Below are positions 1 to 64,000 of a stretch of 64,000 nt of DNA, in pieces. Each line of letters begins with the position of its first letter. Position 1 is the first letter of the stretch. The notes under the pieces were generated by a model, which saw only the letters and a program-made list of their open reading frames with translations, searched no databases and was not told where the DNA came from. The stretch is from contig CP136066.1 of NCBI GenBank assembly GCA_032622095.1, positions 107,097,319 to 107,161,318 on the forward strand, given 5' to 3'. The stretch is from Siphonodentalium dalli (lineage: Eukaryota > Mollusca > Scaphopoda > Gadilida > Siphonodentaliidae). Both the position numbers and the translations under genes were made by a program.

Positions 1-1435
1 CGGATGAAGATAATTAATCGAGTGTGCTTCTCACAGTAAGAGCTAACTGCATGGCCTCCTATAATAGCCTGATATCGGAGTACGCTGTGTATGTCTCTTT
101 GGAAAGCAGACGAAATTTCTAAACGATGTCGATGTACATCTGTTAGGAATTTCGTCGGCTTTTCTAAGACAGGCTATTTGGCCATGCGTTTGTCAAAACA
201 GACCTGTTTCTTACGTGCATGCATAATTCGCGTTTATTGATAGTAATGATGAAAAGAGTAACGGCTTGTATTAATCGAATAATATAAATGAAGTTAGTTT
301 GCCGCGTATCGTAATCAGGATGGACTTTATTTTACCTATATATACGGACCGTTCATTCTTGAAAGTGCAGCCTGTACTCGTATAGTAAAACTCGGAATTA
401 TGCTTTCAAGATTCATATCAAGGCGACGTCCAGTCGCGGGATGTTGGTCAGTTTCTGTGCCGATGCCAGGGGCGTACACTAGCAATGGCGGGGTGGTTGA
501 CGGGGTGTCACGCGTGAAAATATATACATGTATACAGTGACATTAGCACTAACCTTTACTATTGAAAATAAATTGAGTTCGTGTGTCCGGATAAAGGCGA
601 CAAAACGACTTAACCCCTCTGAAAATGTGTACATAGGGTCATATCATGCACGTAACCCGGCGATTAAGGGCGCTAATAATGTTTATGACTTTGGCTATAT
701 ATAGGCGATCAAACGGAGGGGCAGATCGGCAGATTAAAAAAAAAATCGATTTTTTTTTGGAATTTGGGAATAGATTTTTACAACTTGTTTTGCTTCATCC
801 TATTTTATGGATGTTAGTGTTGTAGACTATTATAATATTTAAGGAAGTGGCAGTCCTGTCAACAAGTTTGGTATTTTGATAAAAATTTGATTTTGAAGCC
901 ATTTTCACCAAGCTTGGTGTTATTTCTTTAAAATGGGGAATTTGACCCTAAAAATAATATAATAATAATAAAATTTCCCGGACCCCTGTGTCTTATATAT
1001 ATGTACTTTTAGTATTATGACCAATTTGTGCCAGGGGCCAGTGGTTGCACTATTCATGTGTGTTTCCGAATACGTTGTTCGAATAAATAGGATTATCATT
1101 ATTTGTGGCTGAGACATGAGAAGCTGCATAATTTGATAAATAAAACGCTATTTCAGAATGCATTTTAGCTTAAGCTGCTGAACATGAAAATTCAAGTTGA
1201 GATATTGCCAATTTCCCATGGGTTGGTATCCATCGCCAGTGGTTTCCGAATATAAGTACGTCCGTCGACAATTTCCATTGGTATAGGCTACGGGTTGTAA
1301 CTTTGGTCGGATCATTATGAAATTAGGCATGACTGTTGGAATTGGTAACATATAGATCGGGAACGAGTCATTTTTTTTATGGGCCAGTCGACAAAAAACT
1401 TGCATCATATATCTCAAATTTCAATATAGTATACG
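1..1435. other. no gene seen
   Basis: This is AT-rich sequence with no open frame of convincing length or composition, no recognisable domain and no clear inverted or tandem repeat beyond short A/T runs near 730-765. I see nothing to annotate. Confidence 0.5.
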
Positions 1436-1610
1436 GGCTAGATGCCGCCACCGAAAGCGACAAAATGTGCGATATTAGCGCATGTTTCGGCGGGCCGAAA
1501 GCGACAAAAAGTGCGTCGTAACGACGCACATTTTGTCGCTTTCGGCGCGTTACTAATGGCGCACTTTTTGTCGCTTTCGGCGCGCACCGAAAGCGCCATT
1601 AGGAAGTGGC
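1436..1610. repeat. foldback MITE-like repeat (CGAAAGCGACAAAA)
   Basis: The motif CGAAAGCGACAAAA(A/T)GTGCG occurs several times in both orientations. Positions 1495-1518 and 1521-1543 form an almost perfect 23-bp stem around a TAA loop, and further half-copies lie at 1450-1470 and 1561-1595. Open frames here are by-products of the inverted motif. It is most simply a small non-autonomous foldback element; no target duplication was identified. Confidence 0.65.
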
Positions 1611-1811
1611 CATAATAGTATTCCATATAATTGATATTCTAATGCAATTATTATGCTGATCGCCTCATCATTCCTTGTGTCTGGCGAATTACAATTCATG
1701 CTAATGGCAGACATTTGTATATGGCGCTATCACAACGATCATGACATTTGGAACTTATTCCCTATATATTCCTTATTTTCAAAAATGTCGCTTTCGGCTG
1801 ACTTGACGGCA

Positions 1812-2040
1812 TGGGTGTGTGGCCCGCCACAAATACCACATAGAAACACCCCGACCTCCACCATCACCCCCCAGTGGTACCACCCCGAGTGGTGAAAATT
1901 GGGTATGGACCATTTTCGAGAATGGTAAGGATTTCGACCGATTTGACCGAATGTGTGGGTGGCCCGCCCTAAATACCACCTAAAAACACTCCGAGCCACC
2001 ACGTATCACCCCCGGGTGGTAGGCCTACCACCCAACCCAA
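1812..2040. repeat. diverged tandem duplication, unit about 140 bp
   Basis: Two diverged copies each contain GTGGCCCGCC, AAATACCAC and a CA/CC-rich stretch ending near GTGGTA. The first starts at about 1813 and the second at about 1952. No coding evidence. Confidence 0.55.
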
Positions 2041-2067
2041 AACATATGATAGCTTACTATTTTGAGA

Positions 2068-2106
2068 CTGGGACTCATATAATATATAATAATATATTAG
2101 TCCCAG
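2068..2106. repeat. hairpin CTGGGACT...AGTCCCAG, copy 1
   Basis: An 8-bp stem (CTGGGACT / AGTCCCAG) encloses an AT-only loop. The same stem sequence recurs about 1 kb away at 3076-3112, so this looks like one member of a short repeat family. Confidence 0.5.
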
Positions 2107-2675
2107 CTACATGTAGCTAGAAATGTGAACAGCAGACATCCTGAGATACAAACAATATATATTATTGATTGTTTGATTTTCCAACCAGTATTTAGTGGGG
2201 GAATGTGTTGTTTTTAGACCAACAGCAGTATATTCTTCTACTTTTGGTCCAAAGTTTGGTCGGAATGGCTATCGGTTGAACAATTTAGGTTTAGAGGGTG
2301 TCAGGTTTGACATTTCCGTTGGAAATGTTTGAGGTACCATTTGGAAAGTTCAACTGGGAGGGGGGTTGCAAAGTAGTATTTCGAGAACATTTGACTTTGG
2401 TCTGGTTCAAGGTACATACATTTGGAAATATCAAGGTATCTACATGTACTAGTAGCCACCTCCCCGGTTATAAGGTATAAGAACACATTGGCTACATGGA
2501 TGTGACTAGAGATCTCAATTGTGGGGGGGGGGGGGGTCTCCAACGATAACTTACTATTATTATCACAGCTCTCAGTTAGTGGCCAAGACATAAATGCAAA
2601 AATAATGAAAAGCACCATCAACTATAGTATAAAATTGCACAAAACCTGTTATTTATCAACATTTTGTTCAACGAA

Positions 2676-3035
2676 ATTTTACCGATTTGTCAAATATCTG
2701 ACACAAAAAGCCACTTGATTTTAGAGTTATCCATCTTTGCCTGCAATTTGGTCAATGAAATTCTTCTCGATGACTCTATTTTGCCGGTTTGTCAAATATC
2801 TGACACAAAAAGCCACTTGATTTTAGAGTTATCCATCTTTGCCCGCAATTTGGTCAATGAAATTCTTCTCGTTGACTGTCTATTGGGCCACTATAATTAA
2901 AATAATAGATTTATAACATCGATATCTGATCACTCTGAGCTGTGGTGGGTGGGTTCCTCGACTCGAATCAAATATTTTTTACCCCCGAAGTCAAGGAAAT
3001 AGTAATTTGCGACCGTTAATTCGGATTGAGTACCT
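2676..3035. mobile_element. TTAA-type MITE (AGGTACTCAATCC family), truncated copy D
   Basis: The right end reads ATTGAGTACCT followed by TTAA, identical to the full copies at 8369, 15373 and 54635. The left terminus is missing. The interior holds a 102-bp tandem duplication (motif GTCAAATATC at 2689 and 2791, each followed by the shared segment CCACTTGATTTTAGAG). The rest matches the common interior (CCTCGACTCGAATCAAATAT). It is non-coding and non-autonomous. Confidence 0.8.
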
Positions 3036-3075
3036 TTAAGATCTAACAGCAACCATATCTAAACCCCACTACAAT

Positions 3076-3112
3076 CTGGGACTAATATATGTTATACATG
3101 TATTAGTCCCAG
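3076..3112. repeat. hairpin CTGGGACT...AGTCCCAG, copy 2
   Basis: It has the same stem as the hairpin at 2068-2106, with an AT-rich loop, and both copies are followed by CTACA. No function assigned. Confidence 0.5.
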
Positions 3113-3596
3113 CTACAATCAGTGAACCTGATGAATAATTTTAACAGCATCTGAAAATGAAAGAAACATCCCACACCTTGTCTACGATATAATGAAAGCC
3201 ATAATTGTAAATCAATCAGCTCTTCGTGTACCGGTATACATGTATATGTACACATATTGGACCCACATGAATTGCTATATTCTCCATATTAATTTAAAAC
3301 GAGCGCACCACTTTAACAAACTCATTATTGAGTATTATATCAATAGCGATGTGTTTGTTAAAGTGGCAAGGTCATTTTAAATTTATACTCCTTTTAACAT
3401 CAATAGGCCTACACAATCATTCGTTGCATAACTTTCATTAAATTTTCCTAGTACTGAATATAAACAGTACTGGTACAATAACACTAGCAGTACTGGAACC
3501 GACCATACTGTAGGTGTCTGGCCTGTTTATTACCTTTTTAATTTGTTCTGATACATCAGGTTATTATAATAAGATGATAGTTCATTCAGACAACAT
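3113..3596. other. no gene seen
   Basis: AT-rich DNA in which the self-complementary words ACATGTA and TACCGGTA are frequent (for example 3231-3255). The short open frames have no recognisable domain. Confidence 0.45.
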
Positions 3597-3799
3597 CCTC
3601 TAAGTTGCCTAATAATAGAGACAAACTAATAATAGTGATGGTGGGATTTTTTAGCTACATGTAAAATTAATAATAGTAACCACAGCAATTTCACTCTATG
3701 TCTCTTTAAAAGTGATCTGATCATGGGAAGTGTTCTCCAAATATAATAACAGTGTTGACACTATCATATTATTGACACTATTATTGCACATGAGAGTAC
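3597..3799. mobile_element. MITE, GTACTCTC/GAGAGTAC family, degraded copy
   Basis: It shares ordered words with the better preserved copy at 58359-58524: TTGCCTAATAAT at the left, AATAATAGTGATGG, TTTCACT.TATGTCTC in the middle, GTGTTGACACTAT, and a right end CATGAGAGTACC. No coding capacity. Confidence 0.6.
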
Positions 3800-5213
3800 C
3801 GTTACTAGTACATGTAGATGCTAATATGAGTAAGTCATTATCAAGTCTGGCTCTTCTTCAATTCAACTATCATAGTGATATTCAACTACATGTATTATAT
3901 CTTAATTGTACTACCATACACAATGTATACTGGTACGGTATATACGTAAACTCCAGGTTTTCTCTATTTTTACTAAAACTTCATGGAATCATCTCACTTC
4001 GTAATGCACAACCACTTAAAATGTACATGTATATAACACTATAATTTTAACAGAGCAAATGAGAAGGCATCATATTCCAATATAAAAAGAATTCTACAGC
4101 TTATTACAGGAGACCTGTTTATTTCATAATGGCAGAAGTACATGTGCATGTACCGGTATGCCATTTGAATGACATTATAAATAACTTCTCACCAAGATGA
4201 TTTCAAAATTCTAACTACTAGTACAAGTAAATCAGTTAAATAATCAAAAATGCCAGCACCGATATATATACTGTACTTAGTACATGTAGTAAGTAGGTAC
4301 CGTACATGAGATATTTTCACCACTTCATAATAGTTGAATATATACGGTACATGTACCGGTACAATGGAATTCAAGTTGTGTCAGACCTGTTGTTTGGCAT
4401 AAACAATGTACCAGTAAGTGACTTTTGTGATCACTGTTAGTCATTGATTTTGATAACATAAGTTCATGATTTTTACAAAATAATTTTAATGAATCAAAAC
4501 CATGTGCAGCCGCATGTGTAACATGTAACTGTCTTTGTCCATTAGTCATTATCCAAGTCTGGTTTAGTCTTGATCTAATGATCAAAGGCGGAATGTTACT
4601 AGTATGTACCGGTAACTTATGATCATGATCAGGGAGTCTGGTGAATTATAATCCATTTCACAGCATTGTCCATGTCTGCATGTTTCATGACATGTTTGGT
4701 AAACATCCTCACTCGATTCACTGACACTGGTGAGTGGTGCCATTGCCATTCTGATTCTCCAATCTCCATATCATATTCTACCCTTCACAAGTTCACACAC
4801 ATGTAGCTACTGTACTTCTAATCAGTCTAATGTACTACTATGCAGAATGATAGAATCTGAATGAACATTCAATGACCTTTTACGGCATCAGCGTTGACTG
4901 CATTTCAGCGTTGACTGCATTTCAGCATTGAAGGGCTGAGGAGTCCAGAATAGAACTATAATCATCATATTTTGCAATAATCATTACATTCACATTGTTT
5001 GCATTCTTCCATTGCCTTGGGTCAATCAGTGCTATTCACTTATTCGAGTCAATGTCCATGATAATAACAGTTGAATACGGCATAGCCTGACCTGCCACAC
5101 TCAGTGACTCACACACAGTGTCTGTGACCAGTCCAGTGTTAGTTCAGTCATGAACGTAGTGCGTACCTTCTACGCTGGAAGCAGCAATCTGCGAAAGCGG
5201 TCATGTTGACCAA
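3800..5213. other. no gene seen; palindromic words and a small tandem repeat
   Basis: No convincing coding frame. CATGTAC and ACCGGTA words recur at 4140-4160 and 4345-4365. A perfect 18-bp tandem duplication (CAGCGTTGACTGCATTT) lies at about 4888-4923. Confidence 0.5.
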
Positions 5214-7535
5214 CTTCACCAATAGTCCAGTGCATTTATGGTTTTACCCAGAACTAATTGCAACAGAATTTTTTTTTGCTGGAATTGGTACATATACCCT
5301 CCGTAAACAACATACTAAAAATCGGCAAAAATCGGAAAAAGGGAAATTAGTGAATTTCGTGAAAAATAAATTGGGAAAATTTGGTCAAATCATCAATATA
5401 TGGATTTTCATGAATGTATATAAAAAATTTAAATTTACAAGTCCTACAAATATCATGCCTATTTTGTCGACCACATTTTCCTGAATCCAGAACTGGAAAC
5501 CATTCCCAGATTCCTCAAGTATTTTTCGAGTTGTGTGCTTTCAAAAACGCGAGTTTGCCTGATTTTGGAGCCTTAATTTCACAGAATGAGCCAAATGCCG
5601 TATTATATGGTTAATTATTTAAAAAAATAGTGCCAAATTAATGACTTTTTCACTGTTTTAGTAATTTCCTCACTAGATTAAACACAAAACATGATTAATA
5701 TGTGCATCTATGAATAAGTAGAATAAAATATTCTCAAACAAAATGTGTGTTCCATTGTATGTACTTAGCCAAATTTGCCTTGACACAGAACTTGTGTGAT
5801 GAAATGCCATATTTGAGGTCATGTAACTCAATAAATTAATATCCATATGCTCTGCTTTTCTCATAACATTTTGAGAATACTAGATTGAAGAAATTGTGAA
5901 GTAATTTCCAAATACATTGGTGAAGAAAATAAAATTATGGTCCTATGAACTCTTAAGTCTTGCCTCTTTTCCGAAAATGCTATTGTGGGGCGTTTTTGTC
6001 AATTTTAAAAGGATTTTAGGCATATTCAGAATAATTAACGAAAGTTTATTGTGTAAAATTATGTGATCTGTCCTCTTAAATCACTTTTTTGTTGAGAAAA
6101 TAGCATTTCAATGGTTATACCAATGAATATCACTGGATTTCACGCATCATTATGGAAACTTACTCCAAATTTGAACGGCAGAACAATGGGGTAGGGGAAA
6201 GCATATCAACAAAAACTTCAAAATTATGCATCTTGAAGCATAAAACTTTATATTAACAGCTTCTGCTTACATTGTTCTTTCATGCATAATTTCATATTTC
6301 CTTTGTTTATGTTTATTGACAGAGCTATAATATTTGTTGTCATAATTTTGCAGTGAAATGTCAAATTGGCATTTTGAGATTGTTTTTATACAACATAACC
6401 ATAAAATTATAAATCAACGTCCGATAATGTATTAAGCAGTTTTATAATGCAACAGGAATGTACATAACCTGGAAGAAAACAACATTGTGTCTGAAATGGC
6501 TGTAATTTGGTGATAAGATTGCATTTTGTGATTTTTCCTACCCCTATACCAACGTTAAAATTTGGAGTCAGTTTCCTGAAAAATGAAAGAAATCTAGTGA
6601 CATACTATGGCATGACCAATGTAAGGCTAATTTTTTATCACTTAAGTGTTGTGGGAGGAAAGTTCAAATAATTTTACACATTAAAACACCCATTGTTTTT
6701 TGTTTTTATGGCTCAAAACCTTTTAGAATGGACAAAAATGCCTCAAACTGGCATCTTTGGAAACAAGCTAAGACTAAGTATTCAAAGGGCCATAAGTTGA
6801 TTTTCTTAAATAATGTCCTGTTAATACCTTTACAATTTGTTCAATCCAACATACTTAAAAGGTTATAAGAAACGCATGGCATATGGGTATTAAATTATTG
6901 AGTTACATGACCTCAAATATTGCATTTCATCACACACGTTCAGTGTCAGAGGCAAAAAAGTCCATACAATGGAACACACATTTTGTTTGAGAATATAATC
7001 TTCTTCTTAATTATAGATGCACATATTAATCATATTTTGTGTTTAATCTAGTGAGGAAATTACTAAAACAGTGAAAAATCCCTTCAGTTTGCTCTAGTTT
7101 TTTTTTAATAATTAATCATAAATAAGGCATTTTGGCTCATTCTTTGAAAGTGAGGCCCCGAAAATGGGCCGAAATCTGGTAAACTTGCATTTTTGAAGGC
7201 ACACAACTCGAAAAATACGTAATGAATATGGGACTGGTTTTCAGTACTGGGTTCAGGAAACTGAGGACGACACAATACACATCCTATTTGTAGGATTTGT
7301 GAATTTGATTGTTTTTATAAACATCCATGTAAATCCATAAATTGATGATTTGACCAAATTTCCCCAAATTTATTTCACAAAATTCACCAATTTCCCTTTT
7401 TCCGATTTTTGCCGATTTTTAGTATGTTGTTTATGGAGGGTTTATGTACTTACTCCAGCAAAAAAAAATTCTGTTGCAATTAGTTCCGGGTTTGGCATTT
7501 TTTCTCATAAATGCACTGGACTACAAGTCCAGTGT
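5214..7535. repeat. 2.3-kb foldback element with about 1-kb inverted arms
   Basis: The left arm begins with CCAGTGCATTTATG and GAACTAATTGCAACAG. The right arm ends with the complement of the same words at about 7475-7530. Matching continues inward: the complement of ATCGGCAAAAATCGGAAAAA at about 7400, GAGGTCATGTAACTCAATAA at 5815 against TTATTGAGTTACATGACCTC at 6896, and a CCTACCCC/GGGGTAGG pair near 6190 and 6540. The arms therefore nearly meet. They carry many mismatches and indels, so the structure is old. No transposase is present. Confidence 0.85.
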
Positions 7536-7539
7536 GCGA

Positions 7540-8103
7540 TATTCGGATTGGTCCCGTCACTTCACATGATATTTTCTGATAATTAAGCGGTATTTCTAAC
7601 ATCCAAACGGGTTAAAACAGTCTATATATAATCCGTTGTGTACACGAAAGAATGAGATACACATTTTCTGCGAATAATGAACGAAACAAGCAGATATGAC
7701 AGATGAAAAAACTATTTATTTTTAACACATAAAAATTCCACACCGGAAGTGCAGGGTGGCGAATACGGACTGTGAAATAACGTACTAACTCTGGGAACAA
7801 TTTATCCCCAATTTCATGCACAAGAATGTTTAAACATTATCATAACATATTCGACTTGTTTTTAATTTGTTTTCATGAAAAGGAATGATAAAAGGCACAA
7901 TAAACATATCTAGAACGACAAATAAATCCAACTTAGCCATTTCCCCGTAAAATTTCGGTCAGGCAAGCGAGGTACAAAAATGTATGAATCTGAGTACGAA
8001 AGTCAGAGTGTTCCTCTATCGTATTGCAATAATCGCCAACCTATTATAATATAAAAAAGCTATGCAGGGGGATAACTCGGAAAAAAAATTATTGTTGCGG
8101 AAA
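7540..8103. other. no gene seen
   Basis: AT-rich sequence with short open frames lacking recognisable motifs. Confidence 0.45.
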
Positions 8104-8226
8104 AAGTCTCATTGTGAGACTTTAAGTAAAATAAAAAGACACTTTATTTTACTTAAGTAAAATAAAACGTCATTTTATTTCACTTAAGTGAAATAAAGTG
8201 TCATTTTATTTTACTTAAGTAAAATT
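8104..8226. repeat. CTTAAG palindrome array, part 1
   Basis: Three palindromes centred on CTTAAG (arms TTTATTTTA or TTTATTTCA and their complements, 24-26 bp each) follow one another about every 30 bp. A separate palindrome AAGTCTCATTGTGAGACTT precedes them at 8105-8123. The spacers are GTCATTTTATT-like. A matching array resumes at 8857. Confidence 0.85.
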
Positions 8227-8229
8227 CAT

Positions 8230-8369
8230 TTTAAATAGCGGTTTGGCTTGCCATACATGTATAATGTTGTGACAGACTTGAAATTAACAACTGGTGAAAA
8301 TTTCGATGGTCTATGTTTGGGTAATAAAAAACACCAACATGCATATGGCAAGCCAAACCGCTATTTAAA
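8230..8369. mobile_element. hairpin MITE, TTTAAATAGCGGTTTGGCTT ends
   Basis: The ends TTTAAATAGCGG.TTGGCTTGCCATA (8230-8254) and its exact complement (8344-8369) face each other across about 90 bp. The right TTTAAA supplies the TTAA at which the neighbouring AGGTACTC element is inserted. Non-coding. Confidence 0.75.
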
Positions 8370-8848
8370 GGTACTCAATCCGATCAGAGGGTCCCCATCT
8401 CAACAGATTCCAACAACAACAATCCGATCAGAGGGTCCTATATTACTATTTCTTTAGCTTTGGGGGTAAGAAATATTTGATTGGAGTCGAGGAACCCATC
8501 AAACAAAGCTCAGAGTTATTAAATATTGATTTTTGAAATTTGTTATTTTCTCGAGATGAGTACTAATAATTGCCTTCAACTGCGTAATATGCTCAAGATG
8601 TGTACAACAAAACACTATTCAAACAGACAAGGATGGATAACTCTAAAATCAAGTGGTATTAATAACGCAATTTTGACTGTGTTCTGGGCCAGAAAGTATT
8701 CCCGATAATGAAAAATAATATATTTCTAAAATCGATATCTAAAAAATCTGAGCTTTGATGGGTGGCTTCCTCTACTCGAATCAAATATTTTTGACCCCCG
8801 AAGCCATTGAAATAGTAATTGAGAGGAGTTTTATCGGATTGAGTACCT
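8369..8848. mobile_element. TTAA-type MITE (AGGTACTCAATCC family), copy A, 480 bp
   Basis: Terminal inverted repeats AGGTACTCAATCCGAT and ATCGGATTGAGTACCT are flanked on both sides by TTAA, the footprint known for piggyBac-type transposition. The first and last roughly 170 bp are imperfect inverted copies of each other (GGGGGTAAGAAATATTTGAT against its complement, then GAGTCGAGGA and CAAAGCTCAGA). It lies in the opposite orientation to copies B and C. No open frame resembles a transposase. Confidence 0.9.
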
Positions 8849-8856
8849 TTAATATT

Positions 8857-8992
8857 AATTTTACTTAAGTAAAATAAAATTACACTTTATTTTACTTAAG
8901 TGAAATAAAATGTCATTTTATTTCACTTAAGTGAAATAACGGTCATTGTTTATTTTATTTAAGTAAAAAACAATTTACTTAAGTAAAATTAA
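8857..8992. repeat. CTTAAG palindrome array, part 2
   Basis: Four to five palindromes centred on CTTAAG (TTTTACTTAAGTAAAA and TTTCACTTAAGTGAAA), with one degraded ATTTAAGT version, at about 30-bp spacing. Its unit and spacer match part 1 at 8104-8226. The two parts flank the hairpin MITE and MITE A, as if one array had been split by insertions. Confidence 0.8.
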
Positions 8993-9563
8993 CCATGTTT
9001 CAACTTAAAGGATTACAATGCTCATGAAACAACAAAACTCTATCGGAAAGCCACCCCTATTGTGATCACAATAATCCAAGTCCCATAAAAATCGCGTAAT
9101 AAATAAGCCGAGAAATAAATAAATAATACCGGCACCGGTTGTCGGCTATCTCCGTCGCAAAACCTCGCATGACGTCAAGCGAGGTAAACTAATTAAAAAC
9201 ACTGAATCCGAGTCGGATTTAATTGTGTCTACCTATATGACGATGGGAAATCCGGAATAGACATCAGCGCGTGAGAGTGATGGAATTACTGCGGGGCATA
9301 TCAATAGCATTGTGTACTCATGCATGGTTAATTGTCATCGCGCGGTGAGTTATATTCACTTGTGATTTGTCTTAAGCGCTGTTTGGAAAGTTATTGTTTT
9401 GACAAAAAAACTATAGAAGGCCGATTGAGCGGGGTAGGTAACACTTTCGTGTCAAAAAAAGCCTATAAAAACACGAGCAGGCATGTGAACTCTATTCGGG
9501 CGCGTGTTCACGATGTTGTATATGCCCCGAGTGTCCCGTATTTACAATCATTCATTCGTAACA
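8993..9563. other. no gene recognised
   Basis: An open frame at 9332-9574 has no recognisable domain. It runs into the THAP fragment in another frame, so it may be decayed upstream sequence of the same transposon-derived gene. Otherwise nothing is visible. Confidence 0.35.
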
Positions 9564-9728
9564 ATGCCATATAAATGCAGTGTTTTCGGCTGTGGCTGGT
9601 CTTGTGACTTTCAGTTAGGTATAATGCTGTATTCTTTTCCAAACGATGTTCGTTCACGTGCCATTTGGCAGGATTTCTGTGGGAAACCCGTTGCGCAAAA
9701 TCAGAAACCGATTACATATACAAAATAA
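9564..9728 (+). pseudogene. truncated THAP-domain protein fragment
   Basis: The 54-residue frame opens with MPYKCSVFGC, the canonical THAP start: Met-Pro, then a C-x4-C zinc pair at residues 5 and 10. It continues with a FPND motif and a conserved Trp six residues later in the expected helix. The second half of the domain (C-x2-H and the AVPxxxF box) is absent because the frame runs into a stop and repeat DNA. THAP domains are zinc-dependent DNA-binding modules of P-element-type transposases and their host derivatives. With only half a domain, this is probably a dead transposon remnant or a first exon. Repeated AATAAAGAGCGTT motifs begin at its end. Confidence 0.55.
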
Positions 9729-10110
9729 AGAGCGTTTAATTTGACAAGTCAGTCATGGTTACGAATACATACAATTGCAGTTAAAGTGGAGAGTATGTTG
9801 AATAATTCACGATAACAACTATTCTAAGTCGATTACACATTTCCTTCACCATGGCTCAATAAAGAGCGTTCCATGTTAAGAGTTTTCCTAATATGGTACG
9901 AATAAAAAGAGTTTAATAAAGCGGAAATTGCTATGACTTGGAAGGGTATATAAAGTATGCATATCGGAAGTCCGTGTACATGTATTGACCTGTATTGGTG
10001 TAATCAGTAAAACAATCACGATGACAACTGTTCTAAGTCCAGTCCCTTTACCTTGACGCAATCAAGAGCGTTCACTATTACGATATATTGCGAATAAAGA
10101 ACGCTTGTAT
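9724..10110. repeat. direct repeats AATAAAGAGCGTT within a about 200-bp diverged duplication
   Basis: Copies of AATAAAGAGCGTT or one- to two-base variants lie at 9724, 9858, 10060 and 10093. The surrounding 90 bp (CACGAT.ACAACT.TTCTAAGTC ... CCTT.ACC) is duplicated between about 9808 and 10017. Inverted copies lie at 10548-10562 and 12367-12378. Clustered direct copies next to a THAP fragment resemble subterminal transposase-binding sites; that role is inference. Confidence 0.55.
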
Positions 10111-11310
10111 ATGTGCTTACATATTAAACCGGATTATTATCCCTCCTTCAAAAAGTGTTATATATGATTGGATGTTTAAACGAACCACGGCGAACGTTTA
10201 TATATTTTATAATCCTATTGTTATGCGTAATTGACACATAGAGGTAGAGTTATGACCTGCATATTGAATAGACCGCATCGCTAGAGTATTAATTTTATAG
10301 GCCAATAACCACGCATACACGCAGTTATTTCATCAGTGACAGTCGGCAAGATAGTTTGGGGGTAGGGGAAGCAATATTCCGAAATATATATAAACACCAT
10401 ATTGCCCTAATATATACATGATTCATAACCAAGAAAAATGAACTTATCATATCATATTGGTAATGAATGACTTGATTATAATTGATTAAATCCGACAGCA
10501 ATAAACCGATTTTGTTTTGTTTTACCGCGTTACGATAAATTAAAACGAAACGCTCTTTATTGACACAAGGTCATCTGGAAATTGGAATGTTTACGAGATG
10601 ATAATTGCCTAATAACTGTGCAAGTCTTCGCATATATATGAAATCTTTATATGAATATATAATATATATTATAACTTGGACTATTCCGGTAACGAAAAAA
10701 AATATATAAACACGAGCACATGTTTATATAGATAAATGCGCGCAAAACTGAATAATATACGGGCATTGCTTTATAGTAACAATACATCGCGATACATATA
10801 ATAACAAGAAAACCATAGTCAGAAATGGTAACGCCACCAAGATCGTATTATTAGCCATAAATATAAATCATAATATAAAATATATTGGTTACATGAATGG
10901 ACCGCCTCAGAATTCCGTTAAGATAAGTAATTCTTCAAATTATTACAATGAACTACGGCTTATAAATTACTGCAGGTTTCTCATTCGCCACACCAGAATG
11001 CTTCTAAATGCGGATCAAAGCTAAGAGTGCGTGGCACAGCCATTGTTCATAGACATTTTACAGATAGCGAGAATGATGCATGCTGGGAACGAAAGCATCC
11101 ACAGCAAAGCCATGTGCTTACGGGGGCATGCGTTTATTATAGGGGATTTATGGTGGGCCTATAAAACTAATTATAACTTTGTTATCTGTCATAGTTTATG
11201 CGTGAAATTTTAAAAATATATACCTGGACATCTACCCCTTCCAGAATGTTGAAAAACATTTTCAGTTGCTCATCGTATTTTTATAGACGAAATAGTCCGA
11301 AATTCCAGAA
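10111..11310. other. no gene seen; dispersed repeat fragments
   Basis: Very AT-rich. A segment at about 10803-10872 (AACCATAGTCAGAAATGGTA and the following 50 bp) recurs at 18127-18195, and a segment at 10878-10935 (TATAAAATATATTGGTT ... CTCAGAATTCCGTTAA) recurs at 12130-12182. No coding evidence. Confidence 0.5.
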
Positions 11311-12023
11311 AATTGCGCTAACTGCTCAATGTTTTAATGTGTTACAAAACGTCTGATAAAAATAGTTCTATCGGGAATATTCACACCATTTTTTTTCAGA
11401 GAACATAGTGTAAATATAGTCCTATCGGGATATCGTAAAGGAGATTAATTAAACCCCTCAGACTGCCGAAACTGACGACATTAAATTCGCTTTTTCGTGT
11501 CCCGCGGAAATGAAACTTGTCTGTCCATTGATGACGTTATTTATTTGACATAGTATTTTTTTCTTCTGTTGTATTTGAACACTTGTTGCACGCGCAGGCT
11601 GCACGATCATAATAACTTCAACCGATAAGCGCCGACTGATACCCGCGCAACAGTTTGTCTCAAATAAATTGTTATCAAAACGCAGGTTTATGGCCGCGGA
11701 CATAAGCCGATTAAGTGTAATGTAATTTATCCATGAATTTGACTGAAAAATTGTGATTCTATCACCATTAGCCACGAAAATGGGACCTCTAAACAGGCAA
11801 GTTTGATTTTCGGCGGACACGAACAAGCGACTTTATTGTCGGCAGTTTCGGCAGTCTGAGGGTTAATTAATCCCGAATTAAACGGAACTACTTTACGATA
11901 GTCCGATAGGACTATGTTTACTCTATGCATGTTCTCTGAAAAAATAGTGTGAATATTCCCGATAGAACTCTTTTTATCAGACGTTGTGTAACACCTTAAA
12001 ACATTGAGCAGTTATAGCGCAAA
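11311..12023. repeat. foldback element with about 200-bp inverted arms
   Basis: The left arm (TTGCGCTAACTGCTCAATG ... TTCTATCGGGAATATTCACA ... CTCAGACTGCCGAAACTG) is repeated in inverse order at 11815-12023. The approximately 300-bp centre holds a 122-residue minus-strand frame (11458-11826) in which I recognise no domain. The arms differ by substitutions and small indels. Most likely a decayed non-autonomous transposon. Confidence 0.8.
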
Positions 12024-13556
12024 CCGAAATGTGTTGTCTTGCAAGATATCCCACCGCTTTAGCTAAATTTACCTTCCTACAATATCCATAAAGAGGATCA
12101 TATATTATATACCCACGGTTTTAATTATAGAATATAAAATATATTGGTTTCGCGAATGACCAACTCAGAATTCCGTTAAAATAACAATAACAACCAGCAC
12201 CTATAACGAACCGTTTTACTGGACTTGGCCTACTGGTCGCGTAGTTCCGACTTTTAAATAAACGGAATTTCCAACTCTATAAATAAAAGCCCCACAATGC
12301 ATTCGCCCTGTCCACCACGCAATATCAAAATCTCAGCAGCTAGATACACCACAGGTGGCGTAATAAATGCTCTTTATTATTTCCATATCAGGAATACAGT
12401 AACAAACAAGACAGCAGTAAAATAAATGGGGACAAAAAGTTAGTGTAATCATGTATGAAATTTCCAACTGTTAAAATTCTTTATAACAGTTGTGACTCCC
12501 ACCCCCTCAAAATACCTCCATCATTCGATCCCCGTCCCCATCATAATGGGGACAATAATTACTAGTTGGGATACCAGGCAATGGTAACCATGTATTTTAA
12601 CCTTTATGTTGTAGTGTAATAATGTATGAAATTTCCAACTACATGTGCATTAACTTTTTTTTACAAAAGTTGTGAATCATACACACTCAAAATCTAACTT
12701 CCACCCCCACCCCACTACACTGTCCCTTCCACTTAAAAACATTCTGGAGATCAAGTTGGCCACAGGTGTTCAGTTATTTTATACCATGACTCCCTATTGT
12801 ACTGTGTACAAACATGCTATATAATATATTTGTGCTGTACACCCTACTGTGTGTGAACAGGAGTCCGACCGTGGGTAACACGTTTCTACTGTGGGTAACA
12901 CGTTTTAATGGCATTTCAATGGTTAAAGTTTATACCCATAGTAGAACTACATCCGAGTTGACCTTTCATTAACCTTCCATGACCTCGATCAAAATCACTC
13001 TATTTTTAAAATGTAGCGCCTCGCGATGAAAACAATTTGATACTTTCGATTCAATTGAATATTATACTCACTAATGCGATAAAAACGAACAGTTATTTCC
13101 GTGGAAATCACATCCAGATCAACAAATTGAACATATATTTCAAGAAATAGACGTAAAAAACTCGAACAACAAACGGTGGATTTCAAAATGACTTTCGTGG
13201 TTTCCTGTTCACTGTACGGCGGAGAAAAAAAAGTTCCCGCAATGTGTTATATTTATATTCATTAAATTCGTATTCCCATATATATATTCATGTTGTTTAT
13301 TTATGGCGGTTTCATCATGATTACAGTTTATTGTGAATTGGCTACAATGATACCATATTCGTACAATTGAATGTTGACCTAATTCAATGTATCAATACGC
13401 CTGATCAGCTGTGATAGTGTACGTCGATGTACGGCCAAGTGTGGGGAACACAACGGGGATGATTGTGAATGGTGCGACAGAATCATCTTAATTTAAGTGG
13501 GTTTATTTCGATTTCATAGCAGTTGTTGCTACTGTACCGGTCATGGTATAAACAAA
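12024..13556. other. no gene seen
   Basis: Contains a small motif CACCACAGGTGGCGTAATAA (about 12347-12366) that recurs at about 14640 and 20305, a pair of diverged segments around TAATGTATGAAATTTCCAACT (12445 and 12618), and a direct repeat TGTGGGTAACACGTTT near 12870-12905. No supported coding region. Confidence 0.45.
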
Positions 13557-13697
13557 ATACACACGTAGTGTTTCTGAATACCAAATTTACACCACTCGTG
13601 GGATTGATGATTTACCACACTCGCTAAAGCTCGTGTGGTAAACCATCAATCCCACTCGTGGTGTAAATTTGGTATTCAGAAACACTACGTGTGTATT
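13557..13697. repeat. near-perfect hairpin, arms about 64 bp
   Basis: The left arm starts ATACACACGTAGTGTTTC and the right arm ends GAAACACTACGTGTGTAT. The two pair along about 64 bp with apparently one mismatch around a loop of about 8 bases (CTAAAGCT region). The near identity implies recent formation or gene conversion. No protein frame and no clear target duplication. Confidence 0.85.
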
Positions 13698-14111
13698 CTA
13701 TATATACCCCACGTGTCTTGGACTGTTGCCAAATTCACAGTGCTCCATTAGAGGGCCTGCTTGGACTGTTGCCAAATTCACAATGTTAACTGCAGAGAGG
13801 TTGTATGTTATTGGAGACGTTCTAATATGACAATAGGCTGGCCTAATTAACGAACCATGCACAGCTAAATACACACAAGCAACTTTTAATCTTCAAATAG
13901 ATACAATTGTCGGCCTCCAAAATTCAATATACTTTCTTATATACAAACAAACATTGAACTCATACCATTGTTTCACTTAACCAAAATAGCGAATTTCCCC
14001 AAAAGAACGCATATAGACTGCGCATGCAGAAAATAAAAGATGGCCGTTACTACAAAAAAAACAAACATGCGCACTCCAATTAAAATTACCCATAATTCAG
14101 TTCACTACACC

Positions 14112-14600
14112 AGGGGCTCCCAACAGGTTATACAATGTTTTCAGGCTATCAGATTATTTATATTTTCGACTTTAAGTTTACAATTTGAGCCTGTCCTCAC
14201 TCTATCGATACGATTTATCATAAACATATTATACACCAGTGGCGTTAACTTTACAACTTCGGCATCTACGTGATTATATCGGTACGATTCAGTAAGGTAC
14301 AAACAATCTCCATAAAATACAGCAGGGGCTCCCAATAGGTTATTCCCATTTATTATGGGCTCCCAATAGGTTATACAATATTTTCAGGCTATCAGATTAT
14401 TTATATTTTCAACAACATATTATTACACCGGTGACTTTAAGTTTACAATTTGAGCCTGTCCTGACTCTATCGATAGGATTTATCATATTTTCATAAACGT
14501 ATTATACACCGCTGGCGTTAACTTTACAATTTCGGCATCTACGTGATTATATCGGTACGATTGAGTAAGGTACAAACAATCTCCAAGAATACATTCGCCC
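14112..14600. repeat. tandem duplication, unit about 244 bp
   Basis: Two copies start with GGGCTCCCAA.AGGTTATACAAT at 14113 and 14357. They share TTTCAGGCTATCAGATTATT, TTGAGCCTGTCCT.ACTCTATCGATA, GGCGTTAACTTTACAA and CGGCATCTACGTGATTATAT. The first is followed by an extra AGCAGGGGCTCC. Open frames on either strand are by-products of the duplication. Confidence 0.8.
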
Positions 14601-14814
14601 TGTACTCCATGCGATATAAAAAAACCAAATGCAAGTAACACCACACTAGGTGGCGTAATAATAACACGATAAAGACATTTAATTACGAGAACGGCGATGT
14701 TTTCGGCAAAGTTTTGCATTCGTAGTGTGATAACGCGACAATCTTCAAAGGCCGCGATCGACTACATGCAAACTTAAAATACTGCCGTAGCGTATAAATG
14801 CGTTGTCGATAGGT

Positions 14815-14890
14815 TACCACGTGATCGATCACGTGCTATGCTTCTGTTTACATGTGAAAATCACGTGATCGGGCCGATGATCACGTGACT
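14815..14890. promoter_or_regulatory. cluster of four CACGTG E-box palindromes
   Basis: CACGTG occurs at 14818, 14830, 14862 and 14882. The first pair forms the palindrome CACGTGATCGATCACGTG, and the second pair flanks GATCGGGCCGATGATC. CACGTG is the core recognised by bHLH-ZIP factors such as Myc/Max and USF. No adjacent gene is visible, so a regulatory role is only inferred. Confidence 0.35.
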
Positions 14891-15051
14891 TCGTCTACAA
14901 CAAAATCTTCGGCTAACTTCGGATTTTTTTTATAATCGTTATAAAAATAACGAATGGCGGCCGAATATTAGATTATATGCGCCCAATGGACATTATATAT
15001 ATATATTATCGGTATATTGAAAGAAAATATTATTGTTTTATTCAGCACCCT

Positions 15052-15224
15052 ATTCCTTTAAGTAGAATTCTTTTCTACTTAAGTAAAATAAAAAATGACC
15101 TTTATTTTACTTAAGTAAAACAGAATTCTACTTAAGTAAAATAATGCGTTAATTTTACTTAAGTAAAATAAATGACATCTGTCGATGACCGGTAGATGGT
15201 GTTTATTTCACTTAAGTGAAATAA
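15052..15224. repeat. CTTAAG palindrome array, second locus
   Basis: Palindromes centred on CTTAAG (TTCTACTTAAGTAAAA, TTTTACTTAAGTAAAA, TTTCACTTAAGTGAAA) occur five times with spacers such as AATGAC. Unit and spacer resemble the 8.1-9.0 kb array. A TTAA-type MITE of the same family as copy A lies 150 bp downstream. Confidence 0.8.
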
Positions 15225-15372
15225 AGGGCCCACTATGGGAGTCATCAACTAATAATTGCTCCCTTGGCACGTGCGCCGGTAGTGCTGTTCTCTCACTGTC
15301 CAATCGGCTCGCGGAATACCAGTGTGAACGTCAGAATACCAGTGCTGTACAGGAGAATATCAGTGCTTTTAA

Positions 15373-15851
15373 AGGTACTCAATCCGATAAAACTCCTCTC
15401 AATTACTATTTCAATGGCTTCGGGGGTCAAAAATATTTGATTCGAGTCGAGGAAGTCACCCATCAAAGCTCAGATTTGTTAGATATCGATTTTATAAATC
15501 TATTAGTTTTCATTATCGGGAATACTTTCTGGCCCAGCTCTCAGGCAAAATTGCGTTTTTATTACCACTTGATTTTAGAGTTATCCATCCTTGTCTGTTT
15601 GAATAGAGTTTTGGTGTTAAATCTCGATCAGGATACGAAATTGACGGCAGTTATTAGTACTCATCTCGAGAACATAAAAAATTTCAAAAATCAATATCTA
15701 ATAACTCTGAGCTTTGTTTGATGGGTTCCTCGACTAGAATCAAATATTTTTTACCCCCAAAGCCAAAGAAATAGTAATATAGGACCCTCTGATCGGATTG
15801 TTGTTGTTGGAATCTGTTGAGATGGGGACCCTCTTTACGGATTGAGTACCT
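15373..15851. mobile_element. TTAA-type MITE (AGGTACTCAATCC family), copy B
   Basis: Inverted ends AGGTACTCAATCCG and CGGATTGAGTACCT are flanked by TTAA on both sides. The interior contains GGCTTCGGGGGTCAAAAATA, GATTCGAGTCGAGGAAG and its inverted counterpart near 15720. A 178-residue frame running through it is an accident of composition: the same region in copies A and C is not open. Confidence 0.9.
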
Positions 15852-17109
15852 TTAAGTGATATGATGGTACCATAATTAGAACTGAACGACTAAATAACAA
15901 GACAAAAGACAATGGAAATGTATATACGATCAATTTAGCATTTACCCAGTGGAGGGTTCACCCGGTGATGTTCAGTTCGACTCTGGGCGATCTGGGCTTT
16001 GTTTAAAGCAGAACAATAGGGTGTACAAACTCGTAGGGGGGGGGGGTCAAATTTTGCCGTAATCGGTATTCTAGTGCGTTTTGTTTAATTCCTGAGCATA
16101 ACTTGCGGAATCTATTATAAAATTCCGACAGCGGAATCTATTAGCAAAACGTGCACATCGAGATCACTGGCGTGTATCAGTTGGAAATACACGAAAATAA
16201 ATCGAAACGAGGGGCGGTGATCACAGAAAATGGCACGGTGAACTACCAGTGCATGTCAACTAGGGCTACCAGTGCCAAATGTTCTTTATATGGCAAGTTA
16301 TATCTGGTATATGTCGATAAACGCTTCATACAGGGCACCGGGCACATGAAATGCCTTACCCTTGATACCCAAAATAACGACAACGTTGATCTAGAAGGGT
16401 AAATATGTGGATCTATAATAGGAAAGTACGAAACTTCAACTATACTTCGATACTCAAAGCTAGTGTAAAATATGAAAAAAAATTCATGATGTCCAGGTCA
16501 TAATATGGCACTTTTGTAGACTGAATTGTTCTTAAAACTATTGGGATACGTCGATTTAAAAGCAATTTTCCGAACTTGTACAGTAGCTGAATAATTACAT
16601 TATAAAATGCCAAAATCTGTTTGGTCTAATGGTGAGCGGCGCTGTGGCGAATAAATCAATTGTTTTAAATATAATCCGTGGTGATTGGTTGCGATATCAG
16701 TTATGTTGCATGCACGATTCTCTGATGCGCAAATTCACATCTTGTAATTCATAGTCGTGAGTGCAATTAATGCCCCTATCTCACACCCTTGTCAGATGAC
16801 TAGTTGACCATGCATATGGGGACGTTCGGTTTGTGAGCAATATAGCATGTTTATATCTTATAATTTTCAATAAAATGGGACGGTTTCGCTTTGCGCTGGG
16901 TATGAACGTAAATGCTAAAGTACGATTGGGGTCGCAATCCGATCGCGGAATTCAGTTAATAGTGGGATTCCTTATGTCATTTTGCATTTTTTGTTTGTTA
17001 AAAGCGATCTGAAAACGGATTCTGTATGCTTAGTAGGCGTGTTTTCAGGATTGACTTGTTTCCATTCTTGAATTTTGGCGGGTCGGCCTAAATCTGGGTC
17101 AACATAATT
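15852..17109. other. no gene recognised
   Basis: A G-run lies near 16036. An 83-residue frame at 16151-16402 has no recognisable domain. Nothing else supported. Confidence 0.4.
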
Positions 17110-17475
17110 TAGAGAGCGTTTCGTATTTGCAGAAAACGATAAATGGTGCCATCTGGCGTATGGTGATCGATGCGATTTGAAAGTTCTCAAAACTACTAGC
17201 TATGACCCTTAAGTGTATTTTTGACAATTTTGATGTGATCAGTTCATTCTTGCTGACTACAGTTGCGATCAAAATTTAACACTGAGCCCTATGGAGATTC
17301 TAGTATTTTGGATAAATGGCGCCATTTTGCGTATGATGATATGTGCGTACTGATATTCCTAAAAAATACTGAATATGAAGCACAGACATAGTTTAAAAAA
17401 AGATTGGATGTGATCAGCTGATTCTTGCTGGCTACACTTGCGATCAAAATTTAACACTGAACCCTATATATGGAG
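17110..17475. repeat. diverged tandem duplication, unit about 185 bp
   Basis: Both copies contain ATAAATGG.GCCAT.T.GCGTATG, then GATGTGATCAG, TTCTTGCTG, and GCGATCAAAATTTAACACTGA. The second is more diverged. Downstream, a perfect 27-bp direct duplication starts at 17543 (TAACTATCCGTGATTTAATA). Confidence 0.65.
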
Positions 17476-17600
17476 AATTTCGTGTTATGCTCAAGCGTTG
17501 ATTGTAATATGACTTATTGGCGATCATGTGTTTGACCCACTTTAACTATCCGTGATTTAATAGTTGCAATAACTATCCGTGATTTAATAGTTGCAATATA

Positions 17601-18315
17601 TGATATAGTTATGCCTCAAGATACAGTAATTGGCAAAAGTAAGTGTTGAATGGTTTTGTAATTTCGATAATATGCAGTTTGTTGAGTCAAACGAAAATAT
17701 TCCCAACAAGACCTGAAATTTCGCGATGTGATTACATATTAAATTATTGTTTTATTTGATACTCGTCCGTCTTGTTGTCCACTGACTAGTTTTTGAAGCC
17801 ACATCGTTGATCATTACGGGCTGTAGTGTCACAAATACACAGGTATGGATGTTAGTTCTTCATAGTCATTAACTCCATCGTTGTCATCGGAGTCTATCCC
17901 ACATACACTTGGAGATTCTGTGTTTTCGCAGGATTTGTGCTACTGACAAATGGACATTTCAGTGCAGCTGAGATATTTACTATAGCAATATAAACTTTGC
18001 TTTCACACTTCCCACGCCAGTTATATTTGGTGCACTCCAGTATAGCGACTGAAACCCAACATTCACCATCAATATTCTAACCACAATTAATCTTCACGCT
18101 TCGCGCATAGCTGTGACAATCAAAACAAGAAAACCATAGTCAGAAATGGTAACGCCACCAAGATTATATTATTAGCCATAAATATAAATTATAATACAAT
18201 TATTCTATAAACTAGCTTTCAAATTTTATGTGGGAAATTTGCATACTTCTATATTTCAAGTTTTCCCGTTTCTCGTGTTATACATTACTTTCTTCAAACT
18301 GTCTTCTTTATTACT
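17601..18315. other. no gene seen; one dispersed repeat
   Basis: The segment at about 18127-18195 duplicates 10803-10872. No coding evidence. Confidence 0.45.
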
Positions 18316-18935
18316 CAAGCTGATGGGCCCGACTTCGTCCGGGATGTTTCCCATCTGATTTCCGGCGAAAGGAGCGATTTGACCTTCAATTGACTATTTC
18401 GAAAGTCAGGGTCAGGTCAGGGTCATGATTTGACCCGTCCACAAACACCCCCACCCGGATAAAAGTACCACTAGGTATCAAATTTCGTCGAAATCCGTCC
18501 GTTTTACCCCACTTGACCTTTAATTAACAGTTTTGAAGGTCAAGGTAAGGTCGGAGTCATGATTTGACCCGTCCAAAACACTCCCCCGACAAAAGTACCA
18601 ATAGGTATCAAATTTCGTCGAAATCCATCCGTTTTACCCGATTTGACCTTTGATTGACCACATTGAAGGTCAAGGTCACGCCGATGTCACGATTTGACCC
18701 GTTCAAAACACTCCCCGGACAAAAGTATCCCTAGGTATCAAATTTCGCCGAAATTTGTCCGTTTTACCCAAATTGACCTTGCATTGACAGTTTTAAAGGT
18801 CAAGTCAGGTCGGGCTCACGATTTGACCCGTCCAAAACACTTCCCGGACACAAATACCCATAAGTATCAAATTACGTTGAAATCTATGGAAAGCCGAAGA
18901 GGACATGTTAGTTGCTAATTGCTAGATATACGACG
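18316..18935 (-). mobile_element. Helitron-like non-autonomous element, degraded
   Basis: Read on the minus strand it is a series of about four 128-bp units carrying GAAATTTGATAC, AAAAGTACC-type and GGGTCAAATC motifs. It ends with a hairpin (CCCGG...CCGGG around GACGAAGT), then CCCATCAG and CTTG. The unit vocabulary (TTGACCTTGACC, ACGGGTCAAATCGTGA) matches the fifth unit of the array at 48885-49473, which ends in a proper CTAG. Here CTAG is changed to CTTG and no clear 5' end is visible. Confidence 0.6.
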
Positions 18936-19369
18936 CACGACTTGTCGCGGTATTTTAAAGGTGTTTCAAACTAGGAGATAGAAGGATTCTGCGTTTCAAA
19001 TGGTGATGAATTATAGTAATTTTTTCAAATTTTATGGCATAAATTGTTATTAAAACCGTATATAATTATATACTATAACAAAAATGAATGACTCGAAAAT
19101 TAAGTGGGCCTTTAAACAAAGTCACAATTGCAGTTAGGCTCATCTCATACTCGTTTAATCAGCGATATTCTGCTGCGCAGTTTGTTATAGTTCCCAGTAT
19201 TCATTGAGCGTTATAGCCACACTGTTATAATTCGCCTTTAGCAGGCGTACTCTTGCCTCAGATTATTGATATATTAGGTCACACGTAATGACATTAAATC
19301 GCATGGAAACATAGCAATTGTGTGGGCTGCTTGGCGTGAATATTTAATGAGAAATAAAGTCATATATAC
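18936..19369. other. no gene seen
   Basis: AT-rich DNA with no recognisable motif or coding frame. Confidence 0.4.
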
Positions 19370-20135
19370 GTAATGACATTAAACTCAAGAAAACCCGCGA
19401 AAACAAAACAAAATCACATTTAATGTTTTAAGTTATTTCCTTCATAAAAAGAATCTTCGTGATAATGAACCCTCCCAATACTTTAGAATATAGAATTAAC
19501 CTTAAAATAACAAAAACCTTCGGAATACAGAACCTTCGGAATAACGAACCTTCTGATTGGTGAACCTTCGGAATAGCGAACATTCAGAGAAATTTCGGAA
19601 TAGTGGACATTCTGGATAGTGAACCTTCGGAATAGAGACATGCCCCCAATATTCATATTATATGCCCAGAGTTCAAAGGTGTGGGCCCATAAAATCCTAA
19701 ATTTGGCCCTTAAAATATTGAACTCCAAATTGGAGCCCACACAGAACATCACTTAAGTCAACTGTACCTGTGTCATGTCCCAATGCGGGAGGGTCCACAA
19801 TATACCACAACATTCATATTATATGCCAAGAATTCAAAAGTATGGGCCCACGTAATGACATTAAATCTCAAGAAAACCCGCGAAAACAAAACAAAATCAC
19901 ATTTAATGTTCTAAGTTAAGTTATTTCCTCCTGTATCTGTATCGGTATGCGCGCAGGATCAGTTCGGATGTGAGCGCACACTCCGTAAAAAGAATCTTTG
20001 TGATAATGAACACTCTCAAATTAGTCTCAATACTTTAGAATATAGAATTAACCTAAAAATAACAAAAACCTTCGGAATAGAGAACCTTCGGAATAGCGGG
20101 CCTTCGGGATAGCGAACCTTCATAATAGAAACATG
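19370..20135. repeat. about 480-bp segmental duplication with CTTCGGAATAG mini-array
   Basis: Two copies (starting about 19370 and 19852) share CAAGAAAACCCGCGAAAACA, ATTTAATGTT.TAAGTT, AGAATCTT.GTGATAATGAAC and ATAGAATTAACCT. Each ends in an array of AACCTTCGGAATAGCG-like units of 15-17 bp (19519-19640 and 20058-20125) followed by ACATGCCCCC. Frames such as the 89-residue minus one simply read through the array. Confidence 0.75.
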
Positions 20136-20610
20136 CCCCCACAAGTACACCGGTGACGTAAACACATGTGCTAATCTTTGTTGTACTATCGTGACTCTAT
20201 CGGTGCGATTTATACTCAGTAAGAAATAACCATAATAATACAGTCGCCCAGTAGATTATCGATCGACCACAGAATATGAAAATCTGCGTACCAAGCAACA
20301 CCACGGTGTGGCGTAATAATTCAAATTTCCACTAAAGTAGAGCTTAATGGGTAAAATAGAAATCAACTATAATTGCATTTCCCTGCAAATTCCAAGTAGG
20401 TGCGTGTCCATGAAACTTGGAACAAAACCAGCACCATGTGATTAGACACTGACTAAATTAAGCAAAAATACCAATGAATGATTAGTATACCATTGTGGTA
20501 TTTGATTAGCAACCGTTGCTAACCTTAAATAAGACATTGGTTCACTCTGATGGTCAGGTATATCTCAAATTTCACATTTGTATGGGAGGCCAAATTCACA
20601 TTTAATAATT
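20136..20610. other. no gene seen; small dispersed motif
   Basis: Holds the third copy of the CACCACGGTGTGGCGTAATAA motif (about 20300-20322) otherwise found near 12347 and 14640. Nothing coding. Confidence 0.4.
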
Positions 20611-20710
20611 AATTGCGCTTAAGCGCAATCAATTGCGCTTAAGCGCAATTAATTGCGCTTAAGCGTAATTAATTGTGCTTAAGCGCAATCAATTGCGCTT
20701 AAGCGCAATT
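20611..20710. repeat. five tandem 20-bp perfect palindromes
   Basis: Five abutting 20-bp units of AATTGCGCTTAAGCGCAATT, each itself a palindrome, with only four single-base changes across the array. The core CTTAAG is the same as in the arrays at 8.1-9.0 and 15.1 kb, but the arms are GC-containing. No host element boundary was identified. Confidence 0.95.
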
Positions 20711-21231
20711 CATGGTTATATGTAACAAAACACCCCTGGTGAATAAATAGGTTACTCCATAACTTAGCATTAACTCCTATTGACATGTCACTTCTTGGTT
20801 TCATTGGTTTGGATGGGTAGGGAGCTAGCCCAACTTCTTTATCAAAATGGCTGACTCGCAATAGTATCACCTTCTGTTTTAGTTGGAGCGATTCGTGATA
20901 GCATTATATTATCTTCGGTATATATTAGTTGGGGCTACTTGCAATAGCATTACTTTCTGTATTAGTCGGGGCGACATTGATTTTCTTCAATTTTCGAGTA
21001 TACAGGCACATCATATGAGGGAAGCAAGCCCTCGGTGACACCACATTCACACTATATGATCATGGAAATACTATAGATTTGTGCAAGAGCTGCTGATTTA
21101 ATAAGAAAAACTAGAGCTTCAGGACTGAGACACCAAAGCTCCAGTAATTACACACCATTTTTTGGACAGGGATGCTGATAATATGAAAATAGGGTTTTTC
21201 CCCCCTGATTTAAGTCAATAAGTAAACCATA
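20711..21231. other. no gene seen
   Basis: Repeated words such as TTAGT.GGGGC and GCAATAGCATTA (about 20858-20970) hint at a decayed short duplication. No gene. Confidence 0.35.
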
Positions 21232-21371
21232 CAGTAATGCTCTAATTAATCGACTCCTTAACCACAGCAGAATTATGGATAACTTTTCATGATTTAGTTG
21301 GAAATATGGCTTGTTGCCATTCATCGGAAAGCTCTCGAGAGCTTTTCGATGAATGGCAACAAGCCATATTT
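21232..21371. mobile_element. pogo-like MITE (CAGTAATGC ends), 3'-truncated copy
   Basis: It starts TA-CAGTAATGCTCTAA and runs through ATCGACTCCTTAACCACAGC, then a strong hairpin (ATGGCTTGTTGCCATTCATC ... its complement). The full copy at 53058-53271 shows the expected right half, which is missing here. The truncation abuts the unknown-protein copy on the minus strand. Confidence 0.8.
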
Positions 21372-21379
21372 CTGGGTGT

Positions 21380-21533
21380 CAGCATCTTCAGTCCGGAACT
21401 CCAGGCAAAGGGTCAGGTAGCCCCTGCTAGACTGGAGACTCCAGTTAGCAATGTCCACTACCCGACAACTTTGCACTGCGGCCAACACGGCTTCTGGGAT
21501 TAAATCCATAAGCCTAATCCAAAACTGTCTCAC
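21380..21533 (-). pseudogene. unrecognised mobile-element protein, N-terminal module, inverted copy
   Basis: On the minus strand the frame encodes a module with (L)MDLIPEAVLAA, a V-[DV]-x2-[NS]W-x-L core and a following G-x-L-T stretch. The same pattern is encoded on the plus strand at 21700-21850 and on the minus strand at about 50400-50540. Downstream coding is cut off by the pogo-like MITE. I do not recognise the family. The two modules here are head to head, about 170 bp apart. Confidence 0.5.
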
Positions 21534-21633
21534 CGGCGTTAAGCACGAGTGCAGCTACATCCGAGGACGCGGCCACACGACTCACCCGTGCTCAACGCTC
21601 TGACAAAGAGGAACTAATAAGGTCGAAGCAATC

Positions 21634-22411
21634 ATGACCTGTTCGCTCCACCCTCTGCCAGAGCTAGAAAGCCGTGAGCGATCCGTGACCATTTCTGTCG
21701 CCGGATTTGACTGGATTATGGAATTAATCGCCAGCCAAGTCCAATGCATGCTGAGTGGACTGCCATCTGACCTTTGTCTCGGGTGGCAGGTACATGCATA
21801 CCAGGGTAGACTGGACGTGGTGTTGGAGTACCGAGTCGCCCCGGCAGAACCCTCTAGCTGCCGACCGCGGCTCGGTGGGACCGATCGGAATCCACCGGTC
21901 CGGGGCTGACCAGACCACCACAGACGGAGTGAAGAAGAAGTAGAAGACACCGTCGCGCCGCCGCAGGGAGGCTGACGGACAGGAAGGCCAGATGGAGACA
22001 GGGCGAGCTGAGAGACGCACAGCTCCCCCCACACGGCCCCCCGACGACATCACCACCAGATACAGGGACCCCGTCAACACTCCGGAGGTCCATGTTAGCG
22101 TCGCCGAGGCCAGCGGAGACAGGGACGCGGACACCACCCCCAATGTTCCTGCCGCTGACTTCGTGGTGGAGATGGGCACGTTGACACCTTGGACACCGGA
22201 ATACCATCACAGCCCGGTGTCCCCGGTGTCCTCCATCTCCACCACCAGCAACAACAACAACAGCACCAGTTCCACCCGTACCATTGAAGAGGTAGTTAAA
22301 AGTGCGCTGGAGACTCAGACATAATCCAACAGATTAATAGCAGAGGTCGCGGCTGACCGCCTGAGATACCAACAACAACAACAACAACAAGAGAAGCTCA
22401 AGAAGAACTAC
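21634..22411 (+). pseudogene. unrecognised mobile-element protein, frameshifted copy
   Basis: Pieced across two or three frames, it shows an N-terminal module (WIMELIASQV, LGWQVHA, a G-R-L-D-V strand, Y-R-V), a basic linker with RRRREAD, a PPT-PPDDIT segment, and a Ser/Thr/Asn-rich stretch. It ends in a helical AADRLRYQQQ tail encoded partly by (CAA)n at 22366-22389. The same order occurs in the minus-strand copy at 49.9-50.5 kb, so the protein was once about 280 residues. The sequence is richer in G and C than its surroundings. It ends with CCCTAATAAA (about 22440), as do the related copies. Function unknown; a gag-like or nucleic-acid-binding role is only a guess. Confidence 0.5.
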
Positions 22412-22537
22412 TGATACAGCACGTACGTACGGAGTGGAGCTCCCTAATAAACCACAGCAACAGAGGTAGAAACACAGCATCGAAAGAAAAAGAAACCAAA
22501 AAAAAATCGTAATGTCTAGATAATTTTTTTTCACCTT

Positions 22538-24063
22538 AGTGGGGGGGATAATTACAGGAAAACATAAAAATCGTTCACTTTGTGATAGAAGCGCCAAACT
22601 TTCAGAATTTGTTAAGTGGTTGGTGAGTATCACTAAACTGGCTGACATACAATAACTCACTGTATACCTATTCACCTCACGTATGATCATAGAGTAACTC
22701 CCTGGCTACGATCTTGGCATCCACACTGTATTCAGTTGACATTTTCTTAGCATAATGGACCAGAATAGCCAAATATTATGGTCCATCTCAATTCTGTCTC
22801 AAAGTTCTGCCCATTTCCTTTCAATAAATATGGCCAAAATCACAAAAGAGGTGCTCGGCAAAATTACATACTTTAAAATGAATTTATTTTGCCCCATACG
22901 GAAGTGGGACAACCAGAATAGAACATTTAGTTGTCAGTTAATTAACTAACACGTATAATAACCAAGTGAGTCACATTTTGCTACATTTTCGGATAATGCA
23001 GAGAATGTTCGGGATATATGTAAAAAATTTACATTTTACAAATTTGGTTGCCATTTTGGAAGCCATCTTGAGCAATTTGGTCTATAAACACCGTAGTGAG
23101 ACACATTTAAGATAGACCAAAACAATAAAAACCTTTCAATCCAAAGATAGTTACATTTTACCTGAAAAAATGGTCCAAACCTGAAAAGTGAATTTTTGCC
23201 AATATTTATGTCAAGTTTTTGAGAGAAAAGTCCAATATTTTTGACGATGTCAGTGGTGACAATAGTAACAATTAACCATGGTGCATCAGACATGTTAGTA
23301 TTCAATGTATAGAATGCATAATTGCCAATTTTATACATCAACCACAACTTGCAAATGATTGCAGGAGACGCTGGTGTAATATTTACCATTTTCCATATTT
23401 TGGCGGCCATATTGGCAGCCATTTTGAGCCAAAGTAAGAATTTTGGTTCCAGTGATTTGGAATATTCATAGGTAATGATATGCCTCACTTACATTACAAA
23501 GTTATGTTCATTTCTTGTTGAAATATGACTAGAATCCCAATTGTGATTTTTTTGTGAAATTTTATACCGCATCCTGTAAAATCGAAGTTTTGAGGGATCG
23601 GAAAGGGCTAGGACCACAATAATTGCATATTTCATTGCTCCAATGATCGGTTAATATACAAAACACAAAATAAAGTTGCATTACTCAACCAGTTCCAAAC
23701 AGCATGAATTGAACTAGAAGATATTTGTGAAAAATTGTCATATTTTCAACTTCCGGCGGCCATATTGGCGGCCATCTTATGAAAATTTAGATATGTTTTG
23801 GCCCAAATGAACCGTAGTCACCTCCCAACTATAATTGTATTGAGAAAACTGTGAGAAGATGCGATTTTCACAAGAAGAGGATGGCATAAACCACCCAACC
23901 CAAAAACTGAGATTTTCAAAAAGGTCAAGGTCAAATTGAAGGTCAAGGTGACCTCCAAAATCTGGAACCAGCCAGTTTAGTGATACTCACCAACTACTTA
24001 ACAAACTCTGAAAGTTTGGCGCTTCTATCACAAAGTGAACGATTTTGCAACTATCCCCCCACT
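22538..24063. mobile_element. 1.5-kb DNA transposon with about 105-bp terminal inverted repeats
   Basis: The ends AGTGGGGGG and CCCCCCACT are followed inward by inverted words AAAATCGTTCACTTTGTGAT, AGAAGCGCCAAACTTTCAGA and GTGAGTATCACTAAACTGGC. The flanks are ACCTT on both sides (22533-22537 and 24064-24068), a candidate 5-bp target duplication. The interior repeats GGCGGCCATATTGGCGGCCA-like modules at 23050, 23405 and 23755. No transposase is visible, so it is non-autonomous; superfamily not assigned. Confidence 0.85.
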
Positions 24064-24068
24064 ACCTT

Positions 24069-24716
24069 CATCATTGTTGTGTTAAATGTCATACCATTTC
24101 ATAACCCCGTTCATCAGTCCTAAGTCGGTTGTAGGAAAGGGCATCCTTCGAGTCCTTTCAAATGGTATCCAGACGATTGGGCAGGCTATGGTCTTACAAT
24201 CTCGTCCAAATACGGATACGATAGGCGAGAATCGCATGCGTTTTGATATGTCGATGCCGTCTGGAGAGTTTGGCGGGACCAGCATCCCGTCTCGATTTGC
24301 TCAGTCTACCCTTGATGCTATAAAGTGGTAGCCGCGGGCGCTTATATATAGAGTTGTTTTTATGAGCCATCAGGCCCCCGCGACCTGACTGCCTCGATAT
24401 CAATTTGAAAAAGGGGTAACAGTTTGAATTTTGTGTTTCCCAACAGGTCTTAGACAGTGCCGTCCGCCTCCCCCTAAAAGTGATTTTTCCTATAGTGTTT
24501 TTGAAACGTGTCTCTTTGTGGTGTCATTCTTTTGGTATGATTTTTTACTAAATAACGGGTATGTTAGAGTTACATTTCTTTGAATTTTACAATCGAAACA
24601 TATTCGCATGCGATGCTGAGTCACGCGGGACACGGCAAACTAAATCGCGCGCAAATTGGCTTGCGATTTTTCAGCATCCCACCCCATTTGGCATGCGATA
24701 GCGTTTGTACTAGGTG
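24069..24716. other. no gene recognised
   Basis: An 81-residue plus-strand frame (24086-24331) has no domain I recognise. A diverged AACAGGTC/GACCTG pair is near its end. Nothing else. Confidence 0.35.
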
Positions 24717-24852
24717 CATTGGGACCTTGGACGATTGGGACCTTAAGTTAGACGATTGGGACCTTGGACGATTGGGACCTCGGGACGATTGGGACCTTGG
24801 ACGATTGGGACCTCGGACGATTGGGACCTTGAGTCAAGACGATTGGGACCTT
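24717..24852. repeat. minisatellite GACGATTGGGACCTT, about 8 copies
   Basis: ATTGGGACC recurs at 24718, 24735, 24755, 24770, 24787, 24804, 24819 and 24842 in units of 15-23 bp. The same word in inverse orientation (GGGTCCCAATCGTC, 27959-27972) lies beyond the MULE remnant, so the two may mark the ends of that transposon. Confidence 0.85.
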
Positions 24853-25030
24853 ATTCAAGTTAATATATGTTTATACCGTTTAATTTCATTTATATGTTCC
24901 TATTAAATAATTATTACAAAGGGATCACCGCTGATTAATCGTCACCTTCTTAACAGTGATCAATGAGTTGGAATGACTAGGTATCAAGTATGCGTTTGTG
25001 TTACCGAATCTCTGTAAAAACAAGAACAGC

Positions 25031-25038
25031 TATATAAG
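25031..25038 (+). promoter_or_regulatory. possible TATA box of the MULE transposase
   Basis: TATATAAG lies 40 bp before the ATG of the transposase first exon. The distance to any start site is unknown, and AT-rich DNA makes chance matches common. Confidence 0.3.
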
Positions 25039-25070
25039 ATTTCCAGATCTGAAATGATGGCATATCAAAC

Positions 25071-27357
25071 ATGTCTTCCGAAAACGTTGAGTGCTTATTC
25101 TGTGGTGTCGAAGTTCGACCTCGGCAGGAAGGTTTGAACTGCGGTGGCTGTTCTCGTTGGCAGCATCGTAAGTGTCAGCAGAGAAGTTTACAGACAAGCA
25201 GTGAAAGAGCGTTCAGATATCGACTGGTCATGTTCATCTTGTAAAACCAAACAGGTATATATATATTTTTAAATCTTCCTTTATACATGCATGCAACACC
25301 TTTAAAAAGAACAGAAATATAATAATGTAAATAGAGACGACATAAGAGTAGGGGCCGCCAGACATGTCATTTTTGCAACAACCAAACCGCTATCCCTTCT
25401 TGCCAGAGCCAAGACATGGTATCTTGATGGAACCTTCAGTGTCGTCGACAAGCCGTTCACGCAACTCTTTGGCATCCACGCTGTCGTCCGGTCGGGAGAT
25501 AACATGAAACAACTGCCTCTTTGTTTCGTTCTGATGTCCCGAAGAACTAAGCAAGACTACAAGAAGGTTATACCCAGATAGCATGACATGGTTGGGCCAA
25601 CGTTGGCACAACCAACATCTGAATGGTTGGGCCGACGTAGGGCAACCAACGTTGGGCCAACGTAATTTTGCTCATTGGGTCAACGTTGTGCCAACGTGTT
25701 GGGCCTACGTTGGGCCGACGTTGGACGATATATAGAGAGCGTTGGCCCAACGTTGTGCCAACGTTGATATCCAGACTATATTGTTGGCATAACGTTGGCC
25801 CAACGTTGGAAACTAAACCATTTGGTTGGCATAACGTTGACCCAACGGAGGGAAAACGTTGGAAACTCAAACTAAATTGGTTGGCATAACGTTGGGGAAT
25901 TTTTTTTTTTGGCATCCAATAATCAGTTCATAATTTAGTTACCACCGTCAGCCACCATGTCACTATCAGATGCAAGTTTGTGAGAAACTACTATGCATGT
26001 TAACAAGTATTCCCCGCTATAACTTATATGTACGCCGGACAAACATTCAGAGCTTTGTGATTCCGAGAAAAATATTGGAAAAATAATTAATTAATTTTAC
26101 ACAAAAGAGTAGTTTCTCACAAACGTAACCTACCTCGGATAGCGACCCGATGACCAATGGTGGCATCTAAAGAGCGAACAAATCCTTGAATTCCAAATTG
26201 AAGAAACTGAATCCTTTATTTGCTAAAATCAATACCAGCAGCAACACTGAACGAGAACCAGAACAAAGCGCGCAATATGAAAAGCAGACGCCTGATCCGT
26301 TGTGCACGCGCGTATAGTTTGACGTCAGAGCTTTCTACGTCATCTACGTTGGCATTACGTTGGGCCAACGATATACCAACCGACAACATCAAACGTGTTT
26401 TATGACATATCGTAGCATATATTGTGTCAGCAATGTTTGTACGTTTAATTGTTTACGGAACATACAGCATATCGTTGAGATTTATATCACTGTATGTACG
26501 CTACATATGTAATTGGACTATCGTGAAGCTGTACTTAGCCGTTGGCATGTCCGCGTTGGCCCAACGTTGGACCAGCGTTATAATTCCAACGGTTGGGAGA
26601 AATATAGGCCTACGTTGGGTCAACGAAGGGCCAACAACGTCAACACAACCGATGCATGTGCTGCAGTAAATTCCGTTGTCACGTTCGCGTTGGCCCAACG
26701 TTATAATTCCAACGGTTGGGATGAATAGGCCTACGTTGGATCAACGAAGGACCAACGTCAACCCGACCGATGTGCCGCGGTAAATTTCGTTGGCACGTTC
26801 GCGTTGGCCCAACGTTGGATCAGCGTTGTAATTCCAACGGTTGGGAGGAATAGGCCTATGTTGGGCCAACGAAGGGCCAACAACGTCAACCAAACCAATA
26901 AATTGCGTTGGCCCAAGTTGGCCCAACGTTATAATTCCAACGGTTGGGGGGGAATACGTTGGGCCAACGAAGGGCCAACAACGTCAACCCAACCGATGTG
27001 CTGCAGTAAATTCCGTTGGCACGTTCGCGTTGGCCCAACGTTGGACCAACGTTATAATTCCAACGGTTGGGAGGAATACGTTGGGCCAACGAAGGGCCAA
27101 CACCATTAACCCAACCAAACCTATTGCCAACGTTGCCGACATTATGCCAACGTTGGCCCAACGTAGTCATGCTATCTGGGTACAGGCTGTGCTGAGTCAC
27201 ATGGAAAGCACCAATGTAACATCTTTCGTCGTGGACTTTGACGGAGGCGGCAATGTGGCAGGCCCTAAGAAGTGTATTCGACAACCCGACCATACATGGA
27301 TGCGCTTTCCATTTCAACCAAGCCCTCTGGAGGCATTACCAGCGATTGGGATTAAAT
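25071..27357 (+). pseudogene. decayed MULE-type transposase (interrupted)
   Basis: Exon 1 (25071-25254) encodes a cysteine-rich PHD-like module: C-L-F-C, R-P-R-Q-E, C-x2-C, WQHR-x-C and, after a frame break, IDW-x-C-x2-C. It ends at CAG|GTATAT. Exon 2 probably starts at 25315. It carries RHVIFATT, WYLDGTF (first catalytic Asp), PFTQLFGIHA and FVLMSRR-x3-DY, all hallmarks of MULE transposases. It is cut at 25572 by a nested element and resumes at 27183 with VVDFD (second catalytic Asp). One extra G at 27243-27244 then shifts frame into MWQALRSVF, GCAFHFNQALWRH and QRLGL, before a splice donor GTAAGT at 27358. The later Glu region and any SWIM domain are not seen. The protein is inactive as it stands. 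Confidence 0.85.
25573..27180. mobile_element. 1.6-kb TA-flanked element with GTTGGGCCAACG palindrome arrays
   Basis: Perfect 15-bp inverted ends CCCAGATAGCATGAC, with further matching GTTGGGCC, are flanked by TA (25571-25572 and 27181-27182). This footprint fits Tc1/mariner-like transposition. Both outer thirds are filled with GTTGGCCCAACGTTGG-type words in both orientations, and a repeating block near 26540-27110 adds TATAATTCCAACGGTTGGG. The centre (about 25910-26330) is unrelated AT-rich DNA. No transposase. Open frames on both strands arise from the palindromic repeats. Confidence 0.9.
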
Positions 27358-27358
27358 G

Positions 27359-27958
27359 TAAGTTTTAACCTCTGCACACAACGTATATATATTTTTATTG
27401 TCATTTAAAGAATTTATAATTGTATATAAATAATATAATAATACTATTTAATAATATGTACATAACGAATTAAATAACGAATTAAATAACGAATTACCGG
27501 TAATATAATATAATTCACAAAGAATAATTAAAATCACAAGTACATTTATCTGTTATTAATATTTCTGTGGGACAGTTACGACTCCAAAGAAATTTCATCG
27601 TCGTCGCTGCTGAAAGAAATTTCGAAGCTATATGCACCCGTTCGGCAGAATGAGAGATCAAGCGACCAGTAAGATGTATGCTGGTCTATGCTCTCCACCA
27701 GGTCAATGACCAATGAGATTATCAAATACCATCGTCATTATTGTTTTGTATTATATCATTATTATATTTGTTAATTCCGTTACATAAATAAAATTTGATT
27801 TTAAACTAATATACCATACTTATAATTTCTTATAATTTCCCCCAAATTACGTCACACCGCACTAAATATAAATCTGAAATTAGTTGTGATTGACAGGCGT
27901 AAACATGGTCACGTGCCAGTGCCGTCATGGCCGCTAAGAATCGGAATTAATAGTTGCA
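27359..27958. other. no gene recognised (interior of MULE remnant?)
   Basis: It should hold the downstream part of the MULE transposase if the element extends to 27972. I can see no exon with the expected motifs. An AT-only stretch covers 27375-27530. Confidence 0.35.
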
Positions 27959-27972
27959 GGGTCCCAATCGTC
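27959..27972. repeat. candidate right terminal repeat of the MULE
   Basis: GGGTCCCAATCGTC is the complement of the GACGATTGGGACC unit at 24717-24852 and, like it, reads inward towards the transposase remnant. A target duplication was not found. Confidence 0.4.
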
Positions 27973-27979
27973 TGACAAT

Positions 27980-28021
27980 CTTTCAAATCCTCCCGGGGTC
28001 CCCTCCCCAAATTCCTAATAA
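27980..28021 (+). repeat. short 3' tail of the unknown-protein retroposon
   Basis: TTTCAAATCCTCCCGGGG ... CCCAAATTCCTAATAAA matches, in order, the 3' end of the minus-strand element at 49794-49850, including the terminal CCTAATAAA. It looks like a very short 5'-truncated copy. Confidence 0.5.
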
Positions 28022-28664
28022 ACATCGATCGCTTATAACATAAAGTCCATCCCGCGAGCGCCGAGCGGGGACACTTATTTAGATATATACAGGCTACACC
28101 ACTTGTCTATCTATATATATTTTCTATGTTGTCTGACATTACAAATAGTCGTGAGAATACCCGTACGTGTGATCGCAGAGCTCACAGTACGACGATATTA
28201 GTACGAATATTTTCTGGTACGAAACGTCTTTTTCGGAAACAATAAATTGGTAAAAATCGATTGCGAATGCTGCGAATTAATCGACCATTTTGTGGAATTT
28301 TCTCGGGAAATTGTAAAGTATAGGTAATTCTAGTGTTATTGGACATACGATGAGCATATTAAGGAATTGTAGTTGCATCACGCACCTGATAAATTATTAA
28401 AATTATATTCATAATTTTAAATTTTCGTGTACATGTATATTACAAATTTTGCAAAGCTTTAGCTGACGCCGAATCAACAGTGTGCCGCAAACAAAAGATA
28501 TAGGTTTACTTAGGTTACTGTGTATTTAGAATTGTTCACGTTCGTTTGAATTAACGCATTTATGGTAATATAAATTAATATTTATTGAGTACATGTGTAC
28601 TGAATTGAATTTGAAGGATGTTTTAGCTCATGAATCATTGAATGCAGACTATTTTTTTTAAAGC
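28022..28664. other. no gene seen
   Basis: AT-rich DNA without recognisable features. Confidence 0.4.
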
Positions 28665-28868
28665 TTAGATTAGACAGGTCTGGCTCATTCAGTCATTCAC
28701 TCATTGGTCTTCATAAAAGCCGAACATAACAGAACACATGTTCAAATAATGAGATATTAATGAGATATTTTACAAATAAAGTTCATAGGCATATGTATTC
28801 ATGTTCAAACTATTACTATATGAAGTTTGGTGGAGTTTGGGTCAATAATGAGTGTTTTATTACATGTA
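28665..28868. repeat. outer left arm of a large inverted-repeat structure
   Basis: AGGTCTGGCTCAT, TTCATAAAAGCCGAACATAAC, ATGTATTCATGTTCAA and TTTGGGTCAATAATGA recur in inverse order at 38340-39005. The arm is interrupted by the insertion at 28880-30184 and continues to about 30240 (GTGTTTGGCATAGAAAAGCC). Confidence 0.75.
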
Positions 28869-28879
28869 CATCACTGTCA

Positions 28880-30184
28880 TCAGGGGGTAGTAAAAAAATT
28901 GCAGGAACGTATGCCGTTTTTTTGCATCTGGCATTTTCGGGGACCCACCCCCCCCCCCCCCCCAAACCTGCACAAACAAATTTTTTATTCCCAATTTTTT
29001 GACACCCACCCCCCAAATTTCACTAAAATTGGTCTAAAATCGTATAAAACTCTACTGATATCACTCATATTCATGAGTAGGAATTATCTTAATTAGTTCA
29101 AATAACAGTTTAACCTGTTTCAGTTTAAGTTTTTTAATTGAACAAAAAAAAGTTTTATAAATTGCTGATCATCATTCTGTAAACCTAGGTCATTGTGCAG
29201 AATGCGTCGGAGATACCTGTGGGACTTCGCACACATTTTGATCTTAGACATAGCCTTCATTTAGCGGTGGCCCCTTTGTGCGCTTCAAGCAAATTTGGTC
29301 ATTGAAACATTTTGATTTATATATATTGTTTTTATATATTTTTTTAAGAGTGAATTCCTTGCTCAATTTAACAAAACCAATTTTATTTAATTTTTTTAAT
29401 TGAAAATTTTGAAAAATTAATACCATTATAATATCTGCCAGGGTACTCTGAGTCACCACACCAAATTTGGTTGAACTCGGTCCAGGGGTCTGAGAGAGAA
29501 ATCTGGACAGATCTTGCTCGTTTATATATATACATGTATATACAAATGTAGATAGATGACAAGCAGTCACAGCACTATACCAGACTTGGATACTTTAGGT
29601 CTTGTGAGAGATCATCTGAGTTGAAAGACATGTAAATAATTCACTGATTTGCTTGATGCACTGATGACAGATAGTTTCTACCCATTGATAGTCACATTAA
29701 CGTTTGAGACAGTTGCTCGCTCTTTTTCCGTGCACACAATGATCTAGGTATTAGTTACATCAGGACAAGTTTACTTATACCGGTATATATATGCAAACTT
29801 AGGTCATTGTACAGGATACACACAATTCCATAATTTCTAACAATTTACCGATTAGTCTGTCAACCAGCCCATTATCTAGCATTATGCGTTAACACTTTTG
29901 TTAGTCTACTGGAGCAACCTCTGTTATAATAAATGACAAACAGTCACTATGCCAGACTTGGATATTTTAGGTGTTGTGAGAGTAACCGATCATGAGTTGA
30001 TAGACATGCAAATATTTCACTGATTGGCTTGATGTACTGATGAACAGTGTGATGACAGTTGTTCATTCTTTTTCCATGTATACAATGTCAAATAAGGGCA
30101 CAAAAGGTCTTTAGTAAAAAATTTGCATGAGGTTGTGAAAAACGTGGGCCACCCACCACCCCGGCATACGTTCCTGTACATAGA
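28880..30184. mobile_element. nested element with CAGGAACGTATGCCG ends
   Basis: GCAGGAACGTATGCCG near the left and CGGCATACGTTCCTG near the right are inverted. Direct TGTACAT words lie outside both. A C-tract plus ACCCACCCCCC follows the left end, and a GGTGGGTGGCCC-type tract precedes the right end. The homologous arm at about 38.4 kb lacks this segment, which supports insertion. The end motif resembles the 60037-61128 element (CAGGCACGTATGAT). The 108-residue minus frame at 29244-29570 is unrecognised. Confidence 0.65.
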
Positions 30185-30294
30185 TGTTTTGTATACCGGT
30201 AACGTGTTTGTGTTTGGCATAGAAAAGCCGAACACAAACTTTTGCCATGGATTAGTCTATCGGCTGATAGGTGATAATTAATATCTTCCATGTG

Positions 30295-31500
30295 GGATTT
30301 AGCACAGGGGCTTGTAACGCGCTCCGCTACCCGCCCCCCTTTTGCGCTGCCCATATACGCGCCTGCTTCACGTTAATGGTAGTATAATAGAGTCTCTATT
30401 ATACTACCATTAACGTGAAGTAGTCTGTGGGCCAATTCTCATAAAGCCTCTAGTTTAGAAGTTGGCTGCACCCCCCCCCCTCCAACAAAGGTTTTTATAT
30501 ATCAAATTAAAGGTCATTATATGACGCATCCGATTTTGCTTGTTGCCCGCTTCAGAGTGTGTCCCAAAATAGATTTTTTCAGGCAAGAAAACTCCTACCC
30601 CTTAATAAAATAAAAATTTCATCGAGTACAAGTGTCAGCGTATAAAAATATGACTGCGATTATAAAGTGAATAAGACATTGTTTACATTAATTACAGATC
30701 ACCATAAAACAACATGAGATACAACACTGGACCAATGTATAAGTTAGTTCGAAAAAAAAAATTATTTTTGAAAAATAGTGTCACATACAATTGGCTATAA
30801 CTTGTGAAACACATGGGCCATTGGCGCGCAACAAATCTAAAAAATTGCCCCAAAGACCTTAGATCTAGCAAAACAAGTTGGATGATGGACTGATAATTAT
30901 ATTTCTGTGAAAATGCGCTGTGGGCATAAACTTTTTCTCAGAAAAATGAATTGCATAGTTTACACTTAGGATGCCGCATGCAAAGGATGCTTTAGGGGCA
31001 TAAAATTATAAGGTGTGGAGATTGATGAAGGGGAATTATAAACAACCTTGTCCGAACATGTTTTAAGATGAAAATGTTGGGAAAAATAGTGAAAAATGTA
31101 ATTTTTTACTAATTTCTCAAAATTTTACAACAATGTGATTAAATTTTGACAGGGGTATGGAAAAGTCACCGAGGATACTGGTCCAGAAAATGTAAATTCA
31201 TAAAACCTCACATGCTCACTTTTTGGTCAACTATTTCATATTTTTTCAATTTTTATTTGAATTTTTGTACAAAGCCGATTATATATATATATATTTCAAC
31301 TGGTCACATATGGCTAGGAAATTCTGATGAGTGAGACTTACGTTTTACTGGGAGGTTTTTTCTTATTTTGTGGCGCATTTTGACACCAGACGCAATTGAC
31401 GATATATACAGCATCGGACACTTCATGTTTGATAATTGTGTTAAGATGGCATCCAAAACGGCCACCAAGATCGAAATTTTTCAAACTTACAGGCACAAAT
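30295..31500. repeat. inner left arm, inverted copy of 34135-35335
   Basis: Matches its partner in inverse order: CACAGGGGCT..TAACGCGCTCCGCT, GGCTGCACCCCCC..CCAACAAAGG, AACTTGTGAA.CA.ATGGGC, GATGAAGGGGAATTATAAA and CACATATGGCTA. There are many substitutions and indels. Part of it (31023-31250) has a third copy at 45530-45725. No transposase frame. Confidence 0.8.
30366..30420. repeat. perfect 27+1+27 bp palindrome
   Basis: CTTCACGTTAATGGTAGTAT... and its exact complement are separated by a single T. It lies inside the inner left arm, and the partner arm (near 35230) lacks it, so it was added after the arms diverged. Confidence 0.9.
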
Positions 31501-34134
31501 TAAACTGGGTTCGTTATATGGGGATAATTCGCATGAATCATTGTAGCCAATTGCAAATCGCAATAGTTCTATAACTGCATTTGGATAGGGATGAAGTGTC
31601 ATCAATGCGTTGTTGATGCATAGGGCTTTCGCGTCCCTTACGCAACGACCATGCGATGGCCCTCAAGGAAAATCAAACCCATATAATTCCATATATCTCA
31701 TGCATGGTAACTATGCTTTATATACCAGTACTTCTGTTGCGGGGTCATTTTAGCCAGACCTATTTTCAACCTTGAGGGAGACAAGCAGAACTCCCATGGC
31801 TTGATTATATATTAGTACTGGGAGATGGACCGGGCCACCCGGGGCGATCCGATACACTGCATGTCAAAATGTGCAGTACTTCAGGATTTTAGGAAAATAT
31901 TTGACTCTGTTTAGCTGTTATGTTTCTGCCCAGCTTGTGGGCATATATTCTTGGTCAACTGACAGGGACAATGAGTGTGGACTGGCCGATCATGAATATG
32001 CCTGAATCTTGCTTCATCATTAGTTATAGATTCGTTTTTTATGCATGTGCATCTGGGTGCTGACTATTCCCTCTCTGCGTAGGGGGTAACATTATTTACA
32101 TGAAACTCAAACGGGCATATAAGTAAAGGGACATACTTTAGGGACACCTCATGTCACTCTGCCTAGTGTTATCATATACCATAAACATGTATCTCGTCCA
32201 CTATAGATAGGTTATAAGGACATGGCATTCTAGAATGGGTTAAGTTATTGTGTCAAGTAATTGCCTGATAGTTTACACGAAAAAAGTGTTGCTTAAGAAG
32301 TCTGTATTTTTGTTATTCTTGTTTAACAACAGGAGAACATTTATCGCAATGTCGGCTTGTCACATAAAGCACATACAAATTCTTGACAGGATGTAAGTAG
32401 GTCATCATCGATATTAGTATATTGTTGAAGATGTTGCATAATATGATACATTGCAATTCTTTTTCAGAATAAGTCATTATGCTACTTTTTTCCTCCAACC
32501 GAGAATACAATCCTGGTATTCAGGTAATGCTTCACACGTCCTGTGTCCATGTCCATGACACAGTTCCAGATAATGCCAAATATTTATCAGGTGGTGATAA
32601 CAAAGACTCCTTGACAGGCTTCTATTTTTTTCGCGAATGGTTGAGTGCATAATCTACATGTGTTTCAAAAACAATGAATTATTATGTTTGCCATGGGGTG
32701 GAATGTCACGTGATATGGTCCCTGAATGGCGACGTTCGCGTACAGTTAGTTCCTGCTCTCGTGCTAGTATGTTACCACGAGGAAGCGGATACAGGTACTG
32801 TTACACGCAGCCAATGCACCATGCCTCGGTCGGAAGCTAGTTATTGTTTTATTCCACTGAGGTACTGTAGGTACATGTCGAAATACTAGAATCTTATGTT
32901 TCTCAATGAATATGAGCTAGGATAGTTCTTCATACTAAATCCAAAAATAGGTCATGTCACGACTCATGTGCCATTTCCGTGAAAGACATAGCGGACAGTA
33001 TTGTCCAATGAGGTGTGTGAATCCTTGCCTCCAATTCACGCTTTGACAGGCTGCGACATTCACAAATACCTATAAAATGAATCCGTTTGACTTAGTAGTC
33101 AAAAGCAGTAAAATGTGATGTGAATTTTCATCAATTTGTGTAATATATTAATTTTGAAGATATATCCTACCAAGAGTCTGCATGTGGGTTATATTATGGT
33201 GGGCCATAATTTCGTCTATTCAACAAATTAATGCACACGTTCTTATATTGTATAACTGAACACTGGAACACATCTTCTACCCACAGCAGCCACAGACTCC
33301 TTAAGAAATCACATCAACACATCTTCGTGCGAACAATATCAGTGATTGGCACATCATACTAACTCCCAAGCCTGGCGTACCATGCCATGACAGCCATGGG
33401 TGGTCGCTCTTTGATTGAGTCCTACAAACCAGACAGATTATACTTCTGATGGACTGTGACTACTGAGCTTTGGCTGCAAAGATTCATGTGAATCTGACAC
33501 ATGATCTTGTTTCAGCGCAGACTAACCATGTAACGGTGTATGTGGGAATGTCTACAATAACCAAAATAGTATTAATTTTGACGACTCATATGATGAGTAG
33601 AGTGAGAGAACATTTAAGGACTATAGGTAGTCAAATTATAGAACAGGAAGTAGTAGCATGTCCTGAAAACTGTTGGCAACACAATATTATATACTACAAA
33701 AGTCAATGCTTTATTGACAAAAAATCCTCTGTATAACAACTAATTTTTTAAATATAAAATACTACACCTGAACACATGTTTACATCAGAGATAGGCAACA
33801 TGAAATTGGAGGCTGGTAATTTGAGTTTACAATTTAAATTTTCTTCAGAAAAATTATATAAAATGATATTACTTATCTAAACTAGTCCAAAAGGCACATG
33901 TTTATTGATGATTGTTTTAATCTTTCTATACATTGACTTGTACCAGGTATCAAGCATTCCCCCAATAAATGATTATCTACATGTATAGTCCTTAAGACAA
34001 CCAATTACTCAATAGCTTAACTTAATTGAAACAATAGTAGGGTTCTATGGTCTGTTTATGGTTACCTGTGAACTCGTGATTAACAATTCCCTTGTCCCCA
34101 GATAACGAACTCAGTCACGTTTGTGATGGAAAGT
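31501..34134. other. spacer of the large inverted repeat; no gene recognised
   Basis: No open frame here has a recognisable domain. A short segment (33895-33945, containing TTTCTATACATTGACTT in inverse) is shared with 45733-45790. Confidence 0.4.
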
Positions 34135-35335
34135 GTGAGAAACTTTGATTTTGTTGGCCGATTTGGATGCCATCCTAAACTTGTTGTCAAATATGGAGTG
34201 CATGTAATGCCGTATCTATTGTCCGTTGTGATCACTGTCCCGACATGCGCGGCACAAATTAGAAAATACCGTTCTGTATAAGGTAAGTCTCACTCGCAAG
34301 CCTTTGTAGCCATATGTGTTCAGTTGAAATATGTATATATATATAATCTTTCCATAAAAATTCAAAGAAAAAATTGAAAAATATACGAAATAGTTGCCAG
34401 AAAGGTGATCGTATAACGTTTAATGAATTACTAATTCTAGACCAGTGTTTTCGTGAGGTTATACCATAGCCAATCAAAATTTAATAGAAATGTTGTCAAT
34501 TTTACAGAAATTAGTAAAAATTCTCATTTTTCACATTTTTTCTTCAAATTTTAATCTTAGATCACGTTTAGACACTGTTATTTATAATTCCCTTCATCAC
34601 TCTGTACACTGTTTCAGTTTTTGCTTCTAAAGCCAACTTGACATGCAGCATTCTAAGTGTAAACTACATAATTCGTTTTTCTGCAAAAGTTATATTTTAG
34701 GGGTGGGGTTAAGTTTACGCTCATATCACATTTTCACAGCAATATTCTTGGCATTCCATTACTAAATTCGTTTTAATATGCCATTGGGGCAATTTTTGAG
34801 CCATGTTGCAGATCAAAATAGCCCATTTGGTTCACAAGTTATAGCCATTTATATGTGACCATTTTTTCATAATCCAAGTAATTTTTCGCGATTTTAAAAT
34901 ATTTATTGCAATTTTTTCTAACTAGCTCATAAATTGGTCTAGTTTTGTATCTCGTATCATTTTATGATCATATCTTATTAATAATTTATAAACTACATAT
35001 TGTGCAGTTTATAACTGCAATATTTTGTTTATGCTCTGACACACAAATATTCATTTTATTTTAGGGGTAAGAGTTGTCTTCCCTGAAAAATCGATTTTGG
35101 GACACTTTCTGAAACTGGCAACAATCAAAATCTGATGCGCCATATGATTACCTTTAATTTGATATGTAGAAACCTTTGTTGGAGGGGGGTGCAGCCAACT
35201 CGAAAAATATCTTGTTTGGCCCACAGACTAAAGCGGGCGCGTGTATAGAAGCGGCGTATATGGGCAGCGCCAAAGGGGGGAATGCAGCGGAGCGCGTTAT
35301 CAGCCCCTGTGGATTTAGTCACTAGCCGGCAGGCT
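34135..35335. repeat. inner right arm, inverted copy of 30295-31500
   Basis: It carries the complements of the words listed for the left arm, ending in GCAGCGGAGCGCGTTA and CAGCCCCTGTGGATTTAG. Similarity is continuous enough to call despite many changes. Confidence 0.8.
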
Positions 35336-36340
35336 TTATTGTAGATGGCTGTCTCTCACCTATAATCTTTAAGTGTTTTGACAGTTAGTTGCAATCAGTG
35401 TTACCTATAAACCGTAAACGGAACTAAACCAGGCAATTTGTTTTGTAAATCGGTTTATTGAAAATAAATAGACATTGGGAAGAAAATCCTAAGACGCAAT
35501 ATAGATAAGTTTGTCTGCAACTGTTACTACAAGAACTTTATATTTTCCCAGCAAGATTGTTTTCTTGTTTTAAAGAGAATGTAAATGTTCTGGTTTCTGG
35601 AGTTGCAAATTCGTGAGAAAAACTTGTTTTGTCAGTCGTTTTCATGCGCATCATTCTCACTAAAATATATATTCAGACAGTTTGGTGATTATTCTGAATG
35701 GAATATGTCGAAATCTTTCAATAAATACCTTGGAATTTCCAAATTTCCAAACTGGCATTTGACAGCCTTGATTTTAGTTCATTTTAATGATTATTGTCCC
35801 CCAACGTTTCCGTCGGAGGACTATAGAAATGACCCTCGTCCGTCCGTCCGTTCGTCCGTGTTTACTAATGACTACTTATGTGGCTAAGATTGTGTAAAAT
35901 GGATATTTATGTGCATAACTTCCGTTGCGTGGCTAGCCACGTAACAGCTTTCAGATGGACGTTCTAAAATGATCTATTTGTCCTAATCAGCTTATTTAAT
36001 TTTGTAGTCACTCAAAATTTGGAAAAAAAAAGTCCATCGATTTAGACATCCATGACCCGTCAATAGGAGATGTCGGACACTGACAAGACATTTATGTGGC
36101 TAGCCACCCAATCACGGACCTGTCAGTTTCTCCTATTCCACTGTCCCAGTTGCTGTGAGCAAGTTTTTGAGTTTTAATCAGCTTCTTCTGCTATAATTCC
36201 AACATGTTATGAATCCATAATCTGGAGTTTTATCACTATCTACTACTTGATAGCCACTTAAAATTTTATGGCTACTTGAGAAGCCACATAAAAACTAAAG
36301 CCACATTACCATTTCTAGCCACATAGGTCGAAGCCACATA
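35336..36340. other. no gene; start of GTCCGTCC-headed repeat
   Basis: At 35803-35880 a CGTTTCCGTCGGAGGACTAT block is followed by a GTCCGTCCGTCCGTTCGTCC tract. Further on, GCCACATA recurs in several orientations (about 35930-36335). The pattern fits the 5' part of the tandem-repeat element that follows. Confidence 0.45.
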
Positions 36341-37400
36341 TCTACCCATTTGTTGGTACGTCCGTCCGTGTGTCTGTCCGTGCGTCCGTGTGTCCGTGCG
36401 TCCGAGATCGGGTACCTTCATGGTGTAATCAACTCCTCCTACAGTTTTAAACGTAGAGATTTGAAACTCTGGGATATTGTTCCTAACATGTTGGTGATTT
36501 GCAACATCTATATAGCTAATCAAAAATATAATTTTTTCCATATTTTTGGGGGAGTATTCGACTTAGAAAATTTGGAACATTTTTGCCTTTTGGATGAGAT
36601 TGGGTACCTTCATGGTGTAATCAACTCCTCCTACAGTTTTAAATGTAGAGATTTGAAACTCTGGGATATTGTTCCTAACATGTTGGTGATTTGCAACATC
36701 TATATAGCTAATCAAAAATATAATTTTTTCCATATTTTTGGGGGGGTATTCGACTTAGAAAATTTGGAACATTTTTGCCTTTTGGATGAGATTGGGTACC
36801 TTCATGGTGTAATCAACTCCTCCTAGGCTCCTACAGTTTTAAATGTAGAGATTTGAAACTCTGGGATATTGTTCCTAACATGTTGGTGATTTGCAACATC
36901 TATATAGCTAATAAAAAATATCATTTTTTCCATATTTTTGGGGGGTTTTCGACTTAGAAAATTTGGAACATTTTTGCCTTAAGGATGAGATTGGGTACCT
37001 TCATGGTGTAATCAACTCCTCCTACAGTTTTAAATGTAGAGATTTGAAACTCTGGGATATTGTTCCTAACATGTTGGTGATTTGCTACATCTATATAGCT
37101 AATAAAAAATATCATTTGTTCCATATTTTTGGGGGGTTTTCGACTTAGAAAATTTGGATTTTGTTTGCCTTTTGGATGAGATTGGGTACCTTCATGGTGT
37201 AATCAACTCCTCCTACAGTTTTAAATGTAGAGATTTGAAACTTTGGGTTATTGTTCCTAACATGTTGGTGATTTGCAACATCTATATAGCTAATATTATT
37301 TTTATGGAGTTATTAACCCTTTTCGACTTCGAAAATTTCAACATTTTTTTTTAATTTCTTTAACAAAGCGGCATCGACTTGCCATGTTGTCGGGGGACAC
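36341..37400 (+). repeat. tandem array, five 191-bp units with (GTCC)n head
   Basis: A GTCCGTCCGTGTGTCTGTCC tract leads into five units starting GAGAT(C/T)GGGTACCTTCATGG at 36404, 36595, 36788, 36987 and 37178. Units contain GATTTGAAACTCTGGGATAT and TTTTCGACTTAGAAAATTTG. The periods are 191, 193, 199 and 191. One frame stays open through the first copies (158 residues), repeating an IGYLHGVINSSY peptide, but copies 3-5 break it, so I treat it as repeat DNA rather than a gene. It ends near TGTCGGGGGACACTGTGG. Confidence 0.85.
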
Positions 37401-38254
37401 TGTGGTCTGCTGACCTTTTATTAATCTTTGACTGACTATCGAGGAGGGAAGATGACACATTGGGCCGACCCCAGCTCATGAGAAAAATAGACCTTGAAAT
37501 TATGATCCTTACGTTTTTTTTACAGTTTTTCTGAGTTGTGAATTTTCAGTTAATTTCTTTTGAGAAATGCAGACTGAAATTTTTCCACAAAGAACTCATT
37601 TGATATTTTCAAAGTCAGAAATTCTCACGTTAGATCTCATAAGAAATACAGGCCTTAAAATGGCATGGTCTCGAATTCCAGAAAAGTAAGCTAATTGTGA
37701 TTTTCTAACATGAGAATATGTTAGAAATAGGGTAGAAATTTCTAAGTCAGATTTCAATTGGTGCAAAATGATTATCCAGCACATGTAGCAGAGAAATCTG
37801 ATCTGGTGTATGCTGGATAATTCAAACTATAAAAAGTGCCAAAACAGTTACTGGAGGTAACATGAGCATGTCAGTTGATATGCACAATTTAGACTGTAAA
37901 ATCTTTATTTCTGTGTTTGAAGTTGTATTATATTCATGAGAAGGAAACATGGAGTTATATTGTAGTATTTGTGGATATTCAACATGAAACATCTAACGTC
38001 ATTGGTTTGAGATTCTAATGTGAGATTCTCATGAGAATTATGTTAGAACATTTTGGTAAGGGCCATATCATGACATCTGCATAATCGAATAATGCCAAGA
38101 TATAAGATGTGTAGAGGGTGTCTAAATGGTTTTCTATTTCTAGTCTATATTTTTCACTTCTTAGACAGGTTATCAATTGATAAGGGATAATATTTTATAA
38201 TAATGTATCAATATGAAAATCCCATGTTCCTGATTTGTGAAAATAAATTGGTGA
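37401..38254. other. no gene seen
   Basis: AT-rich DNA with repeated TGAGAT.CTCA.GAGAA words (for example 37620-37720 and 38005-38040). No coding evidence. Confidence 0.4.
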
Positions 38255-39005
38255 TGGGAATTGTTAAATGCAAAATGCAGCCCTGCCATAAAGCCAATTA
38301 GTGTTACTCGCTACATGGTCTGTGTGTTAATTAATTACCTGTTACTGAAAGCTTGTGTTTGGCTTTCCTATGCCGAACACAAAACGCGTTATACAGAAGA
38401 TCTAATAAAACGTTCATTATTGACCCAAACTTCGTATAGCTTGAACATGAATACATAGGCCTGTGAACATTATCTGTTATATAAATATATTTCCCATTAT
38501 TTGAATTTGTGTTCGGTTATGTTCGGTTGTGTTTGGCTTTTATGAGGACCCTGGCTCATGTGCAGATCTGACTATATAGTCCGATTTGCACATAATGTGC
38601 AAATCGAACTATATCAGTTTATCATAAAATTTTATTAGTACAAAGATCATAGTTATTTCTGTCACGTAATGTTTAATTTCAATATGTTGCTATGAGACTA
38701 TTCAATTATTTTCCAGCAGGAATAATTTGTTTAACCGAAATGGACTTTTGATGATTACTTTGGCCATACTTTGGGACAGTTTTGTAATCTTCTTCAAACT
38801 TTATAAAATCACTTTATTTTGGAAACTGATTGTTTCCAGCATCAATTGTTATCAACAGATTGATAAATTACTAATTGGATTTCAAAAGAAATGGCATTTC
38901 ATTGATATAGAAAATTTAATACCAAAACTGTATAGCTCGATTTGCACATTATGTGCAAATCTGACCATATAGTCAGATTTGCACATGAGCCAGACCTGTT
39001 GGATT
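38255..39005. repeat. outer right arm of the large inverted-repeat structure
   Basis: The complements of the left-arm words appear as GTGTTTGGCTTTCCTATGCC, TTGACCCAAACTTCGTATAG, TTGAACATGAATACATAGGC, GGCTTTTATGAGGACC and ATGAGCCAGACCT. The order and the loss of the 28880-30184 insertion confirm homology. A separate hairpin MITE is inserted at its outer end. Confidence 0.75.
38553..38991. mobile_element. hairpin MITE with TTTGCACAT/ATGTGCAAA ends
   Basis: GTGCAGATCTGACTATATAG..GATTTGCACATAATGTGC at the left is matched in inverse by GCACATTATGTGCAAATC..GACCATATAGTC at the right. The insertion splits a GGCTCATG site of the outer arm. No coding frame. Confidence 0.75.
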
Positions 39006-39299
39006 AGTCTCATTAGATTAGATTTTATTTTGATATAAACATTCATATCAGCCCTCTTAATTCAGATTATTTAGTTTGTCAATCCGCTACAGCAACCCTT
39101 TGTTGTGGCCCAGTTTGCTTCAGCAAATCGCTTGGCATTGATGATTGGCGTAGCCAATTATGAGGGCTCCACATACTATAATCCTCAGCACATTGAGCGA
39201 TGGAGTATTAGATGTAGATGTTCATATATATGTTGACAATGCAATGATACAGTAAATAGTATATCATTAATCATTATGTGCATATAAATTGTGTATATA
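39006..39299. other. no gene seen
   Basis: Nothing recognisable in this AT-rich spacer. Confidence 0.35.
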
Positions 39300-40010
39300 C
39301 AGGGTTTCCACTACTATGGCAGGCCGGCCGTCCCACTATTTCCCCTCAAAATGTGCAATATACATTGGTAAGTCATTGGGGGGAGCGGGCGACGAACAGT
39401 GCAGAACTTCTTCCAAAACAAGATCTGTATCGAGGAAATGTTTAATTAAAATTAGAACAATTAAATTATTAATAATAGTTATATTATCAGTTTATGTACT
39501 CCCTATTTATTGAATACAGAATTTACCCATTATACGAATCCAGCATGAGGTCATCTTCGTCTGAGGAATGATTTTACAACAAATAGTTTTGATCGGTACT
39601 GTGAAGAAATAGAAAGATAGCAGCCATGCAGAACTTGTGTATAGCATGTGCTCATCTCATTACGTAACACCTGTTACTGCTAGACAGTGTGACAATGTGT
39701 CTTTTGCCAACTGCGGTAGTCTTTGATGTCGGCTTTTAATATTGCTACTGTTTAAATAAAAGTCGTTGTATCCATTCTATGCTGTTGTGCTTACATGCTT
39801 TTAGTTCATTAACTTGAGATCTGAGAAAGACGATCTGTTTTAATTTGGTTTCTATACGAAGCTTTAATGTTCCTGCTTGTTGTCTCAAGTGCAAGGAAAT
39901 GGCTACTTTTCAGTGATAAACATCCAATTTTTCTCCCGACAGGTCGCCTGGTACATGTATGTGCTTCGCAAATACGGCCACATTCCCCCCAACCCCTGGC
40001 GGAAACCCTG
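39300..40010. mobile_element. CAGGGTTTCC-family DNA transposon, copy 1 (711 bp)
   Basis: The ends CAGGGTTTCCACTA and TGGCGGAAACCCTG are flanked by GTATATA (39293-39299 and 40011-40017). The rightmost 230 bp (AGTGCAAGGAAATGGCTACT, GATAAACATCCAATTTT, CTCCCGACAGG) recur inverted in copy 3 at 49564, and the last 125 bp in copy 2 (54420-54546). The CAG-start ends suggest hAT or a relative. No transposase. Confidence 0.8.
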
Positions 40011-40113
40011 GTATATAACATAAGTAAAGTAGGTTTCTATATATTATACTGTGATGTATAATATAATATATCATAATCTCTATTCTCTTAAAGCTGTGAT
40101 CTGTAAAATTAAG

Positions 40114-41631
40114 TAGGGGTGCCACGATTAATTGTATAATCGATGAACCGTTGATAGAAAATGCCAGTTAATGTTGAATACCCTGATTGTTTTACACAGT
40201 TTAATCTACAACCAAGGGGTTAACAACCTTCGATCATGTATGAAAGAGATTCCAACAACATGAATACTACTAATATATGTTGCAAACAGTCAGCAGTTCA
40301 TTTGATATGCGACATGGTTACTCTTCGGGTCGTTGTATATTCTTCAAATTGGCGGCACTGCAGCTTTGAACTTATACCAATGTCGTTGTATATTTCTACA
40401 AGAAAGGCGGCACTATGTCTTGAAATGGGCTGACTGTCAATGAACTGAATGCACTCGTCCTTGAATCTCATTGGACCAAAGGGGAGTTGATATTGACATT
40501 CTCTCGAAACCAGGGAACCTACGGAATTTTAATCAGTGATATTCTCTGCGGTGTCATTTGCAGCAACTATACTTTGTTTGTATAAGTATACTTAGATGAT
40601 ACTAGTACAGGCTATCGCTTATTGTGTGGTGACTGCTGAATGAAATTGACTATTATCAAATACTTAACTTGTTCTGAGTCCTGAAATTTGCGGGCGGGGG
40701 CCCAACTTTGTTATTGTTATCCACGCTCTGAAACGCCGAGAACTGTGCTCGTATTGAATACATTGTGCTCATTAGTCATTACCGGTGGTTTATCATGCAC
40801 TTTATTAACATAAAAATTACATCAGCCGATGTCTCAAATTGAGAAAACAAACAAATATTTAATGCAGTACAGACATATATCATGAGAACAAAAAGATTCC
40901 CATGATTCTATCACCTGTACGGATAACGAATTGCTTTGGATTCCTGTCAAGTTATGCGGCAACATGATATTCCCCACTATATATGTTTAATTACTTATTG
41001 ACGGATGTAACCAATTAATAGCTGCGATTGACCCCCTCCCATGGCGCCTGACGCACGAAGAATACTATCGACGAGCATCATTATTATTATGCAACAACTC
41101 AACTGAATTATTGAAAACTCCTCACCACTGCCCCCTCTTCCAACATATCATCCCCTTTATCTCTCTCTCTCTCTATCGTCCTTTCTATCTATCTATCTCT
41201 CTTTCACTATCTCTCTTTCTCCCTGCTTCTCACGACATCATCATTACTATAATTATAATATTTTAATTCCTTCCCGTCTGACCCCCTACACTTAATGAAG
41301 AGCGGGCGCGAAACAAAATGGGAGCAAACTTAATAAAAGCCCTTGGGCTTGTTGTTTAATCTCCTTTCCAATCAATCGATCATTTATATTATTCTATTTT
41401 ACTGCAAAATTTTGTCAAATGTTTAAATATGTTATTATTTTGATTGGAATAAAATATGTTTACACCAAACAAGCAGCGACAGCAGTTAACCCGCACCCAT
41501 CCAATACATAAATAGACCATATTACGGAATACTTCCACTGATGTTATTAATATTAGGTACGATTAATCGATTATAGTCGATTATTGAAGACTGATTATCG
41601 ATAAACAAAATCAATAATCGTGGCACTTCTA
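40114..41631. mobile_element. hAT-like element, 1.5 kb, non-autonomous
   Basis: The ends TAGGGGTGCCACGATTA and TAATCGTGGCACTTCTA are flanked by AAATTAAG and AAAGTAAG, an 8-bp target duplication with one mismatch. The TAGGGGTG..ACGATT terminus and 8-bp duplication are typical of hAT transposons. The interior holds a CT-rich microsatellite at 41160-41222 but no transposase frame. Confidence 0.8.
41160..41222. repeat. CTCTCT / CTAT microsatellite
   Basis: A pyrimidine-rich run of CTCTCTCTCT, CTATCTATCTAT and CTCTCTTTCTC inside the hAT-like element. Confidence 0.85.
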
Positions 41632-41855
41632 AAAGTAAGAGTGCAGAATATAGAAAATATGGGTGTACTGTCATGTGACTGAATGTTATCGTAGATAACA
41701 TAATAAGCTTATAGCAGGCAGAGGCCCATTTATTTCCATTATGGTCCCTGGTGCCACCCAGTCACATGAGAGGCCACACAACACGTTCGGAACTTCCTGC
41801 TCTACTAAATCTGGTATAAATTAGTGTGAATAAAACTTATTGGTGAATTCCATGC

Positions 41856-42256
41856 GTGACTGATGGGACAAACCATAAATTTAGTTTTTTCTATAACTGA
41901 TCATGCCCATCCAAATAGATTAAAGATAACTAAATTATGCTCAAAAGAAGGTGAATCAAGTCTCTTAACAATATTAGGTACCATTTTTAAAATGACTAAT
42001 CCTGTAGCCATATATGTCAATTTTTTTCTGCGTGACTGATGGGACATGTTTTGGACAAGTTTTTTGGGTACCTCTACGCAAACTGATGATATTATCCAAA
42101 ACATTGGACTACAGTAATATCATCAATGTAAATGAAACATCATAATATTTTTCTAACAGAAAAATCAAGTCTTGGTGGTGCATTCATTCTGAAACTGAAA
42201 TGCTATGAAGAAATCCACGTGACTGATGGGACAGTACTTTTGTGACTGATGGGACA
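41856..42256. repeat. dispersed 15-mer GTGACTGATGGGACA (four copies)
   Basis: Exact copies at 41856, 42032, 42219 and 42242, with a fifth at 43969. The spacing is irregular (176, 187, 23 bp) and the sequence between copies is not obviously repeated. Function unknown. Confidence 0.75.
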
Positions 42257-42420
42257 CCACTGAAATCTAAACTTTTATATATGTTTGTGGAAGGGCGCTT
42301 TATTCCATTTCATCTCCAAGGTGAAAAAATAATTTTTATGGAATTATACAAGCACATCAATACTTGTTGTGATTGCTGGATGTGATTGGATATATAGGAC
42401 AAGGACAAATCTCACATAAG

Positions 42421-43085
42421 AACCCCACTTTATAATAGGAATCCCATCCCATCTCATATGAGAATCCCAAGACTGGAGAGTCCCAAAGGGGAACCCACAA
42501 GACAACCTGACCTCGCAAGAGAATCTCCACACGAGAACCCCCAACACAATCTCCTATGTGAACCCCAATCCACAAATCTCACAGAGACCAAAACCGATAA
42601 TGAAAACCCCTATGAGAATACCAACCCTCCAATCCCACACAAGAACCCCACAGGGCAACCTCATTTCACAATGGGAACCACAATTTGAAAACCTCACATG
42701 AGAACCCCACCAGATAATCTTATCTCTAAGGGGGACATCACATGCGAGAACCCCAACTCTATAAGTCTCACATGAGAACACGACACGACAACCTCTTCTC
42801 ATATGAGAACACCACTGGAGAACCCCATGGAAATCACAAAAGACAACCTGACTTCAGAAGAGAACCTCTACAGAAGGACCCCCACATGGCAACCCCATTA
42901 ATTATGAGAACCCTAACCCACAGATCTCACAGAGAACCACACATAGGAACCCCATATGGCAACTCCATGACACAAGAGAACCCATGGGAACCCCAAGTAA
43001 ACCATACGAGAACCCCATGAGTATCTCATCACACATGAGAACCCCAATGATAACCCCATATGGGAACACAAACCTGTAAACTTCA
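42421..43085. repeat. irregular GAGAACCCCA array
   Basis: About 660 bp in which (T/A)GAGAACCCCA or variants (GGGAACCCCA, GTGAACCCCA) recur over 20 times at 15-40 bp spacing, alternating with CTCACA and CAACCT words. Frames on both strands stay open because of the biased composition. They are not protein genes. Confidence 0.75.
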
Positions 43086-43382
43086 CCCCAACCACAGTTT
43101 GACATCTATCAGGCTAGCAACAACCAATCAGATCGAAGCTGAGCCCTAAACAGGCTATATAAGGGCAAGGTTTCCCCACACTTTTGCACAAACCACATTT
43201 GGTCATGAACGAAATACATAGACCTATCGGCGAAGGATTAGTTGATTACTGGTGTTTCCCTGTGGAGAAACTCGTTTCTCATTTACCCTTATTAGTCCAG
43301 GAGATATTGGTCAAATTCTGCACCCCACCCCCCACGACTGAACTTCACCCGACTAATTTTAATCCTTAATGTCTTCTCTAAT
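43086..43382. other. no gene recognised
   Basis: A 61-residue frame at 43184-43369 is unrecognised. A TATATAAG word at 43156-43163 precedes it by about 20 bp, with no further support. Confidence 0.3.
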
Positions 43383-43735
43383 TATACCCCCATCCCAAAA
43401 GATGGGGGGTATACTGGATTATATGCGTCTGTCCATGTGTATGTCCGCTCATATATCTAAACCATGGTTTATCGGATCTCAATAAAATTTGTTTGTGGTT
43501 TGGCATCAGTAGGGATTTCAAAAGAGGGTTCATTGACGTTGTTCACATTTTCCATTCAAGAGTTATCCCTCTTTCTTTATCTGAAAACGTTGGATTTCCA
43601 TCTGTCATTCGTTAGACTTGTCCAGTTTGTTCCTCACTTTTTTCTTCATAATTTGGTTTCTGACCTGCCTATATTTCAAGTTTCACCATGTGGCTATCCC
43701 AGCAACATCTAGTTTTTTTGGGGTTATTAGCAAGA
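43383..43735 (+). mobile_element. Helentron-like repeat, CCCCATC hairpin head, degraded
   Basis: It starts with a hairpin (TACCCCCATC / GATGGGGGGTA, 43385-43411), then a GTCTGTCCATGTGTATGTCC tract, then prose-like AT-rich sequence with TCTCAATAAAATTTG. The order (5' hairpin, GTCY tract, AAATTTG-bearing unit) is the same as at 51318 and 53672. Only one unit is evident. Confidence 0.5.
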
Positions 43736-44887
43736 AAAATTAGTGGCTGCAGCAGACAAGATGGTGTCCATATATACATATCGATATTACGACAAAAAGT
43801 TGAAATTAGAATGTGAAAATAATTATTATACATCAGCATTCAAAGAAATCAAGATATTAAACACTAAAATCTTTACTTTCGCGTGGGCTTTCTTTTGTAA
43901 CATCATATATTGTGACATTTCAATGTTGTGTGTATGTGTCCATAAACTCAGATATTTGAGAATGTTTTGTGACTGATGGGACATAATTTACATGGCTACA
44001 TTTAAAACAATTGAATGTATTTGTATTGGATAACATAATTTCTTATATTAATGTTCCATTCTGAATGTAGGAAAACAAAAGTTAGTATTAGTATCTCAAT
44101 AGTTTGTGTGTACCACAACATTATGAACACAAAACGTGACTGGGTGAATATTTGGGGTGAAATAGTATGGGAAAGTATATACCTTAATGATTGTCAGTAA
44201 TGTTTCCATATTCATATACAAATGAAGTAATAAGTAACCTATATATTGTCAGTTGGTTAAAAATCCACAATGCACAAAAAATTGGTAAAATCCATCAGTT
44301 TTTTGCCTGAAAAAAAATGGTAGAGATGTTCTTTATCATAAGATTGGTGGCAGTTATTGAGAAAATTAAAAAAGATTCATAAATTTGGGTATCTAACCAT
44401 TCCACTGAGTAATACAGTGATAAATTTAGAAGAATTCAAAATTTTCACAAAAATGCAACTTTCCGCTGGAAATGACCATTGTGGAACTTACACAATACAT
44501 AGGACATTCCTTAGCAGTATAGTCCAGATGAAACTTAAAGGGATTGGCAGCCTTCGTGTATAGGTTATAATTTAGAAATAACATTATCAAATTATGATAA
44601 TTTCCTCAAGAATATACTAATAGTATAGCATAATGATGATATGAATTTGATATTAGTCACAAAAAATGCTTTATGTCTGAGAAAATACAGGTCGACTGTT
44701 GTTTAGTTTCTCGCAAAAAGTTCAGTAGATTGTTTATAAGCAGAATCACGATATTGCGCCATTTCCTTATTTAGATTCATGCGCTTTTATGTCGGTTGTA
44801 AAACCCCTAATTTGGTGTGCCTACTACTTAGAACTCACAATACGACCCGTAGTAATATTCCTTATTTGTTAAGTATGACAATATATA
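43736..44887. other. no gene recognised
   Basis: Contains the fifth GTGACTGATGGGACA (43969-43983). Short frames have no recognisable motif. Confidence 0.4.
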
Positions 44888-45003
44888 CAGTAATGCTCTT
44901 GTCGAGAGCTTTCCAATGAATGGCAACAAGCCATATTTCCGACTAAATCCTGAAAAGTTACCCATAATTTTGCTGTGGTTAAGGAGTCGATTAATTAGAT
45001 TAG
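44888..45003. mobile_element. pogo-like MITE (CAGTAATGC), internally deleted copy
   Basis: TA-CAGTAATGCTCTT at the left joins directly to the hairpin and right half (GAATGGCAACAAGCCATATT, GAAAAGTTACCCATAATTTT, GTGGTTAAGGAGTCGATTA). The terminal CAGTA at the right is lost. Confidence 0.75.
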
Positions 45004-45529
45004 GAGAAAATACTAACTGCATTGAAAAATATTTTTCTTAGGCAAGCTGATAATCCATGGTTCTGGGACGTCTATATCTGTATATTCAGGGATGAAAGAG
45101 TTAAAGGTATTAAATGTGCATTAATTATGTTATAGTCCATGGGCCAAATCTAGTTGTTTAATTAAAAACAATCTGTAATATTTCCTCGAACTCAATCATT
45201 TATTGCCAACTAAGGGGGTATTGTATCATTCAGATTCCTTGTTACGTCAGCAATCTTTTCCTGAAATCACAATATGTTCTATCACGATGGGATGTTATCC
45301 CAAGTCCTCGAGTATATATATCTTGGTGACCATCTTTTATCTTTTATCATTCGTGGAGCTAAAATTTATATAGGTCCATCCAGAAAACATAACAATTGTG
45401 ACAAATCGTTGTTTCTATACCGGTATTTTTGTTGAACTCCATGGGGTTGAAAGTCATTTTGTTTTGACAAATTCAACCTTTTTGACCACCATCTTTGGTT
45501 ATCCCGATTTCTCAAATTCCCCAAGGATG
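45004..45529. other. no gene seen
   Basis: AT-rich spacer with no recognisable element. Confidence 0.4.
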
Positions 45530-45800
45530 ACCCGATAGAGAGTGATGAAGGGGAATTATAAATAACTTTGAACTAACATGTTCTAAGATGAAAATTTAAG
45601 GGAAAAACAGTGATCTTTTAAAAAACAACATTATGATTAACCATATATGAAAACTGGTCTAGAATTGGTAAATTCATAAAACCTCACATGATCAGCTTTC
45701 TGTCAAATTTTTCATATTTTCGAGGGCTGTGAATCAATGTATAGAAAGATTGAAATAATCGTCACTAATATGTGCTTTTTCTTGGAATATGTTTAATAGC
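45530..45800. repeat. third copy of the 31.0-kb dispersed repeat
   Basis: GATGAAGGGGAATTATAAA, AACATGTT.TAAGATGAAAAT, GTAAATTCATAAAACCTCAC and CATATTTTC match 31023-31250 in the same order. From 45733 it matches the complement of 33895-33945. It shows that the arms at 30-35 kb belong to a dispersed family. Confidence 0.7.
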
Positions 45801-46698
45801 ATGTTTATTATTCTATTTTAAAATTTATGGTCATATTCAGAGGTAGGTCGGGAGAAAATATATGTGTAATGAATTTATCTGTATATATCATTCACTGGAT
45901 AATTTACCTTTTCCACTGTCAATTGCATGTTATAACTGCTTTAATAGTGGAACGATTTCAGTCATGGCTGAAATTTGGTAGTATTTTATTTTATCTGCTG
46001 TAGGCCAACTATTTTTTACTTTGATAAATTATATAAGCTTAGATATCTTGTTCAATTTTTAAAGCACAAATAAGTCAATTTACTTTACTCATCCAGTAAT
46101 GTACGGTACCAACTAAGTCAGATTAATATTTCCTACATGTATTTCTACAGGGCCACAATAACCAACTCAAGACACCTGCCGACTATTATAATAAAATGAA
46201 TAAATTTCTGGGACAAGCAGGGACAAGTATGCTTATAATGTAGCACTTTATTTGATGCAATGTCGATGACAGTGTTCTATTCATTGCTTTCATTTGTTTT
46301 CCCATCGATTCATACTCCCGTCATGCCATTCTCAATAAAGTGAAAGTTGGCAGATTTTGGTCGACTAAAATGTTTTATTCAAAGCGATGTCCATTTCCAT
46401 TGACACTCACACTTGGCTTATTGGTTAAGTTCTTGTTATTACTTCAGGCTAAACAAATCCCTCAAATACAGGAAATTTGAGTAGTCTCCCTTTAAATTGT
46501 CTTCTTTATTAAGCAATCATTCTAGTAACTTTTAGAAAAAAATACAATTAATACTTTTAAATGTCTCAGAATGGGTTCTTTTTGTCAAAGCATTCAAGTG
46601 TTCATTGTAGTTTATACGAAGATACATTAATAAAATTAATCTTATCTCAATCTTACAGAAGACATAAAAAGCCATAAGAATATTTAAAAATAAAGATA
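45801..46698. other. no gene seen
   Basis: AT-rich spacer; nothing supported. Confidence 0.4.
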
Positions 46699-47330
46699 TC
46701 TCATATATATTTTGAAGACCTCTGTCTGTTTGTTTGTCTGTCTGTCTGTCTGTATGTTTGTCTGTATGTTTGTCATTAATACAAATCTACGATTCTCGAC
46801 CGATCGGGACGAAACTTGGTGCGTGTGTGTAGTTTGACCAGGCGGTGGACGTTGTCGTATTGGCGAGCCCGTGCGGCGCCCGCTTCGCGCATGCGCAGAC
46901 GAGATCTCGGAAACGGGTGGAGCTATCGACTTGAAATTTGGTATGTGAATGTATCTTGCCCCGGATACAAATTTTATCGGGTCGCCGAGCCCGTGCGACG
47001 CCAGCTTCGCGCATGCGCAGACGAGATCTCGGAAACGGGTGGAGCTATCGACTTGAAATTTGGTATGTGAATGTATCTTGCCCCGGATACGAATTTTATC
47101 GGGTCGCCGAGCCCGTGCGACGCCAGCTTCGCGCATGCGCAGACGAGATCTCGGAAACGGGTGGAGCTATCGACTTGAAATTTGCTATGTGAATGTATCT
47201 TGCCCCGGATACGAATTTTATCGGTTGAAATTTGGTTTTTGAATAGCCCGGACAACGTCGGGCTGGGTAGAGCTATCGACTTGAAATTTGGTGTTTGAAT
47301 AGCCCGGACAACGTCGGGCTCATCGGCTAG
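46699..47330 (+). mobile_element. Helitron-like unit 1 of the array
   Basis: Begins TCTCATATATATTTTGAAGA after an A. It then has a TCTGTCTGTCTGTATGTTTG tract and three 122-bp repeats, each with CGCGCATGCGCA and GACTTGAAATTTGGTATG. It ends with a hairpin AGCCCG-GACAACGT-CGGGCT, then CATCGG and CTAG. A 5' TC, a 3' hairpin a few bases before CTRR, and A/T flanks are Helitron hallmarks. It has no Rep/helicase. The 3' hairpin module is duplicated here (about 47244 and 47302). Confidence 0.75.
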
Positions 47331-47708
47331 TCTCATATATATTTTGAAGACCTCTGTCTGTATGTATGTACCGGTATGTCATTGATACAAATCTACGATT
47401 CTCCACCGATCGGGACGAAACTTGGTACGTGTGTGTAGTTTGACCAGGCGGTCGTCCTTGTCGTATTGGCGAGCCCGTGCGACGCCCGTGCAGCGCATGC
47501 GCAGACGAGATCTCGGAAACGGGTGGAGCTATCGACTTGAAATTTGGTATGTGAATGTATCTTGCCCCGGATACGAATTTTTTCGGGTCACCGAGCCCGT
47601 GCGACGCCAGCTTCGCGCATGCGCAGACCAGATCTCGGAAACGGGTGGAGCTATCGACTTGAAATTTGGTTTTTGAATAGCCCGGACAACGTCGGGCTCA
47701 TCGGCCAG
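47331..47708 (+). mobile_element. Helitron-like unit 2 of the array
   Basis: Starts TCTCATATATATTTTG immediately after the CTAG of unit 1, carries two 122-bp repeats and ends with the same hairpin, then CATCGGCCAG (CTAG changed to CCAG). It has the shortest GTCT tract. Confidence 0.75.
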
Positions 47709-48348
47709 TCTCATATATATTTTGAAGACCTCTGTCTGTCTGTCTGTCTGTCTGTATGTTTGTCTGTATGTTTGTCATTTATACAAATCTACGATTCTCG
47801 ACCGATCGGGACGAAACTTGGTACGTGTGTGTAGTTTGACCAGGCGGTGGACGTTGTCGTATTGGCGAGCCCGTGCGGCGCCCGCTTCGCGCATGCGCAG
47901 ACGAGATCTCGGAAACGGGTGGAGCTATCGACTTGAAATTTGGTATGTGAATGTATCTTGCCCCGGATACGAATTTTATCGGGTCGCCGAGCCCGTGCGA
48001 CGCCAGCTTCGCGCATGCGCAGACGAGATCTCGGAAACGGGTGGAGCTATCGACTTGAAATTTGCTATGTGAATGTATCTTGCCCCGGATACGAATTTTA
48101 TCGGGTCGCCGAGCCCGTGCGGCGCCCGCTTCACGCATGCGCAGACGAGATCTCGGTAACGGGTGGAGCTATCGACTTGAAATTTGCTATGTGAATGTAT
48201 CTTGCCCCGGATACGAATTTTATCGGGTCGCCGAGCCCGTGCGACGCCAGCTTCGCGCATGCGCAGACCAGATCTCGGAAACGGGTGGAGCTATCGACTT
48301 GAAATTTTGTTTTTGAATAGCCCGGACAACGTCGGGCTCATCGGCTAG
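47709..48348 (+). mobile_element. Helitron-like unit 3 of the array
   Basis: Same 5' start and 3' hairpin-CTAG end as unit 1, with four 122-bp repeats. In one repeat the NRF-1-like word is changed (CACGCATGCGCA). Open frames of 75-120 residues on both strands only read the repeats. Confidence 0.75.
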
Positions 48349-48884
48349 AATATTATATATTTTGAAGACCTCTGTCTGTCTGTCTGTCTGTATGTTTGTC
48401 TGTATGTTTGTCTGTATGTTTGTCTGTATGTTTGTCATTAATACAAATCTACGATTCTCGACCGATCGGGACGAAACTTGGTGCGTGTGTGTAGTTTGAC
48501 CAGGCGGTGGACGTTGTCGTATTGGCGAGCCCGTGCGGCGCCCGCTTCGCGCATGCGCAGACGAGATCTCGGAAACGGGTGGAGCTATCGACTTGAAATT
48601 TGCTATGTGAATGTATCTTGCCCCGGATACGAATTTTATCGGTCGCCGAGCCCGTGCGACGCCAGCTTCGCGCATGCGCAGACGAGATCTCGGAAACGGG
48701 TGGAGCTATCGACTTGAAATTTGCTATGTGAATGTATCTTGCCCCGGATACGAATTTTATCGGTCGCCGAGCCCGTGCGACGCCAGCTTCGCGCATGCGC
48801 AGACGAGATCTCGGAAATGGGTAGAGCTATCGACTTGAAATTTGGTTTTTGAATAGCCCGGACAACGTCGGGCTCATCGGCTAG
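48349..48884 (+). mobile_element. Helitron-like unit 4 of the array
   Basis: The 5' end is altered to AATATTATATATTTTG. The GTCTGTATGTTT tract is the longest, followed by three 122-bp repeats and the hairpin plus CATCGGCTAG end. Confidence 0.7.
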
Positions 48885-49473
48885 TCTATTATATATTTTG
48901 GAAGATCTGTTTGTGTGTCTGTGTGTTCGCGATGAACTCGAAAACGGCCGACCCGATTTCGATGAAACTTGGTATGTGGGGGTATTTTCGGCCGGCGGGT
49001 GGCATGGGCCTATTAATTTGTCCGTGCGACGTGACCTTGACCTTGAAATCGGGTCATTTCAAGGTCAAACGCCCGAATATCACGGGATTTCGATGAAACT
49101 TGGTATGTGGGGGTACTTTCTTATGGAGAGTCTCATAAGCATATTCATTTGCCCGTGCAACGTGACCTTGACCTTGAAATCGGGTAACTTCAAGGTCAAA
49201 TCGCCAATTTTGATGGGATTTCGACGAAATTTGATACGTGGGGTTACTTTTGTCCACTGATTGTTTTGGACGGGTCCAATCGTGACCCCGACCAGACCTT
49301 GACCTTCAAAATGATCAATTCGAGGTCAAATCGGGTAAAACCGGATGGATTTCGACGGGTACTTTTGTCCGGGCAGTGTTTTTGGACTGGTCAAATCGTG
49401 ACCCCTCTTGACCTTGACCTTCAAAATGGACAATTCAAGGTCAAAGCCCGGACGAATTCGGGTCACCTTCTAG
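48885..49473 (+). mobile_element. Helitron-like unit 5, different subfamily
   Basis: Begins TCTATTATATATTTTGGAAG and has a GTGTGTCTGTGTG tract. Its repeats contain GATGAAACTTGGTATGTGGG and TGACCTTGACCTTGAAATCG, and it ends with hairpin AGCCCGGACGAATTCGGGT, CACCTT and CTAG, followed by T. The internal repeat differs from units 1-4 but the terminal plan is the same. It is related to the minus-strand copy at 18316-18935. Confidence 0.7.
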
Positions 49474-49940
49474 TATATATATATATATTAAAACAAATAA
49501 AATTTGAATTGTACCTGCCAACCATAATTTTTCTAAATTGTAACTCAAACCTGCCATTTAAAGCAGGGTTTCCACTAGGGGATGGGGGATTGTGGCCGTA
49601 TTTTGGGAAGCAAATGTACCCGGTACTCTGTCGGGAGAAAATTGGGATGTTTATCACTGAAAAGTAGCCACTTCCTTGCACTTGAGACAACAAGCAGAAA
49701 CATTCAAGCTCCGTATAGAAACCAAATTAAAACAGATCGTCTTTCTTTAATCTCAAGTTAATGAACTAAAAGCATGTAAGCACCACAACATACTTCTTTA
49801 TTAGGAATTTGGGAAAGGACCCGGGAGGATTTGAAAGCGCAGTTTGCCCTTTCTTACAACCCAGTTAAGATGAATTTGGGAGTTATGAGATGGTACACAT
49901 AACAATGAGGATGAAAAATGATGTAAACATATTATTTCTT

Positions 49941-50228
49941 CTATTTTATTCTTTGAGATTCTTCTGTTGTTGTTGTTGTTGTTGTCTCCACGTGTTGTTT
50001 CAGCAGTTTGTCTATATTGTCACGAATCTGTTGGTAATTCCGACGTTCTGCCCAACATTCTGCTCTCAGCTGATTTGCTTCTGCCACAGACACCAGCACG
50101 CTTATAATGATGTCTCCGATGGCCTCGATGCCGACGACAGGAACATCCGTGGTGTCAACAGCGTCCCTGCGTCTGGTAGTGATGTTATCGGTGTCGTCGG
50201 TGGATGCCAAGTAGGGGGAACTAGGCAT
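49941..50228 (-). CDS. unrecognised mobile-element protein, C-terminal part
   Basis: A 95-residue frame with Asp/Thr-rich start (TDDTDNITTRRRDAVDTT), a hydrophobic stretch, then a predicted helix (VAEANQLRAECWAERRNYQQ) and a poly-Thr tail from a CAA-type repeat. The helix and tail match the 22.3-kb copy (AEVAADRLRYQQQ). A coiled coil is plausible. Function unknown. Confidence 0.45.
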   Translation of the reverse strand: MPSSPYLASTDDTDNITTRRRDAVDTTDVPVVGIEAIGDIIISVLVSVAEANQLRAECWAERRNYQQIRDNIDKLLKQHVETTTTTTTEESQRIK

Positions 50229-50542
50229 CTCTCAGCTTGCCCCTGTTTCCACTTGGCCCTCCTATCCGCATCCCTTCTTCTTCTCACGGGGTCTTCTTCC
50301 TCCGCTTCTTCTTCTGGTTGCCGAGATCTCCATACCAGATGGTAGGTCGCTGGTGGGTTCCAGCTCCGAGTTACCGCCAGCACAGGGTACTGCTGGAGCA
50401 ATCTGGTAGTCCACGGACAGATGCACACGAAGCCTCCCTTAGCTTGGAGTAGTGTCCAGCTAAGGGTATCCACAATGTGCAATCTGTCCAAGGCAGCTAA
50501 CAAAGCAGAGGGGATTAACTCCATAATCCCTGCCAGGTCCAC
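50102..50542 (-). CDS. unrecognised mobile-element protein, N-terminal part
   Basis: A 146-residue frame: an N-terminal module (MDLAGIMELIPSALLAALD, then LSWTLLQA, a G-G-F-V-C strand, and V-T-R-S-W-N-P), an acidic-basic linker (EEEAEEEDPVRRRRDADRRA) and a Pro/Thr-rich segment. The same order occurs at 21.6-22.4 kb. The frame probably continued into the 49941-50228 frame, which overlaps it in another phase, so one frameshift separates the halves. It may act as a nucleic-acid-binding accessory protein of its element, but I recognise no domain. Confidence 0.45.
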   Translation of the reverse strand: MDLAGIMELIPSALLAALDRLHIVDTLSWTLLQAKGGFVCICPWTTRLLQQYPVLAVTRSWNPPATYHLVWRSRQPEEEAEEEDPVRRRRDADRRAKWKQGQAERCLVPPTWHPPTTPITSLPDAGTLLTPRMFLSSASRPSETSL

Positions 50543-50840
50543 AATCGCTCACTCCGAATCGCTCGGGGGCTAAGATCTTTTCAGAACGGCCACACCAGCG
50601 ATCCGGGCTCAGTCAGCGGGAACAGAGACAAGACACAAAGCAAGCAATGCGACTTGCCCGCTCTACCGCCGGCTGACGAATGATGAAAGAAATGAATGCA
50701 CCACAACATACAGTGGACACAACGACTTTTATAACAGTAGTAGCAATATTAAAAGCTGACATCAAAGGAATGACATCAAAGGAACTACCGCTGTTGGCAA
50801 AAGACACATTGTCACTCAGTGTCATGTGTGCTCTGGCAGT

Positions 50841-51317
50841 AATTAGAATATGTTTTGTGTCGATTTTGATTTATTGTACTATTGACAGTATTAACTAAAC
50901 ATTGCAACTGTGTTGATAGATCAAGTCTTCTTTGGATATCGGTTGGGTTGTCGCTGTTTTTGGATGAGTCCCATCCAGTTAGTACTCTTCTGTATATACC
51001 GGACTTTACGCCCATAATTGTGAGCAGGAGTTATCTTGCTTGTATATCTTCGGATTAGGTCATATGGACACTTTGCGTACTTGAACATAGTGTGCAGCCT
51101 TTCCCAATATGAACATATAGAGGGCAGCCTTTCCATGTAAGCATGATGTTATCAAACATGTGTATATCAGAGGTCCATTGAATGTCACGGCAACAAGATT
51201 TATATGTAAACAAAGCCTTGTTATCCAGAGAATTTTGATTTGTCGCTCTATCAGAAAATGTATGTAAACAATAGATTAAACAATCATATCACCAGTTTAC
51301 CTTTTTATACGCCCGTT
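50841..51317. other. no gene seen
   Basis: Short frames only; nothing recognisable. Confidence 0.4.
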
Positions 51318-52365
51318 TGAAAAAACGGCCGTATTATAGTATTGGTCCGTCCGTCCGTCCGGGCGTCCGTCCGTTAACCTGGTTTCCGGATGATAACTTT
51401 AGTTAGAGTGATCCAAATTTAATAAAATTTGGTATGTGGGTTTATTAGCCGAAAACTAAGTTCAAGTTCGAATTTGGGTTCCGCCCGCCAAATTTCACCG
51501 GAGTTTTGCCCCTTATTTGACGTTTTTTTACCTAGAAAATCCTTGAAATTTGTTGTCCAGATGATAACTTTAGTATAGTTTATCGGAATGAATCCAAATT
51601 TGGTATATTACTTTCTCCCACCAAAACACAGGTCAAGTTCGAACTTGGGTTCTGTCCCACCATTTTTGGCAGAGTTATGCCCCTTTTTCGACTCAAAAAA
51701 TTCAGTTTTTCTTATGTTTTTTGGTTTCCGGATGATAACTCGATTTTGGAATGTTTATACGCAAAACCCGTTTTTTTGTGGATTACATCGAAATACAGCT
51801 CAAGTCCGAATTTCATTTTAATCCGATAATTTTTGCGAGAGTTATGGCCCCTTTTTTGACGTAATTTGACTTAGAAAATCCCTGAAATTTGTTGTCCGGA
51901 TGATAACTTTAGTTAGAGTGAACCGATTTCAATCAAATTTGGTATGTGGGTTTATTAGGAGAAAAGACAGCTCAAGTTCGAATTTGGGTTCCGTCCGCCA
52001 ATTTTCACCGGAGTTATGCCCCTTATTTGACGTAATTCCGGATGATAACGTTAGTTAGAGTGAACCGATTTCAATCAAATTTGGTATGTGGGTTTATTAG
52101 GAGAAAAGACAGCTCAAGTTCGAATTTGGGTTCTGTCCGCCAATTTTCACCGGAGTTATGCCCCTTATTTGACGTAATTTGACTTAGAAAATCCCTGAAA
52201 TTTGTTGTCCGGATGATAACTTTACTAGAGCTTATCGGATTCAATGATAATTTGGTATATTACTTTCTCCCACCAAAACACAGGTCAAGTTCAAATTTGA
52301 GTTCCGTCCGCCAATTTTCCCCAGAGAGGGCGTATTTTGCACGCCCAGCGTAGCTCTTGTTAAAG
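51318..52365 (+). mobile_element. Helentron-like tandem-repeat element, hairpin ends
   Basis: Head: hairpin TACGCCCGTTTG/AAACGGCCGTA followed by a GTCCGTCCGTCCGTCCGGGC tract. Body: six diverged 130-180-bp units with CCGGATGATAACTTTAGTTA, CAAATTTGGTATGTGGGTTT, CAAGTTCGAATTTGGGTTC and GGAGTTATGCCCCTTATTTG. Tail: GAGGGCGTATTTTGCACGCC, again a hairpin, then CAGCGTAGCTCTTGTT. Head and tail share inverted GCCC/GGGC cores. The plan (subterminal inverted words, GTCC microsatellite, tandem core, 3' hairpin) resembles Helentron-derived HINE elements; that assignment is inference. Confidence 0.65.
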
Positions 52366-53057
52366 TTTTACCTATACCATGTATGGTACACATAATGCCG
52401 ACTTCAGGATCAACCATCCATTGTTCGTCCGTCCGTCTCTCTGTCCATAGACACTTGCTATCTGACGCGATAAATCAAGTATTTTTTATAGGATCGTGTT
52501 CAAATTTTATGTGCATGTTTATGATGACACACTCCTCACCTGTATAGTTTTTAGTATCTATCGGTTGATCGGACTAGAAAAGATTTTAACACTTTCCACA
52601 AAATATTCGGTGACTCGAAAATTAAATGGGCCTTTAATTTGCTTTGGTCTAATTGATGAGTACTTTATAGTTACTTGATTGCCATTGATACACTTGCAGT
52701 GGTACATTTAATACTAGTATGTTCAGCAAACAGTTTAAGGCTTTGTGTTGAACTTATAGACTTAACATCCCTACATTTGAATCCTTTGCATATTTCTTTG
52801 CCTGTAATGCCGATGAATGGTAAAAAGCCATATTCCGACTGTAGTAGATCTGAATATGAAGAATGGACTATTCCAATGTATAAATGTACTTTTAGAACTG
52901 AATGGGTGAACTCATTCGGTAATTAAAGGATTAAATTTATGTTTCACTCAAACAAACAATTTTAGTTATTTATAGAATAAAAACTCTGAATAGAAGAAAA
53001 AGATGTTAATCTAGAAACAAGGGAAACAGAGCTTCAGTGTGCATATCATTCAGCATA
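52366..53057. other. fragments of repeats; no gene
   Basis: 52376-52500 holds a truncated head of the 53672-type repeat (CCATGTATGGTACACATAAT, then GTCCGTCCGTCTCTCTGTCC). 52809-52842 matches the hairpin of the pogo-like MITE (CGATGAATGG.AA.AAGCCATA). The 83-residue frame at 52675-52926 runs through the latter and is not a gene. Confidence 0.5.
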
Positions 53058-53271
53058 CAGTAATGCCCTAAATAATCGACTCCTTAACCACAGCAGAATT
53101 ATGGGTAACTCTTTCAGAATTTAGTCGGAAATATGGCTTATTGCCATTCATCGGAAAGATCTCAGTGTGAGCTTTCCGATGAATGGCAACAAGCCATATT
53201 TCCGACTAAATCCTGAAAAGTTACCCATGATTCTGCTGTGGTTAAGGAGTCGATTATTTAGGGCATTACTG
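53058..53271. mobile_element. pogo-like MITE (CAGTAATGC), complete copy, 214 bp
   Basis: TA on each side, ends CAGTAATGCCCTAAATAATC and its complement, and about 100-bp inverted arms through GACTCCTTAACCACAGCAGA, GAATTTAGTCGGAAATATGG and GCCATTCATCGGAAAG around a short loop. The TA duplication and CAG terminus fit the pogo branch of Tc1/mariner. Partial copies lie at 21232, 44888 and 52809. Confidence 0.9.
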
Positions 53272-53477
53272 TATTACAATGTCTATAGTGCATTTACAAT
53301 ACATGTGATTCATATGTAGCATGAATATCACAAATTTGATCATGCTTCAACTCATCATATATATCTGTTATTTTCATATACATGTACAAACAATTTCTGG
53401 ATTATATGCCGCCAATCACCCAAATCTTAACTGCTCCATTCATATCAGATACAGATCCAGCAACTTATGTTAAGTTG

Positions 53478-54546
53478 CAGGGTTTCCGCTATGGCGGCAC
53501 AGGCTCCAGGTTTTCCTCCTTCACTTGCATGGATTTTTGTAGTTAAAAATTAACCCTTCTCAACATTCCTGATAGAAATACCTTTTATCTGATATATCTC
53601 ATTTATTATTGGATTATTTTGACGCACTCTTTGCCCCTATTAAATGATTCATTTATTCTGATTTTTATGTGTACCCATATGATAGTATGGTACACATAGT
53701 GTTGTCGTCCAGATTGATCACTCGTCGATCGTCCATCTGTCTCTCTGACCATTTCTTCGTAGACACTTTACGCATGGTGCGATAATGCAAACATATTTTA
53801 TTCGATCGGAACCAAATTTTATATATGTGTTTCTCAGACTAAGTTTGAGTTCGAATGTGGGTTTGATCAGAGTTTTTTTTTACAGAGTTATAGCCCTTCT
53901 TCGACTTAGAATTCACACATGCCGCAATAACTTAAAACAGATTTATCTGATTGATACCAAATTTAGTATGTGAATTTCTCAGCCCAAAATACAGATAGAA
54001 TTCGAATTTGAGTTTGATCCAATTTTTTTTACTGAGTTATGGCCGTTTTCCTCGACTTAGAATTCACGCATGCTGCAATAATTAAAAACAAATTTATCTG
54101 ATCGAAACCAAATTTGGTATATGAGTTTCTCAGCCCAAAATACAGATAATACTTGGGTAATGGAGTTATGGCCCTTTTTTTTCTAAATAGGATTTTAGCG
54201 ACCCAAGCTGAAAATAACTATCACCAAGGTATGGATTAAACATCTGCCGATCGTGATTGGCCTCTCGTTTTAAATGGAGGTGAAGGTCGCAATGCCTATC
54301 ATGTTCATTGACAAATACATAATTATAAGCAGTCGGCAGACCTTACAGGATTCAATGATTTCAATTTGTTAATATCAAATCCATTGAATATACTTATCTA
54401 GACACTTGTGCAGGTATATTCCCAAGTGCAAGGAAATGGGAGAGTTTTCAGATAAAAAATATCAAAATTCGCATATCACATGTTCAGACCGTCCTATATA
54501 TCCTAGGTTATACGGACCCAACATTTAGACCCTAGCGGAAACCCTG
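53478..54546. mobile_element. CAGGGTTTCC-family transposon, copy 2 (1.07 kb)
   Basis: The ends CAGGGTTTCCGCTA and TAGCGGAAACCCTG are flanked by AGTTG on both sides (53473-53477 and 54547-54551). The last 125 bp match copy 1 (AAGTGCAAGGAAATGG). A Helentron-like repeat occupies the interior. No transposase. Confidence 0.8.
53672..54240 (+). mobile_element. Helentron-like tandem repeat, GTGTACC hairpin head (nested)
   Basis: Head: GTGTACCCATATG..AGTATGGTACAC hairpin, then GTCCATCTGTCTCTCTGACC. Body: three diverged units of about 130-165 bp with CCAAATTT(A/G)GTATGTGAATT, TCTCAGCCCAAAATACAGAT, GAATTCGAATTTGAGTTTGA and GAGTTATGGCC. The shared unit grammar with the 51318 element is clear although the sequences differ. 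Confidence 0.65.
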
Positions 54547-54634
54547 AGTTGTTAACTCCTTCTTTACCAAAATAATTCTTTGTGGATCTTGAACTTGAAT
54601 AAATGACTATGTATACATATATATATATCCTTAA

Positions 54635-55114
54635 AGGTACTCAACCCGATAAAACTCCTCTCAATTACTATTTCAATGGCTTCGGGGGTCAAAAATATTT
54701 GATTCGAGTCGAGGAAGTCACCCATCAAAGCTCAGATTCGTTAGATATCGATTTTAGAAATCTATTATTTTTCATTATCGGGAATTCTTTCTGGCCCAGA
54801 AGATAGTAAAAAATTCGTTATTATTACCCACTTGATTATAGAGTTATCCATCCTTGTCTGTTTGAATAGAATTTTGGCGTAAAATCTCGAGCATGTTACC
54901 AAATTGACGGCAGTTATAAGTACTCATCTCGAGAACATAAGAATTTTCAAAAATCAATATCTAATGACTCTGAGCTTTGTTTGATGGGTTCCTCGACTCG
55001 AATCAAATATTTTTTACCCCCAAAGCCAAAGAAATAGTAATATAGGACCCTCTGATCGGATTGTTGTTGTTGGAATCTGTTGAGATGGGGACCCTCTTTA
55101 CGGGTTGAGTACCT
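54635..55114. mobile_element. TTAA-type MITE (AGGTACTCAATCC family), copy C, 480 bp
   Basis: The ends AGGTACTCAACCCGATAAAA and CGGGTTGAGTACCT are flanked by TTAA (54631-54634, 55115-55118). It is collinear with copy B and inverted relative to copy A. It ends 45 bp before the presumed splice acceptor of the zinc-finger gene, so it sits in that gene's intron or promoter. Confidence 0.9.
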
Positions 55115-55148
55115 TTAATTGGTTCTCGTTTCTCACCAGTGTTTTTGG

Positions 55149-55159
55149 TTTTCTTTCAG
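55149..55159 (+). other. likely splice acceptor of the zinc-finger gene 5' UTR exon
   Basis: A pyrimidine-rich stretch (GTTTTTGGTTTTCTTTCAG) ends in AG at 55159. The following 137 bp contain in-frame stops and two minimal upstream ATGs before the Kozak-context ATG at 55297, as expected of a 5' UTR exon. Confidence 0.5.
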
Positions 55160-55296
55160 ATTCATCTTGGATATCAACAACGAGCTGAAATCATCAGGTG
55201 AAGTACCAGCAGATTTCTGAGTTTGGACCCTCTATTATCAGGAATGACGTGATGTACAGTTATTAGAGTCACAGCCCATCTAGTGAAGTATATACC

Positions 55297-55482
55297 ATGG
55301 CTACCGCTGCAATTCCTCTGGAAGAATTTGTTGGAGGAGGATCACCAATAAACTTGATCGAAGATATGACCTCTTCTGATTGTCCGACTGGGATGGAAGG
55401 CAAGACTGATATTATTGAGGATGGCATCATTTTGGATGATTCACAAGAGGATGAAGACGATGATGATGATGATGATGACGAC

Positions 55483-55513
<31 letters not shown>

Positions 55514-58201
55514 AAGAATTCCAGTGTAGTGTTTGTAATGAGTCATTTTCTGAAGAAGATGACCTCAAAAAGCACATGGAGTTACATAATAGTGATCAGC
55601 ATACATGTAACGTCTGCTCGGCAATATTCTCTCGGAATAGTAAGCTCCGAGTTCACATGGAGACGCATAAGGATGAGCAACTGTCCTGCGGAATTTGTTT
55701 TGAAAATTTCACAAAGAAAATAAAATATAGAGAGCATATGCTGGAGCATGATGGGAAAGAATTATGCTGTGTGGAATGCTTGAAGACATTTGAACATGTT
55801 GATGACTTGAGACGTCACATGAAAAAACATGTTAGCAACCCGCTAATGTGTAGGATATGTTCAAACATGTTCACAGACAAAACTGAGCTGAAGCGACACA
55901 TCAGAGCTCATAAGTTAGATGCGGGTAACATGTTTTGTGTGCAAAATGCGGTTTTCTGGAAAGCGTGAAATGAAGAATCATTTGAAAACACATAATTTGG
56001 ATCCACTCGGTTGTAGTGTCTGCGATAAACGTTTTGCTAAAAGAAGAGAGCTCAAGCGCCATATGAAGATCCACAGTCTTGATGCTTTCCATTGTGATGT
56101 GTGCGATGAACGATTTGAAAAAAAACGAGAGTTAAAAAATCATCTGAAAACACATACTAAGCTTGATCCTTTCGTTTGTAGCCTGTGCAATGCGAGATTC
56201 TCTAAACTTAGGAAACTCAAAGGGCACATGAAAATCCACAAGTTCGTTTGTAACATCTGTAATGATTCGTTCCAATTACGTCGACCATACAATCGCCACA
56301 TGCAATTACACAAACCTAAACGTTTTTCTTGCGAAAACTGCAATGAGTCATTTGATGGCAAAAGGGAATACAATCATCATCAGAAAGTTCACCTCGATGA
56401 GGTATTTATATGCGATGAATGCATGCGGACATTCCCAAACAGGCGTGAGTTGGATCAGCACAAGATGACAACACATGGTTTCGCAGAATTCAGATGCGGA
56501 TGCTGCACTGCTGTGTTCACCGAGCAAGATAAATTAGAGCAACATATGGAAATCCATGAAAGAAATCCAGAGAGTGATTATGAAAACTACAACAATTCCG
56601 ATAATTCCAATGGCGAATTGATTCGATGTCCCTTCTGCATCCAGAGGTTCAACAATCAATCCGACCTAAATACACATATTGAGTCACATGATCAGACAAA
56701 GCCTCTGACATGTAAAACTTGTTTTCTAATTTTTATGAATCAATATGATTTGGATAAACACATGGAAACTCATCAAGGACGGAAGGTTTTAGGCTTGGGC
56801 AGTAAATTTGGTATTCATGAGGATAGTAACTCACACAGCCGTGTTGGAAATATCTCATTTGCACTTAACAGAATTCTGAAAAATCGTCTGAAGAACCAAC
56901 TTGGTGATAGATCGCCAATGCGAGATGATAATCGAGAAAATTATATGGAGAATACAAGCGATATTAATGATGATACTGAGAACATGGCTGTCGAAACATT
57001 TGTATGTGAAGTTTGCCAAGGCAGTTTCTCCAGTCGAGAGGAGTTGGTTATCCATAAACGAACACATCTTACTGAACAGGTTTTCAGTTGCGACGTTTGC
57101 TACAAAAACTTCTCGAGTAAGAATCACCTTCGACGTCATAAGAAAATCCACGGTGAAACCGATCAATTCTTGTGCTCTGTTTGCCATGTCAAATTTATGG
57201 ACAAAAACAGCTTGAGAATTCACATCCAATCACATCCAGAAAAGCGGTTCGTATGTAAAATTTGCTTGGCTTGTTTCTCAAAAAGTGGCGGCTTGCAGAA
57301 GCATAGATTGACTCATGACGAAGAAAAGCGGTTCATGTGTAGAAAATGCAACAAAGGATTTCCGAAGAAGAGTACATTGAATATACATATGGCATCTCAT
57401 ACTGGACGAACATTATACACTTGCAACATATGTTCCAAGGTTTTCTTTACTGGGTCATTTTTGGAACGACACAAACTCCTGCACACAAATAATCGTCCTT
57501 ACATATGCATGATTGCAGATTGTCCAAAAACATTTGCCGATCCTGTGAGCTTGCGGCAACACATGAGGATACATGAAAAGAAGAATGAATTTACCTGGCC
57601 AGAAGATGGCAATCTTGAAGTGTTTGAGTTAAGTAGGATCTCCGCCCATGATAACAGTAATACGTCGGCCATCAGGGTGTCAGGCGATGAATTTTATGAT
57701 GGCAATGGAATGGATATATCTGGTGAAAATGGTGATACATGTGTAATATCTTTTGATTCTAATTCTGGTTACGATGACGATGGATCTTTCTTTCAGGCAG
57801 TAAATTCCCAGGTTGATTTTCAAACAGATGAGAGTTTTGTTGCAATCAGTTCTGAACAGCCTTCTCGTAGTAGATCTCGAAGAAAACAAAGTTTGCCCAG
57901 GAGAGCACAATGTGGTTTAGCTGAGGCTAATGGTGTTGATCATATTGAACCTGATAACGCTCTTGAAGCAGAAGGTCAAGTTAAAGAATTGAATGACCCA
58001 ACTGACTCTGAGAAAGACGGTGAGTGTGAAGATGTTATGTTTGTAAATCCACTCGCCGCATTGACGAAGGATCAGATTGTTGGTATTGCTGGAGAACGAG
58101 ATTCCTCTGATGATGGTGATGCGAAATTTCAATGTGGCGTCTGTTGCTCTTCATTCTCAAATAGTTCGGAATTGGAAATGCATGTTGAAACACATGTTTA
58201 G
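55297..58201 (+). CDS. C2H2 zinc-finger protein, 23 fingers (one frameshift)
   Basis: The start ATG has a strong context (ACCATGG) and follows in-frame stops. The protein would be about 967 residues: an acidic N-terminus with 18 consecutive Asp (residues 54-71), fifteen closely spaced fingers (first cysteine at residue 77), a linker of about 75 residues, seven more fingers (the seventh with C-x4-C), an acidic Ser/Asp-rich region with a basic RSRSRRKQSLPRR stretch (possible nuclear signal), and a lone C-terminal finger. Spacers are mostly not TGEKP; LD-containing linkers (HNLDP, HSLDA) dominate fingers 5-9. The phase changes at the GGG run 55923-55925. Removing one G lets finger 5 run straight into finger 6 (LDAVTCFVC), so a recent or artefactual 1-bp insertion is likely. 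Probable role: nuclear DNA-binding regulator; no orthologue or target can be named. No KRAB, BTB or SCAN domain is visible. Confidence 0.9.
55456..55509 (+). repeat. (GAT)n coding microsatellite, 18 Asp codons
   Basis: Eighteen GAT/GAC codons in a row encode the poly-Asp tract just before finger 1. Three GAC interruptions limit slippage. Length variation between individuals is likely. Confidence 0.9.
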
Positions 58202-58358
58202 TTTACACCAGAGTTTAACTTTTAGTTGAATGTTAAAGGAATACCAGCATTGAAGTTTTCTTCTTTTTTAATTGGATGTATTAAATGTTGATAACATTTT
58301 GTAGAAGGTCCATCAGAATCTGATTATAAATACACAAGGTATGGTTTGTTAATTATTA

Positions 58359-58524
58359 GTACTCTCAGGTGCCTAATAATCATGTTGGCCTAATAATAGT
58401 GATGGGTGGAGATTTAGGCTGAAATTAATAATAGTGATTGCAGTTTCACTGTATGTCTCAATGCCAAATAATTTCTCCAAAATTAATAATCGTGCTGACA
58501 CTATTTTTAGGCACTTGAGAGTAC
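58359..58524. mobile_element. MITE with GTACTCTC/GAGAGTAC ends in the 3' UTR region
   Basis: The inverted ends GTACTCTCAGGTGCCTAA and TTAGGCACTTGAGAGTAC enclose 130 bp with AATAATAGTGATGG and its relatives. It lies 158 bp after the zinc-finger stop codon, before the first good polyadenylation signal. A degraded copy lies at 3597-3799. Confidence 0.8.
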
Positions 58525-58965
58525 ATACATTTGGGTTCAGACATATGCCTCTATGCATAATTTCCTTGCCTTAACGTTTGGTTAAAGATAGTGTATATCT
58601 TCTGGGCCACAATTAAAACAACAGCTTAATTTTTATAAAACCCAATTTCAAGACTATTATATGTTCTAAAAATAGCCACTTTTACTGTCTTGGGATTATA
58701 TGGGGATAATTCTAAAATAATTGATATAAATGATAGAAGCTTTTCTGGACAGGTGTCCTCAATACATAATTATTATTTTATATAAACTTGTCAGGAAGTG
58801 ATACACTACAAATATCTTTAGAACATGAGGGAAACCAAGACAACTGCTCTCACCAAATCATGCAAGACAGCTTCTTCATGATATCACTTCATTGTACAAG
58901 GCTTTTTAAGGTTGGATAAAAGGTCTGGTCTTTGTCAGAGTTCCATGGTATTAATTTTGTCTCAA

Positions 58966-58971
58966 AATAAA
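58966..58971 (+). terminator. candidate polyadenylation signal AATAAA
   Basis: First canonical AATAAA after the zinc-finger stop codon, 765 bp downstream. Another lies at 59147. Cleavage site unknown. Confidence 0.4.
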
Positions 58972-59619
58972 AAACTATGATTTTGGAAAACATCAACATT
59001 TTATTACTAATAATGTAATAAAGAAAATCCGCAACCAAAGGCATTTGATTTTTACAGAGTATTAACTGACAAATTTATCCTTAAAATATTATTTAATTGA
59101 TTTAAGCGTCGAAGAATTTACCAAAATGATTGATTTAAGCGTCTAAAATAAAAAAAATGGCACAGATGCCTGTACCCAATTGCTTGTATTTGACAAAACA
59201 TATCTCATTCGTTTATGGACAGATTCTACCAAAGGGTTCAGTGTGAGCTGCCGGCTCTGATGAGAAAGAGAAAATTTTAACAGTAGTATATTTATTTATT
59301 ATTAGTTTGATTTTTTTCTACTTGTATCTTTTTTCATTGGAGCAACTTCACTTATAAATGTACATGCCTACTTTCAGCTGCCAGTTATGGCGATACAGTC
59401 TGAATAAATTGGAGACTACCTAACACCAGTAACAGCTTCATGTTCGTTGGTCTGGAACAAATATCAAGGAATCTAAGTGCACCATTCAACTGACAAATAA
59501 AAACTTGTACAAATGATACTGTATTGGTATATCGCTTAAAATCTTTTCTGCTTCTTGGGGTGTCCAAATTTTACTCATTACGGTATTTACCCGAAAATTT
59601 ATGCAAAGTGCTACAACTA
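58972..59619. other. no gene seen
   Basis: AT-rich DNA. A short direct repeat TTGATTTAAGCGTC occurs at about 59098 and 59130. No coding evidence. Confidence 0.4.
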
Positions 59620-59994
59620 CCCTGCTGGACAAAACAAGTGTCCACTTAACCGCGGTGCGGTTAGCATTGCCACCGCGGCTGAAATGCAACTACACCGCGG
59701 CTCCATGGGCTAACTACAGTTGGGCCGCGGTGTACTTACCGTTCGGCCATGGCGTAGTTGCCGCAATGTACGTTCATTAAACTGAAAAAAAGACGATACA
59801 AACCAGAAATCTAACCACGGTGAACATGCCGTTCACCCGCGGTGCAGTTGCCTTTCGGCCGCAGTGTACTTGCTGTCCGGCCGCGGGTACTTGCCGTACG
59901 GCCGCGGTGCTCAACTGCAGTTACAAACTCTGACACCGCGGCCGAACGGCAAATACACTGCGGTGCCAATGGACACTTGTTTTGTCCAGTGGGG
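59620..59994. mobile_element. TA-flanked MITE with CCGCGG-rich interior, 375 bp
   Basis: The ends CCCTGCTGGACAAAACAAGT and its near-complement (ACTTGTTTTGTCCAGTGGGG) are flanked by TA. The interior has about twelve CCGCGG or CCATGG/CTGCGG variants at 20-30 bp spacing, joined by GTTGCCGTTCGG and CTAACTAC-type words in both orientations. It is strikingly GC-rich for the region. No coding frame. Confidence 0.85.
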
Positions 59995-60036
59995 TAATGT
60001 TTTATTTCACACCCATTGGTTTTTTTTTGTGAAATC

Positions 60037-61128
60037 GGGGGGAGGGGGTCGAAAAAAAATTCAGGCACGTATGATGGGGTGGGTGGGTGTCTCTCGGGTC
60101 CGAAAAGCAGTTTTTTCCATGTGCCAAATTTTTTTCTATTTCTGCTGTTGAGTCTTATTTTGATGCGTTTTCTACCGATACAACAAAATAAGAATAACTA
60201 TGCAGAACTCAGCTGAAAATAAGCAATAAAATGAAAGCACACCATATGTGACATGGAAATAAAGATATAATAAATAATGGAATAAAATAGACTTTTGACA
60301 ACGTAAAACATAAAATCTTAACATATAAATTGAAGGCCAGCCGGGCCAGCTTGAACAATTTCAAATTGTTTTCCAAGTTAATGTGGATCAGCTTGTAATG
60401 TTAATCACAGTAACAAAGATTTTATCGTCACTGATATCGTGAGCAAAAAAGAAGTGAGATTGGGCTATCCATCCATATGTTATTCCCAATTATTACGAAG
60501 CCTATTACTTCAGGCAGTGGCTACCAGCCTGCCATTACACGCTATAACATGTTTCCTCAGTTCTGGTTTCTGAGATGCCCCAAGAAGAGTCATGCGTGTA
60601 TATCATGCTTATGTTTGGTATTAGCATTATTCTATGAACTGGGATGAACAGTTGTATTTCCACATGTGTTGATAAACAATTTGGTTCAAGCAATATATCA
60701 CATAGCAAATATCAAAATATCAAATAATCTGAAATGTGTTGTACCATGTAGTCTGTAGAATACTCAAATGTGATTATGTGACTAGATCATGTGACTATAT
60801 ATTATGAAAATGAATGTTATTAAAAACTTTGGCACTCTACCTGTCCCTAGAAATGTGATTATGTTGACACATTTCTTGATTAATGACACTTATATGATAA
60901 ATTCAAATAGTATCGTTATCTTCATTATGCACTGTTCTATTAAAATCTCACGCAATAAACTATTTAGGGGCTGGGTGTCCAAAACTGACCGAAAAAAAAA
61001 GGGTGGGTGTCCATAATTGCCTGGAAAAAAAGGCCGGAAACGGAAGAAATTGGGTGGGTGAGTGGGCCGAGGCCGAAAAAAATTAAAATGATCATACGTG
61101 CCTGGAAATTTTTTCCTACCCCCCCCCC
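60037..61128. mobile_element. 1.1-kb element with G/C-tract and CAGGCACGTATGAT ends
   Basis: GGGGGG..GAAAAAAAATTCAGGCACGTATGAT at the left is mirrored by ATCATACGTGCCTGGAAATT..CCCCCCCC at the right. GGGTGGGTGTC words occur near both ends. The end motif resembles the 28880-30184 insertion. The 70-95-residue frames are unrecognised and lie in end repeats. Confidence 0.7.
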
Positions 61129-61261
61129 AAATGCAGTAAAATACAGAAGATTTTAAAACGTTCAATAAAACTATTTGTCTTGTCCTTTCTACATGTGGAA
61201 TCTAGTCACTGGAGGATTATTGATAATGAAAATAAGAACAAATTCCTTCTATTTAGTCAAG

Positions 61262-61900
61262 ATTGAGCTATTGCCATGGGTTGGCACCCGTCGTCCGTCT
61301 GTCAACAGTCTCCTTTAGCACACCCTTCAGGTCACATCTCATAACTGATTGTCACCAACCTTGATATGGATCTTCAGGATGACTTCTAGATGGGACCAAT
61401 ACATTTTTTCTGAAATCTGTTATAAAACATGGCTGCCAGCAGCCATCTTGGATTAAAAAAATTTGTCCATCAGCAAACCATGCCGCCCACATTGTTTTGA
61501 AATTATACAGGCATGTGGATGATCACCTCAAAATTAGAGCTATCAAATTTGAATGGTTTTTGATGAAAAACATGTGGTTCTTCTGGGTGACCACTAGATG
61601 GGAGCCATCAAATTTTCAGAATTTCATTAAAAACATGGCCACCAGCAGCCATCTCGGATTCACATTTGAATTCATTGGCGCGCTCTACAACTGACATTTA
61701 TTGGAGAAATGTTTTTTAAAAGTCTACAGGCATGTTTAGGTTCACCTCTAGATGAAAAACATGGCTGCCGGCACCCATCTCGGATTTGACTCTTTGCATC
61801 ACTAAATACTTTGGCGTGACCTACTGTCATAATTTTTCATCCAATTGATCCCAAACTTCATATGGCTCTTCGGGTTGACCTCTGGTATTACTTAAACGTT
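61262..61900 (+). repeat. tandem repeat, about 125-150-bp units, GTCGTCCGTCTG head
   Basis: Head ATTGCCATGGGTTGGCACCC-GTCGTCCGTCTGTC, then four to five diverged units containing GA(T/C)C.C.TGATATGGATCTTC, GACTTCTAGATGGGACCAAT, AAAACATGGCTGCCAGCAGC and CATCTCGGATT. It has the same plan as the other GTCC-headed repeats. No gene. Confidence 0.65.
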
Positions 61901-62557
61901 TAGACTATGCACATTCCTTATCCCCTCCATTATTGCCTCTCAAAGTTGAGCTGCAGTGTCATGGTCACTTTCATTTCATGTTCTTCTTGATAATAATAGT
62001 TTTAACAAACTTGGTATGATTTTTCAATTGTACCCACTGCGAACACTTTCTGTGTCTTTAATTGAAAATAGAAGGTTATACCTACTCAAAGATGGTAGAA
62101 TCATACAAATGCCAAACTTTGTTGTCTTCTGTCAAACATAATTATATTTTATATGGATTGAAAAATTCATGCTCACTGAGAGTGGTTGACATAATTGTAC
62201 TAGTGGGTTGGATGGTATTCTTAAAGAATTGTCTCTTGATTTTTGATGTACGAAATGAATGCTGGTGTCATATATTATTATTTAATTTTGAATGTGACTT
62301 TCTCTCACAATCTCATTTGTTAAGAAATGCTTGTTTCAGGAGTGTTCAAACGAATCTGTTGCGTTGAATTTTAAATACAAATTATAGCCCTAGGTTGTTT
62401 AGATGGTGGCTATATGTATAATCCGTCAATGTACATATTTTCAATGCAAACCATGGTAATTACATGTGTATGGTAATTAGCGTGTGCGTCATGACGTTTC
62501 TTGATATTAATTGATAAAAGCATGTACACCATCACATTTCTTGTTTTCACTCTTTAA
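61901..62557. other. no gene recognised
   Basis: The 101-residue frame at 62062-62367 has no recognisable domain and atypical composition. Nothing else. Confidence 0.4.
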
Positions 62558-62782
62558 CCCTTTGAGTGCCAGGTCGATTTTTGTATCAACCCATATACCC
62601 TGTGCCAATGCATTCTCTTATATATGCGAGTCGACCATAGGTCGCCTCGCATATATAAGAGAATGCATTGGCCTAACAATTGTTTTTGTTTTTTTTTTTA
62701 CAATTTTTTACAATTTTAATAATTTATTGTTATATTCTTTAACAGACTTATTTTGTAGGAGCCATTTTTGGCACTCAAAGGG
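62558..62782. mobile_element. piggyBac-like MITE, CCCTTTGAGTGCCA ends, 225 bp
   Basis: TTAA on both sides (62554-62557, 62783-62786) with inverted ends CCCTTTGAGTGCCA and TGGCACTCAAAGGG. It contains a long hairpin (CCAATGCATTCTCTTATATA/GCGAG and its complement, 62606-62673) whose arms recur at 63721-63790. No transposase. Confidence 0.9.
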
Positions 62783-62786
62783 TTAA

Positions 62787-63290
62787 AAGATAGCGACTCT
62801 GTGAAGCGAAGAAAATTTGACTTGCATTTATGTCAATAAAGTGTTAGTTGTTGTGATTTGACAGGTTTGACATTATCGTAGAATTCATTTATAACAGATA
62901 GATTGATTTGCTATATTACATTCATTCCAATATAGAACATATTAGCTACAATCGGAAGCTCTGCATTACAACCAATTTGAATGGCTTAATGCAGACAATG
63001 GATCATGTCATCGCATTGGACCATCGCAACGGACCAATGCAACACTTTTGTCTGAACACTACTTTTCTCAATCAAGATTGTGAAAGCAGCACAATAATAT
63101 AAATTCAGCATTAGTTGTTTTGTGTACAGTTTAGTTTGTTTAATTTATTCTTTTATTTTCTATCCAAAAATAACTTGTGTCATATAATGGATAAGTTAAA
63201 AAATGAAATGACCAATTATCGATAAGAGGATACATGTATAATTCCATCAATATAAATTATAAAATTAGATGATGTACTTAAGTCATTTAA
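62787..63290. other. no gene recognised
   Basis: A direct repeat-like GCATTGGACCATCGCAACGG stretch lies near 63013. The 64-residue frame is unrecognised. Confidence 0.35.
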
Positions 63291-63501
63291 CCCTTTCTAT
63301 ATTAAATGGAATCTCCCACTCAGTTATAAAAGTGTACATTGGAAGGGTCTTATTCATCTGGCGGGATGTTCAGGAGGAAGCAAAAGGAATCCCATTCATT
63401 GGTGGGAAATGTTCAGATAATCAGTTCAACAAATGAGCTAACTTATTGTCTGAACATTTCCTGATGGATAACTACTCGTCAAGCATTTAGTATAGAAAGG
63501 G
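63291..63501. mobile_element. piggyBac-like MITE, CCCTTTCTATA ends, 211 bp
   Basis: TTAA on both sides with inverted ends CCCTTTCTATA and TATAGAAAGGG. Inside, GGAAATGTTCAGATAA and TTATTGTCTGAACATTTCC form another hairpin. It is unrelated in sequence to the 62558 element beyond the CCCTTT end. Confidence 0.9.
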
Positions 63502-63720
63502 TTAAGAACAAGTCATGTTTCTGTGTTTTATGGAATAAAAATGTGTTTATACTTCCAAAATAAGTGTTGATAAAGTTGATTTTTTAATTCCAAAATCCAT
63601 CAGTAAATGTCCTAAAATCACATCAGATAATATTTTTATCCATTCTAATCTAATGCACTCAACCTGACAACTCAAACCCTAATATGATGGGAGCTTCCTG
63701 AAATTTTGCAAAAACCCTGT

Positions 63721-63884
63721 GCCAATGCATTCTCTTATATATGCAAGTCTTCCATAGGGAGCCTCGCATATATAGGAGAATACTTTGGCCTAACAATATT
63801 TATCTTGACCTTGTAAGCCAGTGCATTCTCTTATATATGCGATGCTCCCTATAAGAGACTCGCGTATATAAGAGAATGATCTGG
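63721..63884. repeat. two hairpins of the CCAATGCATTCTCTTATATA family
   Basis: Hairpins at 63721-63790 and 63817-63884 have arms matching GCATTCTCTTATATATGCGA and its complement around loops such as CCATAGGGAG. The same hairpin lies in the 62558 MITE. The pair is followed by CTGGCACAGG and by a GAAAGGTTAA end near 63940, suggesting a larger degraded TTAA-type element. Confidence 0.75.
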
Positions 63885-64000
63885 CACAGGATCTTTAATC
63901 CTGCACCAGCGCAGCTCCCGTCATGAAAGGTTAAGCAACAATCCAAGAACCTCAACTAAGACTTCAGTAAATTGATATGCATTGTGAATGAGGTAAAAGA

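Follow-up and report, generated by a model that had tools for sequence, protein, structure and literature searches.

Head-to-tail Helitron chains in the scaphopod Siphonodentalium dalli, which may have grown mainly by insertion at resident 5' ends

The window analysed here is a stretch of 64,000 nucleotides from Siphonodentalium dalli, and its positions 46699-49473 hold five non-autonomous Helitrons in exact head-to-tail contact, with 0 bases between units. The units belong to two families and have probably (at roughly 0.55) been chained mainly via successive, independent insertions on the 5' side. Far from being peculiar to this locus, the array is one of thousands of chains in the genome, and the four exact junction patterns between the two families occur together 11,435 times in the assembly (2.23 Gb, nine contigs). 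The origin of tandem Helitron arrays is debated: the terminator may be bypassed, multimeric circles may be formed, or one copy may insert into another. The exact junctions of this genome, more than 11,000 in number, allow these options to be separated statistically. Tandem or adjacent Helitrons are described from bat, silkworm, maize, rice, and fungi, and are attributed to terminator bypass, to circles, or to insertion into the 5' end of another element, in the available parts of PMC4067079, PMC5148889, and PMC12628747. A literature search, which covered few subscription papers, found none in which these options are tested on large numbers of junctions or the order of families is given. Tandem Helitrons are already known; what is added here is their scale, orientation, and age order.

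Family A comprises units 1-4 and family B unit 5, all on the plus strand. Unit 1 (46699-47330, 632 bp) follows an A at 46698 and contains three internal 122-bp repeats, detected by TRF at 46864-47224. Unit 2 (47331-47708, 378 bp) has two repeats and ends in CCAG in place of CTAG. Unit 3 (47709-48348, 640 bp) has four repeats (TRF, 47866-48307), and unit 4 (48349-48884, 536 bp) has three (TRF, 48526-48844) behind a degenerate 5' start, AATATTATATA. Unit 5 (48885-49473, 589 bp) is without the 122-bp repeat, carries a 131-bp tandem repeat at 48955-49250, and is followed by a host T at 49474. An earlier note on the window had described five Helitron-like units lying head to tail with no spacer between an outer A and an outer T, with the repeat in 3, 2, 4, and 3 copies in units 1-4 and absent from unit 5; the exact coordinates reproduce all of this. 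A genome-wide count of the 28-base junction of units 1 and 2 gives 6,546, against 0 for the reversed-pattern control, and an array by chance is therefore excluded.

The 5' start is TCTCATATATA in units 1-3 and TCTATTATATA in unit 5, and the start of unit 4 begins with AA, so that the TC typical of canonical Helitrons is present in units 1, 2, 3, and 5 of the five. At greater length, family A units start TCTCATATATATTTTGAAGACC (degenerate in unit 4) and end AGCCCGGACAACGTCGGGCT-CATCGG-CTAG (CCAG in unit 2), while the family B unit starts TCTATTATATATTTTGGAAGA. The 3' terminus is CTAG in four of the five units, as in the hairpin and CTRR of canonical Helitrons. In unit 1 (47301-47330, plus strand), an AGCCC..GGGCT hairpin at 47301-47320 precedes CATCGG and CTAG, and the 3' ends of units 2, 3, and 4 are laid out likewise on the same strand (47679-47708, 48319-48348, and 48855-48884). 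The 3' end of unit 5 (49447-49473, plus strand) consists of a weak CCCGGA..TTCGGG hairpin, TCACCTT, and CTAG. The pattern proposed earlier, a hairpin followed by six nucleotides and CTAG, thus applies to units 1-4, with CCAG in unit 2, but not to unit 5, with its weaker hairpin and seven nucleotides. Nor does unit 5 have the same ends as the others, as had been stated; the ends are only similar, are specific to each family, and each recur thousands of times. Folded as single-stranded DNA, the A-type end reaches -6.1 kcal/mol (17 of 200 shuffles equally good) and the B-type end of the window -3.5 kcal/mol (62 of 200). Because so many shuffles fold equally well, the hairpin by itself is weak evidence. 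Imperfect hairpins escaped the automated repeat search.

The Helitron identity of the units, already proposed in the earlier note, is well supported by insertion at A|T, a clean empty site, Rep-helicase open reading frames upstream of matching 3' ends, and single copies flanked by A and T. The empty site is that of L033, a single family A unit of 502 bp, whose flanks, once joined, agree with the minus strand of the window at 168 of 179 positions. The insertion point falls on A|T at 15006/15005, outside the array, and validates the element boundaries. No target-site duplication is present in the 179 bases of joined flanks compared, and the site agrees with the canonical mode of insertion at A|T without duplication. 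A first search for empty sites gave 1,855 spanning matches, among which TA repeats and element ends predominated. A second, with a low-complexity filter and 41 queries, gave at least 16, and the further query loci among the spanning matches listed are L004, L013, L015, L030, L035, and L036. L024 and L027 have flank, unit, and downstream sequence in common and differ in repeat number; they look like a duplicated locus and are not decisive. No polymorphic pair of before and after states was found for an array.

Loci were sampled from the first 100 listed starts (40 of family A and 20 of family B, all on contig C1 and A-flanked by design), to which L083-L086 were added as cases of B upstream of A, and L087-L101 mostly for their several junctions. 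In all, 127 sampled units were delimited, most with both ends present. T directly follows 140 of 145 sampled 3' ends, and unit 3 of the window, which is followed by the degenerate unit 4, is among the five exceptions. Single units with A and T flanks, a check suggested by the earlier note, were found at sampled loci, and among 35 first units in the sample whose A 3' end was recognised, 15 border apparent host sequence on the 3' side. The genome contains 16,426 exact family A 5' ends and 17,333 exact 3' ends; 7,593 of the 16,426 5' ends have an A flank, a count which, like all A-flanked counts here, includes joints of the CTA|TC and CTTA|TC type. Such variants, with the final G of the upstream 3' end missing or changed, are seen in L005, L009, L043, and L094.

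The first 100 family A 5' ends listed comprise 65 that are A-flanked, 24 that follow GGCTAG, and 11 others. Ten of these 11 lie behind another hairpin-CTAG or CTAG end and one behind a host T. In nine of them, the preceding sequence is CTAACCTGCTAG or a near variant (seven), CCACCTGCTAG (one), or the host T (one); the remaining two are preceded by CTAACCTGCTAG in L025 and by a B end in L083. Among the 100 listed, almost every A 5' end that lacks an A flank is therefore preceded by another element. A third family, whose copies end CTAACCTGCTAG, is often found directly before family A units (L102-L110 and L025), and in L025 a copy of it spans TCTATACTATAT to CTAACCTGCTAG between two A units.

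Autonomous partners, consisting of a Rep HUH domain and a PIF1 helicase and sharing the 3' ends of the two families, are present, as for canonical Helitrons. At least 151 matches to PF14214 (Helitron_like_N) occur in the genome, many within long open frames. One frame, in L080, encodes 1,590 aa up to the 3' edge of the extracted sequence, where it is still open; it matches PIF1 (3e-67), Helitron_like_N (4e-46), and REP_ORF2-G2P (3e-7). Its residues 101-170 carry N-terminal STPR repeats (PF21107, four stretches), which are unexpected in a Helitron protein. The earlier note had proposed a search for a Rep-helicase partner with the same 3' end, and such an end lies in six of 17 regions downstream of Rep-helicase frames: a B 3' end in three (L065, L066, and L068) and an A 3' end, in the variant CACATCGGCTAG, in three (L070, L072, and L079). 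Two regions hold another hairpin-CTAG end (L063 and L064), and in nine of the 17 no such 3' end was found. The homology of A-type copies ends at most 1 bp from CTAG in L070 and L072, and within 8-19 bp in other pairs. In L063, L064, L065, L068, L072, and L079, the start of another element lies directly behind the autonomous copy. An A or B 5' end was not found in three stretches of ~1.6-3 kb upstream of autonomous genes (L080-L082). Assignment of the families to Helentrons or HINEs is rejected on the basis of A|T insertion and TC...CTAG ends, as opposed to the T-rich boundaries and sites given for those elements in the available part of PMC4067079, which also ascribes subterminal inverted repeats to them. 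Weaker Helitron_like_N matches, e.g. at C8:4875782, mark a second class of Rep-helicase, perhaps Helentron-like, with open frames of ~2,200-2,900 codons.

The genome-wide junctions are numerous, precise, and oriented. On both strands together, exact zero-spacer junctions number 6,546 for A followed by A (A>A), 1,875 for A>B, 321 for B>A, and 2,693 for B>B, and the reversed-pattern controls give 0 for each genome-wide count of ends or junctions. B starts lie behind any CTAG in 5,295 cases and behind an A in 4,319; the initial TC of both families is built into the search patterns. The A>A joint CTAG|TC is in register in 6,546 cases and off register, shortened by 1-9 nt, in 135. Among 100 listed off-register joints, none can be explained by insertion at an A|T inside the consensus 5' end, and 16 read CTAG|TATATATA, which might reflect insertion into copies whose TA runs are longer, at an A|T within the element. 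A search for the exact 32-base palindrome expected of two A units head to head, in its zero-spacer form, gives 0 occurrences in the genome. An opposite-strand end was seen at one of 60 sampled loci, twelve bases before the first unit of L035; abutting inverted copies may have been lost or collapsed during assembly. Of the 16,426 exact A 5' ends, 6,867 (at least 41.8%) are immediately preceded by an A or B 3' end, a share that local duplication inflates. Exact A and B 5' ends together make up ~1e-4 of the AT dinucleotides in the genome, estimated at 2.28e8 by extrapolation from the window.

The order of the two families is strongly asymmetric. Unordered joining predicts equal numbers of A>B and B>A; instead, a 5.8-fold excess of A>B is observed. 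Among residents with an A or B neighbour upstream, B is preceded by A in 1,875 of 4,568 cases and A by B in 321 of 6,867. Family A is apparently the younger family, judging by divergence. The 5' core diverges from its consensus by 2.8% in A (n=93) and by 11.9% in B (28 of 30 B units usable), nearest-neighbour distances are 0.017 and 0.051, respectively, and 3' subterminal divergence is 0.040 in A (n=92) vs 0.112 in B (n=30). In all nine sampled arrays measurable for both families, B is more diverged than every A unit. Two of the nine, L083 and L085, are B>A arrays, with an upstream B at 0.12 and 0.14 and a downstream A at 0.00 and 0.05. The diversity of B, which partly reflects subfamilies, overstates its age, and the ages are for this reason relative rather than dated; B, which has autonomous copies with long open frames, may still be active. 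As A is less diverged and lies mostly upstream of B, newcomers would lie mostly on the 5' side, and the 321 B>A junctions are exceptions to this order. No gradient of age from first to last A unit was detected within arrays (n=23, P=0.62; n=22, P=0.40), in tests of little power.

In structure, neighbouring units resemble each other no more than random pairs do. In 32 adjacent A-A pairs, concordance is 0.31 for repeat number (null 0.27), 0.53 for hairpin number (null 0.54), and 0.25 for the 3' tail (null 0.32), which implies that the main route of growth joins independent copies. Single-base differences in the 5' core are slightly fewer within arrays (0.037 vs 0.049; 1 of 2000 permutations). 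The same holds when common sites (0.31 vs 0.37; 33 of 1000) or rare sites (0 of 1000) are taken separately, and there is modest local copying within arrays. An earlier similarity test on the 3' segment, from which three of 92 A units without a 5' core were left out, gave 184 of 2000; structural variants inflated its distances, and the 5' core alone was used instead. One unit of L083 has an extra internal 3' end (1043-1064) followed by more repeat, and units in L084 and L100 combine an A start with a B end; these oddities suggest bypass of the terminator or exchange of 3' ends.

The preferred reading builds on the termini, A|T insertion without duplication, thousands of joints, their orientation, the independence of neighbours, and the family order. 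The Rep-helicase transposase would treat the 5' terminus of a resident copy, where host A meets TC, as a preferred and oriented target. In Helraiser, according to the available part of PMC4778049, the transposase nicks the 5' end and holds it by a tyrosine, and attack by the CTAG 3'-OH yields a circle with an exact TC-CTAG joint. By analogy, we infer that the transposase may open the resident at A|TC and that the CTAG 3'-OH of the incoming copy may attack this 5' end rather than its own, so that the CTAG-3' end is joined to the resident 5'-TC end. The product would be the same CTAG-TC joint that closes a circle, formed between two copies. Since the host A stays on the left, the next copy could repeat the step, and the array would grow 5'-ward; local duplication and gene conversion would modify it afterwards.

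It is unlikely that the arrays arose instead as ready-made multimers, inserted after the terminator had been bypassed or a circle recopied during rolling-circle replication. This is the published account of tandem Helitrons in bat and silkworm, as given in the available part of PMC4067079, and it explains the exact joints and their orientation; the slight single-base likeness within arrays and the internal 3' end in L083 also agree with it. However, the 32 adjacent pairs lack the expected structural concordance, multimers from a single source cannot combine A, B, and other families, and A>B and B>A should be equally frequent, in conflict with the 1,875 and 321 observed. Read-through replication, one of two mechanisms offered in the earlier note, is thus not the best fit, with repeat number, hairpin number, and 3' tail all at the concordance of random pairs.

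Quite unlikely, too, is a general preference for A|T followed by AT-rich sequence, under which the resident end A|TCTCATATATATTTT would merely resemble a normal target; orientation is likewise predicted. At sampled loci, the A/T fraction of host sequence 3' of insertions is 0.84-1.00 from +2 to +10 (43 flanks, chosen for a T at +1), and 5' flanks are less AT-rich, at 0.60-0.89 from -20 to -2 (57 flanks, chosen for an A at -1; three of 60 5' flanks were dropped), as this explanation would have it. A|T sites at least five bases into the element (CA|TATATATTTT) match host flanks better than the terminus does, yet off-register joints are few (135, compared with 6,546 in register), and not one of the 100 listed falls at those sites of the consensus end. 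Host flanks continue with TA in 33 of 43 cases and with TC in two, and the resident end differs from this. The share of A insertions that abut an A or B 3' end is also far above the frequency of such sites.

Unequal crossing-over of an initial dimer, as in a satellite, with secondary segmental duplication is improbable as the main cause. Some arrays do bear marks of local duplication: long arrays at C1:31736873-31757835 and C2:103714336-103803862 show higher-order junction spacing, which points to later segmental duplication. In the former (31.74-31.76 Mb), junctions are repeated at spacings of 13,309 and 11,713 bp, and in the latter a single cluster at 103.71-103.80 Mb holds 17 of the first 100 listed B>A places. 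In L100, a 526-bp block is repeated with host flank included. Short arrays, on the other hand, are structurally heterogeneous and of mixed families, and single copies flanked by A and T are common. The earlier note had held that its account would fail if all copies came from unequal crossing-over of one satellite; the mixed families and single units argue against this as the main cause, while some copies do stem from local duplication. For the same reasons, together with the lack of concordance between neighbours, the arrays are not classical satellite DNA.

Least probable is growth on the 3' side by insertion at a resident's CTAG|T, the other mechanism of the earlier note, which yields identical joints and fits the younger A downstream of B in L083 and L085, but which requires a G|T target unlike the A|T of sampled host sites and predicts an excess of B>A, opposite to the 5.8:1 seen with A the less diverged family. 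Of the 11 listed A 5' ends with neither an A flank nor GGCTAG, only one is free of an element end in front. Overall, the Helitron identity and the array described earlier stand, and neither of the two mechanisms of growth is the best fit.

Helraiser and the non-autonomous HelibatN of Myotis are canonical Helitrons. The elements described here resemble such Helitrons in their 5'-TC, 3' hairpin and CTAG, A|T insertion without duplication, and Rep-helicase (PMC4778049 and the available part of PMC4067079). The elements themselves are ordinary; what is unusual is their massive, oriented chaining across families. The precise CTAG-TC joint is found in circles of Helraiser, in the part of PMC4778049 available, whereas here it lies between copies and families, by the thousand, and is fixed in chromosomes. 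As in S. dalli, the Helitrons of Myotis lucifugus, Bombyx mori, and maize include tandem or adjoining copies, distantly related ones among them; PMC4067079, in its available part, puts these bat, silkworm, and maize clusters down to bypass of the termination signal, whereas independence and order point here to serial, oriented joining. Head-to-tail arrays are likewise formed by plant centromeric Helitrons (Xiong et al. 2016, per the available parts of PMC12628747 and PMC5148889), where the copies are described as truncated and many arrays as having multiple 5' ends but a single 3' end, whereas most sampled units here have two ends. For Fusarium and Metarhizium, the available text of PMC5148889 presents one case with two options left open; here, many cases are combined with tests between the options. 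Oyster Helentron-borne satellite repeats (PMC7492417, as available) are also non-autonomous rolling-circle elements with central tandem repeats. The oyster elements are given there as Helentrons, whereas those of S. dalli have canonical Helitron ends and are chained as whole elements.

A broader proposal, which is tentative and falls somewhat short of even odds, is that the transposase prefers resident 5' termini, including those of other families, as an oriented dock (CTAG to TC). Arrays would then be ordered in time with the youngest copy 5', and self-docking would shield host genes and build satellite-like DNA. If resident 5' ends are true targets, the closing of circles and insertion into a target would be one chemistry. 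Array order could then be used to date transposon families, and one path from dispersed transposons to satellite DNA would be explained.

The window contains further repeats and a putative gene. A decayed B-like element on the minus strand at 18241-18760 has repeats with GACGAAATTTGATACCTA and ends CCCGGACGAAGTCGGGCCCATCAGCTTG, followed by A rather than T. Tandem repeats with 142- and 151-bp units lie at 51895-52179 and 53850-54148, respectively, with a motif near AAATTTGGTATGTG; the motif also recurs within families A and B. On the plus strand at 55297-58201, two overlapping open frames of 223 and 760 aa, in which a GAT repeat encodes an aspartate run, look by eye like a C2H2 zinc-finger protein.
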